DNA from: Lachnospiraceae bacterium
GTDB lineage: Bacteria > Bacillota > Clostridia > Lachnospirales > Lachnospiraceae
Reading direction: 5' to 3'
Length of the DNA stretch: 64,000 nucleotides
Assembly: GCA_016283775.1 (NCBI GenBank)
Contig: JAEENL010000187.1
Span: 1 to 64,000 of the forward strand
Position 1 is the first letter of the stretch. The number at the start of each line of letters is the position of its first letter. A program made the translations under genes and the position numbers. Positions 1 to 64,000 of the stretch are shown piece by piece. The notes under the pieces are model-generated. The model ran no database searches. It had not been told where the DNA came from and was given only the letters and a program-made list of their open reading frames with translations.

Positions 1-1
1 T

Positions 2-31
2 AAGTCCGCTTATGATGCGGACTTTTATTTT
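2..31 (+). terminator. Intrinsic terminator of an upstream gene
   Basis: An 8-bp perfect stem (AAGTCCGC at 2-9 with GCGGACTT at 17-24) closes a 7-base loop and is followed by TTATTTT. It most likely ends the transcript of a gene lying left of the window. It is too short and too close to metK to be a SAM riboswitch. Confidence 0.7.
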
Positions 32-64
32 GGGCGGATCGAACGGCAGCACGGAAAGGAAAAC

Positions 65-1252
65 ATGGATAAAAGATTATTTACTTCAGAATCGGTAACA
101 GAAGGGCATCCCGACAAAGTCTGCGACATCATCTCGGACTCGGTGCTCGACGCTATCATGGCGCAGGATCCGAACGCAAGAGTAGCGTGTGAGACTGCGT
201 GCACTACAGGCATGGTGCTCGTGATGGGTGAGATCACCACATCCGCGAACATCGACTATCAAAAGATCGTTCGCGACGCCATCTGCGACATAGGCTATGT
301 CGGGGACGGCTCGGGCTTTGACGGCCGCACATGTGCGGTAATGGTAGCGCTGGACAAACAGTCGGCGGATATCGCGATGGGTGTCGACAAAGCGCTCGAA
401 GCAAAAGAAAACAAGATGACCGACGCAGAGATAGCTGCGATAGGTGCCGGCGACCAGGGCATGATGTTCGGCTACGCAACAAACGAGACCGAGGAGCTTA
501 TGCCTCTTCCCATCTCACTTGCGCACAAGCTTTCAAGAAAGCTCGCCGAAGTAAGAAAAGACGGCACTCTCCCCTATCTCCGTCCCGACGGAAAGACTCA
601 GGTGACCGTGGAATATGACGAAAACGGCAAGCCCGTACACATCAACACCATCGTAGTTTCCACACAGCATTCTCCCGAGGTTTCACAGGAACAGATCCGT
701 AAGGACCTTGAGGAAAAAGTGATAAGACCTGTGCTCCCCGCAGACCTTGTGGACAGCAGCACCAGGATATTCACAAACCCCACCGGCCGCTTTGTCATCG
801 GTGGACCTTGCGGCGATTCCGGTCTCACCGGCAGAAAGATAATCGTTGACACCTACGGCGGCTACGCACGTCACGGCGGCGGCGCATTCTCCGGAAAAGA
901 CTGCACAAAGGTCGACCGTTCCGCAGCATATGCTGCGCGCTATGTGGCAAAGAACATCGTGGCCGCGGGACTTGCCGAAAAGTGTGAGATCCAGCTTTCA
1001 TACGCCATCGGTGTTGCGGAGCCCACTTCCGTCATGGTCGACACTTTCGGCACCGGAAAGATTGGTGACGCACGTCTCACACAGATCATCCGCGAAAACT
1101 TTGACCTCCGCCCCGCAGGCATCATCGCAATGCTCAACCTCCGCCGCCCGATCTACAGGCAGACCGCGGCTTACGGACATTTCGGAAGGACCGACCTCGA
1201 TCTTCCTTGGGAAAAGACCGACAAAGCAGAAGTGCTCAAAAAATATCTATAG
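65..1252 (+). CDS. metK: S-adenosylmethionine synthetase
   Basis: Makes S-adenosylmethionine from methionine and ATP in the cytoplasm, the methyl donor for enzymes such as RsmA encoded further along. The 395-residue length is normal for the family. Visible family motifs are the N-terminal GHPDK near residue 15, the GAGDQG motif near residue 120 and the glycine-rich GGGAFSGKD segment near residue 273. The ATG follows a GGAAAGG ribosome site. No SAM-responsive riboswitch fits in the 33 bases between the preceding terminator and the start. There is no terminator before the next promoter, so readthrough into the HD-GYP gene is possible. Confidence 0.97.
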
Positions 1253-1281
1253 TTGAAAAACACGCAAAAAGAGTGTATAAT
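1253..1281 (+). promoter_or_regulatory. Sigma-A promoter for the HD-GYP gene
   Basis: TTGAAA at 1253-1258 and TATAAT at 1276-1281 are separated by 17 bases, close to the sigma-A consensus. The -35 box starts directly after the metK stop codon. Confidence 0.7.
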
Positions 1282-1332
1282 TACGTAATACTTGGAAGTG
1301 TATTTTAACGGCTGATAATTCAGGGGGCACGC

Positions 1333-2430
1333 GTGAAAACTAAAAGAGTACCTATCTCAAACGTAAAACCGGGTATGATGCTGGCGGAAGATGTTTACAA
1401 CACCTCCGATCAGCTTGTGCTCAACAAAGGCACCGAACTCACCGATCGCAGCATCACACGTCTCAAATTCTATTCCATCAGAGAGGTCGTGATCTCCGTT
1501 GAGGCTCCTGCTTCCGAAGGTTCGCAGGATGCTTCTGCGCCCGAAAATATCAACACATACACCAAGCGTCTTAAAAAGAGCGCCGATTACAAGGTTTTCG
1601 CCACCTCTTTCAAAGACACCGTAAATGTGCTCGAAGCACGATTAAAGTCTTTTGTCGAGTCAAAGAACGACCTCAATGCCGATGAACTTCTCGGAAGCAC
1701 AAAGAAAACGTTCTTCTCCGTTGAGTCGACCGGCAAGATCTTTGACATGCTCATGTGCATCAGAAACCTTGACGACCTCACTTTTGTCCACAGCACCAAT
1801 GTTTCCCTTATCTGCGGCGCGTTCGGACAGTGGCTCGGATATGACGGAAAAGACATCGACCAGCTCATGCTTGCCGGGCTTCTCCACGACATAGGAAAGC
1901 TGATGGTTCCCGAGAGCATCCTCAAGAAAAAGGGAGCGCTCACAAAGGACGAATACGAGATCATAAAGGGGCATCCGAAGGCAGGCTATGACATGCTGAA
2001 GAACCAGAACCTTGATGACAAGGTCGCTCTGGTCGCACTGCAGCATCACGAGCGCACCGACGGATCGGGATATCCGAGTGGTCTCAAGTCGCACCACATA
2101 GAAGATTTTTCAAAGATAGTGGCCATCGCGGACGTATACGATGCCATGACTGCGGCTAGATGCTATCGCGGTCCCATCTGCCCTCTTGAAGTCCTCAACA
2201 TGTTTGAGACCGAAGGACTTACAAAATACGATCCCAAGTTCCTGCTTGTGTTCATGGATCACGTTGTTTCCACATACCTTCACCAGTATGTGCTCCTGAG
2301 CAACGGAAACGTGGGCGAGATCGTTATGATAAACAAGCATTCACCCGCAAGACCCATCATCAAGCTCCTGAGTTCCGAGTGCATCGACCTTTCAAAGGTT
2401 ACGGGAACAACGATCGTCGGACTTGTATAA
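1333..2430 (+). CDS. HD-GYP domain protein, probable c-di-GMP phosphodiesterase
   Basis: A 365-residue cytoplasmic protein. Residues 1-60 form a small N-terminal segment of the kind often found ahead of HD-GYP domains. The catalytic domain carries the metal-binding His-Asp pair in LLHDIGK (residues 183-189), HHE at 238-240 and a complete GYP triad at 246-248, followed by the DVYDAMT motif near 267. With these residues intact, hydrolysis of c-di-GMP is the likely activity (family knowledge). It may oppose cyclases such as the GGDEF protein at 20339-22789 and influence motility. Translation starts at GTG after an AGGGGG ribosome site. It has its own promoter and ends at a bidirectional terminator. 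Confidence 0.93.
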   Translation: MKTKRVPISNVKPGMMLAEDVYNTSDQLVLNKGTELTDRSITRLKFYSIREVVISVEAPASEGSQDASAPENINTYTKRLKKSADYKVFATSFKDTVNVLEARLKSFVESKNDLNADELLGSTKKTFFSVESTGKIFDMLMCIRNLDDLTFVHSTNVSLICGAFGQWLGYDGKDIDQLMLAGLLHDIGKLMVPESILKKKGALTKDEYEIIKGHPKAGYDMLKNQNLDDKVALVALQHHERTDGSGYPSGLKSHHIEDFSKIVAIADVYDAMTAARCYRGPICPLEVLNMFETEGLTKYDPKFLLVFMDHVVSTYLHQYVLLSNGNVGEIVMINKHSPARPIIKLLSSECIDLSKVTGTTIVGLV

Positions 2431-2436
2431 AACAAA

Positions 2437-2474
2437 AAAATAAAGGCACTCTCGTGTTGAGGGTGCCTCTTTTA
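2437..2474. terminator. Bidirectional terminator between HD-GYP gene and murA
   Basis: A 10-bp stem with one G-T wobble (2444-2453 with 2459-2468) has a T-rich run on the plus side and A-rich sequence on the left, so it can end both convergent transcripts. Confidence 0.8.
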
Positions 2475-2489
2475 ATGTCATTTTCCGTT

Positions 2490-3791
2490 TCATACCGCTT
2501 TCAGGCGGAATTTTCTCATTGCGCGCTCGTCTTCGCTGTCGACCTTTTTTACGACTGCGCCGAGACCTGCGAGTTTCTTTTCGAAGTTTTCGTAACCGCG
2601 CTCTATGTAGGAAACGTTCTCAACGATGCTCACGCCTTCCGCTGTAAGGCCTGCGATCACAAGAGCGGCGCCCGCGCGAAGATCGGATGCCGACATGGTA
2701 GCTCCCGTGAGTCCCTGTACACCGTCGATAACGGCAGTATTACCTTCGACTCTGATGGATGCTCCCATTCTTACGAGCTCGTCAACGTATTTGAATCTGT
2801 TTTCAAAGATGCCTTCCGTGATAACGCTTGTGCCCTCGGAAAGAGTGAGGAGCGCAACCATCTGAGGCTGCATGTCCGTAGGGAATCCCGGATAAGGAAG
2901 AGTCTTGAGCCTTGTGTTTCCGCGGCGTCCGTTGGAGAACACCCTTACGGCATCGTCCGCTTCTTCAACACCCACGCCTATCTCGATGAGCTTTGCAGTG
3001 ATGGCTTCAAGGTGCTTCGGAATGACGTTTCTGATAACGACATCACCGCCTGTGGCCGCTGCCGCTACCATGAACGTGCCGGCCTCGATCTGGTCGGGGA
3101 TGATGGAATATGTGCTTCCGTGTAGCTTTTCCACACCTGTGATCCTGATGACGTCGGTACCTGTGCCCTTTATGTTTGCTCCCATGGAGTTCAGGAAGTT
3201 TGCCACATCAACAACGTGCGGCTCCTTCGCGGGATTTTCGATGATGGTCTGACCTTCCGCAAGAGTGGCGGCGAGCATGATGTTGATAGTCGCTCCGACA
3301 CTTGCCATATCGAGATAAATGTGGTTTCCGACAAGCTTTTCAGCTTCTGCCATTACCATGCCGTGCTTTGTCTCAACAACGGCACCGAGCTGCATGAAGC
3401 CCTTGATATGCTGGTCGATGGGGCGGGGGCCTATGTCACAGCCTCCGGGAAGCACCACCTGGGCTTTCTTAAAACGCCCCAACAAGGCCCCGATCAAATA
3501 ATAGGAGCCTCTGATCTTTCTGATATATTCGTTGTCAACAGCAAGAGGAGAAACCCTGCCGGCGTTGATCTTTACAGTATGGCCGTCGGATGAACGGTCC
3601 ACTCTGGCACCGATCTCCTCCATAGCACGAAGAAGGACCTCTATGTCCTTTATCTCGGGCACATTTTTGATGGTAACGGGCTCCTCGCAAAGAGCTGCGG
3701 CAGCCAGAATACCGAGTGCCGAATTTTTTGCTCCGCTTATTGTAACTTCACCCCGAAGCGGAACACCACCCTTAATCATGTATTGATCCAT
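2490..3791 (-). CDS. murA: UDP-N-acetylglucosamine 1-carboxyvinyltransferase
   Basis: Transfers enolpyruvate from PEP to UDP-GlcNAc, the first committed step of peptidoglycan synthesis in the cytoplasm. The 433-residue length and the opening GGVPLRGEVTISGAKNS are typical. The active-site cysteine is present as Cys118 in LPGGCDIG, the residue alkylated by fosfomycin in related enzymes. Low-GC Gram-positives often carry two murA paralogues, and the sequence alone does not tell me which this is. It is monocistronic, with its own promoter and a terminator shared with the convergent HD-GYP gene. Confidence 0.96.
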   Translation of the reverse strand: MDQYMIKGGVPLRGEVTISGAKNSALGILAAAALCEEPVTIKNVPEIKDIEVLLRAMEEIGARVDRSSDGHTVKINAGRVSPLAVDNEYIRKIRGSYYLIGALLGRFKKAQVVLPGGCDIGPRPIDQHIKGFMQLGAVVETKHGMVMAEAEKLVGNHIYLDMASVGATINIMLAATLAEGQTIIENPAKEPHVVDVANFLNSMGANIKGTGTDVIRITGVEKLHGSTYSIIPDQIEAGTFMVAAAATGGDVVIRNVIPKHLEAITAKLIEIGVGVEEADDAVRVFSNGRRGNTRLKTLPYPGFPTDMQPQMVALLTLSEGTSVITEGIFENRFKYVDELVRMGASIRVEGNTAVIDGVQGLTGATMSASDLRAGAALVIAGLTAEGVSIVENVSYIERGYENFEKKLAGLGAVVKKVDSEDERAMRKFRLKAV

Positions 3792-3881
3792 ATTTATCTC
3801 ACAAACTCCGCGTCCTGCGAAGTTTCCTCTCTTTATTCACCTTATCGTCAAAAACCTCTTCCCTCTTTAGAGGTACGCTAT

Positions 3882-3910
3882 ATGATAATTCAAGTTTAAG
3901 AATTTGTAAA
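3882..3910 (-). promoter_or_regulatory. Sigma-A promoter for murA
   Basis: On the minus strand TTTACA (3905-3910) and TATCAT (3882-3887) are 17 bases apart, each one base from consensus. The leader to the murA ATG would be about 85 bases. I see no riboswitch in it. Confidence 0.65.
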
Positions 3911-4032
3911 GCATTTTTTAATAGTTTAGGCTCTTTTCTTTGGGTGCCGATTATGGTAGAATACGTGTACCGAATTACCCCTTGTGACATGCCGTAATGT
4001 TGCAGGAACAGTACTTTACAGGAGGTACACAC

Positions 4033-4368
4033 ATGGATTTTATCGACATCGAATCCACTCCCGAAGAAGTAGAAGGAAAAGTAAAACAGTCTCTGAGGTT
4101 CAAGACAGGCAAGTTCGTATGGCGCATCAGGTTTTCCGCGCCTTTGGATCCTGCCTCTGTTAATAATGAGAACCTTTTTGTTACCGATATGAGCGACAAC
4201 AAACTCAAGACCGCCATTCACTACAACAGCGAGACTCAGGAGATCGAGATCGAGCCCCTTGAGGCTTATGCCAGGGATTCATCCTACAATCTGAACGTCT
4301 CTAAGGATGTTCGTTCCGTAGGCGGTCAGACTTTGAAATCCGCTGTAAAGCTCCAGTTCAAAGTGTGA
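4033..4368 (+). CDS. Small Ig-like (SbsA/Big_5-type) domain protein
   Basis: A 111-residue protein that looks like a single bacterial Ig-like domain: alternating beta-strand segments with the pattern FSAPLDPASVNNENLFV, as in SbsA-type Big_5 domains that normally occur inside large surface proteins. It has no signal peptide or membrane segment, which is odd for that fold. I place the start at 4033 because a near-perfect AGGAGGT (4020-4026) lies 6 bases upstream. The earlier ATG at 3997 has no ribosome site. Its 3' end overlaps the convergent gene at 4358 by 11 bases. Function unknown. Confidence 0.75.
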   Translation: MDFIDIESTPEEVEGKVKQSLRFKTGKFVWRIRFSAPLDPASVNNENLFVTDMSDNKLKTAIHYNSETQEIEIEPLEAYARDSSYNLNVSKDVRSVGGQTLKSAVKLQFKV

Positions 4369-6394
4369 CATCGCTCTCTGTTATCACTAATCTTCCTTCA
4401 TCATCAAAGGCTGCTTCGGCAGCCATTTTTAATATCACGGGAGCATATCTCTCATCCGCCCGGTCAACAGCGTCTTTCATTGTCTGAACGACTGCCATGA
4501 ATTTCTCGGGCTCGGGGATCCTTCTTGAATCTATCCCGTCTTTAAGCTTTTTTGCTGCCTTTACGGAAAGCATGTACTGTCCTTCCATGGCCACATCATA
4601 AGCAAAACCGATGAGATCCACCGTATCGTACTTTGGAAGATGGATACGGTTGTTTACAAGCGCCCTGAGATCGTTCCCGCCTCTCAGCAGTGAATTTATG
4701 TTCCTTGACGTGTCCTCAAGCACCACGCAGGTCCCGCTCTTTTTTTCGTCCGCAGCCTGTATCAGTTCCGCAATGCAGTCTTCGCTGAGTCCGCCCGCGT
4801 TTTCGATGAGGATGCTGTAGTCGGAGAGCATCTTTGTCACCATGCCCGACGGCAGGCGGTTTAAGACTGATGCCTCGGTCCCGGCCAGGATGTCGTTTTT
4901 AAGAAGCCCCATGCGGTGATAGAGCCGCACCATACGCGCCGCAAAAGTGGACCTTCCCGTCCCGGGTTCACCCGTGATGCAGAGGAATATCCTCTTTCTC
5001 TCGTTTATCACGAGATCCATGCTTTTGAAGATCTGGCGCCTCACTTCTCCTATGCGGAAAAAGTTTTTGCAGATATCCTCGGGCCTTATCTCTTTGCTTA
5101 TGATGATCCGCTTTGCCTTGCTGTCGCGGAGATCTTCCTGGGAAAGGATGACGTGCGGAGTAAAAAGCTCTTCTTTCGGGAGTTTTGGAAGGAGCGACCT
5201 GTTGTCTTCCTCCTCGGCCTCAAGTTCAAGTGAAAGCTCCGCTTCCGCGGTCTTTCTTATCTCGTCCGCTTCCGTGTCTTCAGATTCTGCGAGTTCTGCT
5301 CCTGCGGGTTCTGCGGGTTCTGTGTATTCCTGAGATCCTGTGTCCACTGCAGATTCCGTGCCCTCTGTGGGCTCGGTGATCTCGATGGATGCAGTGCCTT
5401 CCACGTTTTCTGCGGTTTCGGCTGATGCGATGCTTTCCGCAATTTCTGTGCCATCCGCGGATCCGGCGACTTCCACCTGCCCTGTGACTTCGGCCGGTGC
5501 ACCGGTTTTCACATGTTCCGCTTCGTCCGCAGGTTCCGAAGTATCTTCCGGCTTCTTCGGTTCCTTTTTGCTCTTAGTTTCCGAATGTTCCGATGCGCCC
5601 CAGGATTCCTCATCCTCGTCGGAATCGTCCCTTCCGAAGCCGAACAGCCCTTTTCTACGGCGTTTTTTCGGCGTTTCTTCAGGTTCCTCGGAGCTCTCTT
5701 TTGTCTTTACAGGCTCCGGAGCTTCCGCTTTTACAGCAGGAGATACTGCAGGAGCCGCTACAGGTAGCTTTGCTGCCGGCGTTTCCTTGGGGATGTCACG
5801 CTGTTTTCCCTTTGCCACTATCTCCTCAGCTGTGATCTCTCCGCGGTAGTATGCGATCAGCGTTTTAGCTTTTATCACAACCCCCGTGTCCTCGTCAAAC
5901 GTCGAGACGATCCGCTCAAGTTCGGCTACGCACTCATCCTTCATCCCGGATTTGTGATAGATCTTTGCGAGCTCATAAGCCCATTCCGGGGTATATTCGA
6001 TAAGGAGTATCTCCTTAAGGCAGTCGATGAGTACAGCTTTGTCGCTTCCCTTTTTCTTTTCGATCCTGTATTTAAAGACACCCAGGTTAAAAGCATCGCT
6101 CGATGCCACTTCCTTGTAGTGTTCGTAATAACTCTCAGCCTCATCGGTGCGCCCGCACTCTATGCAGATGTCGATCATGTCCCTGAAGAGAAGCTTTGAC
6201 GGTCTGATCTTGTAGGCTTTTTTGAAAAGCCTTTCCGCATGTTCAAAATCGGCGCATTTTCCATAGGCTCCGGCCAGAAGCATCATCTCGGGCGCGGTCT
6301 TTGCTTTATTCTCCTTTATTTCCGGGAGGAGCGCCACCGCGGCCTCATATTTTCCGGCCTCCATATATTCTTTTAACTGAGCCAGTTTGTCCAT
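4358..6394 (-). CDS. TPR - acidic linker - AAA-like (SpoVK/CbxX-like) protein
   Basis: A 678-residue protein of unknown function. Residues 1-190 are helical repeats of TPR type. About residues 205-390 form a very acidic, low-complexity linker of repeated Glu/Thr/Ala/Ser words and a basic RRRK patch. The C-terminal third resembles the AAA fold of CbxX/SpoVK proteins: a P-loop GEPGTGRST at 475-483 and a Walker-B position reading SILIENAGG near 528-535. There Asn replaces the usual acidic catalytic pair, so ATP hydrolysis may be weak or lost. It follows the 774-residue gene by 5 bases with only a weak ribosome site, suggesting coupled translation. No signal peptide. Confidence 0.85.
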   Translation of the reverse strand: MDKLAQLKEYMEAGKYEAAVALLPEIKENKAKTAPEMMLLAGAYGKCADFEHAERLFKKAYKIRPSKLLFRDMIDICIECGRTDEAESYYEHYKEVASSDAFNLGVFKYRIEKKKGSDKAVLIDCLKEILLIEYTPEWAYELAKIYHKSGMKDECVAELERIVSTFDEDTGVVIKAKTLIAYYRGEITAEEIVAKGKQRDIPKETPAAKLPVAAPAVSPAVKAEAPEPVKTKESSEEPEETPKKRRRKGLFGFGRDDSDEDEESWGASEHSETKSKKEPKKPEDTSEPADEAEHVKTGAPAEVTGQVEVAGSADGTEIAESIASAETAENVEGTASIEITEPTEGTESAVDTGSQEYTEPAEPAGAELAESEDTEADEIRKTAEAELSLELEAEEEDNRSLLPKLPKEELFTPHVILSQEDLRDSKAKRIIISKEIRPEDICKNFFRIGEVRRQIFKSMDLVINERKRIFLCITGEPGTGRSTFAARMVRLYHRMGLLKNDILAGTEASVLNRLPSGMVTKMLSDYSILIENAGGLSEDCIAELIQAADEKKSGTCVVLEDTSRNINSLLRGGNDLRALVNNRIHLPKYDTVDLIGFAYDVAMEGQYMLSVKAAKKLKDGIDSRRIPEPEKFMAVVQTMKDAVDRADERYAPVILKMAAEAAFDDEGRLVITESDVTL

Positions 6395-6399
6395 TTATT

Positions 6400-8724
6400 T
6401 CACATGTCCCTGTAAAAATGCAAAGTATCGAGCAAAAGCTCGGGTATTTCCGGACACACCTTCAAAAGCGCATGATGACGAAGTTCCAGCTCGTGGACCT
6501 TCTTTTGCGTTTCCCGGTTGTATCTTCCGAGAGCCTCGGCGAATGCCGGCTGCGACTCCAGACGTTTTCTCGTCTCTGCATTGAACGGACAGTACATCGC
6601 AAGGATCTCTCTCGACGGCTTGTTCAGTTTCTGTCCGCCTGCGGATTCCGACTTTATCCACTGCTCGTAATCCTGGACAAAAACCTCGCGCGCGTTGTTC
6701 TTTGCTTTGACAAGCTGCGTCTTGACCTTTTCCTTTCTCTCGTCGGAAAGGTCGTGATTTTTCTTGTAAAACTGTATGTAATCCGAATATTCGGAAGTGA
6801 GCGATTTGTACTGGATGTTGTTCCAGGCCGTGCCCTGCATGGTCCTGCAAAGCTCCCAGCGGAAGCGCCCGAGCACTCTTATCAGGATGTCGTCCACGGA
6901 ACCGTCCATCATGATGGGGAAAAGGAATCTTCCCGCGGAATCACGCTTCTTGCAGCTTATCTCCTGCCACATGGACGCATTGGTGCCGTAGGCGGGGAGC
7001 AGAACGATATCCGGGAACACCTCAAGCTGTATGATCTCTTTTTCGATCTTGAGCTCTTTATCCGCAAACATCTGTTCACGCCTGAAAACACCGATGTCGA
7101 GATCTCTGTATTTGTCTACGAGCTGTCCTATCCTGTCCTTTGTGATGAGCGCCTTGAACGGCTCGGCTGTCATCTGTTCGCTGCAGAGGATGGGCACAAA
7201 CGTACTGGGTTGTCCGTTCACCACGCGGTGGTTCAGCTTGAACATGTTGTTCACTTCAAATTCAAGCCTGAGCTCGGGATCCCTTAAGCGGCGCTTTTCC
7301 TCTTCGTCGTCGATCTCGTGGGCTTTTTTGAGCTCCCTTAAGGTTTCGTTGTACTCCATGTCAAATTCGTTCTTGGAAGGCTCTCTTTTGCCGTTGTAAA
7401 CAGCAGAAAGCCACTCGTAGAGCGTATAGATGTGACAGGAATATTTCTGTTTTGTCGCGACCTTCAGTTTGCAAAGAGAGATCGCTTCCTCGCGTGTCAC
7501 AAGCCTCTCATCCACATAGCCGAAGTTGAGGAAAAGGTCCACGGGCCTGGGAACGATGTTTGCCTCAAGGGAATTCAGAAATACATGTCTGTAGATCGTG
7601 TAAAAATGCTCCGCGACCTTTCTTCTCATCTGCCTTCCCGCATCCTCGGTCGAAAAACGGTCCTTGGAATCGACAAACGCGTTCACCGCATTTTCAAAAG
7701 CATGCGCCACGCTCTCGTCCGCCTTTGCAAAAGAAAGGATGGTCTTCATGGAGTTCTTTAACGACCTGTAAAGATCCTCGTCGGCAACGGAGGAATCCAC
7801 CGTCGTCTCCTGGATATCCTCGCCGGTGGAAAGGCTTTCCATGAGTTTTCCGAGCCTTTCGCGCTTTACGGGATGAGCCGCGCCCATACCGACAAGAGCC
7901 GTCTCCTCGCACTTGTCAAAAACCTCGGAAAGAGTCTCACATATCTTTAACAGCGACTTGTCTGCCCTGCCCGCTTTTTCAAGGTTTTTGTAAAGCTTGA
8001 TGCAGGCGCTGAGCAGGTTCAGCTCGCCGTCGTTGTACAGATAGGTGTAATGATCGTAAACATAGCGTCCCACTTCGGAGACAGCGTCAAACAGATCGCA
8101 AATGCCCACGGAGAGCATATTTACGGTCTGCATGGTCATCTCGATGGCGCCCGAGAAAAATGCGCTCATCACATTTGCGGGCACCGCGTTGAGTTCCAAA
8201 AACGCGGTCGCTGTCTTTGCGGCAAACGGGCTGTTGTCCTCAAAAGGCTTGATGCTCTCAAGTTCCTCAATGGTGTCCACCGCCATGCCGCCGTTACGGC
8301 AGGCATCGACATACTTTTTGTAGCAATCGGAAAGTGTGGTGTAAAGAAGTTTTGAAAGTTCGAGATATTTAAGCTTGAGCTTTAAAAGCTCCGAAAAGAA
8401 TCTGGCGTCCGAACCGATCAGAAGCCCCCTGTAGTCCTTGTTGTAGGTCTGGAACATGGTCCTGAAGCCTGCGTCGTCCGAGACCGGGAACGGAAATATA
8501 ACGGAGTCCTCCTCCGCGACATATTCAAAAACATAGCGTCCCGCAGAAACGTCAAAGGTGCCGATAAATCCGCCCTTCACGATAGGGAGCTGCACATAAT
8601 CGTTTTTGCACATCACTTTGCCGCTGAGAACGGCAGCCACATGATTCACCGTTTCCTTTTCGGCAAAAATGACCGTACCCTTGGGTATGGCGTTCTTTTC
8701 TCCGGGTTTAAGCGTAAATCCCAT
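6400..8724 (-). CDS. Large protein with cyclic-nucleotide-binding-like N terminus
   Basis: A 774-residue protein of unknown function. Residues 1-100 have the beta-roll pattern of a cNMP-binding/Crp-type sensor domain (KGTVIFAEKE, then LSGKVMCK). The rest is long, mainly helical and charged, with no DNA-binding helix-turn-helix, signal peptide or membrane span that I recognise. The ATG has a strong AGGAGG site. It sits between tadA and the TPR/AAA-like gene with short gaps, so the two large unknown genes are probably one translational unit. A role in signal integration is only a guess from the N-terminal domain. Confidence 0.8.
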   Translation of the reverse strand: MGFTLKPGEKNAIPKGTVIFAEKETVNHVAAVLSGKVMCKNDYVQLPIVKGGFIGTFDVSAGRYVFEYVAEEDSVIFPFPVSDDAGFRTMFQTYNKDYRGLLIGSDARFFSELLKLKLKYLELSKLLYTTLSDCYKKYVDACRNGGMAVDTIEELESIKPFEDNSPFAAKTATAFLELNAVPANVMSAFFSGAIEMTMQTVNMLSVGICDLFDAVSEVGRYVYDHYTYLYNDGELNLLSACIKLYKNLEKAGRADKSLLKICETLSEVFDKCEETALVGMGAAHPVKRERLGKLMESLSTGEDIQETTVDSSVADEDLYRSLKNSMKTILSFAKADESVAHAFENAVNAFVDSKDRFSTEDAGRQMRRKVAEHFYTIYRHVFLNSLEANIVPRPVDLFLNFGYVDERLVTREEAISLCKLKVATKQKYSCHIYTLYEWLSAVYNGKREPSKNEFDMEYNETLRELKKAHEIDDEEEKRRLRDPELRLEFEVNNMFKLNHRVVNGQPSTFVPILCSEQMTAEPFKALITKDRIGQLVDKYRDLDIGVFRREQMFADKELKIEKEIIQLEVFPDIVLLPAYGTNASMWQEISCKKRDSAGRFLFPIMMDGSVDDILIRVLGRFRWELCRTMQGTAWNNIQYKSLTSEYSDYIQFYKKNHDLSDERKEKVKTQLVKAKNNAREVFVQDYEQWIKSESAGGQKLNKPSREILAMYCPFNAETRKRLESQPAFAEALGRYNRETQKKVHELELRHHALLKVCPEIPELLLDTLHFYRDM

Positions 8725-8743
8725 AACTCCTCCTAAAGTAAGT

Positions 8744-9250
8744 CTACTTCCCCTGTTTATTTTGCCTTTCCTGTTTTTCCAGCTTGTTTCTCACTCTGAG
8801 ATCCTTGAAAAAATCCGTAAGGAGCCCGGAGCATTCTGCTTCGAGCACGCCTTCCGTGACCTCCGCCTGGTGGTTGAAAGACGGATTCTGCAGGATGTCG
8901 AGAAGCGTCCCTCCGCAGCCGGATTTCGGGCTTTTGCAGCCCATTATCACGCGGCGCATCCTGGCCTGGATGATCGCTCCTGCGCACATCTGGCACGGTT
9001 CCAGTGTCACATAGAGGTCGCAGTCTTCAAGCCTCCAGTCGCCCATCACCTTGGATGCTTTGGCGATCGCGGATATCTCGGCATGCGCGAGCGTTGTTTT
9101 TTTTGTATTTCGTTTGTTGCAACCCCGCCCTATTATCTTCCCGTCATACACGATCACGCAGCCGATGGGGACCTCTCCGAGCTTCATCGCGCGTTTTGCC
9201 TGGGAAAGCGCGGCTTTCATGTATTTTTCGTCTTCAGTGAGTTTTTTCAT
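8744..9250 (-). CDS. tadA: tRNA-specific adenosine deaminase
   Basis: Deaminates A34 to inosine in the anticodon of tRNA-Arg(ACG). The 168-residue protein carries the zinc and proton-shuttle signature His56-Ala-Glu58 and the PCQMC motif with Cys86 and Cys89, as in TadA/cytidine deaminase-like enzymes. The ATG at 9250 lacks a strong ribosome site and lies 11 bases after the upstream acetyltransferase gene, so it is probably translated from the same mRNA. It belongs to a tatD-rsmA-GNAT-tadA minus-strand run of RNA and housekeeping genes. Confidence 0.94.
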   Translation of the reverse strand: MKKLTEDEKYMKAALSQAKRAMKLGEVPIGCVIVYDGKIIGRGCNKRNTKKTTLAHAEISAIAKASKVMGDWRLEDCDLYVTLEPCQMCAGAIIQARMRRVIMGCKSPKSGCGGTLLDILQNPSFNHQAEVTEGVLEAECSGLLTDFFKDLRVRNKLEKQERQNKQGK

Positions 9251-9261
9251 ATGCCGTAAGC

Positions 9262-9918
9262 TTAACCTTTATAATAGCATAACTCCTGTGATACTTCAAA
9301 CCCGAGTTTCTTGTAAAGAGCGCACGCTGCGGTGTTTTTGCTGCCCACCTGAAGGTAGAGCGGCATGTCCTTGAACGAGTTCATCACGGAATGCATATAT
9401 CTTGTGCCGTACCCCTGACGTCTGAGCTCCCGCTTTACTTCCACCTCGTAGACATACATGCCGTCCTTATACGGCATGAGCTTTGCGGAAAATGCGTCGG
9501 GCTCCGCGCTGTTCACAACGATCGCGTCCTTTTGCTCGAGATCCGTATCGTCTTCTTCGCCACCCGTAAACACGATGCCGGCTTCGTTGTGGAATATCTC
9601 GTCCTCGTCAGCCTGCCATTTCATCATATATTCGCTGTGGTCCAATCCGCAGGCTCCGCACATGGAAAGCGCGGTGACAAGTGGCGTGCCGCGTTCCGCG
9701 ATATAAAAAACGCTCCTGAACCCTTTCTTCACAAGATGCTTTGTGACCTTGCGTACCAGGCGCCCGACCTTTTTCGCGGCCGCCGAAGGATTCATCTCGG
9801 AAAGTTTGTTTACGGAGAGCTTTACTTCTGCCTCGTTCCTTCCGGCATCAAAAACCTCGGCCTCAAAGCCGAGACCGGTCAGTTTCTGCTCATCCTCAGA
9901 TATATTTACAGTCTTCAT
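9262..9918 (-). CDS. GNAT family N-acetyltransferase
   Basis: A 218-residue acetyltransferase of unknown substrate. The C-terminal half holds the acetyl-CoA binding motif VKRELRRQGYGTRYMHSV (the R/Q-x-x-G-x-G/A loop) and the following ACALYKKLGFEV strand, both diagnostic for GNAT proteins. I use the ATG at 9918, which overlaps the rsmA stop as ATGA, rather than the longer start 39 bases upstream inside rsmA. The overlap means translational coupling to rsmA. The substrate could be a protein or a small molecule. Confidence 0.85.
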   Translation of the reverse strand: MKTVNISEDEQKLTGLGFEAEVFDAGRNEAEVKLSVNKLSEMNPSAAAKKVGRLVRKVTKHLVKKGFRSVFYIAERGTPLVTALSMCGACGLDHSEYMMKWQADEDEIFHNEAGIVFTGGEEDDTDLEQKDAIVVNSAEPDAFSAKLMPYKDGMYVYEVEVKRELRRQGYGTRYMHSVMNSFKDMPLYLQVGSKNTAACALYKKLGFEVSQELCYYKG

Positions 9919-10787
9919 TTTCCAAGCTCCGTGATCTTGTTTGTAAATGCTGCCCATCCTGCAAGGTCAAATTCCTCGCCGCGGGCGGTCTCTTTTAACC
10001 CCAGTGCAGAAAGTGCGTCAAGCACGCGCTGCTTTGAAAGCTCCTGCCCCATCTCGTTCATCAGGCTGTTCACAAGGGTTTTTCTGCGGTGGTTAAAAGA
10101 AGCGCGGATCAGCCTGAACATCAGCTTTTCATCACGCACATCCACCGGAGGCTCCTTGTGGAGCGTAAGCCTTATCACCGCCGAAGCCACGTTCGGGCGC
10201 GGCATGAAGCAGTTTTGCGGAACATTTGCCACTATGAACGGCTCGGCATAATACTGCACCGCAAGCGACAGCGCGCCGTAGTCCTTTGTTCCGGGGCCTG
10301 CCTGCATGCGGTCCGCGACTTCAGCCTGGACCATTATGGTGATGCTCTCGACGGGAATATCCGACTCCAAAAGCCGCATGATTATAGGCGTTGTGACATA
10401 GTACGGGAGATTTGCCACCACCTTTATGGGACGATCCCCGTTTTTCTCTTTCACAAGTGCCTCAATATCAAGCTTCAGCACATCCTCATTGATCACCGTG
10501 ACATTGTCGTATGCGGACAGTGTGTCGCAGTTCAGTATCGGTATGAGATTCGGATCTATCTCGACCGCGACCACCTCGCGCGCATTTTCGCAGAGCGCCT
10601 GCGTCATGGTGCCGATGCCAGGCCCTATCTCCAGCACCAGGTCGTCCTTTGTGATGTGCGCCGCTGCGATCATCTTGTCGAGTACATGGCTGTCGATCAG
10701 AAAGTTCTGTCCGAACCGCTTTTGAAAAACAAATCTGTATCTGTTTAAAACCTCTATGGTCTCCTTAGGATCTATCAGGTATCCCAT
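9915..10787 (-). CDS. rsmA: 16S rRNA dimethyladenosine transferase
   Basis: Dimethylates two adjacent adenines near the 3' end of 16S rRNA (A1518/A1519 in E. coli numbering) using SAM. The 290-residue protein has the SAM-binding motif VLEIGPGIGTMTQAL and the catalytic NLPYY motif of the KsgA/Dim1 family. Its start follows AAGGAG by 5 bases and lies inside the 3' end of tatD (23-base overlap). Loss of this methylation gives kasugamycin resistance in other bacteria. Confidence 0.96.
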   Translation of the reverse strand: MGYLIDPKETIEVLNRYRFVFQKRFGQNFLIDSHVLDKMIAAAHITKDDLVLEIGPGIGTMTQALCENAREVVAVEIDPNLIPILNCDTLSAYDNVTVINEDVLKLDIEALVKEKNGDRPIKVVANLPYYVTTPIIMRLLESDIPVESITIMVQAEVADRMQAGPGTKDYGALSLAVQYYAEPFIVANVPQNCFMPRPNVASAVIRLTLHKEPPVDVRDEKLMFRLIRASFNHRRKTLVNSLMNEMGQELSKQRVLDALSALGLKETARGEEFDLAGWAAFTNKITELGK

Positions 10788-11544
10788 AAAATCTCCTTGC
10801 GTTGTTTTCGGTCACCGAAAGCACCTCGTCCGCGGTGATGCCTTTAAGCTCCGCGATCTTTTCGGCCACATATGCGATGTAGGACGAGTTGTTCCGCTCT
10901 CCTCTGTGAGGTTCGGGCGAAAGATAAGGGCAGTCGGTCTCGAGAAGGATCCTGTCGAGCGGTGTCTCCTTCACAGTCTCCTGAAGCTTTTTCCCGTTTT
11001 TAAAGGTCACGACACCGCCCACTCCGATGTAAAAGCCCATCTTCACATATTCACGGGCGATCTCGGGACTGTAGGAAAAGCAGTGAAGCACGGTATCGGT
11101 GTGGGGCTTTGCGGCATGGTTTTTAAGAATCTCCATGGTCTCTTCGCAGGCATCCCTGGAATGGATTATCACAGGTTTGTCAAGTTTTACGGCAAGTTCC
11201 AGCTGCCTCTTGAACCAGTATGCCTGCACATCGCGCGGTGACTCGTCCCAATAGTGGTCGAGACCTATCTCGCCGATCGCGACGCATTTTTCGTCATGCG
11301 CCAGTTCCTCAAGGTGCGAAAAACGTTCCTCATCCAGCTCTTTTGCGTGATCCGGATGGATCCCGACGGCGGAAAAGATGAACGGATATTCGTGAGAAAG
11401 CTCTATGGAACGTTCTGCCCCGCGCATCGATGCGCCCACGTTCACGAGAGTGACAACGCCTTTGTCTTTAAGGCTTTTCAGCATTTCCCCGCGGTCTTCG
11501 TCAAACCTCTCATCGTCATAATGTGCGTGTGTATCAAAGATCAA
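10765..11544 (-). CDS. tatD: TatD family metal-dependent hydrolase/DNase
   Basis: A 259-residue TIM-barrel metal hydrolase. The N-terminal metal motif is DTHAHYDD, followed by IGEIGLDHYW, HSRDA, HCFSY and ETDCPYLSP, all characteristic of TatD enzymes with 3'-5' nuclease activity. I choose a TTG start at 11544: GAGGAG at 11552-11557 is 7 bases upstream and translation then begins MIFDTHAHYD, the usual family start. The longer reading from 11559 would have to start inside the ribosome site. The gene lies just after a terminator, so its promoter is unclear. It overlaps rsmA. Confidence 0.93.
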   Translation of the reverse strand: MIFDTHAHYDDERFDEDRGEMLKSLKDKGVVTLVNVGASMRGAERSIELSHEYPFIFSAVGIHPDHAKELDEERFSHLEELAHDEKCVAIGEIGLDHYWDESPRDVQAYWFKRQLELAVKLDKPVIIHSRDACEETMEILKNHAAKPHTDTVLHCFSYSPEIAREYVKMGFYIGVGGVVTFKNGKKLQETVKETPLDRILLETDCPYLSPEPHRGERNNSSYIAYVAEKIAELKGITADEVLSVTENNARRFYGIPDRS

Positions 11545-11557
11545 TGATCGTCTCCTC

Positions 11558-11595
11558 AAATAAAAAAATACAGGCGGATCTTAAGACCCACCTGT
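11558..11595 (-). terminator. Terminator of the thiamine operon, overlapping its last codons
   Basis: An 11-bp stem with two wobble pairs (11570-11580 with 11585-11595) has the loop TTAA, which contains the stop codon of the thiamine pyrophosphokinase gene. A run of seven T (minus strand) follows. It ends only a few bases before the tatD ribosome site. Confidence 0.75.
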
Positions 11596-12249
11596 TATCT
11601 TACCATTTTGACCAGTGTTTTTCAAGAGCGCGTGCATATCCGAGCCCACCATGACTATGAGCGTTCCGAGCCGCACAGATACTGAGACGCGGGACTTTTC
11701 GGCATAGTTGCTCTGCCCCAGGGGCATGCTGTTTTTCAGTTCGATGTCATCCACATCATAATGTGTGCCGCTTATGCACACTCCCTCGCATTTGTCGGAT
11801 ATTGAAAACACCGAAAGGATCTGCCCCGGGAATGTGACAACGTCCAGTCTGCCGTTCCTTACCGCATAGATCTTCATGCGTTCCGAAGTGATGCTCGCAT
11901 TGACTCCCTGCTCAACCGCATAGACCAGCGTCTGCAGATTTGAAAATTCGTGGTCGAGCCGGGCGCCGAGCGCACACACGATCTCTATGTCCTTTGCGCC
12001 GCGCTTTATGACCTCTTTCAGGGCGTAGAGCGTGTCGGTGTCGTCTTTTTCCTCCTGAAGCCGTATGATCTCGATGTCTTCAGGGAGATTTCCGTCATAG
12101 GAATCAAAGTCTCCGACGATGAGATCCGGCCGGATCCCGCACCGCAGTGCATATTCATAACCTTTATCGCAAGCCACAACAAAGCTGTCGTCCGTCACGG
12201 CGATCTTTTCAAAATTACCGCCGCTGATGATGAGACATCTCTCGTTCAA
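11581..12249 (-). CDS. thiN: Thiamine pyrophosphokinase
   Basis: Converts thiamine to thiamine pyrophosphate with ATP. The 222-residue protein shows the N-terminal Asp-rich substrate and metal region ACDKGYEYAL...DLIVGDFDS, the KDDTDTLYAL motif and the GARLDHEFSN motif of this family. I place the start at TTG 12249, 7 bases after AGGAGG. The overlapping GTG at 12252 is an alternative. It follows the thiamine transporter gene by about 25 bases under the same TPP riboswitch, so imported thiamine is directly activated. Its final codons lie in a terminator hairpin. Confidence 0.9.
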   Translation of the reverse strand: MNERCLIISGGNFEKIAVTDDSFVVACDKGYEYALRCGIRPDLIVGDFDSYDGNLPEDIEIIRLQEEKDDTDTLYALKEVIKRGAKDIEIVCALGARLDHEFSNLQTLVYAVEQGVNASITSERMKIYAVRNGRLDVVTFPGQILSVFSISDKCEGVCISGTHYDVDDIELKNSMPLGQSNYAEKSRVSVSVRLGTLIVMVGSDMHALLKNTGQNGKITGGS

Positions 12250-12274
12250 CACGTCACCTCCTTGAGGGTGCAGG

Positions 12275-12880
12275 TCACTGAATATCTTCTCCCCCCACAA
12301 GCCTTCTTATCTGAGGGATATGAAGGAACACTACCGCAGCCACGGTCGTGAGAATGAGTTCGGGAAGCATATAAGCGCCGTTGTAGAGCAGGCTGTAGAG
12401 CCAGCTGTTTTCGGTTTCAAAGCCCTCCCAGAGCTTTCCTGCACTGTGCCAGATAACAACACCGCTGAGGAAATGGAAAATGAATCTCAAGAACACTGCG
12501 AGCACGGAACCGGAAACCTCGCCGAGAAGTCCTTTTTTCCTAAAGATGCCGGCAATGCCGAGGATGGTGAATGCTCCGATGTAATCAAGGAAAATGCATG
12601 CTACGAGCATTCCCGGGGTAAGACCCCATCCGAAAAGTCCGTCAAGTATGCCCTGTACAAACTGGAAGAGCGAAAATACAAACGAAGCCGCAAAGCCGGC
12701 GCCGAGGCCGCGTCTGATGGAAAAGAAAACGATGGGGAGCATGGAAAGAAGCGTGATCGATCCGCCCCACGGAAGCTTAAAAATCCTCACATAGCTGAGT
12801 GCCGTAGCGAGAGCTACCATTGCCGCGCCCTCGACCAGTGCTCTGGTCTTTGAGCCTGTTCTTGTGTTAGCTGTTGCCAT
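12275..12880 (-). CDS. thiT: Energy-coupled thiamine transporter, S component
   Basis: The membrane substrate-binding subunit of an ECF-type thiamine importer, which works with a shared ATPase/EcfT module encoded elsewhere. The 201-residue protein has about six hydrophobic segments and ThiT-like features (VRIFKLPWGGSITLLSMLPI, then a GWGLTPGMLVACIFLDY segment with Trp and Asp typical of thiamine S components). The start at 12880 has AAGGAGG 8 bases upstream. A longer reading from 12946 would begin inside the riboswitch leader. Expression should fall when TPP is abundant. Confidence 0.92.
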   Translation of the reverse strand: MATANTRTGSKTRALVEGAAMVALATALSYVRIFKLPWGGSITLLSMLPIVFFSIRRGLGAGFAASFVFSLFQFVQGILDGLFGWGLTPGMLVACIFLDYIGAFTILGIAGIFRKKGLLGEVSGSVLAVFLRFIFHFLSGVVIWHSAGKLWEGFETENSWLYSLLYNGAYMLPELILTTVAAVVFLHIPQIRRLVGGEDIQ

Positions 12881-12949
12881 AAAAAATTCCTCCTTAACTT
12901 TCATCCGGCCCCTCTCTGGCCGCATGTTACGCACGGAGGTATACAAAAA

Positions 12950-13030
12950 CAGCTTCCTTACGCCGGTATTATCCGGTTCAAGTAATAAGGGTCGACGGAC
13001 ATCCGTCTCTCAGCAAAAGCGCCCCCAGCA
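12950..13030 (-). ncRNA. TPP riboswitch (THI element)
   Basis: On the minus strand the conserved TPP-aptamer elements occur in order: GGGGGCG, CTGAGA, GACCC, then ACTTGAACCGGATAATACC and GGCGTAAGGAA. These are the P2/P3 and P4/P5 signatures that bind the pyrimidine and pyrophosphate ends of TPP. A candidate anti-ribosome-site CCTCC (12934-12938) lies between aptamer and gene and could pair with the GGAGG of thiT, suggesting control of translation. I see no T-tract terminator before thiT. Confidence 0.95.
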
Positions 13031-13067
13031 CGTAATCTATATTTTATTGTCCCTTAGGACTGAAGAA

Positions 13068-13095
13068 AGTATACTCCTGTTTTTAGATTTGTCAA
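13068..13095 (-). promoter_or_regulatory. Sigma-A promoter of the thiamine operon
   Basis: TTGACA (13090-13095) and TATACT (13068-13073) on the minus strand, 16 bases apart. It starts the riboswitch leader about 30 bases before the aptamer. Confidence 0.75.
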
Positions 13096-13112
13096 GAACA
13101 AGAATCACCTTT

Positions 13113-13236
13113 TTAACATTCGAAGCATTTTAATCGACGTCTCAATGGTCAAAGTCCATACCAATACGTAAAAGATTACCCTTGAAAAAATGTCTAATTT
13201 ACGTGAAACCGTCTCCTTTTTATATTCTTTAACTTC
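13113..13236 (-). pseudogene. Truncated third copy of the small membrane protein gene
   Basis: These 124 bases align without gaps to 13747-13870, the 3' half of the intact gene at 13742-14014, with 4 differences by direct count (about 97% identity). Only the C-terminal part of the coding sequence is present, with no start codon or ribosome site. The homology begins exactly at the stop codon of the neighbouring copy (13235-13237), which looks like a deletion junction. The fragment is in a different frame from that neighbour. Confidence 0.8.
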
Positions 13237-13507
13237 ACTTTAGCATTCGAGCTACGTTAACTCCCGTCTCAATATACGAAGTCACTATCGTTACGTGAAA
13301 GATAATCCTTGAAAAAAATGATAGTTTTTGCGAAACGGCTTTCTTTTTATATTTCTTAAGTTCTACAATGACCGTACTGACGATCCAAGCTAATGTCAGA
13401 CAGGCGGTTATATAATTCCTGAAAAAACACGCGTGTACAAGAATAACGGCCGCCAAAACGGAATAAATAACAATAGTCAAGATGTGAGTCCAGGGTTTTT
13501 TATCCAT
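13235..13507 (-). CDS. Small three-span membrane protein, copy B
   Basis: A 90-residue protein with three hydrophobic segments (about residues 7-27, 31-50 and 63-82) separated by a basic LKKYKKKAVS loop. It is clearly paralogous to the 90-residue protein at 13742-14014: both begin MDKKPWT, share FRNYITA and end ARMLK or LRMLK. The start at 13507 follows GGGAGG. No family is recognised. Size and tandem arrangement would fit an immunity-like or membrane accessory protein, but nothing shows this. The DNA is AT-richer than neighbouring genes. Confidence 0.75.
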   Translation of the reverse strand: MDKKPWTHILTIVIYSVLAAVILVHACFFRNYITACLTLAWIVSTVIVELKKYKKKAVSQKLSFFSRIIFHVTIVTSYIETGVNVARMLK

Positions 13508-13562
13508 TTTCCTCCCTCTGCTTAATTGCAAGATTTTACGATCCGTCTCACCGTAAAACAAA

Positions 13563-13707
13563 ACAGTCACAAGCACCTGTCAGGCCGCCCTATAACACCA
13601 ACCTGTAATCGGTAGTCAGTCCTGCAACGCTAAGGCCCTCAACAAGGGGCAATTTGGTCATATACGACTAATATAAGATCAACTAACCAACAGATACCTG
13701 TGACTGT
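13563..13707. repeat. 9-bp inverted repeat in the gap between copies A and B
   Basis: ACAGTCACA at 13563-13571 and its exact reverse complement TGTGACTGT at 13699-13707 bracket non-coding sequence between the two paralogues. I see no transposase and no obvious target duplication. It may be coincidental or the remains of a small element. Confidence 0.35.
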
Positions 13708-13741
13708 GTGAAGTGCTTTTTCAGAGCAAAAATAAAATAAT

Positions 13742-14014
13742 TTACTTTAACATTCGAAGCATTTTAATCGATGTCTCAATGGTCAAAGTCCATACCAGTA
13801 CGTAAAAGATTGCCCTTGAAAAAATGTCTAATTTACGAGAAACCGTCTCCTTTTTATATTCTTTAACTTCTACAATGATTGAGCTAACTATCCAGACTAC
13901 TGTTACACCGGCAGTTATGTAATTCCTGAAATAAAAAGAATGCGCAAAAAAACCAACTGCCAAAATGCAATAAAAAACAATTGCCAAAATGCGAGTCCAG
14001 GGTTTTTTATCCAT
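13742..14014 (-). CDS. Small three-span membrane protein, copy A
   Basis: A 90-residue protein with three predicted membrane segments and a basic VKEYKKETVSRK loop between the second and third. It is the intact parent or sibling of the copy at 13235-13507 and of the truncated fragment at 13113-13236. I start it at 14014, where CAGGAGG precedes ATG by 5 bases and the protein begins MDKKPWTRILAI like its paralogue. It lies 46 bases downstream of the Cys-pair repeat protein gene on the same strand and could be co-transcribed with it. Function unknown. Confidence 0.78.
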   Translation of the reverse strand: MDKKPWTRILAIVFYCILAVGFFAHSFYFRNYITAGVTVVWIVSSIIVEVKEYKKETVSRKLDIFSRAIFYVLVWTLTIETSIKMLRMLK

Positions 14015-14060
14015 TTTATCCTCCTGCGAACTTTCAATCATAAATCAAAAACAGTCCCCC

Positions 14061-16123
14061 TCACTCAATATTTAATTTACGAACACTATATTTTACAATC
14101 CTGTCATCATGTCCGCAGATCTTACAAAGTCCATTTTTATAGACATGGCTCAATAATTTTTTATGATTGCATCGACTGCAGCTGATAGCATGGGATGAGT
14201 CATCGTAATCAACATATGCCCCGCTGAATGAATGTCCCAATGCGCTTCCCGAAGTAGCATGGCAATTGATACATGTCTTGGGTGATGTGCAAGTAGCTGA
14301 TTTATATTCGTGAGGAATCTTTGATAATAATTCTTGCGAAATAATCATCCCGCATTTCGTACAAGATAACTCCTTTAATCCAGTAGCAGAACATGTTGCG
14401 TTTCTTTTTACTACCCACGTTCCTTTATGCCCGGTGGCCTTATCTACAACGTTGTATTTATCTCCGCAGTATTCACATTTCCATACAACCGCTCCATCGC
14501 TTGTACATGTCGGTTCATATTCTTCATATCGTTCATACTTATGATTATTTTGCTTGATAGTTTCAGTATCAAGAATAGTATCGCAATCCGTACATCGTTT
14601 TATCCTTTTCCCTTCCGCCGTGCAAGAAGGACTGGTCACTGTCTCCCAAGCACCCTCAGTATGTCCTGTAGCATAAATAACATAACTTCCGATGCGTTCA
14701 CCACATTTCTCACAAACTGTTCTTCCATAGCCATTCGAGGTACATGTGGGATTTTTCTCAGTCCACTTTACCCCTTTACCGTGACCCGTTGCTTTTCCGG
14801 TAATGATATCTTCTGTTCGTCCACATCTTTTACACTCATATCTTTTAAATCCATCTTGGGTGCAGGATTTTGTTTGAGTTAGTACACATACATCATCATG
14901 ACCCAGTTCCGGTTTATATTCTATATCGAGTACTTCTTTACACCTATTACAGTATATTTCTTTTTTTTCTCCGCTGGTACAGGTCGCCCCCTCAACTACT
15001 CTTTCTTTTATTATGTGTCCCAAAGGATTCCCTTCTGTTCTTGGGCACCTTGAACAATGTTTTGGCTCATCACACGTAGCTTCTATCCAATCATGACCAG
15101 CCGGAGGATACCACCATCCGCATTCGGGGCAGTAACTCCTGTCCTCGCATACTTTAACTACATGGCTTTGAATATGATCAAACATCGATCTCTCAACAAC
15201 GTAAGTGCAATCCGTACAGTAAGCATCGTGTCCACATGTTGCCTCTACAAATCCGGTATGTTGCGCTTCTGCGGTTTTTCCTATTGTTCCACAATAGATA
15301 CAATGTTCATCTTCGGTACAAAGATCTCTATAAAAAATGTGTTTTGCGCTTCGCTCATTTCCGCACTCATCGCAAATTCGACTGCATTCATACTTGTATT
15401 TGTGACCTCCTCCAATTGCCTCATTCAGATGGTATTCGTTATAATACCTCCCGCAACAGTAGGCCATGAAATCCTCATCACTGGGAATCCCTTCTTCTAC
15501 AGTTTCATGGTGAACTTCTGATGGCTCTATACTAAATCCATCCTGTACAGAAACCGAAATAACAAAAAACCTTCTGGTGTGCACTTTTTTATATATAGTT
15601 TCTTGAATGAGTTCACCATTTACGTAACCGCGACACATATACACAGTATATGTGGCATAGCATAGAATCGACGTTTCCCCTGTTAGATGTTCTGCATTTT
15701 CAATTGCAGCATTAACTATTTTTAATCCTATTTCAAATGCAACGCCCAACTCCTTAGCTATTTGTCCAGCAGCGAAGGAGATGCCATCTATAGCTACATT
15801 TGTTAAAACATCTTCCACGTTTATTTCAAGTTTCTCTTCTGTTGGCCCTTCAGTCTGTTTAACATACAGATCACAACTGAGTCGTGGCGCATATTCACAA
15901 TACGCACCACTCGCCTTTAGAACAAAACCGTCTTCGTCCTCGCTTTGTGTTCCCGTAGATGCAAAAGCATTTAACGAAGGAATCACTCCAGCAATAAAAA
16001 GCGCGGCCAAACCGGCGGCCAAAACCCGTTTTAAAACATTAAAGAGATAGGTTTTGTTTTGTTTTGTTTTGTTTTGTTTTGTTTTGTTTTGTTTTGTTTT
16101 GTTTTGTTTTGTTTTGTTTTCAT
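14061..16123 (-). CDS. Secreted Cys-pair (CxxC) repeat protein, probably phase variable, shown out of frame
   Basis: The open frame encodes about 660 residues after a tract-coded N terminus. The order is a basic (KTKQN)n segment, a hydrophobic core and a signal-peptidase-like site (LAALFIAGVIPSLNAFA), then at least 14 CxxC pairs in units of roughly 45 residues (GH...TCTxxG...CxxCG), reminiscent of zinc-ribbon-like surface repeats. No sorting signal is visible at the C terminus. The best start is ATG 16123, 6 bases after GGAGG (16130-16134), but with 14 pentamers it reads into TAA soon after the tract. The main frame is open only to an ATG at 16163, which lies at or before the predicted transcription start. 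I therefore infer an OFF state. Confidence 0.75.
16051..16120. repeat. (GTTTT)14 pentanucleotide tract at the start of a coding sequence
   Basis: Fourteen perfect copies of GTTTT (AAAAC on the coding, minus strand) run directly up to the ATG at 16121-16123. Because 5 is not a multiple of 3, each gain or loss of one unit changes the frame of everything downstream. By my count 13 or 16 units would put ATG 16123 in frame with the long open frame; 14 does not. Confidence 0.95.
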
Positions 16124-16166
16124 TAATAACCTCCAATAGTTGTTTTAGGGAATATTCCCACATCGA

Positions 16167-16195
16167 ACTATATCAAAACACAAAATATCCGTCAA
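16167..16195 (-). promoter_or_regulatory. Sigma-A promoter for the Cys-pair repeat gene
   Basis: TTGACG (16190-16195) and TATAGT (16167-16172) on the minus strand, 17 bases apart. The expected transcription start is near 16160, which leaves the GGAGG site and ATG 16123 in the leader but places the ATG at 16163 at or upstream of the RNA 5' end. Confidence 0.7.
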
Positions 16196-16221
16196 GTATC
16201 TGTGTTTCGTAACACACCTTC

Positions 16222-16249
16222 TTGAATTTTAGCCAAAATATGGTATAAT
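16222..16249 (+). promoter_or_regulatory. Promoter of the toxin-antitoxin pair
   Basis: TTGAAT (16222-16227) and a perfect TATAAT (16244-16249), 16 bases apart. A small palindrome TTAGCTAA (16254-16261) just downstream could be part of an operator for antitoxin autoregulation. Confidence 0.7.
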
Positions 16250-16290
16250 AAATTTAGCTAATATTATCCACGCAAGTGAGGTGAAAAATC

Positions 16291-16539
16291 ATGCTCGGAA
16301 AGACAGCAACCGCAACCGCGACGGAAATGCAGAACAACTTCGGTCGTTATCTCGCGCTCGTCCAGGCAGGCAGCGAAGTCATAGTCACAAAAAACGGAAA
16401 AGAAGTGGGGCGCTTTATCCCCAAGGATTCTGCAGTCTCATATCTGACCGATTCGCTCACCGGAATACTTAAAAACGACACAGATATCAAACAGGCGCGC
16501 CATGAAAGGTTAAACAGGAAATATGAGATTACTGATTGA
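16291..16539 (+). CDS. Phd/YefM-type antitoxin
   Basis: An 82-residue protein with the N-terminal fold typical of Phd/YefM antitoxins: TATATEMQNNFGRYL, then VIVTKNGKEVGRFIP. These proteins bind their own promoter through the N terminus and mask the toxin with a flexible C terminus. The gene overlaps the downstream PIN-domain toxin gene by 17 bases, the normal antitoxin-first arrangement. The ribosome site is GAGGTG. Confidence 0.88.
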   Translation: MLGKTATATATEMQNNFGRYLALVQAGSEVIVTKNGKEVGRFIPKDSAVSYLTDSLTGILKNDTDIKQARHERLNRKYEITD

Positions 16540-16933
16540 CGGAAATATATTGCTTGACGTTCTGCAAAAAAGAGAACCGCATTACCCGGATTCCGCAAAG
16601 ATCTGGAAAATGTGTGAGACCGGCATGGCAGAAGGCCACATATCTTCGCTGACGATCGCAAATCTGGTCTATGTTATGAGGAAAGAACTGAATCCGGCCA
16701 CGGTGAACGAGGTCACGAAAAAACTGTCTCTGATCTTTACTTTTGACGACCTCCATGCATCAGACATCACCGCTGCCGCAGAATTACAATGGGATGATTT
16801 TGAGGATGCCGTCCAGGCCGCCACAGCAATGAGGATCGGTTCCGATCACATCATCACAAGAAACGTGAAGGACTTTAAGAAAAGCAAAGTAACCGCTCTT
16901 ACGCCCTCCGAATTCCTGACCCGTTTTCAATGA
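16523..16933 (+). CDS. PIN-domain toxin (VapC-like ribonuclease)
   Basis: A 136-residue PIN-domain protein. The acidic metal-binding residues are visible as Asp6 in LLIDGN, the acidic cluster WDDFEDAVQAATA and the final DHIITRNVKDF motif. Proteins of this family cleave RNA, often tRNA or rRNA, when freed from their antitoxin. It pairs with the overlapping Phd-type antitoxin gene. The pairing of a PIN toxin with a Phd/YefM-fold antitoxin is common in Firmicutes and Bacteroidetes. The target cannot be inferred. Confidence 0.87.
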   Translation: MRLLIDGNILLDVLQKREPHYPDSAKIWKMCETGMAEGHISSLTIANLVYVMRKELNPATVNEVTKKLSLIFTFDDLHASDITAAAELQWDDFEDAVQAATAMRIGSDHIITRNVKDFKKSKVTALTPSEFLTRFQ

Positions 16934-16942
16934 CCTCCGGCG

Positions 16943-18088
16943 CTAAATATACCCCATCATCTCCGCAAGCCTTGCGTCGAACGTATGCTCGGCCTGCACT
17001 CTTTTTAGGCCGTTCTCCGCGATCTTTTGCCGCTCCGCATCATGTGAAAGATAGTAAGAAACCTTGTCCATAAGCTCCTCGCGGCTCTCAAAGCTCACCG
17101 CTTCTTTATCCGGCTCAAACAGCGCGTCCATATCCGGGCGCCTGTCCGTGAGAAGAAACCCTCCGCACCCGCATATATCAAAACACCTTAAGGGCACGCC
17201 GCAGACAATGCTGCGAAGTGTGATGTTCAAGTTTATCTTGGAATTCCCGAATACGAGCGGCATCTCGCGGAAATACTCCACAGGCCCAAGCTCGCTTGTT
17301 TTTGAATAATGGTGAACGGGATACTTTTCTTTGAGCATCGAGAGTATCTCTGTCCGCTCCGTGGACGTTATCTTCCTGTTTATGACATATTGCCCGTAAA
17401 GGTAGGCCGGGGTCTCCACGCCATCGTGATTCGGCGTGAGCCCGAGCACGCGCGTCATATCCGAAAGCACCGCATCGTCAAGACTCTCTTCCACAAAATT
17501 CCCCGAAAAGCACTGCAGCTGCCGTTTCATCAGGTCTTCCAGAAAATCACGCGTTTCGGGAAGGATGCTCTCCTTTATCCGGTCGTAATAGTTATGTCCC
17601 TCGTTATAGAGGCTCCCGACAAACGAGAGCTCACTCTTCCACCGCTCAGAGTCCTCGCACTCACCTATCGTGCGAAGGAGTCTTTGCGGCGCCGCAGCGA
17701 GCGGCATATAGTGCACCGTCGCTATCCCCTGCGACGAAAAACGTCTGTAAACTCCGGAATCAAACACAAAAATGATATTGCATTTGTTTATCACCGTGTA
17801 GTTAAAAAGCGCCACCTGAGGCTCGTCGTAGACCCACGCCATATAGCGCACCTGCTCCGCTTCGCATACCTTAGACACATCCGGAAAATAGTTCATGGAA
17901 AACACCACATCCGGGCGGTGTTTTTTTATGTCCTCGGAAAACGCAAAGCGGAAGGCCGGGTTGTCCCGGTCTTCCGATGGTTCAAAACGGCGCCTTATCA
18001 CAGTCACGCCTTTGTTTTTCATTTGCATGAACGCGTAATACACGTCCGGACCGCAGTAGCAGTTCCAATCAAGATACAATATCTTCAT
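16943..18088 (-). CDS. CgeB-like glycosyltransferase
   Basis: A 381-residue protein resembling the CgeB/DUF3880 group of GT-B glycosyltransferases. The N-terminal half has the Rossmann pattern MKILYLDWNCYCGPDV and the family segment RYMAWVYDEPQVALF. The C-terminal half has CGVPLRCFDICGCGGFLLTDRRPDM, followed by LFEPDKEAVSF, typical of the donor-binding domain. Family members decorate spores, flagellin or surface polysaccharides; the acceptor here is unknown. It lies 27 bases downstream of the NatB-type permease on the same strand. No signal peptide. Confidence 0.85.
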   Translation of the reverse strand: MKILYLDWNCYCGPDVYYAFMQMKNKGVTVIRRRFEPSEDRDNPAFRFAFSEDIKKHRPDVVFSMNYFPDVSKVCEAEQVRYMAWVYDEPQVALFNYTVINKCNIIFVFDSGVYRRFSSQGIATVHYMPLAAAPQRLLRTIGECEDSERWKSELSFVGSLYNEGHNYYDRIKESILPETRDFLEDLMKRQLQCFSGNFVEESLDDAVLSDMTRVLGLTPNHDGVETPAYLYGQYVINRKITSTERTEILSMLKEKYPVHHYSKTSELGPVEYFREMPLVFGNSKINLNITLRSIVCGVPLRCFDICGCGGFLLTDRRPDMDALFEPDKEAVSFESREELMDKVSYYLSHDAERQKIAENGLKRVQAEHTFDARLAEMMGYI

Positions 18089-18115
18089 TTTGCAAAATGG
18101 CCTGAAATCCAGTGT

Positions 18116-19348
18116 TTATGCGTTAAACATTACCTTTTCGGAATCAAAGGCTTTCTTGATGCCGAAGGTTACGATCGCTGCGCATACCACATTTCCGCAG
18201 ATGCTGAAGATCAGCTGCAGGGGTTCAAGAGCGTTCACCGCGATACCCTGGATGGCAAGCGCGCTTCCGTATACGGGGATCGCATACATGAAGTCCGCGG
18301 GAGTCTTTCCTGTGGTGAACATAGTGATCATGCCGAGAAGGATGACCACAATGTAAAGAGGCGATATCAGGCTGCTTGCCTGCTTGATGTCCTTTGCAAG
18401 GATGGAAAGGAGGCTCGTGATTGCAACAAAGAGATAAACAAGTGTGATCATGATGAGCACAAGTCCGATCACCTGCCAAGCGCTAAAGCTGAGCTTACCC
18501 ATGTCCCCGGCGTCATCTGCCACGCCCATGATCGACTTTGACATCGAACCCATGGAAAAGATCGAAGAAATGGCATAAACAACCGCGGAAATGCTTGCAA
18601 GGATCGAAAGGCCCGCAAGTTTTCCAAAGGCGATCTCGGATCTCTTGATAGGAGAAAGGAGAAGAGTCGCAAGGGTTCCGCGCTCCTTTTCGCCCGCAAC
18701 CGCGTCAACGCAAAGGCTCATGGCGCTTGCAAAGAGCATCATTACGATCATGTAAGGGAGCATCATGGAAAGGAACTGGCCGTTCTTCTTGTCCTCGTTT
18801 GCAATGATGGTCTCTGAGATGTTGAAAACAGTGAGCTGCTCAAGGTTTCCGATACGTTCGCTCTGAAGACCTGTCCTCAGAGGATCGACAACCATCGCGT
18901 TGAAGGTGGAAACGGCTGCGTTTCCGTAATTTGTGGTGCTGTTGTAGTAGAGCGAGATGTTCGGAATGGCGTCGCCGCTCTTTGTATATGCCTTGTATAC
19001 CTCGTCGAAATCCGTGTCAAACACTACCAGAAGGTCGGTGTCACCGTTGAGGATATCCTCTTTTATCTTGTCGATGGTGCCCATGCCCTCGCCAACGTAG
19101 GAAACCGTTGCGACTTTATCATAGCCGGAAGCCGCGATCACGTTTTTTGCATTTTCAGTTGCATTCTGTATGTAAACGGTGCTGACATGCTCCTCAACGT
19201 CCTTTGACATGCCGTCGACCATCATGCCCACAAGGTTAAAGATCACAAGCATGATGAGTGCGGGAAGGATGAACATGCTGAATATCATACGCTTGTCCTT
19301 GAACACACGGGCAAGCTCTTTTTTCATAACAAGACTTGCGTTTTTCAT
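18116..19348 (-). CDS. natB: ABC-2 type permease, NatB-like
   Basis: A 410-residue membrane protein with an N-terminal span, a large extracytoplasmic domain (about residues 50-200) and a C-terminal group of about five spans, the plan of NatB/YhaP-type ABC-2 exporters. It contains the KERGTLATLLLSPIKRSEI segment seen just before the spans in this family. Its start overlaps the natA stop by 4 bases (ATGA) after AAGGAA. Na+ extrusion is the activity of the B. subtilis relative, but the substrate here is not proven. Confidence 0.85.
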   Translation of the reverse strand: MKNASLVMKKELARVFKDKRMIFSMFILPALIMLVIFNLVGMMVDGMSKDVEEHVSTVYIQNATENAKNVIAASGYDKVATVSYVGEGMGTIDKIKEDILNGDTDLLVVFDTDFDEVYKAYTKSGDAIPNISLYYNSTTNYGNAAVSTFNAMVVDPLRTGLQSERIGNLEQLTVFNISETIIANEDKKNGQFLSMMLPYMIVMMLFASAMSLCVDAVAGEKERGTLATLLLSPIKRSEIAFGKLAGLSILASISAVVYAISSIFSMGSMSKSIMGVADDAGDMGKLSFSAWQVIGLVLIMITLVYLFVAITSLLSILAKDIKQASSLISPLYIVVILLGMITMFTTGKTPADFMYAIPVYGSALAIQGIAVNALEPLQLIFSICGNVVCAAIVTFGIKKAFDSEKVMFNA

Positions 19349-20157
19349 TTCCTTGCACCTCCGAAAGCCTTCTGAGGATTGTATTCCTCTTCTTTGTGGT
19401 TGTCGCGGTAGAGGACAAAGAAAGCATCCTCAAGGTCTGCGGCTCCTGTCTTTTCGACGATCTCAGGCACAGTGCCCTCGGCAACCTTGTGGCCGTCGAT
19501 GATGACGCCAATCCTGTCGCAGAGCTTTTCCGCCTCTGACATGATGTGTGTGGAGATGATGATGGTCTTTCCTTCGTCACGAAGGCTCTTTAAAAGGTCG
19601 AGCACAGACTTTGCGGTGATGACGTCAAGGCCGCTCGTAGGCTCGTCAAAAATAACGACCTGGGGATTATGTACCAGAGACACCACAATGGCTGCCTTCT
19701 GCTTCATACCTGTCGAAAGGCTCTCGATCTTTTTGTCCTCAAACGCGGTGATGCCGAAACGTCCGAAAAGGTCCGCTTTTCTTGCGGCGATCTCACTGTC
19801 TGTCATGCCGTGAGCATGTCCGAAAAACTCAAAAAGATACTTCGGTGTAAAGAAAGGATCAAGTTTTATCTCGTTGGTAAGGAATCCGAGAGACTCTCTC
19901 ACCTGTTCTCCTTCCTTCACGGTGTCATGCCCGCAGACCGCAACATGACCATCTGTAGGCGTAAGAAGTGTTGCAATGCAGCGGAGCGTGGTGGTCTTAC
20001 CCGCACCGTTGGGCCCCAAAAGCCCGTAGATCTCGCCCGGCTTTGCCGTAAACGAGATACCGTCGGCGGCACGCTTGATATTGCTGTTGGTCTTAAGCTG
20101 TGCCATCTTGCTCTTACTGAGTTTGTAAACCTTCGTAAGATCCTGAACCTCGATCAT
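19345..20157 (-). CDS. natA: ABC transporter ATP-binding protein, NatA-like
   Basis: A 270-residue ATPase with Walker A GPNGAGKTT, a signature region reading LSTGMKQKAAIVVSL and Walker B VVIFDEPTSGLD. The unusual TGMKQK form of the signature is typical of the NatA/CcmA-like export group. I choose ATG 20157, 10 bases after AGGAGG, since the ATG at 20166 is only one base from it. It forms a two-gene operon with natB and has its own promoter. Confidence 0.88.
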   Translation of the reverse strand: MIEVQDLTKVYKLSKSKMAQLKTNSNIKRAADGISFTAKPGEIYGLLGPNGAGKTTTLRCIATLLTPTDGHVAVCGHDTVKEGEQVRESLGFLTNEIKLDPFFTPKYLFEFFGHAHGMTDSEIAARKADLFGRFGITAFEDKKIESLSTGMKQKAAIVVSLVHNPQVVIFDEPTSGLDVITAKSVLDLLKSLRDEGKTIIISTHIMSEAEKLCDRIGVIIDGHKVAEGTVPEIVEKTGAADLEDAFFVLYRDNHKEEEYNPQKAFGGARK

Positions 20158-20215
20158 AACTCTCATTCCTCCTATAAAAATTCATTTAGTGCTTTACTCT
20201 GTTGATGTCCGCCAC

Positions 20216-20244
20216 ATTATACATTATCATGCCGGATATGTAAA
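20216..20244 (-). promoter_or_regulatory. Sigma-A promoter for natAB
   Basis: TTTACA (20239-20244) and TATAAT (20216-20221) on the minus strand, 17 bases apart. The -35 box abuts the terminator of the upstream gene. Confidence 0.75.
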
Positions 20245-20268
20245 GACGCACAAACGGAGGTTTGTGCG
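20240..20268 (-). terminator. Terminator of the GGDEF gene
   Basis: A perfect 9-bp stem (20247-20255 with 20260-20268) and a 4-base loop, followed on the minus strand by TCTTTAC. The T-run is short, so termination may be partial. Confidence 0.55.
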
Positions 20269-20338
20269 CCGGGTTTCCGTAGAGTTCGGAAAAATAAAGT
20301 CTTTTATTCATGCAAAACAGATGCCGGTTTCCAAAATC

Positions 20339-22789
20339 TCATCCGTCCAGTTTCTTTTTTTCCTCCTTGAGCCGCGCCTTGTCGGCGTACATGTTGTGGT
20401 CCGCGCGCGCAAAAACCGTCGTCACGTCTTCCCCGCTCTCATGCCTTGCGGTACCGCAGGCCACGACCAGCCCGCCCGTGCGCGTTGCACCGGCATTGTA
20501 CGCATTCATGTTTCCCACGAGCGTATCCAGATTTTCATAGTCGCCTTTTTCCACCACGACGGCAAACTCGTCACCGCCTATTCGGAAAACGGGACTGTGC
20601 TTAAAAGTATCGCAGATCAGCTTGCAGGCATCCTGAATATACTTGTCCCCCGCCTGATGTCCGCTTGTGTCGTTCACCTTCTTCAGTTCGTTCACATCGA
20701 GTATGACAAGCGCAAACTCAGCGTTCCGGTCCTCTGCGACCATCTTTTCCAGGCGGTTTGCTTCGTCAAGGTAGGCATATTTGTTCCTGATGCCTGTGAG
20801 AGCGTCGATGTTCACCTTGCTCTGAGCCTGGGCCAGACGCCTCGCGTATTCTTCTTCCCGCCTCACGTGAGAGTCGACGTCGCTGAGGCCCACGATAAGG
20901 CGCGCGCCTTCTTTTTCTTCCACCATCGCAGCCTTGATCTGTACAAAGTTTGCCCTGTCGTTCATCATAAAACGGACAGTTGTCGCAAATATGCCGTTAC
21001 TCTGTATTTCAGACAGCACCTCATCCCTTGTGATCGTCAAAAGGAACCTTTCACGGTCTTCTTCAAAAACAAGCTCCTTGGCATGTTCGCGTATGGAATC
21101 AAAAAACTCCGTTCCCTCCTCCGGAATGTTCAGCCCATTAAAACTTTTGACAGAGCTGAATTCACGATAGTGCCCCGTTTCCGGTTCCACGACATAGACG
21201 CACAAAAGATCGCCGGACAATGCACTGAGCCTTGTATACGCAAGGCTCTCCTCCTTTATGCGTTCGTTCATGGTCCTCTGGCGCACTTCTTCGTCCACGT
21301 CCGTCACTCCGACAACGATAAAGCGATCGTCATCCTCCATTCGTGATATCTGCATGTTAAAATAAGCCGGACCCCTTTCGGTGAGCATTCTGTAGGTCAA
21401 AAAGACATTCTTGTTCCTGTCGAGAGCATTCAGAAGCCTTTTCTTTTCAAGCATTTTGCGGACCATAGCGCGGTCTTCCGGATATATGAGGTTGTCAATA
21501 TCCCTGAGGCTTGCGTCAAAGAAATCCTCCCCGTGCTGCTCTTCTTCAAGCACGCCCGAATCATTTGTATGATATCCTCTGAACTCACCCGTCTCCAGGT
21601 TTACATAGAACAGATAAGCATACCCCCGTGCCAGAGTCTGTGCTATGTGCGACAAAATGATGCCTGTGCTCCGCGCCTTTTCGTACTCTTCTTTCGTTGT
21701 CGCGTTCTCTCTCTGAATACGGATAAGATCCGTCACATCCTGAGACATGCCAAGCGTGCACAGCCTTCCGGACGCATCCGTAAACTTCACCTTTGTCGTC
21801 TGGAACTGTCTCTGATTGCCCGCAGCATCGGGCACGTCTTCAAAAAAGATATATGGTTCATCCATGGAAAGCGCCAGTTTATCATCTTCAATGAAATGAG
21901 TGGCGGTCTCCTTGTCAAAAATCTCCATGTCGGTGAGGCCGACAACACCTTCAGGACTTGTTTTGTGGGCATATTCGGCAAACGCCTGATTACATGCAAG
22001 ATAAACTCCTGTTTCCGCATCCTTTGAAAAAGTAAGTCCCGGGATGTTGTCAAGAAGAGATGTCATGGATTGTTTGAGCTTTTTCACTTCATCCGCCTGT
22101 TCCAGACGCAAAAGATATTCTTCTCGCTGTGACTGCACCACGATAGTGCGGAGCATACTTATGCCAAGCATGTATGCCACCGCATAAATGGGAAGCATAG
22201 GGAAAAACACCTGAACAACAACAAAAACGGCTACGACCAGACCAAAGGAAGCGATCGCGCGGTATCTTTGCCTGTGCGCCATGGCTTCAGGACCGTTACG
22301 GACAGAAAGATATGCATAGAAATAGGTGAGTATATGAAGAAGGACCTGAGCGGTAAGAAGGAGATATCTTGCCCAGAGCGCCTTGTATGTACCGTTTTCG
22401 TCAATCGAAAACATCACAGGCACAAAAATATTCACTATCAAAAGACAGGTCACGGAAAATGCAGCGATGTGCCCAAACCACACAAGAAATCGGCCAAAAA
22501 AGCCTTTGTCGCTGAGATAGGCGACGACAAACCGCGTCCAGAGAAGCACTCCGACCGCCATCATAACAAAATAGACCGAAGTGTCGATGAAGAGAGGCAC
22601 AGGAAGAACCAATACATCAAGCACTCCCCAGAGGATATCGGTCACATAATAGAGCAGCACCGCATACAGAAACCGTCGGTATTCCTTCCAGGCGGCCGCA
22701 TCAAACACGCCATTCCCGCCAAAAAGAATGTCACGGTTTTCGATCAGAAGTATGATAAGCGCAAGCAGACCGATCGCAGAATAATACAT
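20339..22789 (-). CDS. Membrane PAS-GGDEF protein, probable diguanylate cyclase
   Basis: An 816-residue protein. The N terminus (to about residue 230) has seven or so hydrophobic segments, a membrane sensor. PAS-like domains follow, the clearest starting at SLLDNIPGLTFSKDAETG. The C-terminal GGDEF domain has an intact RIGGDEF motif at about 736-742, so c-di-GMP synthesis is likely. I see no RxxD inhibitory site at the usual position. I start it at ATG 22789 (AGAGG 7 bases upstream). The longer frame to 22903 runs through the promoter. It may act with the HD-GYP protein at 1333-2430. Confidence 0.88.
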   Translation of the reverse strand: MYYSAIGLLALIILLIENRDILFGGNGVFDAAAWKEYRRFLYAVLLYYVTDILWGVLDVLVLPVPLFIDTSVYFVMMAVGVLLWTRFVVAYLSDKGFFGRFLVWFGHIAAFSVTCLLIVNIFVPVMFSIDENGTYKALWARYLLLTAQVLLHILTYFYAYLSVRNGPEAMAHRQRYRAIASFGLVVAVFVVVQVFFPMLPIYAVAYMLGISMLRTIVVQSQREEYLLRLEQADEVKKLKQSMTSLLDNIPGLTFSKDAETGVYLACNQAFAEYAHKTSPEGVVGLTDMEIFDKETATHFIEDDKLALSMDEPYIFFEDVPDAAGNQRQFQTTKVKFTDASGRLCTLGMSQDVTDLIRIQRENATTKEEYEKARSTGIILSHIAQTLARGYAYLFYVNLETGEFRGYHTNDSGVLEEEQHGEDFFDASLRDIDNLIYPEDRAMVRKMLEKKRLLNALDRNKNVFLTYRMLTERGPAYFNMQISRMEDDDRFIVVGVTDVDEEVRQRTMNERIKEESLAYTRLSALSGDLLCVYVVEPETGHYREFSSVKSFNGLNIPEEGTEFFDSIREHAKELVFEEDRERFLLTITRDEVLSEIQSNGIFATTVRFMMNDRANFVQIKAAMVEEKEGARLIVGLSDVDSHVRREEEYARRLAQAQSKVNIDALTGIRNKYAYLDEANRLEKMVAEDRNAEFALVILDVNELKKVNDTSGHQAGDKYIQDACKLICDTFKHSPVFRIGGDEFAVVVEKGDYENLDTLVGNMNAYNAGATRTGGLVVACGTARHESGEDVTTVFARADHNMYADKARLKEEKKKLDG

Positions 22790-22873
22790 CCCGTATCCTC
22801 TCGTGTGAAATGTACCGGAAAGCAAAACACTCTCCCGGCAGGCCAGTGGGGTGCAAAATGTATAGATATAGAG

Positions 22874-22903
22874 ATTATAGCATATTCTGCATGAGAACCA
22901 CAA
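22874..22903 (-). promoter_or_regulatory. Sigma-A promoter for the GGDEF gene
   Basis: TTGTGG (22898-22903) and TATAAT (22874-22879) on the minus strand, 18 bases apart. Confidence 0.65.
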
Positions 22904-22927
22904 GGGGTTTGTTATTTAATCACAATG

Positions 22928-24712
22928 TCAGCGTTTCAGCCACTCTTCGACGTTTATGTATCTCACTTCGCCTACATCCTGTGTAGCTCCGCGGTACAAT
23001 ACATATTTTGCCGTGATGGTCCCATAGCGGTGTTCGGTCATTGCGCATTTTTGCGGATCTATCAGGTGCCTGTACTGTTCCTTGGCAATCTCACCACTGT
23101 GTTTTATCTCAAATATCTCGCAAGACGCATTCTCCGGGTCAAAGATCACCATATCGAACTCTCCTACGGCAAATTGAAGAACAAACACTTTCTTATCAGG
23201 GTATTTCAGCATTGTGTCCAACAATACGATGTCCTCTGTCATGCGCCCCATTATCTCGCTCCGTATACGCTCCAAAACGTATTTTTGTTCAGCAAGAGAG
23301 ATATCACCCATGCTGCTGTCCTGCATGAGGCTCTCTATCAAAGCTTCCGCCTGTGCATAGCGAAGTCCGGGCTGTGTAATGACTGTCCTGTCTCTCAACT
23401 TGTCCGCTGAGGGCAAGGAAAACACACCGACTTCGTATGTCAGATCAAGAAGGTTCAGGTATTCACGTATCTCCGCAACATGCTCATTTTTCAAGCTGAC
23501 CGTCTGCTCCTGTCTGTTCCGTATCTCCAGCAATCTCCGCAACCGCTCCGTGACCATGTCAATGTCGATAGTATCAAGCACATCCGTCGGCTTTTTACGG
23601 TCCTTCCTCAAGTTTTTGCGCGAGATATCCAGATCATTTGACCGGAAGTCTCTTGTCAGCACATCCAACGTAAAACGGTGATTCATGTCCTCTACGATCC
23701 TGTTTACCGCGCCTGTAAGTTCATCGTGCTCGTAAAGATCCTGTAGATGCCGGAAATGTCCGCCGTCCTGATATAGTTTAAGTGAATGCTGTATATTCCG
23801 CGCAATGGCACTGTCTACATATTCATCCGCGCCGTTTTTTCCGGCAAACGTGGATGTCTCGTTGTATTTAATACCGCTAACACTCATGGTCCCGCCGTAG
23901 CGGATATACTCATCAATGCCTTTTATTCCCAGCACGCGCTCAAACTCATGATAACTGATAAACGTTGTATGGAGCATTATGCACCGATCGTACAACTGCT
24001 CATCCTCCGAAAACAAAAAGCCGAGAGAATCCGTACCCGACAGCACTATCTTCATTCCGCTTGCGGCATATATATCCGAAAAAAGCGCAGCCCCGCCGAT
24101 AAAGTCCTCCATCAGCGTCACTTCATCAAAAAACACATATCGGAATCCCGATCGCTCCAACGCCTTTAGGTCACTGTTCACATCTGCAAGAGAATCCTTT
24201 GATGTGATCTGTACAAACGCTGTTTTTGAAAGTTCTGCCTCCGTCATCTCCGCAAGGATCTGACGTATCATCGTTGTTTTGCCGGTTCTGCGAAGACCGT
24301 ACAGGATAAGTACTTTATCCTGCTGCTCTCCGTAAATATACTCTTGCAGCTTCTCAAAGCAATCGCGTTTTTTATAATCACGGACAGGCTCAGCAAAGCT
24401 ACGTAGCAACTTCCCCGTTCTCACGTTTGTACGATATGCATAGCTGTCGGATCCAAGCACTATGGCAGCCGGTATCCTCTTTCGCAATACCTTCAGCTTT
24501 TCTTCCAGGCTTTTTCTTTTCTCTATCCCATCTTGCACCGCCTTTAATTCAGTCGCGGGGATGTATTTTTCTTTCCGCTTTTTATTCTCGGTCCAGCGCT
24601 GATAAAAATACTCTTTACCGTTTACGTTCTTTCGCCCTATGGAGCCTATCGGAAGCAGCGCTACCTGCTGCTCAAGTTCGGTTATCTTCTGCTGTATGTC
24701 CTGTTTTGCCAT
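22928..24712 (-). CDS. AAA ATPase with C-terminal DUF4143/PD-(D/E)XK-like domain
   Basis: A 594-residue cytoplasmic protein. Residues 1-80 are a charged coiled-coil-like segment. The ATPase has Walker A GLRRTGKT (139-146) and Walker B YVFFDEV (Asp196-Glu197). This family of archaeal/bacterial ATPases ends in a restriction-nuclease-like fold, and here Asp520 followed by EIFEIKH (Glu535, Lys537) fits a PD-(D/E)XK site. The role of such ATPases is poorly known; links to defence or mobile DNA have been suggested. It is a single gene whose promoter is covered by repeated TATACCC half-sites. Confidence 0.83.
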   Translation of the reverse strand: MAKQDIQQKITELEQQVALLPIGSIGRKNVNGKEYFYQRWTENKKRKEKYIPATELKAVQDGIEKRKSLEEKLKVLRKRIPAAIVLGSDSYAYRTNVRTGKLLRSFAEPVRDYKKRDCFEKLQEYIYGEQQDKVLILYGLRRTGKTTMIRQILAEMTEAELSKTAFVQITSKDSLADVNSDLKALERSGFRYVFFDEVTLMEDFIGGAALFSDIYAASGMKIVLSGTDSLGFLFSEDEQLYDRCIMLHTTFISYHEFERVLGIKGIDEYIRYGGTMSVSGIKYNETSTFAGKNGADEYVDSAIARNIQHSLKLYQDGGHFRHLQDLYEHDELTGAVNRIVEDMNHRFTLDVLTRDFRSNDLDISRKNLRKDRKKPTDVLDTIDIDMVTERLRRLLEIRNRQEQTVSLKNEHVAEIREYLNLLDLTYEVGVFSLPSADKLRDRTVITQPGLRYAQAEALIESLMQDSSMGDISLAEQKYVLERIRSEIMGRMTEDIVLLDTMLKYPDKKVFVLQFAVGEFDMVIFDPENASCEIFEIKHSGEIAKEQYRHLIDPQKCAMTEHRYGTITAKYVLYRGATQDVGEVRYINVEEWLKR

Positions 24713-24766
24713 ATCTATAGCCCTCCATCTGCTCAGCGCAAAATAAAGTTCATTCGTTGCAGGATC

Positions 24767-24812
24767 ATTATACCCGCTTTATACCCATCGCGCAAGGGTA
24801 TATTTGGGTATA
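24767..24812 (-). promoter_or_regulatory. Promoter with four TATACCC half-sites
   Basis: TATACCC occurs at 24769-24775 and 24780-24786, and its inverse GGGTATA at 24796-24802 and 24806-24812, spaced 10-11 bases so all lie on one helix face. The minus-strand promoter TTGCGC (24790-24795) and TATAAT (24767-24772, 17-base spacer) lies within this array, so a bound regulator would block RNA polymerase. Confidence 0.7.
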
Positions 24813-24903
24813 AAAGAACGTAAAAAACACAGAGGAGACGTGGTTTCAACAGATCTCCTCCGTAAAGCTACAATAATAAACATTTAACCCGGCAGCATCT
24901 ATC

Positions 24904-26421
24904 CTAATCTCTCACCACTTCGGGCCCTTCCTGCCCTTCAACTATGACGTTTTCTATATTCACCGTTTCAACGTTGTGGAAGATAAGGCCGCGCTTGCAG
25001 CATTCCTCGGCATTTGTCATCATTGCGCAGGCGCCCTTTGATGCATCCTCCTTCATCGTGAAGGTGACGTTTTTGATGGTCACTTCTTTTACAGGCATCT
25101 CGGGAAGGCCGTAGCAGTATGCAGCTGCCCATTCGCAGTCGGTGCAGACCATATCGTGGAAGTAAAACGAGCCGAGATAAGGCGTCCTGTCATCCACCGG
25201 GAGCTTTTCCTTGCTCCAGACGTACTCCGTCTTTCCGTCAGGATCGCAGTAATAAAACATGTTGATGACGATAGGCGTGAGCACGTTATCCATGCGGATA
25301 TTTGAAAACTCAACGCCGTCGATCACGGCATATTTTCCGCGGCCGCGCCTCGTCTTTATGCGAAGTCCCCTGTCGGTATGCAGGAAATAGCACTGGCTCA
25401 CGCTTAAGTCCTTCACTCCGCCGGACATCTCACTTCCGAGCACCACGCCGCCGTGTGCGTATTCCATGAGGCAGTTCCGGATAACATGAAAGGACGCGGG
25501 CGTCCGGTATTTCATGCCCATATACATCTTGCCCGATTTGATAGCAATGGCGTCGTCGCCCACAGAAAAGCGCACACCGATGTAGTTCACCCTTGTACAG
25601 CTCTCGGGGTCCGATCCGTCGGTGTTTGGGCTGTTTTTGGGCGCCTTTATGGCAATGTCATAGAAACTGATATCCTTTGAGAAAAAGGGATGCAGGTTCC
25701 ACGCGGGAGAGTTCTGCCCTGTTACGCCGTGGAACGTGATATTTTCACATCTGTTGAGAAAAACAAGCTTGGGCCTTGCGATCTCGCGTCCCTTGGGATT
25801 TTGCCACCAGGTGGAATTTTGCGCGTTTGCGTCTATCACGCCGCGTCCCACCACCGACACGTTTTTCAGATAGTGGCCGCTTATAAAGCTCTGGCGGCAC
25901 TTGTGAGGTTCTCCTTCCCAGGAAGAAAACTGCCTTGCTTCGCCTGTCTCAGCGTCCGCAATCTCGCCGGGCCACACAGGATAGTGCTCCTCGTCGGTAT
26001 CACCCAGAAGTGTCGCGCCCTCGCAAAGCTCAAGCGTCATGTCGCTCTTCAGCACAAGCGGACCGGTGTAATACACGCCGGATTCCACACGCACCCTGCC
26101 GTACAGAGGACACGCAAAAATGGCGCTCTGGAGCGCCACCGTATCATTCGTCACGCCGTCTCCCACCGTTCCGAAATCACGCGCACTTATGCATGCGCTC
26201 TCGGCAAGTGTGGAAAACCTGTATTCATCTTCGCCGATCTGTACCAGATACTCCGTCGAAGGAGCGAGGTCAAACAATGAAAAAACATTCGTCTTTACGT
26301 CTTCGAGCACTTTTTTGCCGTCAAGCAGGACATCGAAACTCTCCGGCGCGTAATAGGCTGTATCGTTCAAAAGCTCAAAACAGACAGACACCGACGAAAC
26401 ATAGACCTGCCTAATCTTCAT
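24904..26421 (-). CDS. Glycoside hydrolase family 28 (polygalacturonase-type)
   Basis: A 505-residue right-handed beta-helix enzyme acting on pectin-derived galacturonans. Motifs in order: a fibronectin-like N-terminal segment, the DFGTVGDGVTNDTVALQSAI opening of the helix, NTDGSDP, the catalytic GDDAIAIKSG, a GGVVLGSE segment and RIKTRRGRG. No signal peptide, so it probably trims imported oligogalacturonides inside the cell, as an exo-enzyme. I use ATG 26421 after AGGAGG. It overlaps the AraC gene by 11 bases and forms an operon with it. Confidence 0.92.
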   Translation of the reverse strand: MKIRQVYVSSVSVCFELLNDTAYYAPESFDVLLDGKKVLEDVKTNVFSLFDLAPSTEYLVQIGEDEYRFSTLAESACISARDFGTVGDGVTNDTVALQSAIFACPLYGRVRVESGVYYTGPLVLKSDMTLELCEGATLLGDTDEEHYPVWPGEIADAETGEARQFSSWEGEPHKCRQSFISGHYLKNVSVVGRGVIDANAQNSTWWQNPKGREIARPKLVFLNRCENITFHGVTGQNSPAWNLHPFFSKDISFYDIAIKAPKNSPNTDGSDPESCTRVNYIGVRFSVGDDAIAIKSGKMYMGMKYRTPASFHVIRNCLMEYAHGGVVLGSEMSGGVKDLSVSQCYFLHTDRGLRIKTRRGRGKYAVIDGVEFSNIRMDNVLTPIVINMFYYCDPDGKTEYVWSKEKLPVDDRTPYLGSFYFHDMVCTDCEWAAAYCYGLPEMPVKEVTIKNVTFTMKEDASKGACAMMTNAEECCKRGLIFHNVETVNIENVIVEGQEGPEVVRD

Positions 26422-27295
26422 CCTGTTCCTCCTTCTTTGTGGACGCCACATATTCTCTGGGGCCAACACCATATTCTGCGGTAAATGCCCTGTAAAAACC
26501 GGCATAATCCGAAAATCCGCACTGCTTGTAAACGTCATTCGGCTTTTCGCCGGATGCGAGCATCTGTCTTGCTATCTGCACGCGTTTTTTCTGGATATAG
26601 TGATATACACCGGTGCCCATCTTTTTCCTGAACTCATGGCTCAGATGGTATTTGCTCACATACATTTTTTCAGCTATGTCGTCAAGCGACAGCACCTCTC
26701 CGAAATGAAGGTTCACATAGTCGATGACGCGCGCGACGAGCGTGCTCGTAAACGCGACTTCCTCTCCGGACTCGGCATCCAGATCGGCCAGGCGGTTCAA
26801 AAGCACCATGAGCTGCGCGATGAGGCTGGTCTGCATGATATCCCCGCCGTATCCCTCGTTATCCGATTCGCGATAGATGTCGTCCATGAGCTTTCTGATC
26901 TCGTTCTTGTACTCGATGGGAACTCTCAGCTGATTTGAATATTCCGCGACGGACTTGTCGAGACACCTTGCAAGGTTTGTGGTGGACGTGGACATGCGCT
27001 CCAGCATGTCTCCGTCTATCCAGAGGACATAACGCTCATACGGATCCGCTTCATTACGGATGAAGACCTGGTGCAGCTCACGCGGGTTCACAAAGAGCAC
27101 ATCGCCGGGACGCACATGATAGATGCGGCCTTCGATGGAATATGTGACATCTCCGGATACAAGGAAATAGATCTCATAAAAGTCGTGATGGTGCAGCTCC
27201 ACGTCGTGAAGATACGTATCACGCTTGTGCTGGATCTCAAAATCCTTGCGGTTCATCACCTGTCTTGGGTTGAAGGTTTGCAGCTTGGTAGCCAT
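26411..27295 (-). CDS. AraC family transcriptional regulator
   Basis: A 294-residue regulator. Residues 20-110 form a cupin sensor (ELHHHDFYEIYFLVSGDV, RPGDVLFVNP). Residues 190-285 hold the double helix-turn-helix DNA-binding domain, with the family signature VSKYHLSHEFRKKMG and CGFSDYAGFYRAFTAEYG. It most likely controls the overlapping GH28 gene, and perhaps the divergent transporter, in response to a pectin-derived sugar (inference from context). An AGGGGA ribosome site precedes its ATG. Confidence 0.93.
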   Translation of the reverse strand: MATKLQTFNPRQVMNRKDFEIQHKRDTYLHDVELHHHDFYEIYFLVSGDVTYSIEGRIYHVRPGDVLFVNPRELHQVFIRNEADPYERYVLWIDGDMLERMSTSTTNLARCLDKSVAEYSNQLRVPIEYKNEIRKLMDDIYRESDNEGYGGDIMQTSLIAQLMVLLNRLADLDAESGEEVAFTSTLVARVIDYVNLHFGEVLSLDDIAEKMYVSKYHLSHEFRKKMGTGVYHYIQKKRVQIARQMLASGEKPNDVYKQCGFSDYAGFYRAFTAEYGVGPREYVASTKKEEQDED

Positions 27296-27304
27296 TGTTT
27301 CCCC

Positions 27305-27333
27305 TTGTCTTTGACACTTTTGTCGGTTATAAT
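27305..27333 (+). promoter_or_regulatory. Promoter for the AEC transporter gene
   Basis: TTGTCT (27305-27310) and TATAAT (27328-27333), 17 bases apart, in the short gap shared with the divergent AraC gene. Confidence 0.65.
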
Positions 27334-27377
27334 CTTGATATTCCTTATCTCACATATCACGCACAAAAGGAGACACC

Positions 27378-28412
27378 ATGGAAAGTCTCATATTCGCTTT
27401 CAACGCAATAATGCCGATAATCCTGCTTATCCTGCTGGGCTATATCCTTGCCCGCACAGGCTTTCTCACACCCACATTCCTTAAAAACGGGAACAAGCTG
27501 GTGTTTCGCGCGGCGCTACCCGCGCTTCTCTTTGTAAATGTATATTCCATCGGTTCCTTTTCGGAACTCGATCTCACTTTCGTACTCTATTCCGTGATCT
27601 GTGTGGTCGTCCTGTTCCTTTTGGGGCTTGTTGCAGTGACTCTTGCCGTCCCTGACCGTAAGCGGAAAGGCGTAGTCTTGCAGTGCATTTTCAGGTCAAA
27701 CTTTGCGATCATCGGGATCCCTCTTGCGGAATCTCTGGGCGGCACCACCGCAAAAGGCTATGCCGCGGTGCTCTCGGCCTTTTCCATACCTGCCTTTAAC
27801 ATCCTCGCGGTCATCGCGCTCACTATGTTCATGTCGCAGGATGAAGAAAACGGACATTCCGTATCCGTAGGGAAAAAGCTTGGAAAAGTGCTCGTAAATA
27901 TCCTTAAAAACCCGCTCATCATCTCGATCGCTCTGGGACTCATCGCATTGTTCATACGCGGGCATATCCCGGTAAACGAAGCGGGCGAGCCCGTTTTCTC
28001 ACTTTCCGGTTCCCTGCCGTTTCTGTATTCCGCGATCAAGACCCTGTCTGCCGCAGCAACGCCGCTCGCGCTGATGATACTCGGCGGAAATTTTGATTTT
28101 AAAACGACACGCGGTTCTCTTCGCGAGATCCTCATAGGAACCTTTGGAAGGGTCGTCTTTGCGCCTCTTCTCGCGCTTGGCGCGGCGGTCCTCCTCACCC
28201 GGCACACCGGGCTCCTTTCCTTTGACAGCTCCGTGTTCCCGTCTCTTGTCGCGCTCTTTGGCACGCCTGTAGCGGTATCCAGCGCCGTGATGGCGGAAGA
28301 GATGAACAACGACGGCCCTCTTGCGGGCCAGCTTGTCGTGTGGACCTCACTGTTATCGATAGTCACTGTATTTGTGGAGATTGTGCTGATCAGGAACATC
28401 GGACTTCTTTAA
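27378..28412 (+). CDS. AEC (auxin efflux carrier) family transporter
   Basis: A 344-residue membrane protein with about ten hydrophobic segments arranged as two halves, typical of the AEC family of secondary carriers (relatives move malate or other organic acids). Recognisable segments are RTGFLTPTFLKNGNKLVFRAALPALLFVN at the first span and the FRSNFAIIGIPLAESLGG re-entrant region. The ATG follows AAGGAG. Its 3' end overlaps the convergent minus-strand gene by 4 bases. The substrate is unknown. Confidence 0.9.
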   Translation: MESLIFAFNAIMPIILLILLGYILARTGFLTPTFLKNGNKLVFRAALPALLFVNVYSIGSFSELDLTFVLYSVICVVVLFLLGLVAVTLAVPDRKRKGVVLQCIFRSNFAIIGIPLAESLGGTTAKGYAAVLSAFSIPAFNILAVIALTMFMSQDEENGHSVSVGKKLGKVLVNILKNPLIISIALGLIALFIRGHIPVNEAGEPVFSLSGSLPFLYSAIKTLSAAATPLALMILGGNFDFKTTRGSLREILIGTFGRVVFAPLLALGAAVLLTRHTGLLSFDSSVFPSLVALFGTPVAVSSAVMAEEMNNDGPLAGQLVVWTSLLSIVTVFVEIVLIRNIGLL

Positions 28413-28942
28413 TCCGTGTCCTTCTTTGACGCTTTATTTGTAATGGCACGCTTTATCAGTGCTTTTATACCGAGAAGCGCCATATCGAGCAACAAAATAA
28501 ATACCCCGTAAAGGACAGGTTCGGCCGTGAGCCACACCTTATCCTCTCCGACAAGCCCCGCCGCCTGTGCCGCAAGGTTTATCGCATTGTAGAGATATGC
28601 GACTGCCGCTGAGATCAGGGTATAGTACAAAATGTTACAGAAGAACGTGTAAAATTTTTTCTGCGGGAACATCATGTATGGATCGTAGATGGCTTTGTCG
28701 GTGCGCATATAGCGGAAAATGTTGTTGACCAGAAGGTCGTTCACCATACCGAGCACAATGCCGAGCACCAATATCAGGTCGAACTGATTGGCAGTGTCCA
28801 GCGCCTGGATGCCCATTCCCACAAAGTAATATACAGCCCCCGCAAACCACCACTTTATGAATACCGCCTTCACCGAAGGCGGTATTTTTGCGAGCCGGTC
28901 GATCTTGTACGGATCGGGCTGTCTGTCGGTCTTGTTACTCAT
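28409..28942 (-). CDS. Membrane protein at the end of the ABC importer cluster (accessory 5)
   Basis: A 177-residue protein of unknown function with about four hydrophobic segments (near residues 30-50, 56-75, 98-120 and 138-160) and hydrophilic termini. It overlaps the preceding membrane protein gene by 8 bases (ATGAGTAA), so the two are translationally coupled and probably form a pair. Position suggests they belong with the importer operon, but a gap of only 17 bases to the ATPase gene is the sole evidence. A hairpin-forming palindrome lies in its 5' coding region. Confidence 0.78.
   Translation of the reverse strand: MSNKTDRQPDPYKIDRLAKIPPSVKAVFIKWWFAGAVYYFVGMGIQALDTANQFDLILVLGIVLGMVNDLLVNNIFRYMRTDKAIYDPYMMFPQKKFYTFFCNILYYTLISAAVAYLYNAINLAAQAAGLVGEDKVWLTAEPVLYGVFILLLDMALLGIKALIKRAITNKASKKDTD
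28860..28889 (+). terminator. 12-bp palindrome with T-run inside a minus-strand gene
   Basis: A perfect 12-bp inverted repeat (28860-28871 with 28875-28886), a 3-base loop and five T follow on the plus strand. It encodes residues near the start of the minus-strand protein. It looks like an intrinsic terminator for plus-strand RNA, and could stop antisense readthrough from the AEC transporter gene. Confidence 0.5.
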
Positions 28943-29489
28943 CCTCGGCGATCACCTCATCGTTGTCGTCATCATCCGCAAAATCATCATCGGGCACAGA
29001 TGTGTCGATCATGTTGAGAAGCTTTCCGTAAAGGGGCTTGAGCACTACGAGAAGGATGCTCACTCCGAGTGAGACAATGTGCGCTCTGAGGTCTTTAAGT
29101 GCCCTCGCGAGTGCCGGTCTGTCCTCCTGCCCCGCTTCGATCCCTGCCTGTATGCGGGCTGCGATCGAATTGTACGAAGCAACGTCCGAAAAAACAAGGA
29201 ACGCAAGTATTATCACACAGAGCACGAGCATGATGTAGTTTGTGCCTTTTCTTGTATGCACGCTCATATATGTGAATATCGCGAGTATCGAAAAAAGCGT
29301 CGTTGTGAACACGAGTATCGCAACCCAGAAATCCGTCGCGTAGATCGAAGCGTTTGAATAGTTTGAAAGCCTGAAGGTATAGACCATGCAGGCAACTATT
29401 ATCGCGAGAAGCGGCAATATCTCCGGCTTTCTCTTTAATCCGACGAGTTTTTTCCTGAAATATTCTTTTACCTTTGCACCGAATGACAT
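28935..29489 (-). CDS. Membrane protein of the ABC importer cluster (accessory 4)
   Basis: A 184-residue protein with four hydrophobic segments (about residues 23-42, 50-70, 80-100 and 138-158) and a very acidic C-terminal tail (DDDFADDDDNDEVIAEDE). It has no recognised family. An AAGGAG site precedes its ATG. It lies 17 bases downstream of the MsmX/UgpC-type ATPase gene and overlaps the next membrane protein gene, suggesting co-expression with the importer. Confidence 0.78.
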   Translation of the reverse strand: MSFGAKVKEYFRKKLVGLKRKPEILPLLAIIVACMVYTFRLSNYSNASIYATDFWVAILVFTTTLFSILAIFTYMSVHTRKGTNYIMLVLCVIILAFLVFSDVASYNSIAARIQAGIEAGQEDRPALARALKDLRAHIVSLGVSILLVVLKPLYGKLLNMIDTSVPDDDFADDDDNDEVIAEDE

Positions 29490-29506
29490 GGCATTCTCCT
29501 TACACC

Positions 29507-30577
29507 TTATTTCGTAGCGATGACCTTGGTGGTCTCTTTGTCGAAGAGGTGGATCTTTTCACTCTTGAAATCAACCTTCAGGATGTCGCCTCGTTTATAT
29601 TCGGCCCATTCCTTGAATTTGCAGGTGATCTTTTTCTTTTTGCAGAGACCGTGGACAAGGGTGTTCTGTCCGAGGTTCTCGTTTATGTCGACGGTAAGCT
29701 CGACGGTCGATCCGACAACGATGTCCTCCGGCCTTATGCCGAGCACCACGGTCTTTCCCTCATATGCGGAGATCGTGGCTTTGTACCTGTCGGGAACAGG
29801 CACTTCAAGGTAGGAATTTGTGAGCTTTCCGTTGTTCACTGTGACATCGATGAAATTCATCGGAGGAAGTCCGATAAAGCTTGCGACAAAGAGGTTTACC
29901 GGATTGTCGTAAAGCTCGATGGGCGTTCCGATCTGCTGTACATAGCCGTCACTCATGCAGACTATGCGGTCCGCGAGCGTCAGCGCTTCGGTCTGGTCGT
30001 GAGTAACATAGATCATCGTCGACTTCAGCCTGTCGTGAAGGAGCATGAGCTCACGTCTCATGGATCCGCGGAGCTTTGCGTCCAGGTTTGAAAGCGGCTC
30101 GTCAAAAAGGAATACCTTGGGGTTTCTCACGATCGCACGTCCCACTGCAACACGCTGGCGCTGACCGCCGGAAAGCTGCGCGGGCTTTTTGTTCAGCTGA
30201 TCGTGGAGGCCCAGTATCTCTGCGGCCTGCATGACCTTTTCATGTATCACGTTCTTGTCTTCGTGACGAAGGACAAGAGAAAACGCCATGTTTTCATACA
30301 CCGTCATGTGTGCATAGAGGGCGTAGTTTTGGAAAACCATTGCTATGTCCCTGTCCTTGGGCGGCATGTTTGTCACGTCTTTTCCGTCAATGGTAAGGGA
30401 ACCGGAGCTTATCTCCTCAAGTCCCGCAACCATGCGGAGAGTGGTCGATTTTCCGCAGCCCGAAGGCCCTACCAGCACGATGAACTCGCCGTCGCTGACA
30501 TCAAGGTTAAAGTCAAACACGGCCTGTACTCCGTTTGGATATATCTTGTTGATGTTCTTTAAGCTTAAATCTGCCAT
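29507..30577 (-). CDS. Sugar ABC transporter ATP-binding protein, UgpC/MsmX type (second copy)
   Basis: A 356-residue ATPase for carbohydrate import. Walker A is GPSGCGKST, the signature LSGGQRQRVAVGRA and Walker B VFLFDEPLSNLDA. The C-terminal about 120 residues form the OB-type regulatory domain with GIRPEDI, typical of MsmX/UgpC. It energises the permeases encoded upstream. A second, similar ATPase gene lies at 36712-37806 at the other end of the cluster, which is unusual because LplB-type importers commonly lack a linked ATPase. Confidence 0.93.
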   Translation of the reverse strand: MADLSLKNINKIYPNGVQAVFDFNLDVSDGEFIVLVGPSGCGKSTTLRMVAGLEEISSGSLTIDGKDVTNMPPKDRDIAMVFQNYALYAHMTVYENMAFSLVLRHEDKNVIHEKVMQAAEILGLHDQLNKKPAQLSGGQRQRVAVGRAIVRNPKVFLFDEPLSNLDAKLRGSMRRELMLLHDRLKSTMIYVTHDQTEALTLADRIVCMSDGYVQQIGTPIELYDNPVNLFVASFIGLPPMNFIDVTVNNGKLTNSYLEVPVPDRYKATISAYEGKTVVLGIRPEDIVVGSTVELTVDINENLGQNTLVHGLCKKKKITCKFKEWAEYKRGDILKVDFKSEKIHLFDKETTKVIATK

Positions 30578-30606
30578 TTTCTAAGTTCTCCGCTTACAAA
30601 GATCTC

Positions 30607-31074
30607 TTATTTCGGGGATGTATCGACTGTCTTCAGATAACGGTTCAGCATCGTGCTCTTGATGAAAGTGTTTACGGATGCGATAAACAGGCAGACTGCC
30701 GAAAATACAAGACAGATCACGCACACCCTGTAGAGCTTTTCGGTGATGAAACCAAACTTCATCATCGACTTAGGAAAGTCAAAGATCCTGTAAATCTGCA
30801 GCACACCCATGATTATGGGCGCTATCGCCCATTTTATATGATAAGTCTTAAGCTCTTCGCCCACATAGAAGGCAAAAAGCATAAAGAGGATATTCACGAT
30901 TATGTCGATGCCGATGGTGTAATAGTTAAAACCTGCGACACCTGTAAGTGAGGAAAGCACGCTGTTTGAATAGATGAGCGTGAACTGTACGACGTCCGCT
31001 ATGAGCGCGAGCATGCAGAGAGTGAACGAAAGCGAATCGTTCTTGTAACGCATGCGTTCAACATTGATCTTCAT
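30607..31074 (-). CDS. Membrane protein of the ABC importer cluster (accessory 3)
   Basis: A 155-residue protein with four hydrophobic segments (about residues 17-36, 47-68, 80-98 and 113-135). No family recognised. It overlaps the preceding accessory gene by 4 bases (ATGA) and precedes the ATPase gene by 29 bases. The hydrophobic pattern resembles the neighbouring accessory proteins, so a multi-subunit membrane partner for the importer is possible, but this is inference from order only. Confidence 0.78.
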   Translation of the reverse strand: MKINVERMRYKNDSLSFTLCMLALIADVVQFTLIYSNSVLSSLTGVAGFNYYTIGIDIIVNILFMLFAFYVGEELKTYHIKWAIAPIIMGVLQIYRIFDFPKSMMKFGFITEKLYRVCVICLVFSAVCLFIASVNTFIKSTMLNRYLKTVDTSPK

Positions 31075-31667
31075 CGCTGCACCTCCGTGGCTTTTGTCTT
31101 AAGAGCTTTCATCGCTTCTTTTTCCTTTGCCATCCAGACGATCTTCCAGATGACGTTGACTATGACAAGCACCACCGCGACGATCCCCACAACGGCTGAA
31201 GCCGTGCCGAGGTCAAACCACAGTGTGGACTTTGTCATCTTGAAATCATTCGGGAACATGTCCACCCACATCTGCCACTTTTCAAAGTCAACGGTCGTGA
31301 GGAACTGCTCCTTGTATTTTACGGAATTTGAATATACATACCAGGACAGAAAGCACGCAAATCCGGCAAAAAGTCCCGATGAAACAAAGTTTGTTACGTA
31401 ATATTTCCTGCGTGTGTTATTGAGCATCATAAAGCAGAGCGCTGCGAGCACTATCAGGATGACCGCATATAAAACCTCCGCTCTGTTGAAATCCTGCACA
31501 TCGTAATAGATGCGGCTTCCTTCGACATACATGAAACTCGTGGAGTCGATGAAGTAGAACAGGGTATACAGATCGGTAGAATATCCGAGTCCGAGGACGA
31601 AAAACACCACTGCCGCGGCAAGAGAGAATATCGTCGTTATCTTTTGGAATATCATCTGATGTGACAT
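31071..31667 (-). CDS. Membrane protein of the ABC importer cluster (accessory 2)
   Basis: A 198-residue protein with four hydrophobic segments: near residues 10-30, a long one around 66-82, one at 92-112, and a C-terminal one at 155-178. An extracytoplasmic loop is likely around residues 30-62 and 112-150. It ends in a charged KEKEAMKALKTKATEVQR tail. It lies downstream of the binding lipoprotein gene, after a GC-rich hairpin. No family recognised. Confidence 0.78.
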   Translation of the reverse strand: MSHQMIFQKITTIFSLAAAVVFFVLGLGYSTDLYTLFYFIDSTSFMYVEGSRIYYDVQDFNRAEVLYAVILIVLAALCFMMLNNTRRKYYVTNFVSSGLFAGFACFLSWYVYSNSVKYKEQFLTTVDFEKWQMWVDMFPNDFKMTKSTLWFDLGTASAVVGIVAVVLVIVNVIWKIVWMAKEKEAMKALKTKATEVQR

Positions 31668-31689
31668 ACAGCCTCCGAAAGGCCCCGCT

Positions 31690-31711
31690 CCGGGGGAGTT
31701 TCCTCCCCCGG
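31690..31711 (-). promoter_or_regulatory. GC-rich intercistronic hairpin after the binding-protein gene
   Basis: A perfect 9-bp stem of mostly G-C pairs (31690-31698 with 31703-31711) with a 4-base loop but no T-run lies between the lipoprotein gene and the next membrane gene. Hairpins like this often protect the upstream binding-protein mRNA and lower expression downstream. Confidence 0.6.
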
Positions 31712-31745
31712 CATGAGACCGATTAGATCGTTTTTAAAGATTTGC

Positions 31746-34040
31746 TTACTGAGCTGAAGCGTCAGCAGCATTCTTCTTGTTGATGGCTTCCTCGAAACCG
31801 TACTTGATAGCGTCGATGAAGATAGAGTACTCGTTCTTCGACTTTGAGAAGTAGCTTGAAAGGTTTGCGCACTTCTCGGAAAGGGTCTGGTTCTCGGAGC
31901 TGGTCGTTGCAAATGTTGTAGGGATGATGCGATAGAAAGGTGTAGGGCACTCGGAGCTGTTTACCATAACATGCTCAAGAACGCCGTAAACGATCGCATT
32001 GTTGACAAGCTGAAGGCCTGCTTTACCCTTTTCTGTGGTGCACTGATATTCCATACCCTGCTGCTTGATGTAGCCGATGGGGAATGTAGCGCCGAGCCAC
32101 TGACGATAGTAGTTGGTGTAGTTACCCTTTGCAAGAGTCTTTAACTCCTTGAGAGCTGCGTCGGAAAGCTGAGGAACCTTCTGTCCCTGATAGTCGATGT
32201 ACTGAACGTTTCCGGAAGCATCATGCTGGATCCATGCGTGAGGGCCGTAAGACATTGTCATATTACCCTCTGTGGAGTACATGTAATCGAAAAGCTTTAA
32301 TGCCTTTGCAAGCTTGTCGGGTGTCTGAGCGCACTCAGCCGTGATAACCCAACCCTCTGTCTTAACAGATCTCCAGGACTCTGTGAATCTGGTGAGTGTA
32401 GCGCCGCCGGAAGTGGTTGCCCACATAGCAACGGGGTTGATGATGGATGCAAGGTTGAAGCCCTCGATCTTTACAGTGTCATCATAAGCGGTCTGGGTCT
32501 GAACATAGTCATAAAGACCGAAACCAAGGTTGGAGTTGTACATGGTATCGTAAACCTTTGTACCCGATGCGCCGCCTGCGCCCTCAAGATCGAAATCCTT
32601 GAGGATAAGGCCGTCTGCATAGAGCTGGCTGAGCTTTTCGATAGCATAGTAGAACTCTTCGGACTGACGGCCGTCATGAAGGTTGCCGTCTGCGTCAAAG
32701 TAGAGATAATCCTTCTCGGCATCCGCACCACGAACACCAAAGAGGTTGCATGCAAGTGTGAAGAGATCGGGCTCTCTCTGGAGAGTAGCCTCACGTGCGA
32801 AGAAACCGTAAACTACATCGCTTGTGCCGCCTGTAAGGAACTTGGGATTGGAAACTACGCAGCGGAGAAGTGCTACCATCTCATCTGCATCCCATGCAGC
32901 GTTCTGGCCTACAAAGAGGTCTGCACGGTTTTCGCCGTAATATCCGCCGTAAGTGGTGTCGATGTAATCACGAAGAGCCTTTACGAGAGTAGCACCGTTC
33001 TTGTTGCCTACTTCGCTCATGACTGTTGTGATGTTCTTTGCGTAATCCTTCTTGACTGTCTCAACGCCTGTGCCGTCCTTCTTAACGACCTTTACTTCGA
33101 TGGCGTCAACGCCGGAAGCGGATTCGGGCATGTATGCCTTGTAGGTGAAGGAACCGGTATAAGCTGTCGAATCAAACTTTGACTCGTCATAAGCGCCGTT
33201 TAAGAGCTTTTCAACCCAGTCCACACGTACAAGGAAGGTCTTCTCGATATCATCATAACCGTCGAAGTAAGGAGCATAGTAGATATGTCCGTCACCTGCG
33301 GTGATGGTGGTCTTTACGACTTCGTTGCCGTCAAGGAAAGCCTTGAAGTTGGGCATAACATCGAGATACTGGTCAAGCTGGATGAAGTTTCCTGTCTGGC
33401 CGTCTTCGTTTGCGCTTGCAGCGCTTGCGCAGAGAACGTCAACGCCTGAGAAATTGTCATTCTTCACAGCCTTGTAGTTGTTGTTAACGCTGGATTCCGT
33501 TGTGGTAACATCGTTGATGGTGAAGCCTACATCGGTCTGGATCTGCTTCCATGTAGGAAGAAGGTCGCCCTTTTCGTAGGTAACGCCGTCTGCTGCTGCG
33601 TACGGATCGTCAAGTGTGTAGGACATCCTGAGCTTGTTGTAAAGAACGGACATGTTGAGTGTAACGCCCGTTGCGTCAGCATTTCCTACCTGAGCCTTTA
33701 CAGGTGTGGAATTTGAGTACTGGCCGGTAACCATTCTGTTGTAAGCAGCAGAAAGTGCCATAAGGTAAAGTGTACCGCCGAACTCGCTCTGAACCTTCGA
33801 GATGAGGCCCGAAGCTGCATTGGAGATCGTCTTCTCCTCAACTACGATCGCCTTAGCTGCCTGTGTGGGTGTTGCATCAGGAGCCTTTGTGGGTTCTGCC
33901 GCTTTTGTAGCTGCAGCGCCGGTCCCCTGTGCGGCCGGAGTATTGGAAGCGCCGCCGTTATCCTTGTCGCCGCATCCTGCGAGACAAGTTACGATCATTG
34001 CCGAAGCCAATACAAGGCCAAGTAACTTTCTTAATTTCAT
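31746..34040 (-). CDS. Extracellular solute-binding lipoprotein (large, LipO-like)
   Basis: A 764-residue lipoprotein, the substrate receptor of the importer. The signal peptide ends in the lipobox LAGC with Cys23, followed by a Gly/Asn/Thr/Pro/Ala-rich tether (to about residue 65). The rest shows the pattern of carbohydrate-binding proteins of LplA/LipO type (segments such as PTWKQIQTDVGF, FIQLDQYLDVMPNF and YAPYFDGY). It is about 200 residues longer than is usual for that family, with inserted loops. I start at 34040 after GGAGGG. The ligand is unknown; oligogalacturonides or other pectin pieces are plausible from the neighbouring GH28. Confidence 0.9.
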   Translation of the reverse strand: MKLRKLLGLVLASAMIVTCLAGCGDKDNGGASNTPAAQGTGAAATKAAEPTKAPDATPTQAAKAIVVEEKTISNAASGLISKVQSEFGGTLYLMALSAAYNRMVTGQYSNSTPVKAQVGNADATGVTLNMSVLYNKLRMSYTLDDPYAAADGVTYEKGDLLPTWKQIQTDVGFTINDVTTTESSVNNNYKAVKNDNFSGVDVLCASAASANEDGQTGNFIQLDQYLDVMPNFKAFLDGNEVVKTTITAGDGHIYYAPYFDGYDDIEKTFLVRVDWVEKLLNGAYDESKFDSTAYTGSFTYKAYMPESASGVDAIEVKVVKKDGTGVETVKKDYAKNITTVMSEVGNKNGATLVKALRDYIDTTYGGYYGENRADLFVGQNAAWDADEMVALLRCVVSNPKFLTGGTSDVVYGFFAREATLQREPDLFTLACNLFGVRGADAEKDYLYFDADGNLHDGRQSEEFYYAIEKLSQLYADGLILKDFDLEGAGGASGTKVYDTMYNSNLGFGLYDYVQTQTAYDDTVKIEGFNLASIINPVAMWATTSGGATLTRFTESWRSVKTEGWVITAECAQTPDKLAKALKLFDYMYSTEGNMTMSYGPHAWIQHDASGNVQYIDYQGQKVPQLSDAALKELKTLAKGNYTNYYRQWLGATFPIGYIKQQGMEYQCTTEKGKAGLQLVNNAIVYGVLEHVMVNSSECPTPFYRIIPTTFATTSSENQTLSEKCANLSSYFSKSKNEYSIFIDAIKYGFEEAINKKNAADASAQ

Positions 34041-34117
34041 AGAGCCCTCCATTATAAAATTATTTATCTCATATCGACCGCACTATGCCGCCGAGTATAG
34101 ATCTTGGGTAATTAACA

Positions 34118-34999
34118 TCACTCCTTGACACCGCCGAGGTTTACGCCCTTTGCAAAGTATTTCTGGATGTAAGGATAGATGATGAGTATCGGGATGATCG
34201 CGCATATGATCATCGAATAGATCACGGAATCCGCCGAGAAGTTTGTGAACGGCTGTGTCTCCGTGGTGTTGAACTGTTCGAGCGTGTCTCTTATGTATAC
34301 CTGAAGCGGCCACTCCGTAGAGTTTCCGATCATCTTTCTTGCCCAGAAGTAACCGTTCCATCTGGAAATACCGAAGAACAGTCCGACAGTCGCTATCGCG
34401 GATTTTGACATCGGAACGAACACCCTTGTCAGTATCTGGAATTCAGACGCTCCGTCCACTATGGAAGCTTCCTCTATCTCGCTCGGAACGCCTTCAAACG
34501 CGTTTCTGAGGAGAAGAACGTTAAATGCGTTCATACCCATCGCGATGACAATGAGCCATTTGTCATCCATGATGCCGATCCCGCGGAAAATGCTCTGCGT
34601 TGCCTTGTAGTTCAGCCATGTGGGGATAAGTCCCGCCGTGAACCACATTGTGAACGAAAGCAGGAAATTGAAGCCTCTGCGGAAAAGCAGCCTTTTCTTT
34701 GAGAGGGCGTACGCACCCGCTATGGAGACCACAAGCGCCCAGATCGTGCCGTAAAACGTAACGAACAGGGTGTTTGCGTAGCATGTCCAGAAGCTCTTTT
34801 GTTTCAGCACATAGATAAAGGCATCAAACTGCACCTCGACAGGCCAGAGGACCACCTTGCCCGTTCTCAGGGCGTCGATGGAACTTATCGACGCCGATAT
34901 CGCGTAAACGAAAGGATACAGGCAAAAGATCGCAAATACCGTAAGGAACAGGTATGCAAATATCTTAAATATCAATTCGGAGATTTCGAGTCTTTTCAC
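34118..34999 (-). CDS. Carbohydrate ABC transporter permease, YtcP/MalG-like
   Basis: A 293-residue inner permease subunit with six membrane segments. The EAA loop that contacts the ATPase is EIEEASIVDGASEFQILTRVFVPMSKSAIATVG in the C-terminal half (EAx-x-DGA-x-x-x...P). The C terminus KGVNLGGVKE is typical of YtcP-type permeases of LplB importers. It lies between the LplB-type permease and the binding protein genes. Confidence 0.93.
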   Translation of the reverse strand: MKRLEISELIFKIFAYLFLTVFAIFCLYPFVYAISASISSIDALRTGKVVLWPVEVQFDAFIYVLKQKSFWTCYANTLFVTFYGTIWALVVSIAGAYALSKKRLLFRRGFNFLLSFTMWFTAGLIPTWLNYKATQSIFRGIGIMDDKWLIVIAMGMNAFNVLLLRNAFEGVPSEIEEASIVDGASEFQILTRVFVPMSKSAIATVGLFFGISRWNGYFWARKMIGNSTEWPLQVYIRDTLEQFNTTETQPFTNFSADSVIYSMIICAIIPILIIYPYIQKYFAKGVNLGGVKE

Positions 35000-35043
35000 T
35001 TTTTGATACTCCTTGAAAATGGATAACTTTTAAGGCTTTGCCG

Positions 35044-36087
35044 TTAGTAGAGCGAAGTGTCCGAAACACGTTTGCTTATCATGTTTGAACCTATGACGAG
35101 AAGCATCGCTATTACCGAGGACAGCATTTCCGCGGCACTCGCGAGTCCCTGCAGGGAACCGCCTCCGGCCTCAAGTCCGCCGAGTCGTGCAGCGTAGGTG
35201 GATACAACGTCTGCGGTTTCCCATGTCTGGGGCTTGTAGAGGAGCAATACCTTTTCATAACCGACGGAAAGAAGGTTTCCGAGTCTTAAGATCAGCATGA
35301 TGGAGATCGTTGAAAGGATGCCGGGGAGCACCACATATCTGATCTGCGCCATCTTGTTCGCGCCGTCCATCTGCGCCGCTTCATAGTTCGTCGGCGAGAT
35401 GCCGATGATCGCGGCAAAATATACAATGGAGCCGTAGCCCGAGCCTTCCCAGATACCCGATATGATATATACCGCCCTGAAATACTTAGGCGCATACAGC
35501 ACACCGGAATTTGCCGCCTCCTGTGAGAGGAGTCCGAGCTTTACCAGCACTGTGGAAAGGATGCCGCAGCTTGAAACGTCACTTCCGACCTTTAAAAGGA
35601 GCCATACGAGCGAGGTCATTACTACCGTTGAAACGAACTTCGGAAGGTATGTGAAAACCTGAAGAACGCTCCTGTAGATGTCCGATTTTATCTCGTTAAA
35701 GAAGAGCGCGATGATTATCGGAATGGGGAAACCGAACACCAGCCCGTAAAAGCTGATTGCGAAGGTGTTCCTGAATGCCCTCCAGAAATCCGCGGCCTGG
35801 CTTCCGAACATCATCTGCTTGAACCACTGGAATCCCACGAAATCCTGCTTGTTTACTTCCAGAACGCTCACGCCTTCTTTTGTGCCGGCCTTGAATGCCA
35901 CGAGCAGTTCGTACATGGGCATGTATCTCCAGCAGAAGAAAACGAAAATGAGCGGCAAAAGGAGCAGGTAAAGGCGCCAGTCCTTAACTATCTTTCTGAA
36001 GTTGTCGCGCCAGTAATACTTTTCGAATTCGTCCCGTTTGAGCGTCTGCTCGTCAGGTATCAGATCCGTCATCCTGTTCTTCTTCAT
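35044..36087 (-). CDS. Carbohydrate ABC transporter permease, LplB-like
   Basis: A 347-residue permease with six membrane segments. The opening LYLLLLPLIFVFFCWRYMPMYELLVAF and the segments FRNTFAISFYGLVFGFPIP and LFFNEIKSDIYRSVLQVFTYLPKFVST are diagnostic of the LplB family, and the EAA loop reads NYEAAQMDGANKMAQIRYVVLPG. I start at ATG 36087, with CGGAGG 7 bases upstream. That start lies inside the 3' end of the preceding membrane gene (35-base overlap), so the two are coupled. Confidence 0.93.
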   Translation of the reverse strand: MKKNRMTDLIPDEQTLKRDEFEKYYWRDNFRKIVKDWRLYLLLLPLIFVFFCWRYMPMYELLVAFKAGTKEGVSVLEVNKQDFVGFQWFKQMMFGSQAADFWRAFRNTFAISFYGLVFGFPIPIIIALFFNEIKSDIYRSVLQVFTYLPKFVSTVVMTSLVWLLLKVGSDVSSCGILSTVLVKLGLLSQEAANSGVLYAPKYFRAVYIISGIWEGSGYGSIVYFAAIIGISPTNYEAAQMDGANKMAQIRYVVLPGILSTISIMLILRLGNLLSVGYEKVLLLYKPQTWETADVVSTYAARLGGLEAGGGSLQGLASAAEMLSSVIAMLLVIGSNMISKRVSDTSLY

Positions 36088-36700
36088 GGTATCCTCCGGT
36101 TGATTGCAGCTTTCTGTTTCTTTCTCTCTCTTCCTGTATCTGCCTGAGATACACGGTCTGGTCAAAGAACAGATGATCCTGTCTTGCCGCGATCAGCACT
36201 ATCACAATGCCGAGCACGATGTTCAGAGAGTCCGAAACGATATATGTGAGAAAAATATTTTTGATATTGTGTTCAAAAATGAATCCGAGCGCCGTGCGTC
36301 CCACTTCCACCGCGATGAACCCGGTGAGCGTGAACAGCACCTGAAGCCCCTTTGACTCGGAGATCTTTTGCTTCATGCCTTTTCTGTACCAGAGAAGGTT
36401 AAAGAGCACAAAACAGTTTCCGCCGATGTATGCCACAAGGCTTGCCGTGCCGCCGTTGTTTGCCACGCAGTACGCTATGGCTCCGAGCCCCGCCACCGCG
36501 ACGCCTCTCACGTTCCAGCGCTGTATTGCGATGAGGCTCATCGGCACAACTATAGACAACGTGAAAAGCTCCGATGTGAAAGCTTTTTTGAGTATCAGTA
36601 TGTTTATGATCTCGACTGCGCATGTTATCAGTGTCAGTAGCATTAGGTCGACCGTCCTGTATGTGCGGAGCGAGATCCCGTTGTTGCCGTTCTGTTCCAT
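36053..36700 (-). CDS. Membrane protein of the ABC importer cluster (accessory 1)
   Basis: A 215-residue protein with about five or six hydrophobic segments and a charged tail (IQEERERNRKLQ then EEEQDDGSDT). The compact Gly/Ala-rich spans recall ECF S components or similar small-molecule membrane proteins, but no signature confirms this. It overlaps the LplB-type permease gene and follows the first ATPase gene by 11 bases, so it is inside the importer operon. Confidence 0.8.
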   Translation of the reverse strand: MEQNGNNGISLRTYRTVDLMLLTLITCAVEIINILILKKAFTSELFTLSIVVPMSLIAIQRWNVRGVAVAGLGAIAYCVANNGGTASLVAYIGGNCFVLFNLLWYRKGMKQKISESKGLQVLFTLTGFIAVEVGRTALGFIFEHNIKNIFLTYIVSDSLNIVLGIVIVLIAARQDHLFFDQTVYLRQIQEERERNRKLQSTGGYHEEEQDDGSDT

Positions 36701-36711
36701 ATCGGTCCGCC

Positions 36712-37806
36712 TTACTTTATGCGTTCCTCGGTCTCGGAATCAAAGAGATAGAGCGAAGATCCCGGGATAAAGAATCCGCAGCCTGCGTGACGCTTCGGAA
36801 TGTCATGCGGATCGAGCTTGAAAATGAGGTCTGTGCCTTCAAACGAGCCGTAAATGTTGGCATTGTCGCCAAGAAGCTCTGTGAGGTTCACATAAGCGTC
36901 GATCTTTATGCCTTCGGCATTTCCGGCTGCCGAAGAGAGCATTGCGGCCTCCGGTCTGAAGCCCAGTGTCACGGCCTTTCCTTCGTTTTGCTTAAGAAGT
37001 CCGGTAAAGTTTCCTCCAAGCTCAAACGAGACTTTGCTGTCATTTATGTGGAATCTGCCGCCCTGCGCACTTCCCTTGATGAAATTCATGGGAGGCTCGC
37101 CGATAAACCCGGCCACAAACTGGTTTGCAGGTTCAAAGTAGAGTTCCTTAGGTGTTCCCACCTGCTGCACCCAGCCGTCCTTCATTACCACGATGCGGTC
37201 GGCCATGGTCATGGCTTCCGTCTGATCGTGCGTAACATATATCGTGGTCGCTCCGATCTTTCTGTGGATCGCCGTGATCTCGGAGCGCATGGTGACTCTC
37301 TGCTTTGCATCGAGGTTTGAGAGCGGCTCGTCCATGAGGAAGATGTCGACCTTACGGATTATGGCGCGTCCTACAGCCACACGCTGACGCTGTCCGCCGG
37401 AAAGCTCTCTGGGCATCCTGTCGAGATAGTCGGTAAGGCCGAGGATCTTTGCGGTCTTTTTTACACGCTTTTCGATGATCTCGGCGTCGTACCCTTTAAG
37501 CTGCAGGCCGAATGCCATGTTCTCATATACCGTCATGTTGGGATAGAGCGCGTAAGACTGGAAGATCATCGAGATACCGCGCTGTCTGGGAGACAGGTCG
37601 TTCACTCTCTTGTCTTCGATAAAGAAATCGCCCGATGTGATCTCCTCGAGACCGGCGATCATACGGAGCGTGGTGGATTTTCCGCAGCCCGAAGGACCCA
37701 CGAAAACGATGAACTCACCGTTTTTGATCTCAAGATTGAAATCGTGGATCGCCTGGAAGCCGTTGGGATATATCTTGTTGACGTTCTTTAAGACCATATT
37801 TGACAT
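36712..37806 (-). CDS. Sugar ABC transporter ATP-binding protein, UgpC/MsmX type (first copy)
   Basis: A 364-residue ATPase with Walker A GPSGCGKST, the signature LSGGQRQRVAVGRA, Walker B IFLMDEPLSNLDA and a C-terminal regulatory OB domain (LGFRPEAAML). It is clearly homologous to the copy at 29507-30577 (shared NVNKIYPNG or NINKIYPNG start and similar length) but diverged. It is the first gene of the importer operon, about 130 bases after a good promoter. No strong ribosome site precedes the ATG, and the ATG three codons later is an alternative. Confidence 0.92.
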   Translation of the reverse strand: MSNMVLKNVNKIYPNGFQAIHDFNLEIKNGEFIVFVGPSGCGKSTTLRMIAGLEEITSGDFFIEDKRVNDLSPRQRGISMIFQSYALYPNMTVYENMAFGLQLKGYDAEIIEKRVKKTAKILGLTDYLDRMPRELSGGQRQRVAVGRAIIRKVDIFLMDEPLSNLDAKQRVTMRSEITAIHRKIGATTIYVTHDQTEAMTMADRIVVMKDGWVQQVGTPKELYFEPANQFVAGFIGEPPMNFIKGSAQGGRFHINDSKVSFELGGNFTGLLKQNEGKAVTLGFRPEAAMLSSAAGNAEGIKIDAYVNLTELLGDNANIYGSFEGTDLIFKLDPHDIPKRHAGCGFFIPGSSLYLFDSETEERIK

Positions 37807-37942
37807 AGGGCGGTACGTTCCTCTTCCGGATTTTTTACAGTCTTTCCCTTTTCACAATGTTTGGATTTCCTTGCGCTCATTGTAAAAAAGTTGACCTATA
37901 AAATGCAAAAATCTCAATGCTTTTTTGTGCACTTTCTCCAAG

Positions 37943-37971
37943 AGTATATAACGAAAAGCCCAATAAGTCAA
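37943..37971 (-). promoter_or_regulatory. Promoter of the ABC importer operon
   Basis: TTGACT (37966-37971) and TATACT (37943-37948) on the minus strand, 17 bases apart. The 130-base leader contains a weak ACAATG/CATTGT inverted repeat. The remaining AT-rich sequence to 38094 shows nothing else. Confidence 0.7.
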
Positions 37972-38094
37972 CCTTTTCTTGATATGCCCTATTTGTCAAA
38001 CTTGCGTTTTTGGTTTGCAAATGTTGTTATTAAAAATTTATAGATTTTATATATTTTCTTTATTATCAACAATTATCGCAATTAAATTTCATTG

Positions 38095-38135
38095 TAAAAA
38101 AATCCGCCGGGCATTGCTGTACGCATACCCGGCGG
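38095..38135 (-). terminator. Terminator of the deacetylase-pth-mfd-lipoprotein operon
   Basis: An 8-bp GC-rich stem (38104-38111 with 38128-38135) followed on the minus strand by A then a run of seven T. Confidence 0.8.
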
Positions 38136-38158
38136 TGTTTCGGCTTATCAGATATTAT

Positions 38159-39175
38159 CTATTTTGTCTCATTTTGTACGGTTTCGGTAAAATTCATTTT
38201 TTCCCATACCGGCTCGTTTATCTCGACCTCGGTCTCGGCAAGCCATTTTGCGTAAAAAGTCTCAAATGCTTCTTCCTGGCGTGCCGCTATGATCTCCTCT
38301 TTCTTTTCGAGCGTTTTGTCTACGTCAAAGGCCGTCACGCAGTAAAACAGGTAGAGCCAGTCGGCGGTCTCGAGCACATTTGAAATCTCGCCGTCCTGCA
38401 GCGCGAGCACCTGGCTTTCTATCGCGGGATCGAGATCCCCGGGGCCCGCATAGATGTCAAGCTTTGACGAGTCCTCGGTCACTCCCTGCGCAAAGGTACG
38501 GAAATCCTTTTCCGCCGCAGCGGTGGTCTTTAAGGTTTCCATCCTGGCACGGAGCTCCGCCTTTTCGTCCGCGGAATAATCCACGCGCTCACCGGACGCG
38601 CCTATCTTGTAGTTTCTCACCGCAATGCTGCACAGATGGTGCTGTCCCGCCTCTTCATTCGAGATATTCGTGTCGATGTTCAGCGTTGCCTGCTCAAACA
38701 CTTTTCTCGCAAGGAAATTGTCGGCGTAGATCTTTCTCACGATGTCGCGGTTCACGCCTTTTTTAAGTATATCCGAGCCCTTGATGAGCTGCATGTATTT
38801 ATCCGTCTGCTCATCCACCACGGAAAGTTCGTCCCCGGTAAGGGAAACGTGCAGAGTCTCTGCCTGCGCGCAGACGATCTTTACATAGATCACTTCGTCG
38901 AGCACCTGCTTTTTCACCACATCGCCGAGGGTGCTGCCGTCCGCGCCGCACACATAAGTCCAGATATCTGTGCCGTAGTAGCGCTCATAATCCCGCCTTG
39001 TGGCATCGAGGTAGACCAGGCCCTCGCGGTAGTCTATCTGCTGGTTTCCGATCCGCATCATCACGCCGTCGGACCATTTGGTGCCTTCCGGGTCCTTTTT
39101 AAAAAGGCATCCCTGCAAAAGCAGTGAAAATGCAAGGGTTAAGCATATTGCAATTGTTCTGACACTCTTTTTCAT
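38159..39175 (-). CDS. PrsA/SurA-like lipoprotein (putative peptidyl-prolyl isomerase)
   Basis: A 338-residue lipoprotein with the lipobox LLQGC (Cys23). The helical N-terminal domain and the C-terminal ISNVLETADWLYLFYCV segment resemble the SurA/PrsA foldase family, whose members help secreted proteins fold at the membrane. The parvulin-type isomerase core is not clearly complete, so it may be only a chaperone. Its ATG (39175) shares a base with the mfd stop codon (TGATG), indicating coupling. A TTG one codon upstream is an alternative start. Confidence 0.8.
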   Translation of the reverse strand: MKKSVRTIAICLTLAFSLLLQGCLFKKDPEGTKWSDGVMMRIGNQQIDYREGLVYLDATRRDYERYYGTDIWTYVCGADGSTLGDVVKKQVLDEVIYVKIVCAQAETLHVSLTGDELSVVDEQTDKYMQLIKGSDILKKGVNRDIVRKIYADNFLARKVFEQATLNIDTNISNEEAGQHHLCSIAVRNYKIGASGERVDYSADEKAELRARMETLKTTAAAEKDFRTFAQGVTEDSSKLDIYAGPGDLDPAIESQVLALQDGEISNVLETADWLYLFYCVTAFDVDKTLEKKEEIIAARQEEAFETFYAKWLAETEVEINEPVWEKMNFTETVQNETK

Positions 39176-42100
39176 CAAAACAGTTCCTTCATGTCGGTAA
39201 GAAGATTTTTTATCCTGTCAAAGATCTCCTTGTCGGAGAGCTTTTCGCCCTTTTTCTTTGGCTTCATAACATAGGTGAGATATGCGTTTTCTCCGGGCTC
39301 TATCCTTACATCGGGGTTGTGCGCTGTGAGGAACGCGTCAAGGAGTTCAAGCTTCATAGGGCAGCCCTTGTAAAAATTCAGCTTCATGCCCTCACCGCCC
39401 TGAACCAGCTGCGTCACGTATACGCTGTGGCACATTGCCTTTATCTGCGCAACGGAAAGCAGGTTCATCACGGATTCGGGCGGCTCGCCGTAACGGTCGA
39501 CAAGCTCGTCTATCATGTCCATGCGCTCGTCTTCCGTTTCGATCATGGCGATGCGCTTGTACATGTCAAGCTTCTGTGTCTCGTTCTTTATGTATTTATC
39601 CGGGATGAACGCGTCGACAGACATTTTTATTGTCGTGTCAAACTCATCAAGCGGCACGCTCTCGCCCTTTGCCTTTCTGATCGCGGCATCGAGCATTTTG
39701 CAGTAAAGGTCGTAACCCACTTCCTCCATGTGCCCGCTCTGTTCGGCTCCGAGCACGTTTCCTGCGCCTCTTATCTCCAGGTCTCTCATCGCGATCTTAA
39801 AGCCGGATCCCAGATCCGTAAACTCTCTGATCGCCTGAAGGCGCTTTTCCGCGACTTCCTTAAGCACCTGACCTCGCCTGTACATGAGAAAAGCATAGGC
39901 CGTCCTTGATGAACGTCCGACGCGCCCCCTCAGCTGGTAGAGCTGTGAAAGGCCCATTTTGTCCGCATCGTCTATAATCATGGTGTTGACATTTGAGATA
40001 TCAAGTCCCGTTTCGATAATGGTGGTGCACACCAGAACATCTATCTCGCCGCTGATAAAGTCGTACATTATCCTCTCAAGCTGACGCTCGCTCATCTGTC
40101 CGTGAGCGCATACCACGTTCGCTTCGGGAACCAACTGCTGCACGAGCGCAGCTCTATCGTCAAGCCCGTTCACACGGTTGTAGACATAGAAAACCTGGCC
40201 TCCGCGCGCAAGTTCGCGGTTTATGGCCTCGCGGATCATCTCGTCGCTGTGCTCCATGACAAAGGTCTGGATGGGAAGCCTGTCCACCGGCGGGTCCTCA
40301 AGCACGGACATGTCCCTTATTCCCGAAAGGCTCATGTGGAGCGTTCTTGGGATGGGCGTTGCCGTGAGTGTGAGCACATCCACATCTTTTTTGAGCTCTT
40401 TTATCTTTTCCTTGTGAGTCACGCCAAAACGCTGCTCCTCGTCCACCACAAGAAGTCCGAGATTCTTGAACTTCACGTCGTCCGAAAGCAGTCTGTGCGT
40501 GCCTATCACTATATCGGCGGAGCCGTTTGCCATTCGTTTAAGCGTTTCCTTTTGCTGCGCGGGCGTCCTGAATCGGGACATCATCTCCACATCCAGCCTG
40601 TAGGGCAGGGTGCGGCTTGAAAACGTGTTGTAATGCTGCTGCGCAAGGATAGTAGTCGGCACAAGCACCGCCACCTGACGGTTGTCCTGCACGGCCTTGA
40701 AAGCCGCGCGGAGTGCGATCTCAGTCTTTCCGTAGCCCACATCTCCGCAGATCAGGCGGTCCATGATGCGCGGGCTTTCCATATCGCGTTTTGTATCCTC
40801 AATCGCCTTTAACTGATCGTCGGTCTCCTCGTATGGGAACATCTCCTCAAATTCCCGCTGCCACTCGGTATCCGTGCCGTAAGCATGCCCCTGCTCTCTT
40901 GCTCGGAAAGCATAGAGCTGCACAAGCTTTTCCGCGATCTCGGTAACAGCATGCTCAACGCGTGACCTTGTGCGCTTCCACTCAGGCGAGTTGAGCTTAT
41001 TGATCTTTGGCTTTTTGTCCGCGTCGCCGCTCGCGTATTTCTGTATGCTTTCAAGCCCGGTCGCGGGGATATAGAGCTCGCCGTCCGCATACTCGATCTT
41101 TATGTAGTCCTGCGCTTTTTTGTCGTTTTCTCGCTTTTCTATACCGCGGTACACTCCAAGTCCGTTCCTCTCGTGCACCACATAGTCACCGAAAACAAGC
41201 TCATGGAGCGAATGTATCTCACGGCCCGTTCCCGCATATTTTTTCTTGTTCTTCTTTTTCCTTGCGCCCGCGCTCTCGCCTTCGGAAAGCACCGCAACGC
41301 GAAGATTCGGATATTCAAAGCCTTTTGAGAGCGACCCGCTTATCACCACCACTTCGCCCTGAAGTATCGTGTCCTCCGGATCGTCTGAGAACCTCGCGGG
41401 TATCTCATACTGCATGTTCAGCTCGTCGGCAAGCCTTCTCGCTCTTGCCTGTGACGCCGTGACTATCACGGTGCGGTATTTTTTCCGCCTGTAAGCCTCC
41501 ACGTCCTTGACGAGCATTTCCATTGCGGAGGCGTAGTTGTTTATGGTCTTTACGTTTATTCCGATCTGGTCTTTCACCGGGATCCCGGCAAAACCATAGT
41601 CGAGTGTCGATATCACAAGCAGCCGCTTTGCTGCGGCGCGGGCAAATATCTTTTTCGGGTCGAATACCACGTCCGCCTGGGAAGCCAGTATAAATCCCTT
41701 TTCCAGACGTCCTATCATGCTCTCCCTGAACTCCGTGATCCCGGTCTCGCCCTTTTCCTTGAGGCGCACCGGCTCGTCAAACACGACAAGCGAATCGTCC
41801 CCGAAATAGTCGAGGAACGACACGGTCACATCGGGATAAAAAGAATTCACAAAAGCGTCCACGGATGCGCGGCCCCTGGAATATTCTATGGTCTCTATGG
41901 TCTCTTCACAGACACTTTTAAGATGCGCGGCCTCTTCGTTTTTGACATCACGCCTGAGCAGCGCTTCCTGATGCTTTTCTTCCTTGCGGATACGGTCAAA
42001 GCCCGCTTCCATCTCCTCGTCAGTGAGCACAAACTCGGTCGCAGGGAAAACAGTCACTTCATCAAGCCTGTCAACAGAGCGCTGGCTGTCCGCGTCAAAG

Positions 42101-42708
42101 CTCTTTATCTCATCTATCTCGTCCCCGAAAAACTCTATCCTCACGGGCACATCGTCATTCAGCGGGAAAATGTCAAAAATACCGCCGCGCACGGCAAAAT
42201 CGCCGGGGGCGTCCACCTGCTCCTGCCTCTGATATCCGAGAGACACGAGCTTTACGGAAAGCGCTTTCTCTTCGACCACGTCACCGATCTTAAGCTTTAT
42301 GACGTTGCTTTTTATCCTGTCAAGCGGGAGGATGCGGTCCATGAGGGCATCAAGGCTCACCACTACGATCGGCGCTTCTCCGGATGCAAGGCTCCTTATT
42401 ACGCTCATCCTGTTTTTTACGATGGCGTTTCCGTGCACGTCCGCGCTGTAAAAAATGAGGTCTTTTGCCGGGTAGAGATACACATCCTGCGAGAAAAGCT
42501 TCATGTCCTCATACACTTCGCGGGCTCTAAGGTCGTTGTAGGTAACAAAAAGAGTGCCCTTGAAATACGGGCTCAGCGCGGCAACAAAATGACACTTTTC
42601 GGAGTCCGCAACGCCTGTGAGCGATACGGGCGTGTGCCTTCCGAGAAGTGCCGCCTTGGTTTCGTTATATTCTGCTGATTCGTTTAAAAGGGAAAGAAGT
42701 GTGTTCAT
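39175..42708 (-). CDS. mfd: Transcription-repair coupling factor
   Basis: An 1177-residue DNA translocase that removes stalled RNA polymerase and recruits the UvrA repair complex. The order of domains is as expected: UvrB-like region (residues 1-340), CarD-like RNA-polymerase interaction domain (HELVFGDYVVHERNGLGVYRG), RecG-like helicase with ICGDVGYGKTE and VVDEEQRFGV, and a C-terminal UvrA-inhibiting domain. The length is normal. I start at ATG 42708, which overlaps the pth stop as TGATG. The frame can also start at TTG 42711. Confidence 0.97.
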   Translation of the reverse strand: MNTLLSLLNESAEYNETKAALLGRHTPVSLTGVADSEKCHFVAALSPYFKGTLFVTYNDLRAREVYEDMKLFSQDVYLYPAKDLIFYSADVHGNAIVKNRMSVIRSLASGEAPIVVVSLDALMDRILPLDRIKSNVIKLKIGDVVEEKALSVKLVSLGYQRQEQVDAPGDFAVRGGIFDIFPLNDDVPVRIEFFGDEIDEIKSFDADSQRSVDRLDEVTVFPATEFVLTDEEMEAGFDRIRKEEKHQEALLRRDVKNEEAAHLKSVCEETIETIEYSRGRASVDAFVNSFYPDVTVSFLDYFGDDSLVVFDEPVRLKEKGETGITEFRESMIGRLEKGFILASQADVVFDPKKIFARAAAKRLLVISTLDYGFAGIPVKDQIGINVKTINNYASAMEMLVKDVEAYRRKKYRTVIVTASQARARRLADELNMQYEIPARFSDDPEDTILQGEVVVISGSLSKGFEYPNLRVAVLSEGESAGARKKKNKKKYAGTGREIHSLHELVFGDYVVHERNGLGVYRGIEKRENDKKAQDYIKIEYADGELYIPATGLESIQKYASGDADKKPKINKLNSPEWKRTRSRVEHAVTEIAEKLVQLYAFRAREQGHAYGTDTEWQREFEEMFPYEETDDQLKAIEDTKRDMESPRIMDRLICGDVGYGKTEIALRAAFKAVQDNRQVAVLVPTTILAQQHYNTFSSRTLPYRLDVEMMSRFRTPAQQKETLKRMANGSADIVIGTHRLLSDDVKFKNLGLLVVDEEQRFGVTHKEKIKELKKDVDVLTLTATPIPRTLHMSLSGIRDMSVLEDPPVDRLPIQTFVMEHSDEMIREAINRELARGGQVFYVYNRVNGLDDRAALVQQLVPEANVVCAHGQMSERQLERIMYDFISGEIDVLVCTTIIETGLDISNVNTMIIDDADKMGLSQLYQLRGRVGRSSRTAYAFLMYRRGQVLKEVAEKRLQAIREFTDLGSGFKIAMRDLEIRGAGNVLGAEQSGHMEEVGYDLYCKMLDAAIRKAKGESVPLDEFDTTIKMSVDAFIPDKYIKNETQKLDMYKRIAMIETEDERMDMIDELVDRYGEPPESVMNLLSVAQIKAMCHSVYVTQLVQGGEGMKLNFYKGCPMKLELLDAFLTAHNPDVRIEPGENAYLTYVMKPKKKGEKLSDKEIFDRIKNLLTDMKELF

Positions 42709-43313
42709 CAAGATTCTGACGTTTCTTCCGCAGGCTGTTCGGGCGCTTTTTTCTTTTTGTTGAACGCGCTCATTGCCCGCTGTATGTCGCCGGAAACGAT
42801 CATTTCCACGGCTGTCACTGTGTTTCCGAGGGCTTCCCTCATTTTGGGTTCATCATCTCTGCTGAAGTGTCCGAGCACATAGTCCTTAAGATCCCATTCC
42901 TTAGGCTTTTCGCCGACTCCGATGCGCACTCGGGGGAATTTCTCTGTGCCTACGTGCTGTATTATGTTTTTCATCCCGTTGTGTCCGCCCGCGCTGCCGC
43001 CTTCTCTTACGCGGATCGCGCCGGGTTCGAGGTTTACATCGTCATAGATCACAATGAGGTCCTCGGGGTCGAGCTTGTAAAACCTCATCGCGTCGCCGAT
43101 GGCCTCACCGCTCAGGTTCATATAGGTCTGGGGCTTCATGAGGAGTACCCTTTCACCGTTTATGATGCCTTTTCCGACAAGCGCATTGTGTGCCTTTTCG
43201 GTTACGCTTATCCTGTATTTGTCGGCTATTGCGGTCACGCCGTCAAAGCCGATGTTGTGCCTTGTTCCGACATATTCTTTTGTGGGATTGCCGAGTCCCG
43301 CTATTATCTTCAA
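42708..43313 (-). CDS. pth: Peptidyl-tRNA hydrolase
   Basis: A 201-residue enzyme that releases peptides from prematurely dropped peptidyl-tRNA. It has the family opening IIAGLGNPTKEYVGTRHN, with the catalytic His of TRHN, then the Asn-containing PQTYMNLSGE and the DDVNLEPG and GGSAGGHNGMKN motifs. It sits ahead of mfd in the usual Firmicutes order pth-mfd. A weakly related Glu/Pro-rich tail ends the protein. Confidence 0.97.
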   Translation of the reverse strand: MKIIAGLGNPTKEYVGTRHNIGFDGVTAIADKYRISVTEKAHNALVGKGIINGERVLLMKPQTYMNLSGEAIGDAMRFYKLDPEDLIVIYDDVNLEPGAIRVREGGSAGGHNGMKNIIQHVGTEKFPRVRIGVGEKPKEWDLKDYVLGHFSRDDEPKMREALGNTVTAVEMIVSGDIQRAMSAFNKKKKAPEQPAEETSES

Positions 43314-43335
43314 AACTGTAACTCTCTTCCTGTCT

Positions 43336-44838
43336 TTAATAGCCCTTTGTGTAGAGCACGCCGTTTTCGGGGGTTATGCCCTTGTAATAAAAGAGCTCGG
43401 AAACGGTGACAAACTGGTAGCCCTTGGCCGAAAGCTCCGCCATTGCGCGCTCTGTGGCATCGTACGACCAGTGATAGAGCGAGTGCATGAGAACGATGTC
43501 GCCGTCCTTTGCTTTCATGAGGACTTCATAGGTCTCCTGCTCATTTCTTGGGTCATAAACGTATTTTCCGTCTACCTTTTTCTGTTCCTTACGTCCCTTT
43601 TTGTCCCAGTCGTGGGTGTCGACCGACCAGTTTATCATGGGATAAGGAGAATTTTCCATATAAGCGCTGTAGCAGCCGCCGGGCATCCTGATATAACTCG
43701 GTGCTCGTCCTGTGATCTCTGCGATCGCCATCGTGCTTTTGTTGATCTCCTGCCAGTATTTCTCTAAATCCTTTTCCTCATCAAAATAGCTTTCGTCATA
43801 GAAATAATAGTGGCCGTATGTGTGCGACGATATCTCACAACCTATGTCGCAAAGAGCCCGCAACGTGACATCATAATATCCGTCCCATTCATGAACTCTG
43901 TTTCCCAAAGTGAAAAACGTTGCTCTCGCATCGTACTGCTTGAAAAGTTCAAGCAGCCTTTCTTCAACAAACGCATAGGCACCGTCATCGTAGGTAAACG
44001 CGACCATTGGCTTGGTCGGATCGAGATCCGTCCTTATATCCGGCAAAGTGCTCTCACCCGACGTTTTTACATACAGGAACGGCTCAGCTTCCGAAAGATC
44101 CACAGAATAAGTAAACGACTTGTGAGGCGTGTCGATCAGCGAATTTTCACCAAAGCAGAACACCACTTTGTCACCGTCGATATAGAACATGTCATAGTCC
44201 TCGGCGCGGTAAGGGGTGCTGTATTTCACGAAATCGCTCTTTTTGAGCACATCATCAACATCTTTGACATATTCCTGCAGACGCTCTTTTACAACGGCAA
44301 GGTAGGACTCGCGAAATGCGGCGCTGCCCTTTATCTCTTCGCCCGTCTCCTTTACATATACCACCGGAACAAGCTTTGACACTCCGTCCTTTGTTACAGT
44401 GAACAATGCGGACACATAGTAGCCCGCGTCTTTAAACTCGCATGTGACCTGAGCTCCGGATGCGGAAAGTTCGTTGTACTCAGCGCCGGCAGCAACATCG
44501 ACCGCAGAGCTCATGTTGCTCATGACGGAAGGCGCCTCTGTGGGTGTCGGTGTGGGCGTGTCGGTGGGTATCGGAGTGTAAGTCGCGGTAGGCGCGGTTG
44601 TCGCCGTTGTTTTTACACTTGAAGTCGGTGTCGCGGGTTTTTTGGTATTTTCCGCGTTCTTTGTGGGAACGGCTTCACTCGTTGCTTCGGGTGACGGCGT
44701 AAGATCAAACTGTCCGCTCTTCATGCCGTCGGAAAACACCACTGCCAGCAGTATCGCCACCAGTGCAAGGAATATCGCTATCAATATGAACAAGGTTATT
44801 ACAAGACCTTTATTTGCAGCCTTTTTATTACGGGCCAT
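43336..44838 (-). CDS. Membrane-anchored polysaccharide deacetylase (NodB domain)
   Basis: A 500-residue protein anchored by one N-terminal span (residues 12-34), followed by a Thr/Pro-rich linker to about residue 105. The C-terminal NodB domain has motif 1 TYDDG (Asp284-Asp285), motif 2 SHTYGH (His339, His343), then RMPGG, DTHDW and LMHS, so the metal and catalytic residues are intact. It probably deacetylates cell-wall peptidoglycan or another extracellular polysaccharide. First gene of the operon with pth and mfd. Confidence 0.9.
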   Translation of the reverse strand: MARNKKAANKGLVITLFILIAIFLALVAILLAVVFSDGMKSGQFDLTPSPEATSEAVPTKNAENTKKPATPTSSVKTTATTAPTATYTPIPTDTPTPTPTEAPSVMSNMSSAVDVAAGAEYNELSASGAQVTCEFKDAGYYVSALFTVTKDGVSKLVPVVYVKETGEEIKGSAAFRESYLAVVKERLQEYVKDVDDVLKKSDFVKYSTPYRAEDYDMFYIDGDKVVFCFGENSLIDTPHKSFTYSVDLSEAEPFLYVKTSGESTLPDIRTDLDPTKPMVAFTYDDGAYAFVEERLLELFKQYDARATFFTLGNRVHEWDGYYDVTLRALCDIGCEISSHTYGHYYFYDESYFDEEKDLEKYWQEINKSTMAIAEITGRAPSYIRMPGGCYSAYMENSPYPMINWSVDTHDWDKKGRKEQKKVDGKYVYDPRNEQETYEVLMKAKDGDIVLMHSLYHWSYDATERAMAELSAKGYQFVTVSELFYYKGITPENGVLYTKGY

Positions 44839-44884
44839 CTTTACTTTCTCCCCTCGGGGGAATGTTTCCCCTAATCAAACTATT

Positions 44885-44913
44885 ATTGTACATCTTTTTT
44901 ACCCTAGAGGCAA
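44885..44913 (-). promoter_or_regulatory. Promoter of the deacetylase-pth-mfd operon
   Basis: TTGCCT (44908-44913) and TACAAT (44885-44890) on the minus strand, 17 bases apart. A small GGGGAA/TTCCCC hairpin (44857-44871) lies in the leader. Confidence 0.6.
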
Positions 44914-44940
44914 GCCAAAAATAATCTTGAAACCTGCACG

Positions 44941-45012
44941 CGAGTCAATGGGGACGGTTCTTTTCGACTCATCCTTGCGGATGAGTCGGAAAGAACCGTC
45001 CCCATTGACTCG
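44941..45012. repeat. 72-bp palindromic element, copy 1
   Basis: Two 32-base arms with one mismatch (a wobble) enclose an 8-base loop. The arm core GGGGACGGTTCTTT recurs at 46249-46318. It lies 17 bases beyond the stop of the GH88-type gene. It could be a REP-type repeat and also act as a transcription terminator. Confidence 0.9.
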
Positions 45013-45029
45013 CCCATTGGCTCATGCAT

Positions 45030-46160
45030 TTACCAGATAAAGATTCCTTTATTGTTTAGCTTTAACAGCGCTTCGAGGTAGTAATAATCGCCGTAGATGA
45101 TAGGATAATTGTGGTTTTCCTCGTTGTAGCTCGCTGAGCACCTGGTGAGGAGGATGTCATGGTTTTCGTCCTTGTCGACGGTGTTGTCGTAGAGCGCCTT
45201 TAAAAGGTCTACCGCCGCGTCGAGGTACTTGTCGCCTATGGCATCGGGAAGAGCCTTTGAAAGCTCGATAAGGCCACATGCTGCAATGGCTGCGGAACAA
45301 TCGTCTTCAAAATCGCAATCCGCAGGCTGGCAGAAATCGACAGGGATAAGCTTGCTTTCCGGAATATGCGCCATATAGTAATCCGCGATCTTGCGTGAAT
45401 TTTCGATATATGCGGGGCTCTTGGTGTGCATGTAGCTAAGCGCAAAGCCGTAGATTCCCCAGCTCTGTCCCCTTGTCCATGCCGATCCGTCCTTCATTCC
45501 CTGGCCGCCGCGGATGCGCACGAAACTGCCTGTTCTGGGATCAAATTCCACTATGTGTTCACATGAACCGTCGGCCCTCACAAAGTTTTTTGCCGCAGTG
45601 TCTGCGTGTGCCATTGCGACCTGTTTAAAACGGGGATCCCCCGTGATGTCGCTTGCACGATAAAGAAGCGGGAGGTTCATCAGACAGTCTATGATGGCCC
45701 AGCCCCTGTGGTCATCGGTGCCCCAGTCGTTCCATGCGCGGATGAAGCGCCCGTTCAGATTGAAACGTCCCATGAGGTTTGACGCTGCGAGGAGCAGGCG
45801 GTTCTTTGCGGCTTCGCTCTCTGTGAGAATGTAGTCGGCACCTGCCGTGGGAAGCCACTTGAAACCGTTGTCATGATCGAGCATCGTATCGTTCATGAGG
45901 CAGCGGTCGAGCTTTGCTTCATATGCCACAGCCTTTTCGCGGATCGATTCGTCCTGTGTGACAGAATAAAGCTGCCAGAGGATACCTCCGAAAAATCCGT
46001 TCGTCCACCAATCGATGTTTTCCGACCGGTCATCGTAGATGCCGTCGTGTGCTGTGTAAGGCACCTTTTCACCGACACGTGCCACGGCTTTGGTAAGCTT
46101 CGCCACGGCTTCGTCGAGGGCTGTTTTTGCAAAGGTTTCCTGTTCGGGCGTTAAGGTCAT
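45030..46160 (-). CDS. Glycoside hydrolase family 88/105, unsaturated uronyl hydrolase
   Basis: A 376-residue (alpha/alpha)6-barrel enzyme that removes unsaturated glucuronic or galacturonic acid from the ends of oligosaccharides made by polysaccharide lyases. The MLDHDNGFKWL segment holds the first catalytic Asp, and DWGTDDHRGW and DDCSAAIAACGLIEL are typical GH88 motifs. No signal peptide, so it acts on imported oligosaccharides, consistent with the nearby GH28 and sugar importer. It is flanked on both sides by the palindromic element. Confidence 0.9.
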   Translation of the reverse strand: MTLTPEQETFAKTALDEAVAKLTKAVARVGEKVPYTAHDGIYDDRSENIDWWTNGFFGGILWQLYSVTQDESIREKAVAYEAKLDRCLMNDTMLDHDNGFKWLPTAGADYILTESEAAKNRLLLAASNLMGRFNLNGRFIRAWNDWGTDDHRGWAIIDCLMNLPLLYRASDITGDPRFKQVAMAHADTAAKNFVRADGSCEHIVEFDPRTGSFVRIRGGQGMKDGSAWTRGQSWGIYGFALSYMHTKSPAYIENSRKIADYYMAHIPESKLIPVDFCQPADCDFEDDCSAAIAACGLIELSKALPDAIGDKYLDAAVDLLKALYDNTVDKDENHDILLTRCSASYNEENHNYPIIYGDYYYLEALLKLNNKGIFIW

Positions 46161-46248
46161 GAGATTGTCCTCCCTGTGTTTTATATGTACAGTTGTTTAT
46201 TACAAAGACCATGTATGACATATTACTACTGTTTTGCGCAAGTTTCAA

Positions 46249-46318
46249 GAGTCAAAGGGGACGGTTCTTTCTGACTCATCCACCCGGATGAGTCAGAAAG
46301 AACCGTCCCCATTGACTC
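46249..46318. repeat. 70-bp palindromic element, copy 2
   Basis: Arms of about 32 bases with one mismatch and a short GC-rich loop. The sequence shares the core GGGGACGGTTCTTT and outer GAGTCAA/TTGACTC ends with copy 1. It lies between spoVG and the GH88-type gene. Confidence 0.9.
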
Positions 46319-46346
46319 ACTTTAACTTGATTTTATTGGATCATTT

Positions 46347-46619
46347 TTATTCCAGCGTGCCGTCAGCCATGGCTGTTTCGTACGCAGTAAGGATCTTCGT
46401 CTGAAGAGCCTCACGTGTCTCAGAGTTGATGGGATGGGCGATGTCTCTGTACTCGCCTTCGCCGGTCTTGCGGCTGGGCATTGCGATGAACAGTCCCTTT
46501 TCACCATCGATGATCTTGATGTCGTGAACCACGAATTCGCCATCTATGGTGATGGATGCCACCGCTTTCATCTTCCCTTCCTTTTCGACCTTTCTGATCC
46601 TCACGTCCGTAATGTTCAT
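46347..46619 (-). CDS. spoVG: Septation/sporulation regulator SpoVG
   Basis: A 90-residue nucleic-acid-binding regulator, named for sporulation and septation in Bacillus but widespread in Firmicutes. The family pattern is clear: [37 protein letters not shown] and [19 protein letters not shown] use the ATG at 46619, with GGAGG 9 bases upstream. It lies 43 bases downstream of glgD, probably in the same transcript. It does not prove that the organism sporulates. Confidence 0.95.
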
Positions 46620-46662
46620 GATGTAAATCCTCCGTTCAGCGTCGTTTGAACGCAATATTTTA

Positions 46663-47787
46663 CTATCCGATGATATATCTTTCTCCCTTTACGACGATGA
46701 TCTTGGTCTCTCCGTTTTCTCCTATGTAAGTTGAATTTGCCTTGATGGTCGCCCTGCTCTCAACGATGCAGTTCTCAATGTAAGTGTTGTCCCCGATGCG
46801 GACATCGTTAAGTATTATGGAGTTCTTGATGGTGCAGTTGTTTCCAATGTAGACCTTCTTAAAGATCACGGAATCCTCGACAATACCGTTTACGATACAT
46901 CCGCTCGAAACCAGGGAATTTGATACCCTTGCGCCCGGATTGTACTTTGCCGGCGGGTTGTCGTCGATCCTTGAAAACACATCGGGATATTCCTTAAAGA
47001 AATAGTCGTGGACGTCTTTTCTCAAGAAATCCTTGTTGGTGTTGAAATACGCCTCAACCGTGGAAATGTTGCTCCAGTAGGTGTCGAGATTATAGGCGTA
47101 GATCTTTTTTACATCCTTGTATCGGATAAGGATGTCCTGCACAAAATCGCGCCTGCCCTCTGCCATAGAGCGCTCAAGAAGCTCAATGAGCTGTCTGCGG
47201 CGGATGACATAAACGCCTGTAGAAATGATGTTTGACTTGGTTACGAGAGGCTTTTCCTCCATGTCCACGATGCGGTTCTCGTCATCCACTCTTACCACAC
47301 CGAAACGTGAAACATCCATTCCTTCGGGCATCACCTTTGTGACAACGGTGATGTCGGCACGTTTTTCAATGTGATATTCAAGGACCTTGCCGTAATCAAG
47401 CTTATAGACACAGTCACCTGATGCTATCACTACATAAGGCTCATGACTGCTCTTTAGGAAATTAAGGTTTTGCGCGATCGCATCCGCAGTTCCCTGATAC
47501 CACATGCCGTTGTCCGGCGTGATGGTCGGGGTGAAAACGAACAGACCGCCCTGCTTACGTCCGAAATCCCACCATTTCGAAGAATTCAGATGCTCGTTCA
47601 GTGATCTGGAATTATACTGAGTGAGCACCGCAACCTTCTGCACATGGGAATTGGACATGTTGGAAAGCGCAAAGTCAATGGCACGGTAGCTGCCGCCTAT
47701 CGGCATGGCCGAAATGGCTCTCTTGTTTGAGAGTTCGCGCATCCTGGAGTTGTTTCCGCCTGCTAAAATGATTCCGATCGCTCTCAT
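46663..47787 (-). CDS. glgD: Glucose-1-phosphate adenylyltransferase subunit GlgD
   Basis: A 374-residue paralogue of GlgC that forms a heteromer with it in glycogen synthesis. The N-terminal motif reads [16 protein letters not shown] instead of the catalytic GGxGxRLxxLT form, so it is probably a regulatory subunit. The C-terminal half is a left-handed beta-helix (repeated I/V-x-x-x-x-I hexapeptides). Its start overlaps glgC by 4 bases. Confidence 0.94.
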
Positions 47788-49058
47788 TCCACGCCACCTG
47801 CCTTTATTATATTTTGTCCCGAAGGAAGATATCCGTTGGGATAGTCCTCGGCCTCTGTCACACCGCTTATAGCTGTGTTCTTTCCAACCGTCACATTGTC
47901 GGGGATCACGGAATTTTCGCCTATCGCAACAAGGCCTCCTGTGTAGATGGACGGCTTGTCAACGTTCGGCGCCTCATCTCCGATGCCCAGACGCACACCG
48001 TTACCGATATTGCATTCCTCTGCGATTATCGATTTATAGATCTCACAGTTGTTTCCGATGGTGGTGGATCTCATTATTATCGAATCGTGAACGACAGTGT
48101 TTTCGCCGATCACAACGCCCGGACCGATTATGGATCTGTAGACCTTACCGTAAATTTCCGCTCCTTCGCTCACGATCGCGGTCTCGATGACTGCGCCCGG
48201 TGCGATGTACTGCGGCGGGATGACTTCAGTCTTGGTATAGATCTTCCAAAACTCTTCATAAAGATTGAAATCGGGAACGATATCGATGAGCTCCATGTTG
48301 GATTCCCAATACGACATGAGTGTTCCCACGTCTTTCCAGTATCCGTTGAACTCATAGGCGAAAATACGTTTTCCGTGCTCATGGCAATACGGAATGACAT
48401 GCTTTCCGAAGTCGCAGCCCGACTGGTCTTTGAGTGTGATCAGCGCGTCGCGGAGAACCGGCCACGAGAAAATGTAAATGCCCATCGATGCAAGATTGCT
48501 TCTCGGATGCTCAGGTTTTTCTTCAAATTCGGTGATCCTTCCGTCATCGTCGGTGATGACGATACCAAAACGGCTCGCCTCTTCAAGCGGAACAGGTATG
48601 GTAGCAAGCGTGATGTCGGCCTTGTGAGCCTTGTGGTAATCAAGCACTACTTCATAGTCCATCTTGTAGATATGGTCACCGCCCAGGATCAGGACATAGT
48701 CCGGATTGTAGAGCTCCATATAACGAAGATTCTGGAAGATCGCATTTGCGGTACCTGTATACCATTCGGTGTTTGTACTCTTTTCATACGGCGGGAGGAT
48801 GGATACACCACCCACGTTTCTGTCGAGATCCCACGGGATACCGATGCCGATGTGAGTATTCAGTCTGAGCGGCTGATACTGGGTGAGGACACCCACGGTA
48901 TCAACGCCCGAATTGATGCAGTTGCTGAGCGCAAAGTCAATGATCCTGTATTTTCCCCCATAAGGAACCGCGGGCTTTGCTATGTCCGATGTGAGGACAC
49001 CGAGTCTGGAACCTTGTCCTCCCGCCAGAAGCATAGCGATCATCTCTTTTTTAATCAC
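47784..49058 (-). CDS. glgC: Glucose-1-phosphate adenylyltransferase
   Basis: A 424-residue enzyme making ADP-glucose from glucose-1-phosphate and ATP, the committed step in glycogen storage. The nucleotide-binding motif [14 protein letters not shown], the [19 protein letters not shown] segment and the beta-helix C terminus are typical. It starts at GTG after AGGAG and overlaps glgD. The glycogen synthase gene is not in the window. Confidence 0.95.
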
Positions 49059-49085
49059 TTCTCCTGTTCCTCCTAATGTGAGCTA

Positions 49086-49103
49086 TTGCGCAAAAATGCG
49101 CAA
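49086..49103 (-). promoter_or_regulatory. 5'-end hairpin of the glgC mRNA
   Basis: TTGCGCA and TGCGCAA form a perfect 7-bp stem with a 4-base loop. It begins about at the predicted transcription start, so it would cap the mRNA 5' end and may protect it from decay. Confidence 0.5.
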
Positions 49104-49108
49104 TAATA

Positions 49109-49136
49109 ATTATAGCATAGTTGTTGTTTTTTTCAA
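49109..49136 (-). promoter_or_regulatory. Promoter of glgC-glgD-spoVG
   Basis: TTGAAA (49131-49136) and TATAAT (49109-49114) on the minus strand, 16 bases apart. Confidence 0.75.
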
Positions 49137-49200
49137 CCGCGTACTCTCCGTTTTCTGAATTATTATAAATATTTAATAAATTACCCACCCCCTGTCACGG

Positions 49201-49229
49201 CTAAAGATTCCCATTTTCCGTTCCGATAT
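49201..49229 (+). promoter_or_regulatory. Sigma-D (sigma-28) flagellar promoter
   Basis: CTAAA at 49201-49205 and CCGATAT at 49223-49229 match the flagellar sigma consensus (TAAA, about 16 bases, then GCCGATAT) except for one base. It lies 45 bases before the flagellin operon. Confidence 0.8.
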
Positions 49230-49273
49230 AAAAGGCAGAACAAAACCGGATTGAAATTTTAACGAGGTACGAC

Positions 49274-52200
49274 ATGAACATCCAGAATGCTTTCGCTTCA
49301 TACGGAATAAACAATACAAACACTTCAAACAACAACGTCCCGAGCGGTTCCGGACTCGAGGAGGCTCTTGCCAGGATAGGAAGCGACAAGAGCGGAAAAA
49401 CATCAAAAGCATCCTTCATGGACAGTCTCCATGCATCCTTTGAAACGGCAAAGATCACGCAGGATTCCGCAACGACCTCCGATCTCTATTCAAAGAATTT
49501 TGGTATCGATGACAATTCATCGATATCCAATTTTGATGAAAAAAGTGACGCCGAAAAGAATCAGGAACACCTCGACAATGTTTCAAACAGGATGAGCACC
49601 GATGACATGGAAACCCTCGTAAATGAGGGATTTGACGTGGCCGGAATGACCGCAGAAGCGCTCGACGCCGCATTGGAACGCATCAAGCTTCAAAAGGAAG
49701 TTTTTAACGATGCGGTTCAGGCTCAGGTACAGGATATCCGCGACGACCGCGAGGCTGTCATCGCACAGGCCATTGCCGCGCTTCCCGGTGACGCAAACGC
49801 CGCAAGGATAGCAGACAAGCTTCTTAAAGCAAACCTTCCCGTCACCGAGGCTAACTTAAGAAAAGTGGCGGAAGCCGTAAACATGACGGCAGGCCGCACG
49901 AGCGTTTCCGCCGCAGAAGCGGAATACCTTATAAGAAACAAGCTCGCTCCCACCATCGAAAACATATACGAAGCAAAATCGGCCGCTCTTTCTGGGTCAC
50001 AGAAGGAAAAGACGCTTACCGACGCCGCATGGGCACAGCTCGAGCCCACCGTGAACCACATGCTCTTCCAGGCGGGACTCCGCTCGGGAAAGCAGATGAT
50101 GGACGCCGCAAAGGCCTTCATCAGAAAGGATATCCCGTTAACCTCGGAAAATCTCCTTTCCTTCAGCAAGATCACATCCATAAAGCTCAGCCTTGAAGAT
50201 GTGCTCACGCGCTCAGTGGACGCCATTTCCGTGGGTCACGATCCCAAGAACGCAAATCTTCTCAACGCGACCGACAGACAGGTCCGCCAGCTCATAAAAA
50301 ACAACAGCCAGGTAACGAATGAAGGCATAGACCTTGCGGTTGCCAAAAAAGCCGCTCAGACAGGAAATTACGATCCCGAAAAGATCGAGCTTTCCCTTTC
50401 CGACCTTCACGAAGCCCAGGCAGACGCCGATCGTCACGATCCCGCTTCCTACGAGCTTCTTGACAGATACAATTCCATCGCGCCCGGTGACGCCGCTTCC
50501 ATCAAGGCGCGCAGACAGCTCGAGGAAGTAAAGGCAAAGATGACCTTTGAAGCAGGATACCGCCTTGCAAAGGAAGGCATCCGCATCGATACCGTTTCGA
50601 TGAACAGGCTGATCACCGACCTCAAAGTCCTTGAAAACCGTTTCTATTCCGGCTTCTTCACGGAAGCGGGAATGAAGCCCGGCACATACTCGGAAAGCGA
50701 CGTGGATCTGTTAAAGGATACCACGCAAAAGCTCGCAGAGATCGAAAAGATGCCCGCGACGCTTATTTACGATACCGTTGACAGAGCCGACAAGATGAGC
50801 ATCTCTTCCCTTTACCAGGAAGGCACCGGCGATGCCGCAAAACGCGCATTCAGCAGATATTCACAGACACTTGAGACCGTTCAGACCGCTCCGGACGCAA
50901 AATACGGCGATTCCATAGAAAAAGCGTTCCAAAATGTTGACAGCCTGTTAAAGGAAGCCGGCATCGCGGCAACTCCCGAAGCACGCCGCGCCACAAGGAT
51001 TCTGGGCTACGCCTCCGCAGAGATCAATGCGGAAAACATCACAAAGGTCGAAGAGTATGACAAAAAGCTGCAGGACGTTTTCACAAATCTCCATCCCGCA
51101 GTGACCGTCCGCCTGATCCGCGACGGTATCAACCCGCTCACTTCAACACTTGACGAGCTCAACAAAAAGATCACCGAGATAAAGGACAAAGAAGGCATCA
51201 CGACCGATGACAACTTCTCCAATTTCCTTGTAAATCTCGACAAAAAGGGCGACCTTTCCGCATCGGAGAGAGACGCTTATATCGCGATCTACCGCGCTCT
51301 TCACCAGATCCAGCAGTCGGAAGAGCCCGCAGTGGGACAGGTGTTCCGCTCAGGACAGGAGCCCACACTCCACGGACTTCTCACCGCTGTACGCTCCGGC
51401 AAGTTCACAGGAACAGAAACACTCATAAACGACACTTTCCAGGCCGTTTCCAAGCTTTCGACCGACGTTGACAAGATCGAAAACAAGATCCGCGCAGGTC
51501 TTTCAAAACCTTCGGCTGTTTTGCCCGAGACGGTTAACAAACAGGCCGAAGCTGCCGATAATGTTATCAGGGAACTTTCGGAAGACAGACGCTACACCGC
51601 GGAAGAGTGGATAACAAACATCCGCGACCTTGCGGCCACCGGCGAGAACGCGACCAGGTTCCTCGAGGATTTCAACATCCTCACCACCATGGAAAACATC
51701 ACCGCCGCAAAGGAAATGCTCGGCGGCAACAACGAGATCTACCACAACTGGAAAAAATACAAAACACTTGCAACAGGCGAAGCAGGCGTTCTTCCCGACT
51801 TTATCGACAGCATGAATTCCGAAGAGGAAATGGAAGCCGCTTTCAAGAGCTTTGCCGATGAGACCAAAAACATAAAATCCATTCTCCAGCGCGATCCTTC
51901 GATGACAAAGCTCGATGTGAAAGCATTAAAGAAAATGGATGTGGGCGTCCGCTTCATCAACCGTCTCGGAAAGCGCCAGTTCTATTCGATCCCCGTTGAT
52001 ACAGGCGAGGACATCGTGAGCATGAACGTGACTATCCTGAACAACGAAGCGGAATCAAGCTCAAAGGTAATGGTATCCGTACCCACTTCTTCGATGGGTC
52101 TCATAAGAGCCGAGGCCTCGATCGAAGACGACCAGATGAAATGCTTTATCTCGGGCGATTCCCGTGAAGGCATGGAGAGATTGTCCGAACGTCAGCTGAA

Positions 52201-52405
52201 CCTTTTTGCGGACCTCGCCGCAAACGGGATCTCAATAGGGCGCATCTTCTACGGCACAGAGGAAGTTCCTTCCGACAGATACGCCTACAAGACCGGCGGT
52301 CTCTACGCCGACAAGCCCGAAGGAGAGCCGACCAACCCTTCAAACGAACTCTATCGTATCGCAAAAGTATTTGTAACACATGTAATGCAGACAGACAGGA
52401 GCTAA
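49274..52405 (+). CDS. Large flagellin-operon protein with FliK-like C terminus
   Basis: A 1043-residue protein, mostly helical, with no signal peptide. The N-terminal 50 residues are Asn/Ser/Gly-rich. The rest has repeating motifs such as LLKANLPVTEANLRKVAEA and AFIRKDIPLTSENLLSFSKI. The last 150 residues, especially VPTSSMGLIRAEASIEDD and ERQLNLFADLAANGISIG, look like the C-terminal domain of hook-length protein FliK. I recall related large proteins in Lachnospiraceae (possibly DUF6240), unverified. It is the first gene after the sigma-D promoter, 3 bases before the flagellin gene, so a flagellar role is likely. Confidence 0.85.
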   Translation: MNIQNAFASYGINNTNTSNNNVPSGSGLEEALARIGSDKSGKTSKASFMDSLHASFETAKITQDSATTSDLYSKNFGIDDNSSISNFDEKSDAEKNQEHLDNVSNRMSTDDMETLVNEGFDVAGMTAEALDAALERIKLQKEVFNDAVQAQVQDIRDDREAVIAQAIAALPGDANAARIADKLLKANLPVTEANLRKVAEAVNMTAGRTSVSAAEAEYLIRNKLAPTIENIYEAKSAALSGSQKEKTLTDAAWAQLEPTVNHMLFQAGLRSGKQMMDAAKAFIRKDIPLTSENLLSFSKITSIKLSLEDVLTRSVDAISVGHDPKNANLLNATDRQVRQLIKNNSQVTNEGIDLAVAKKAAQTGNYDPEKIELSLSDLHEAQADADRHDPASYELLDRYNSIAPGDAASIKARRQLEEVKAKMTFEAGYRLAKEGIRIDTVSMNRLITDLKVLENRFYSGFFTEAGMKPGTYSESDVDLLKDTTQKLAEIEKMPATLIYDTVDRADKMSISSLYQEGTGDAAKRAFSRYSQTLETVQTAPDAKYGDSIEKAFQNVDSLLKEAGIAATPEARRATRILGYASAEINAENITKVEEYDKKLQDVFTNLHPAVTVRLIRDGINPLTSTLDELNKKITEIKDKEGITTDDNFSNFLVNLDKKGDLSASERDAYIAIYRALHQIQQSEEPAVGQVFRSGQEPTLHGLLTAVRSGKFTGTETLINDTFQAVSKLSTDVDKIENKIRAGLSKPSAVLPETVNKQAEAADNVIRELSEDRRYTAEEWITNIRDLAATGENATRFLEDFNILTTMENITAAKEMLGGNNEIYHNWKKYKTLATGEAGVLPDFIDSMNSEEEMEAAFKSFADETKNIKSILQRDPSMTKLDVKALKKMDVGVRFINRLGKRQFYSIPVDTGEDIVSMNVTILNNEAESSSKVMVSVPTSSMGLIRAEASIEDDQMKCFISGDSREGMERLSERQLNLFADLAANGISIGRIFYGTEEVPSDRYAYKTGGLYADKPEGEPTNPSNELYRIAKVFVTHVMQTDRS

Positions 52406-52408
52406 AAT

Positions 52409-53869
52409 ATGCGTATAAACCACAACATTTCAGCACTTAAGATCAACAACATCCTTTCCGGAAACGACAACGCGCTGAGCAAGAGCCTTCAGAGGCTCTC
52501 GTCCGGATACCGCATAAACTGCGCTGCCGACGACGCCGCAGGTCTTGCCATTTCTGAAAAGATGAAAACACAGATCGCGGGTCTCAATCAGGCCTCAAGA
52601 AACGCATCAGACGGCATTTCCGTTATACAGACCGCCGAAGGCGCTTTGATCGAAGTGGAAGAAATGCTTCAGAGAATGCGTGTACTTTCGGTACAGGCCG
52701 CAAACGGAACCTGCACGGACGAAGACCGCGCAACTCTCCAGGAAGAGGTCGTACAGCTTAAGGAAGAGATAAACCGTATCTCCACCACAACAGAGTTCAA
52801 CACCAAAAAGCTTTTGAACGGCACCGTCGACAGACGTTCCTATTCAAGCGCAGAGAGCGTTTCCCTGGTTTCTCTTTCCGATTCCGTATATGTCGGAAGC
52901 TATTCCATGAACATCGGAAACGAGCCTTCACAGGCCCTGCTCCGCACTCAGCTTTCAAGCAACACCGCTCCCGCTTCGGGCACGATCTATGTGAACGACC
53001 AGGCAATCGACATCTCCGAAGGCCAGAGCCTTGACCAGATCATCAGCGCCCTCCGCAGCGGCTGCGGCGACAACATCGAGATCTCTCTCACAAATGACAC
53101 CGAAGATCCCGACGCTCCCGCAGGTTACACCGTAATAGACACAAACACTGCTTCAAGCAATCTTTCCACTTCCTATCTCACTTTCCAGACAAAGGATTTC
53201 GGAAGTGATTCGAAGCTCTCCGTAAGCTGCACAAGCTCAGAACTTGCGCACGCGCTCGGAATCTCCACCTACGGAAGCAACGCATCCGGCACCAATACAT
53301 CGGTAACCCTGTATTACACAAACGATACAAACTATCCCGATTCTTCATTCGCAAGGACAGCGACCGTCGTGACCGACGGAAACTATGTTACCGTAAAGGA
53401 CAGCAGCGGATTTGAGATGAAATTCTGCACCGAGGGCTACACGGGAGACGTTACCGTTACCGTATTAAAGGCCGGCCCCATGACCCTCCAGATAGGCGCA
53501 AACGAAGGCCAGACCATGGAAGTCCGCATCCCCAGGATCGACACGGTTTCACTCGAGATCGGCGACGTGGATATCTCCACACAATCCGGTGCTTCCGAAG
53601 CGATCACCGTATTTGACAAGGCGATCAACATCGTTTCGTCAACACGCGCAAAGCTCGGCGCATACCAGAACAGACTCGACCATGCCATCAATTCCCTCGA
53701 CACCTCAGCGGAAAACCTCACCGAGGCGCTCTCACGAGTTATCGATACCGACATGGCATCCGAAATGTCACAGTATACACAGTATCAGGTACTGGTACAG
53801 GCTGCGACCTCAATGCTCTCACAGGCAAACGAGAGACCGCAGAATGTGCTCAACCTCCTTCAGTCATAA
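52409..53869 (+). CDS. Flagellin, cysteine-containing
   Basis: A 486-residue flagellin. The conserved N-terminal region (residues 1-140, MRINHNISAL...LSSGYRIN) and C-terminal region (from about 395, ending in QANERPQNVLNLLQ) form the D0/D1 filament core. Residues 140-390 are a variable surface domain. It contains five cysteines (38, 102, 219, 274 and 340), which is unusual; 38 and 102 replace the Ser/Asn normal at those core positions. It lies after AGGAG in the sigma-D operon and before fliS. Confidence 0.96.
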   Translation: MRINHNISALKINNILSGNDNALSKSLQRLSSGYRINCAADDAAGLAISEKMKTQIAGLNQASRNASDGISVIQTAEGALIEVEEMLQRMRVLSVQAANGTCTDEDRATLQEEVVQLKEEINRISTTTEFNTKKLLNGTVDRRSYSSAESVSLVSLSDSVYVGSYSMNIGNEPSQALLRTQLSSNTAPASGTIYVNDQAIDISEGQSLDQIISALRSGCGDNIEISLTNDTEDPDAPAGYTVIDTNTASSNLSTSYLTFQTKDFGSDSKLSVSCTSSELAHALGISTYGSNASGTNTSVTLYYTNDTNYPDSSFARTATVVTDGNYVTVKDSSGFEMKFCTEGYTGDVTVTVLKAGPMTLQIGANEGQTMEVRIPRIDTVSLEIGDVDISTQSGASEAITVFDKAINIVSSTRAKLGAYQNRLDHAINSLDTSAENLTEALSRVIDTDMASEMSQYTQYQVLVQAATSMLSQANERPQNVLNLLQS

Positions 53870-53893
53870 TATTTTTAAGGATAATCTCTCAAT

Positions 53894-54373
53894 ATGACCC
53901 GTGAACAGATCAAAGATTTTACATTACGAATATCGGAAGCCAACTCCTGCGACCTCATCGTCATCCTGTATGACTGCGTCCTGACCGACGTATCGAACGC
54001 AAGAGCCGCTTTCAAAGAGGGCTGCACCGATGCATACCGCAGCGACCTCGGACATGCCATGCGCTGCCTGAACGAGCTCCTTCGGTGCCTGGATTTTTCT
54101 TTCCCTCTTTCCTACGATCTGGGAAGCCTCTACACTTTCCTGAACCGTCAGATCTCCTATGCGACGGCAGGAAACCACCTTGAGGCGCTCGACATCGTGG
54201 ACGAAGTGATCAACAGGCTCCGCGCCTCCTTTGCAACGATCGCGAAGGACGATCCCAACGGCCCGATGATGAAAAACACCCAGACAGTTTATGCAGGTCT
54301 CACCTACGGAAAGGGTTTCCTTAACGAAACCTACGTCGATCCTCGCGATTACAATCGCGGCTTTAACGCATGA
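53894..54373 (+). CDS. fliS: Flagellar chaperone FliS
   Basis: A 159-residue helical protein. It binds newly made flagellin and prevents early polymerisation. The pattern AFKEGCTDAYRSDLGHAMRCLNELLRCLDFS, followed by LYTFLNRQISYATAGNHLEALDIVDEVINRL, fits the FliS helical bundle. It is slightly longer than usual (about 125-140). It lies 24 bases after the flagellin gene, in the common flagellin-fliS order. Confidence 0.88.
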   Translation: MTREQIKDFTLRISEANSCDLIVILYDCVLTDVSNARAAFKEGCTDAYRSDLGHAMRCLNELLRCLDFSFPLSYDLGSLYTFLNRQISYATAGNHLEALDIVDEVINRLRASFATIAKDDPNGPMMKNTQTVYAGLTYGKGFLNETYVDPRDYNRGFNA

Positions 54374-54403
54374 CTTCCTCGTAGCTGAACTATTATACAA
54401 AAA

Positions 54404-54459
54404 AGAACTGCTTCCCATAAAGGCTGACCATCCACAGCCGGGAGGCAATTCTTTTTTTT
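54404..54459 (+). terminator. Terminator of the flagellin operon
   Basis: A long stem (54404-54416 with 54440-54452, with two mismatch or wobble pairs) with an inner GGCTG/CAGCC hairpin is followed by eight T. Confidence 0.8.
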
Positions 54460-54518
54460 GTGCTTATATACTTTTTATATTCTTATATATTTTTATATAC
54501 TCCTATATACTTTTCCGT

Positions 54519-54757
54519 CAAAAAAACGCCCGGGAGTTTGGGTTCCCGGGCGGTGGCATGTAAAACCGAACTTCCATGCCGGCGCGGATGCGCCAAGTTT
54601 TCGGCAGAGATGCTGTAAATTTGCATTTTCTTGTAGACCGAAACCATAAACGATAACCCATGATAAATAACGGGATAACCGGGGAACGCCAACATTGAAC
54701 CTGTGGTCATATGCCCATAGCAATGACTGTTGATCTAAAAGAGTGCACCTGCCCGGA
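54519..54757 (-). ncRNA. Candidate structured RNA (minus strand)
   Basis: About 240 bases without a credible gene. On the minus strand the 5' segment CCGGGCAGGTG (54746-54756) can pair with CACCGCCCGG (54546-54555) as a closing stem with one bulged A. Inner hairpins include GGCGC/GCGCC, GGCATG/CATGCC and TTTCGG/CCGAAA. The 3' end is a strong terminator (54527-54535 with 54544-54552, then seven T) that shares bases with the closing stem. It starts about 20 bases after the small coiled-coil gene stop, so it may be an independent RNA or a processed 3' end. No known family recognised. Confidence 0.5.
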
Positions 54758-54778
54758 AAAACCGCATGGCGGCAGTTT

Positions 54779-55294
54779 TCAGATATTCACATCAAACTCA
54801 ACGGTCTGGTTGTACTTGTCAAGCGCGATCTGCATCTCCGAGATCTCGGCATCGATACGCTCATACTCACGCTTTACAACATCCAGGTCGTAGTTGATGT
54901 ACTCATACTCCGGCGCCGTCTTCTTTGCGGAGTACATACCCGAGTTGATCCTGGTCTTCGCCTGCTTTTTACGCATCATGTCAAGCGAGAACTTGCGCTT
55001 GTTAAGCTGCGCCATCTTCACAAGTATCATGTCGGCGGTCATTGTGGTGTTTCCGACCTGAATCTCGTTTGTGCTGTTGCTTACATTGATGGCATGCTTG
55101 ATCTTCAGGATTTTCTCATCGATCTCAGCGATGTTTCCCGCCACCTCTTCATAATTGTACTCAGGGATCACAGGCTCCTCATCCAACGCCGCGATATACG
55201 TGCAGCCTTCCCTTTCCTTCTCCGCCCAAAATTCCTTATCGTCATTCAACTTTCTAAGTACCTTGTTTGCATATGCAGACGTCATCTTTGCCAT
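54779..55294 (-). CDS. Small coiled-coil protein, DIP1984-like (uncertain)
   Basis: A 171-residue soluble, helical protein with long charged stretches. The central motif KILKIKHAINVSNSTNEI followed by TMTADMILVKMAQLNKRKFSLDMMRKK resembles the DIP1984/septicolysin-like family of coiled-coil proteins, but I am not certain. I start at ATG 55294, with AAAGGAGG 6-7 bases upstream. The longer frame begins in the promoter. It has its own promoter and is flanked by two candidate RNAs. Function unknown. Confidence 0.78.
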   Translation of the reverse strand: MAKMTSAYANKVLRKLNDDKEFWAEKEREGCTYIAALDEEPVIPEYNYEEVAGNIAEIDEKILKIKHAINVSNSTNEIQVGNTTMTADMILVKMAQLNKRKFSLDMMRKKQAKTRINSGMYSAKKTAPEYEYINYDLDVVKREYERIDAEISEMQIALDKYNQTVEFDVNI

Positions 55295-55348
55295 TTTCAG
55301 TTCCTCCTTTAACGGATACTCTTCTCCAGGTTTGTTTCCCATGCGCAG

Positions 55349-55377
55349 ATTATAGCACGAACAATACGATATGTCAT
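55349..55377 (-). promoter_or_regulatory. Promoter for the small coiled-coil gene
   Basis: ATGACA (55372-55377) and TATAAT (55349-55354) on the minus strand, 17 bases apart. Confidence 0.7.
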
Positions 55378-55404
55378 TAAACCCTTAGTTCAGATTCTCC
55401 CCCC

Positions 55405-55640
55405 CAGCGACCAGAAAGTTTTCACGGTAATGCAAAGCCTGTGGCCGCATGCCTGTAGCGGTTCTATACCTCATGCACATTCTCTGACCGAGCGGTCACA
55501 ACCACCACCCAATAACGATCTCAGGTCCCGCGAGTGTCGGCCAAATGTGCAGGAGGCTATAGACCGCGAAAGGCATGCGCACCACAGACAACGCATGCCT
55601 CAAAAACTCCCATCCCGGGAGCGCCCGGTTTTCTTTTTCT
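55405..55640 (+). ncRNA. Candidate rod-shaped structured RNA
   Basis: Two distant segments (about 55437-55481 and 55544-55589) pair over roughly 45 bases with small internal loops, for example GCACATT with AATGTGC and CGCATGCC with GGCATGCG. The apical region has a TGACCG/CGGTCA hairpin. The 3' arm also has a perfect alternative hairpin (55572-55579 with 55592-55599). It ends in CCGGG-AGCG-CCCGG followed by TTTTCTTTTT. Rod shape, length and a refolding 3' arm are like 6S RNA, but no sequence signature proves it. The 5' end is not fixed. Confidence 0.5.
55602..55640. terminator. Overlapping terminators on both strands
   Basis: On the plus strand a 5-bp GC stem (55615-55619 with 55624-55628) is followed by TTTTCTTTTT. 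On the minus strand an overlapping CTCCC/GGGAG stem (55617-55621 with 55607-55611) is followed by TTTTTG, which would end the GH13 transcript. Confidence 0.6.
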
Positions 55641-55643
55641 CCC

Positions 55644-56954
55644 CTACTTCATTCTCCAATAATACGCCGTATATCCTTGCAGAAGGCTTCCACCCGTGAA
55701 ATCGTGCTCCGTCCCCGTGATCAGCTCATCCGCAAACTGCCGCCCCGCATCGAAATACGCCATATAAGGCTCACTGTCGATATTTATCGCGACCAGCACC
55801 CTTTCCCCATCACAGGCCCTTTCAAAAACGCACTGCTTATTCGTGAGAAGAAGGCTCCGCATCCCGCCGTAATTCAGTGCATTGCTGTTTTTCTTTGCTT
55901 CCGAAAGACGCGAGATATACTCCGAAAGCTCATTCCATTCAGGCCTTTCAAAGCACGGTCTGAGCGCAGGATCCCCCTGCGATTTGTCGCCTTTCGCGCC
56001 CCATTCGCTCCCGTAGTACACACAAGGGATCCCAGGCATTCCAAAAACAAGCGCATACGCCATAGGAAGCAGACGCTCATTGTTCAGCACACTCGCAAGC
56101 CTTGTGACATCATGATTGTCCGCAAAAGAAAGCAGATGCGATCCGCGCGCCACAGTCCAGTCCTCCGGCCCGAAAAGCCTGAGCAGCGAATGTATTATCT
56201 CAAACATATTGCTGCTGTTGAGCGCAGAATATATCCCCTTGTAGCACTGATAATCCGTAAGCGAGTGAATGCCCATTTCGCTCAGCATCCTGCCATATTC
56301 CCCGTGCAGCGCCTCGCCCACAAGGAAAAAGTCCTCTTTCTTTGAATCGCAGAAACCGCGCAGTTCCCGCAAAAATCCCCTGTCGATCGAGTAGGCGACA
56401 TCCAGCCTCAGCCCGTCTATTCCAAATTCCCTGATCCACATATCAACCGCATCAAAGATATGCTGCTTCACCGCCGGATTCCACAGATTCAGCTTCACCA
56501 GGTCGTAGTTTCCTTCCCAGCCCTCATACCACAGGCCGTCGTTGTACGGCGAGTTTCCATTGAAATCTATCCTGGCAAACCAGTCCTTGTACTGCGATCC
56601 TTCTCTCTTTTCAAGCACATCACGGAACGCCCAGAAGCCTCGCCCCACGTGATTGAACACACCGTCGAGCACCACTTTTATCCCGTTTTCATGGAGCGCA
56701 TCACAAACCCGCTTGAAATCCTCGTTCGTTCCAAGCCGTGTATCTATCTTGAAGAAATCCCTGGTGTTGTACCCGTGCGTATCCGATTCAAACACAGGGC
56801 AGAAATACACCGCATTCGCTCCAAGCCGCTTGATATGCGGTATCCAGTCGATCACCTTCAGGATCCTTTTCTCCGGCTTTCCGTCGTTTTCAAACGGAGC
56901 TCCGCAAAATCCAAGAGTATATATCTGGTAAAAAACGCTTTCATATGCCCACAT
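55644..56954 (-). CDS. Glycoside hydrolase family 13 (alpha-amylase type)
   Basis: A 436-residue intracellular enzyme acting on alpha-glucans or maltodextrins. The GH13 conserved regions are DGVFNHVGRG (97-106), GLRLDVAYS with the nucleophile Asp185, the acid Glu214 in LVGEALHG, and FADNHD with Asp282. No signal peptide or binding module. I start at ATG 56954, with GGGAGG 8 bases upstream. It probably works with the glycogen genes at 46663-49058. The exact specificity (alpha-amylase, neopullulanase-like) cannot be told. Confidence 0.93.
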   Translation of the reverse strand: MWAYESVFYQIYTLGFCGAPFENDGKPEKRILKVIDWIPHIKRLGANAVYFCPVFESDTHGYNTRDFFKIDTRLGTNEDFKRVCDALHENGIKVVLDGVFNHVGRGFWAFRDVLEKREGSQYKDWFARIDFNGNSPYNDGLWYEGWEGNYDLVKLNLWNPAVKQHIFDAVDMWIREFGIDGLRLDVAYSIDRGFLRELRGFCDSKKEDFFLVGEALHGEYGRMLSEMGIHSLTDYQCYKGIYSALNSSNMFEIIHSLLRLFGPEDWTVARGSHLLSFADNHDVTRLASVLNNERLLPMAYALVFGMPGIPCVYYGSEWGAKGDKSQGDPALRPCFERPEWNELSEYISRLSEAKKNSNALNYGGMRSLLLTNKQCVFERACDGERVLVAINIDSEPYMAYFDAGRQFADELITGTEHDFTGGSLLQGYTAYYWRMK

Positions 56955-56991
56955 GTCATTATCCTCCCGTAATCCTACCTTACTCAACCAG

Positions 56992-57020
56992 ATTATATAG
57001 AAAAACAGCGTGCTTCACAA
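56992..57020 (-). promoter_or_regulatory. Promoter for the GH13 gene
   Basis: TTGTGA (57015-57020) and TATAAT (56992-56997) on the minus strand, 17 bases apart, in the gap shared with the divergent plus-strand gene. The rest of the gap is AT-rich without visible genes. Confidence 0.65.
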
Positions 57021-57092
57021 TACATAAAACGTATAAATTTCATGTGTATGCTTGCCCATTGAAACACATAAATAAAAATGTTTTACACGTTC

Positions 57093-57122
57093 TATTGACA
57101 TTTTAGGTCAATAGTGTATAAT
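57093..57122 (+). promoter_or_regulatory. Promoter with a perfect palindromic operator
   Basis: TTGACA (57095-57100) and TATAAT (57117-57122), 16 bases apart. The -35 box lies inside a perfect inverted repeat CTATTGAC-7-GTCAATAG (57093-57100 and 57108-57115), so a dimeric repressor would compete with RNA polymerase. Confidence 0.8.
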
Positions 57123-57265
57123 ATGTGACACTAGGGTGTCCGATTCAAACGAATCCTTTTACATTTTGTGTAATTGGGTTATGAAGTCCACTCTCTTATG
57201 TTGTTTCCGTTTGAATAAAATATGAGGAAATTTCTACACTTTTGAAGGCTATCGGGTGAAAATAT

Positions 57266-57748
57266 ATGAATAAAGACCGCCTATATGGTTTGCTCTTCAT
57301 ACTGGTTTTCCTGTGTATCTGCATTTTGGGAGTATCGGTTATCGTTTTGTCGCAGAAAAGCGTAGATCAAAGAATCTACTCAGCGGAAGATATCGGTATA
57401 GAATCTTTTATAACCTCGCCGGGTGCGGTTGTTTACGTGGGATTCCATAACACGCCTTATGAAGAAAAAGAGATCTTGGACTCCGATCATTTATCATCCT
57501 TTAACGAACTGCTAAACGAGGGCTGTTATCAGGCTGCTCCGCAGCTTGATAAACTCAATAAAACACAACCTGGGGACAATGTATATTATTATATCAGGTA
57601 TAGCTTGGGCGAAGATCGGTTATATATCCACGTAAGCGGTGATGCGCTTGTCGTCTCAGTAAACGGAAACCAAAAATATTATTATTCCAACATAACGTCA
57701 AAAGTGAAAGACCTGATAGTTTCCGAATACAAAAAAGAGGCTAACTGA
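57266..57748 (+). CDS. Membrane-anchored protein of unknown function
   Basis: A 160-residue protein with one N-terminal membrane segment (residues 9-30) and an extracytoplasmic domain of about 125 residues. No family recognised. The AT-rich, low-complexity-free sequence has regular beta/alpha alternation. The ribosome site (GGGTG) is weak. Expression is driven by the palindrome-covered promoter at 57093-57122, after a leader of about 140 bases with a loose ATTCAAACG/CGTTTGAAT repeat. It ends at a bidirectional terminator. Confidence 0.78.
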   Translation: MNKDRLYGLLFILVFLCICILGVSVIVLSQKSVDQRIYSAEDIGIESFITSPGAVVYVGFHNTPYEEKEILDSDHLSSFNELLNEGCYQAAPQLDKLNKTQPGDNVYYYIRYSLGEDRLYIHVSGDALVVSVNGNQKYYYSNITSKVKDLIVSEYKKEAN

Positions 57749-57760
57749 ATCCAAAAAAAC

Positions 57761-57795
57761 AGACCGCACTTCACAATAAGTGCGGTCTATATTTT
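57761..57795. terminator. Bidirectional terminator
   Basis: A perfect 11-bp stem (57761-57771 with 57778-57788), 6-base loop, T-rich on the plus side and seven T on the minus side. It serves the convergent genes at 57266-57748 and 57835-58029. Confidence 0.85.
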
Positions 57796-57834
57796 ATCGT
57801 TATTTAATTGTCCACGGGACTGCGGGTGATTCCC

Positions 57835-58029
57835 TCAGACTGCGGTGGGACCCGGTCTGTAGCTGGAAACGGTGGCGTCGCTGTAATTTACGCGGATACG
57901 CCCGCTTTCAAGGAAAACTCTCGTTATCCTGCCGTGATTTACGGTAACTTTCTTGCCATTGAACGATACACGCTCTGCCGAATACAAAGCATCTGTGAGC
58001 GCTGTCTTCCGGTCTCTCGGATCCTGCAT
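57835..58029 (-). CDS. Small protein of unknown function
   Basis: A 64-residue soluble protein. AGAGG lies 6 bases before its ATG and it ends just before a strong terminator. Base composition matches neighbouring genes. The short strands (VSFNGKKVTVNHGRITRVFLESGRIRVNY) suggest a beta-rich fold. No known family recognised. It is between the convergent terminator and the Hsp20 gene. It could also be a chance open frame. Confidence 0.6.
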   Translation of the reverse strand: MQDPRDRKTALTDALYSAERVSFNGKKVTVNHGRITRVFLESGRIRVNYSDATVSSYRPGPTAV

Positions 58030-58165
58030 AAAAACCCTCTTTCTAAATATGAATCACCATTGACTCTTTGGACACTTGTATTGTATCAATGAATCCTGAA
58101 AGAAGGAAATTAATCTTCCTAATAAGATTGATTAGGTGTGATGATGATGCAGACAAAATGCCACG

Positions 58166-58597
58166 TCAGCCATCGATCTGAATGAAACGCTTCTCAGGAA
58201 CCTTGTTGACGTCCTTCTTCGGAACATCTATCGTGAGCACGCCGTTCCTGTATTTCGCCTTGATGTCCTCCTGAGTAACGCCCTCGCCGACATAGAACGT
58301 CCTGCTGCAGGAACCCGAATAACGCTCTTTTCTGATGTATCCGGTCTTATTGTCGCGCTCTTCCGTCTCGTTCTTGTGCTCTGCGGTGATGGTGAGATAT
58401 CCGTCCTTCACTTCGCCCTTGATATTCTCAAGCTCATAGCCCGGAAGATCCACAGCCAGCTCATATCCGTTCTCGGTCTCCCTGACATCCGTGCTCATAA
58501 GCCTCTGTACGGGCTTTTCAAAATGACGGGGTTCAACTTCCCTTGTTCCGAAAAGGTCATCAAAAAAACTATCATTAAACAATGCGGGTGTAAACAT
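58166..58597 (-). CDS. Small heat shock protein Hsp20
   Basis: A 143-residue ATP-independent chaperone that holds unfolding proteins. The alpha-crystallin domain (residues 38-130) has the pattern YELAVDLPGYELENIKGEVKDGYLTI and the closing KAKYRNGVLTIDVPK (the usual A-x-x-x-n-G-v-L). The C-terminal tail is short. I start at ATG 58597 after AGGAGG. Its promoter carries a CIRCE site, so it should be repressed by HrcA and induced by heat. Confidence 0.95.
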   Translation of the reverse strand: MFTPALFNDSFFDDLFGTREVEPRHFEKPVQRLMSTDVRETENGYELAVDLPGYELENIKGEVKDGYLTITAEHKNETEERDNKTGYIRKERYSGSCSRTFYVGEGVTQEDIKAKYRNGVLTIDVPKKDVNKVPEKRFIQIDG

Positions 58598-58669
58598 AAC
58601 TCTACCTCCTGTGATCATTCGTGTGTGGCCTGCTTTTAATGCCCGGCCGTTTTTCTTTGTTCTGGTGTC

Positions 58670-58698
58670 ATTATATCACCGTTATTAGCACTCGTCAA
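58670..58698 (-). promoter_or_regulatory. Promoter for hsp20
   Basis: TTGACG (58693-58698) and TATAAT (58670-58675) on the minus strand, 17 bases apart. The -35 box lies inside CIRCE. Confidence 0.75.
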
Positions 58699-58711
58699 TA
58701 GTGAGTGCTAA
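58685..58711. promoter_or_regulatory. CIRCE element (HrcA operator)
   Basis: TTAGCACTC, nine bases, GAGTGCTAA: both consensus arms are exact. It overlaps the hsp20 promoter and is the binding site of the heat-shock repressor HrcA. No hrcA, groES or dnaK gene is in the window. Confidence 0.95.
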
Positions 58712-58814
58712 TAATTTTTCAATAATCCCGTTTTTTCGTTTCCAAAATCGGGCCAAAACCCTATTGATAAGCGTATTTTATCGGATTTATTAAAAAATTA
58801 TAAACTCAAACTGA

Positions 58815-58843
58815 TTGAATACTGACAACTATAGGCGTACAAT
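58815..58843 (+). promoter_or_regulatory. Promoter for the purine permease gene
   Basis: TTGAAT (58815-58820) and TACAAT (58838-58843), 17 bases apart. The short leader excludes a purine riboswitch. Confidence 0.6.
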
Positions 58844-58889
58844 AACTGTGTTATATAATTCGATCACAAAAAATGAAAGTGAGGAGATT

Positions 58890-60236
58890 ATGTTAGAGAA
58901 ATTTTTCCAGCTCAAGCAAAACCGGACTGACGTAAAAACAGAAGTCATCGCCGGTGTCACCACGTTTATGACCATGGCCTATATCCTGGTCGTAAACCCC
59001 AACATCCTGTCCGCTTCGGGAATGAACCCCCAGGCCATTCTCATCGCGACAGCGCTTGCATCCTTCATCGGAACCATGTGCATGGGACTTATGGCAAATT
59101 ATCCCTTTGCTCTTGCTCCCGGACTTGGCCTCAACGCTTACTTTGCTTACACCGTTGTACTCGGAATGGGTTACACCTGGCAGTTCGCACTGTTCGCAGT
59201 ACTTGTTGAAGGCGTCATCTTCATTGCTCTCTCGCTTACCAATATCCGCGAGGCCATCTTCGATGCCATCCCGCTCCAGCTTAAGAAGGGCATTTCCGTT
59301 GGTATCGGCCTCTTTGTAGCGTTCATCGGACTTGAGAACGCAGGCATCGTTGTAAACAGCGACGCAACACTCGTTACCGTTACCAAGTTCTCCGGCGAGA
59401 ACTTCCGCACCACCGGTATCGCAGCAATCCTTGCCCTCATCGGCCTCATGATCATCGCCATCCTTCATGTAAAGAAGGTTAAGGGCTCCATCCTCATCGG
59501 CATCGTTGCCACCTGGATAATCGGCATCATCTGCCAGCTTACAGGTCTTTACAAGGGCGCAAGCCTTCTTCCTTCATGGAGCAGCTTTTCTTTCTCCGCT
59601 ATCGGAGAGACCTTCGGAGCATGCTTCAGCGCTGAGGCTTTCAAGAACATCAAGATCCTTGACTTCGTTGTCATCATGTTCTCATTCCTGTTCGTAGACG
59701 TATTTGATACACTCGGAACCCTCATCGGCTGCGCTTCCAAGGCTGACATGCTCGATAAGGACGGAAAGCTTCCCCGCATCAAGCCTGCTCTCCTTTCCGA
59801 CGCTATCGCAACCTGCGCAGGTGCCGTACTCGGTACTTCCACAACAACGACCTTCGTTGAGAGCTCCGCAGGCGTTTCCGAGGGCGGCCGCACCGGTCTT
59901 TCCGCAGTGGTTACCGGTCTCCTGTTCCTTGTATCCGTAGCGCTCAGCCCCATCTTCATCGCGATCCCGAGCTTTGCAACAGCTCCCGCGCTGATCTTTG
60001 TAGGCTTCCTTATGTTCTCTGCAGTCGTTGACATCAAGTTTGACGATCTTACAGAAGCTATCCCCGCATACATCGCGCTTCTTTCAATGCCTCTTCTTTA
60101 CAGCATTTCCGATGGTATCGCATTCGGCACCGTATCCTATGTGATCATCAACCTCTGCACAGGAAAGGCAAAGAAAGTTTCCCCTCTCATGTATGTACTG
60201 GCGGTACTCTTCATCCTGAAATACGTATTCCTGTAA
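58890..60236 (+). CDS. NCS2 family purine permease, AzgA-like
   Basis: A 448-residue secondary transporter with about 12-14 membrane segments, importing a purine base (hypoxanthine, guanine or adenine) with H+. The opening VIAGVTTFMTMAYILVVNPNILS and the GLGLNAYFAYTVV and STTTTFVESSAGVSEGG segments are typical of the AzgA/PbuG/PbuO branch rather than the uracil/xanthine branch. I start at ATG 58890, with GAGGAG upstream. The longer frame begins at the -35 box of the promoter. Confidence 0.93.
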   Translation: MLEKFFQLKQNRTDVKTEVIAGVTTFMTMAYILVVNPNILSASGMNPQAILIATALASFIGTMCMGLMANYPFALAPGLGLNAYFAYTVVLGMGYTWQFALFAVLVEGVIFIALSLTNIREAIFDAIPLQLKKGISVGIGLFVAFIGLENAGIVVNSDATLVTVTKFSGENFRTTGIAAILALIGLMIIAILHVKKVKGSILIGIVATWIIGIICQLTGLYKGASLLPSWSSFSFSAIGETFGACFSAEAFKNIKILDFVVIMFSFLFVDVFDTLGTLIGCASKADMLDKDGKLPRIKPALLSDAIATCAGAVLGTSTTTTFVESSAGVSEGGRTGLSAVVTGLLFLVSVALSPIFIAIPSFATAPALIFVGFLMFSAVVDIKFDDLTEAIPAYIALLSMPLLYSISDGIAFGTVSYVIINLCTGKAKKVSPLMYVLAVLFILKYVFL

Positions 60237-60263
60237 AGGATCGTTCATTTCCAAAACACGGGC

Positions 60264-60308
60264 AAAAAAACAGGCGGGAGCTCAATTTAATGAGTTCCCG
60301 CTTTTTTT
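60264..60308. terminator. Bidirectional terminator
   Basis: An 11-bp stem with one wobble (60274-60284 with 60291-60301), 6-base loop, followed by seven T on the plus strand and, three bases away, seven T on the minus strand. It separates the permease gene from the convergent lacI-type gene. Confidence 0.8.
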
Positions 60309-60315
60309 GTACCGT

Positions 60316-61341
60316 TTAAGATCTCTGTATTTTATCGCCCTTGGCCTTTACCGGTCCCGTGGAATATCTCACGACAAGCTTTGCGCGGAGCAAAAGCTTT
60401 GACATCGACACTCCCCTGATAAGGCCGTCAAGCATCAGAGCTGCGCTCTTTCCGAGGTTTGTCCTGTCCTGGCGCACTGTGGTAAGAGGCGGATCAAGCT
60501 CTTCTGCGACCGGAAGATCGTCAAAGCCGATCACGGAAACATCCTCCGGAACGCGATACCCCAGTCGTCCGAGCTCGTTCACCACGCCGCTTGCAATGAG
60601 GTCGCTCGCGCACATCACTGCCGTCGCGCCGTTTTTTACAAAGCCGGAAACATAGGTCTTTGCGCAGTCCGGAACATAGTAACCGTAGGCCACAAGCCTC
60701 TCGTCCACGGGAAGGTCGTTTTCTGCCATGCTCTGACGGAATGCCGCTTCTCTCTGCTCGGATACCATGGAGTTTTTCGCTCCGTTAAGGAATGCGATCC
60801 TGGAATGACCGAGCTTTGCAAGATGTTTCACAGCCTGCGCTATGCCTTCCGCGGAATCCGTGCCGACATAGCCGACATGCTCATTGTGAGGGATGAAGTT
60901 GTCGAGGAGCACCGTCGGAACGGTGGTCTTTTCAAGCTGCGTGATCCAGTCGTCATGCAGGGTAAACCCGAGCAGAAATGCGCCCGCATAGCTGTTTTTC
61001 AGCATATAGCTGTCATATTTTTCAAGTGATCTGAAATTAAGTCTGGAAGGCTCTATCACAACCTCCCAGTTTCTGCTTATCGCGGCCTTTTTGAAGCCGT
61101 TTACGATGTCATAGCCAAACTGCTCTATCGTTTCAAATTCCATATTTCCGCTGTCCACAAAAACGCAGACTTTTGCCGTTTTTGTGCGCTTTATCTTTTT
61201 AAGGGAATATCCCATCTCGACAGCGGTGTCAAGCACCAGCTGCCTGGTCTCCTCGGAAATGTCCTCAGCACCGTTCAGTCCCTTAGAGACCGTGCTCACG
61301 GCTATTCCCAGTTTTTCGGCTATGTCCTTTATGGTTACCAT
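60316..61341 (-). CDS. LacI family transcriptional regulator
   Basis: A 341-residue regulator. The N-terminal helix-turn-helix VTIKDIAEKLGIAVSTVSKGLNG is diagnostic of the LacI/GalR family. The rest is a periplasmic-binding-protein-like sensor (VCVFVDSGNMEFETIEQFGYDIVNGFKKAA, CASDLIASGVVNELGRLGYRVPEDVSVIGFDD). The effector is unknown; LacI members usually sense sugars. It lies 33 bases after citrate synthase, separated by a small CCCGC/GCGGG hairpin (61352-61365). Confidence 0.93.
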   Translation of the reverse strand: MVTIKDIAEKLGIAVSTVSKGLNGAEDISEETRQLVLDTAVEMGYSLKKIKRTKTAKVCVFVDSGNMEFETIEQFGYDIVNGFKKAAISRNWEVVIEPSRLNFRSLEKYDSYMLKNSYAGAFLLGFTLHDDWITQLEKTTVPTVLLDNFIPHNEHVGYVGTDSAEGIAQAVKHLAKLGHSRIAFLNGAKNSMVSEQREAAFRQSMAENDLPVDERLVAYGYYVPDCAKTYVSGFVKNGATAVMCASDLIASGVVNELGRLGYRVPEDVSVIGFDDLPVAEELDPPLTTVRQDRTNLGKSAALMLDGLIRGVSMSKLLLRAKLVVRYSTGPVKAKGDKIQRS

Positions 61342-61374
61342 TTTCCAAAATCCCGCTCACGCGGGCATCCTCCG

Positions 61375-62739
61375 TTACTGTCTTTCCGATAACATCCTGT
61401 ATTTCACCGGCTTTTGGATGGGCTGGTAGGAAGGACGGATTATCTTGTCCTGGTTTATCAGCTCCTCAAGCCTGTGCGCGCTCCAGCCCGCCACGCGTGC
61501 CATCGCAAAAATGGGCGTAAAAAGCTCCGCAGGAAGGTCGAGCATAGAATATACAAAACCACTGTAAAAATCCACATTCGCGCTGACACCCTTGTAAATA
61601 CGGCGTTCCTCGGCGATAACACGAGGAGCCAGCGTTTCCACCATGGAATAGAGCGCATAGTCATCATCCCGCCCTTTTTCGTGAGCGAGCTGCTCCACAA
61701 AGCCTTTGAATATCTGCGCTCTGGGATCCGAGATCGAATAGATCGCGTGGCCCATTCCATAGATCAGGCCCTTTTGGTCAAAAGCCTCCTTGTGAAGGAG
61801 TTTCAGGAGATATTCCCTGACCTCCGCTTCATCCGTGAGGTCCGAGACATTCTTTTTCATATCGGCAAACATCTGCACCACCTTGATGTTTGCGCCGCCG
61901 TGCTTCGGGCCTTTGAGCGACCCGAGCGCCGCTGCCATCACCGCATAAGTGTCAGAGCCCGACGAAGTCACCACATGAGTGGTAAAAGTGGAGTTGTTAC
62001 CACCACCGTGTTCCGCATGGAGCACAAGCGCTATGTCAAGGATCTTTGCTTCGAGCGGGGTATATTTCTTGTCCGGACGAAGAAGCCTCAAAATGTTCTC
62101 CGCGGTCGAAAGCTTGGGGTCGGGTTTGTGTATGTAAAGGCTTTTGCCTTTTTCGTAATGATTATACGCCTGATATCCGTATACCGCAAGCATGGGAAAA
62201 ACGCTGATCAGCATGATGCACTGTCTCATCACATTTTCAAGCGAAACATCGTCTATGGTCTTGTCGTAGCACGCAAGCGTGAGCACGCTCCTCGCAAGAG
62301 TGTTCATCATGTCCTTGCTCGGCGCCTTCATTATCACGTCCCTCACAAAGTTTCTGGGAAGCGTGCGAAGATGGGACAAAAGCGCCGTAAAGCGCTCAAG
62401 TTCCTCATTGTCCGGAAGTTCTCCAAAGAGCAGGAGATATGTCGTTTCTTCAAAACCAAACCTGTTGTCGCGGCTGAATCCGTCGCAGAGATCCCGCACA
62501 TCTATACCTCTGTAGCGAAGTATCCCGTCGCACGGGACCGACTTTCCGTCCACTGTTTTTGAAGATATTATCTCCGAGATCCTGGTGAGTCCGGTGAGGA
62601 CACCTTTGCCGTTTATGTCTCTTAGTCCGCGTTTAACATCGTATTCACCGTAAAGTGCCGGGTCTATAACGTTGTTTTCTCCGCATTTTGCCGCAAGCTC
62701 ATCAAGCTCCGCCATGTTTCTCGTAATCATCCTGTCCAA
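61375..62739 (-). CDS. Citrate synthase
   Basis: A 454-residue enzyme condensing acetyl-CoA and oxaloacetate. Catalytic residues are visible as His in KHGGANIKVV, His in GMGHAIYSISDPRAQIF and Asp in NVDFYSGFVYSML. Family region EHGGGNNSTFTTHVVTSSGSDTY is present. I start at TTG 62739, 6 bases after GAGGAGG. The frame open to 62826 starts inside the preceding terminator. In an anaerobe this probably feeds 2-oxoglutarate and glutamate synthesis. It is longer than Gram-negative GltA. Confidence 0.93.
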   Translation of the reverse strand: MDRMITRNMAELDELAAKCGENNVIDPALYGEYDVKRGLRDINGKGVLTGLTRISEIISSKTVDGKSVPCDGILRYRGIDVRDLCDGFSRDNRFGFEETTYLLLFGELPDNEELERFTALLSHLRTLPRNFVRDVIMKAPSKDMMNTLARSVLTLACYDKTIDDVSLENVMRQCIMLISVFPMLAVYGYQAYNHYEKGKSLYIHKPDPKLSTAENILRLLRPDKKYTPLEAKILDIALVLHAEHGGGNNSTFTTHVVTSSGSDTYAVMAAALGSLKGPKHGGANIKVVQMFADMKKNVSDLTDEAEVREYLLKLLHKEAFDQKGLIYGMGHAIYSISDPRAQIFKGFVEQLAHEKGRDDDYALYSMVETLAPRVIAEERRIYKGVSANVDFYSGFVYSMLDLPAELFTPIFAMARVAGWSAHRLEELINQDKIIRPSYQPIQKPVKYRMLSERQ

Positions 62740-62775
62740 AAAGAACCTCCTCTCGTGCTGTGTCATTAAGTAAAC

Positions 62776-62809
62776 CCAAAAAAGCCACCCGTCGAAAAAC
62801 GGATGGCTT
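62776..62809. terminator. Terminator of the ABC exporter gene
   Basis: A 10-bp stem with one wobble (62782-62791 with 62800-62809), followed on the minus strand by TTTTTTGGG. Confidence 0.8.
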
Positions 62810-62848
62810 ATTTTATCAGAAAACATGTATGTGCGTCAATATCGCAGG

Positions 62849-64000
62849 CTATGCGATATCTTCCTTCTGTGCGGTGTAGAGATGGTAATAATCGCCGCGT
62901 TTTGCCATGAGCTCGTCATGTGTGCCGCACTCGGTGATACCGCCGTCGGAGATGTACATTATCTTGTCGCAGTTTCTGATGGTGGAAAGACGGTGCGCGA
63001 TGATGAAGCTGGTGCGGCCCTTCAGCATTGCGTTAAGGCCCTGCTGCAGAGCGCGTTCCGTCTGAACGTCGATACTGGATGTCGCTTCGTCGAGCACAAG
63101 TATCGCAGGATCCGAAAGGAGCGTCCTCGCAAAGGAAATAAGCTGCTTCTGGCCCTGGCTGAGAAGGGAGCCTCTCTCCTTTACCTCGGTCTGATAGCCG
63201 TCCTGCATATTCTCGATAAAGCTGTCGGCGCAGACCGTTTTGCTCGCTTTCTTTATCTCATCAAGCGTCGCGTCGAGCTTTCCGTAGCGGATGTTGTCCT
63301 CGATCGTCCCCGAGAAAATGAAGCTGTCCTGCAGCATTATACCCATCTGGGATCTCAGGGATTTGAGCGTCACCTTTGAGATATCCTGCCCGTCGATCAG
63401 CACTCTTCCGCTGTCGACATTGTAAAATCTTGAAACCAGGTTCACTATCGTTGATTTTCCCGCGCCGGTAGGTCCTACAAGCGCAATGCTCTCGCCGGGC
63501 TTTACCGTGAAGGATACGTCATGAAGTATCTCTTTTCCGGGCTCATAGCTGAAATGCACGTTTTCAAACACGACTTCGCCCTTAATGGGAGGAAGCTCCG
63601 TTGCGCCTTCGCAGTCGTCAACGGTCACGGGCTCGCCCATGGTCTCAAAAATCCTCTCGAGATATGCCATGTTGTTGATGAAGCCGTTGAAAATGTTTCC
63701 GAGGTTCATTATGGGCTGCCAGAACCTGCTCGCATAGCTGGAGATTGCGATGATGGTACCGAGCGACTTGTTTCCGGCTCCAAAGACGACCAGACCGAAA
63801 ATGAAGATCGCCGCTCTTACGAGCACGGAAATCGTGTCGATGCCGGGCCATACAAGGCTGGAGTAGGAAACCGCGCTCATCCAGGTCTTTTTGCAGTCAT
63901 TGGAAAGCCCCGCAAAGATCTCGGCATTCTCGTCCTCACGCGCAAAGATCTGCGTGATCCTCGCGCCCACTATGTTCTCCTGAAGATAAGCATTGAGGTT
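62849..64000 (-). CDS. ABC exporter, multidrug/lipid type (5' end beyond window)
   Basis: A partial gene: the frame is open to the window edge, so 384 C-terminal residues are visible. Residues before about 150 belong to the membrane domain (FGLVVFGAGNKSLGTIIAISSY). The ATPase domain has Walker A GPTGAGKST, the signature LSQGQKQLISFART and Walker B ILVLDEATSSID, followed by the His loop IAHRLST. This matches MsbA/LmrA/BmrA-like half-transporters, which often occur as heterodimers in tandem. The partner, if any, would be to the right. Confidence 0.93.
   Translation of the reverse strand, partial: NLNAYLQENIVGARITQIFAREDENAEIFAGLSNDCKKTWMSAVSYSSLVWPGIDTISVLVRAAIFIFGLVVFGAGNKSLGTIIAISSYASRFWQPIMNLGNIFNGFINNMAYLERIFETMGEPVTVDDCEGATELPPIKGEVVFENVHFSYEPGKEILHDVSFTVKPGESIALVGPTGAGKSTIVNLVSRFYNVDSGRVLIDGQDISKVTLKSLRSQMGIMLQDSFIFSGTIEDNIRYGKLDATLDEIKKASKTVCADSFIENMQDGYQTEVKERGSLLSQGQKQLISFARTLLSDPAILVLDEATSSIDVQTERALQQGLNAMLKGRTSFIIAHRLSTIRNCDKIMYISDGGITECGTHDELMAKRGDYYHLYTAQKEDIA

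Follow-up and report, generated by a model that had tools for sequence, protein, structure and literature searches.

A start-proximal pentanucleotide repeat as a candidate phase switch for a secreted protein in a Lachnospiraceae bacterium

Introduction

Phase variation in gut anaerobes has mostly been sought as DNA inversion. The locus described here, from a draft Lachnospiraceae genome, raises the question of whether such a bacterium could instead switch a gene by repeat slippage: 14 perfect copies of a five-base unit separate the start codon of a predicted secreted protein from the rest of its coding sequence. The original prediction held that the gene is likely phase-variable and in an OFF state. 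Here we analyse the anatomy of this locus, the reading frames that it would produce at different unit numbers, the encoded protein and the occurrence of comparable tracts in other genomes.

Results

Anatomy of the gene start

The features of the locus are collected in Table 1, with positions counted in the window, the whole 64,000-nucleotide stretch of DNA that was analysed. TRF reported (GTTTT)14 at 16051-16120 with 100% matches and zero mismatches, and direct reading of the minus strand places this tract immediately 3' of the ATG at 16123-16121, just as the original prediction had it. From 5' to 3', the minus strand carries the promoter-like site, GGAGG, the ATG, (AAAAC)14, CTATCTCTTTAATG, the gene body and the stop at 14061. 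The promoter-like site (10 of 12 matches, with an extended -10), the ribosome site and ATG 16123 stand in line and are correctly spaced, in agreement with the earlier description of a GGAGG 6 bases from this ATG and downstream of a predicted promoter. The promoter scan returned 11 sites against 8.5 in shuffled sequences; since shuffles give similar numbers, the score of the site is itself no evidence, and the argument lies in its position.

Table 1. Features of the tract-bearing gene and of the genes directly downstream
Feature	Position	Strand	Basis or remark
Small membrane protein, second copy (58% identity)	13235..13507	(-)	Tandem copy
Small membrane protein, directly downstream, AGGAGG before ATG 14014	13742..14014	(-)	Possible operon partner
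Secreted Cys/His-repeat protein gene	14061..16123	(-)	Out of frame at 14 units; ~685 aa at 13
Signal-peptide remainder, YLFNVLKRVLAAGLAALFIAGVIPSLNAFA	15960..16050	(-)	Sequence inspection; cleavage after AFA predicted by eye
(AAAAC)14 tract, proposed switch	16120-16051	(-)	TRF, frame computation, genome repeat background
Start codon ATG, proposed true start	16121..16123	(-)	Sole start having a ribosome site
Ribosome-binding site GGAGG	16130..16134	(-)	Direct reading; 6 bases 5' of ATG 16123
Alternative start ATG without ribosome site, 4 bases past the -10 box	16161..16163	(-)	In frame at n = 14
Promoter-like site TTGACG-17-TATAGT, extended -10	16167..16195	(-)	10/12 matches

The long frame has other possible starts. 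The promoter-like site ends at 16167, so that transcription would usually begin at about 16160, within or just past ATG 16163; the earlier claim that this ATG lies at or before the expected transcription start therefore stands. A TTG that overlaps GGAGG is a further possible start, and neither of the two is convincing. With n = 2 mod 3, as in the assembled tract of 14 units, ATG 16163 shares the long frame, so weak expression from it would be possible in that state.

Reading frames at different unit numbers

We computed the translation product for every unit number n from 0 to 21. The long frame is joined to ATG 16123 only at n = 1, 4, 7, 10, 13, 16 and 19 (n = 1 mod 3), giving products that grow from 665 residues at n = 1 to 695 at n = 19 (685 at n = 13 and 690 at n = 16), each further three units lengthening the positively charged n-region of the signal peptide by KTKQN. 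At all other values translation ends shortly past the tract, with products of 4 to 40 residues; with the assembled 14 units the product is a 30-residue peptide, MKTKQN...KPISLMF. The recomputation thus reproduces the earlier statement that 13 or 16 units would be in frame and that 14 units lead to a stop soon after the tract. A long perfect tract at the 5' end of an open reading frame, with a unit that is not a multiple of three bases, and a computed product that toggles between the full frame and an early stop as the unit number changes, are both features of contingency loci.

At n = 1 the product would begin with MKTYLFNVLKRVLAAGLAALFIAGVIPSLNAFA-STGTQS, which, judged by eye, is an ordinary signal peptide whose end is of the AxA type. 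The most plausible reading is therefore that the tract grew out of codons two and three of the gene itself; in the simplest history, the original start was ATG AAA ACC TAT and the AAAAC within it was then expanded.

The encoded protein

The open frame extends over ~663 codons, and the probability of such a length without a stop is ~5e-22 from base composition alone. So long an open frame indicates that the gene has not decayed, and its intact state implies that the out-of-frame condition is either recent or reversible. The 660-residue secreted-protein frame that the original prediction described is thus upheld as intact by the open length and by a signal peptide recognised by eye, and an intact downstream gene with a predicted exported product is a further feature of contingency loci. 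Codon usage was unhelpful for confirming the frame, as the gene differs in this respect from its neighbours; the frame is supported by homology at the C-terminus and by its open length.

The protein is rich in cysteine and histidine (of 664 codons, 47 specify Cys and 27 His), with repeats of the form CxxCG...GH, which we would guess to be metal-binding or disulphide-rich surface repeats. Its C-terminal repeats are matched by proteins, many of them exported, in 35 of the 145 related genomes, and the matches include signal-peptide proteins and one lipoprotein of its own genome. A lipoprotein of that genome (L074, G000:C25) consists of some nine short HxWxxATCxxxKTCxxCGxTEG repeats, which are related to these C-terminal repeats. 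For the 238 residues that directly follow the tract, no match was found among 195 genomes, and the whole protein had no relative in a GTDB-wide scan or in the viral collection. There was no matching model in Pfam or NCBIfam, and in particular no homology to the Opa outer-membrane proteins. Single-sequence structure prediction reached a mean pLDDT of 32 and was left unused.

Rarity of the tract

The repeat background of the genome was taken from the window and 80 other contig pieces, together 916,955 bases or 31% of the assembly. These contain no other tract of a 4- to 8-base unit with more than three copies, and their longest homopolymer is 10. AAAAC occurs 3568 times in this 0.917 Mb, with nine sites of at least two units: eight have exactly two and one has 14. 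When the whole assembly was searched by pattern, at least four GTTTT units were found nowhere else. Outside this genome, five consecutive AAAAC units were present in none of 190 other relatives and in none of 398 genomes spread over the phylum, two sets that overlap slightly and together comprise about 590 members of the family, order and phylum. The tract is not a chance product of the genome background, whose repeat lengths it far exceeds, as the tracts of contingency loci do. The original prediction had called such a switch unusual in a Lachnospiraceae-type organism, and its rarity is even stronger than stated.

General loss of mismatch repair is disfavoured as the cause. The genome contains a MutS_II-domain match and its other tracts are unexpanded, which makes the tract a local feature.

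Gene neighbourhood and origin

The gene belongs to an AT-rich island (13235-16123) flanked on one side by thiamine genes (ThiT, thiamine diphosphokinase) and on the other by a Phd/YefM-PIN pair. This pair (16291-16933), a Phd/YefM-type antitoxin and a PIN-domain toxin, is divergent from the secreted-protein gene. The GC content is 41% for the secreted-protein gene and 34-37% for the two small membrane-protein genes, against 49.5% for the window, and the codon usage of all three is unlike that of their neighbours. Low GC and differing codon usage point to recent acquisition, and the island was probably acquired. Relatives had no homologous locus, and the genus genomes searched lacked the adjacent glycosyltransferase and the small membrane proteins as well. 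A truncated third copy of the small membrane-protein gene (13112-13236) is 97% identical to the end of the first copy (13746-13870); together, the copies and this near-identical fragment within 13111-14014 are signs of recent tandem duplication or recombination. Elsewhere in the window, a degenerate AT-rich tandem repeat with a 10/18/20-base period occupies 54463-54514.

AAAAC tracts in other genomes and in viral contigs

Among about 85,000 species genomes, ATG followed by (AAAAC)5 or more was found in one other gene. This gene encodes a lipoprotein of a Bacillota MAG (L020:3476-4001, ATG(AAAAC)6, sequence MIMIVILAVITISLVGC), which from its isolate name we take to come from a termite gut, and is unrelated to the Lachnospiraceae gene. 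Its first ATG joins the lipoprotein frame only at n = 1 mod 3, which leaves the assembled gene, with n = 6, out of frame, and an internal ATG suggests that the switch may be leaky. It is preceded by a TTGACA-TATAAT promoter, with the ATG almost at the expected transcription start, and no second tract of at least four AAAAC units occurs in the L020 genome. As the gene was found through the ATG pattern itself, it indicates that the architecture recurs and is no sign of a preference of such tracts for start codons.

In viral contigs, AAAAC tracts lie mostly upstream of start codons or elsewhere, seldom just after an ATG. In several contigs (L021-L039), (AAAAC)6-7 lies within a few dozen bases upstream of a start codon, perhaps as an unstructured A-rich leader. 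A DNA cytosine methyltransferase of a viral contig (L136:11356-12279) starts with ATG(AAAAC)4 in frame. One of its relatives (L141) is without the repeat and another (L142) has a repeat of unchanged length that differs at one base, so that this phage tract is no evidence of instability.

Discussion

We lean towards reading the locus as a translational contingency locus, a phase switch based on a simple sequence repeat and assembled in its OFF state. In favour of this reading are the perfect tract beside the sole start with a ribosome site, the long frame left open while both others end at once, the ordinary signal peptide at n = 1, the rarity of the tract, the MutS_II match in a genome showing no wider repeat expansion, and the second, unrelated gene that obeys the n = 1 mod 3 rule. 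By this mechanism, slipped-strand mispairing would add or remove AAAAC units beside the start codon. At n = 1 mod 3, ATG 16123 would be in frame and the Cys/His-repeat protein would be made, with a signal-peptide n-region built by the repeat itself (KTKQN for every three units). At any other n, translation would end near the tract, after 30 codons at n = 14, and the assembled state would be OFF from ATG 16123. As to the original prediction, a phase-variable gene agrees with the anatomy of the locus (promoter, ribosome site, ATG, tract, two dead frames and one intact frame), and 14 units are indeed out of frame from ATG 16123, whereas the OFF state holds for the count of a single assembly and would be qualified by any initiation at 16163.

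How unstable might the tract be? The CTCTT repeats in the leader-peptide region of the Neisseria opa genes change at ~1e-3 per cell per generation (PMC3960869), and opa pentamer slippage is also described in PMC3745409; these reports bear out the earlier claim that slipped-strand mispairing in 5-bp tracts switches surface genes in other bacteria. Haemophilus influenzae has tetranucleotide tracts at or just after the start, and there an hsdM pentamer of 4 units already switches fast (PMC2651432). Beyond the tract, frames, start signals and rarity that we observe, we infer from the opa and hsdM rates that 14 perfect units beside a start codon should be unstable in length; populations would then switch, and might benefit from doing so.

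An unlikely but serious alternative is a neutral accident, in which a recently acquired gene lost its function when slippage expanded the AAAAC in ATGAAAAC; the tract would be unstable, but the switch unselected. Known phase-variable species carry many such loci. Here there is a single one, and the examined 31% of the genome has no other repeat of this kind, which speaks against a contingency locus. The AT-rich island with its foreign codon usage, the truncated duplicates adjoining the gene and the failure of the searches above to find a close homologue would all suit an accident; being AT-rich, foreign in codon usage and without an N-terminal homologue, the gene might be a dispensable recent arrival. 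However, the 660-codon frame is intact, and of the nine AAAAC sites with at least two units in 0.92 Mb, the one that expanded is the start-proximal one.

A miscount of the units, or a count that averages over a population, with a real tract whose true main state is 13 or 16 units (ON), is improbable: the assembly is a draft in 198 contigs, and short reads may fail to cover the tract together with sufficient flanking sequence, but its 70 bases fit in a 150-base read, and the tract is perfect and lies inside the contig rather than at its end. Most improbable is leaderless or weak translation from ATG 16163, by which n = 14 would be in frame and the tract would only lengthen a lysine-rich N-terminus, since, although that frame is open through all 14 units, this ATG has no ribosome site and stands 4 bases past the -10 box, with the usual transcription start at or beyond it. 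If both starts worked, expression would take one of three levels, being strong with n = 1 mod 3, weak with n = 2 mod 3 and off with n = 0 mod 3.

A bolder form of the contingency-locus reading, which we offer tentatively, is that a Clostridia lineage of the gut type, otherwise devoid of these tracts, has a true pentamer contingency locus, in which the repeat is both frame switch and n-region builder, the second start possibly provides three expression levels, and expansion at the start codon took place independently in another gut Bacillota. Should the unit number vary, a secreted protein would be bet-hedged by slippage at a locus that surveys built for inversion would miss. The locus is small, and its units can be counted directly in existing reads.

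In form, the closest known system is opa of Neisseria, where a pentamer tract likewise lies in the region coding for the signal peptide and the unit number sets the frame of a surface or secreted product (PMC3960869, PMC3745409). The present locus differs from it in unit, protein and kind of bacterium and in the position of the tract, directly after the ATG and in the n-region; moreover, opa loci are many, whereas here there is one, known from the sequence of one assembly. The loci of Haemophilus influenzae share a tract immediately downstream of the start, in which a change in unit number shifts the frame (PMC2651432), but the unit and the type of gene are different and Haemophilus has a large set of them. 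A slippage switch in a Gram-positive species is provided by icaC of Staphylococcus aureus (PMC7911514), although there four-base units lie within an open reading frame for polysaccharide synthesis and the product is another. The best-known phase variation in Clostridia, that of Clostridioides difficile, works by DNA inversion instead of repeat slippage, and in a recent review both the C. difficile and the gut examples rest on inversion (PMC11868660). In the open-access full-text literature (subscription journals being outside this scope) we found no paper that brings together simple sequence repeats, phase variation and Lachnospiraceae. Phase variation by simple sequence repeats is thus a known principle; the novelty lies in the unit, in the gene and in the setting, an apparent Clostridia-type gut organism.
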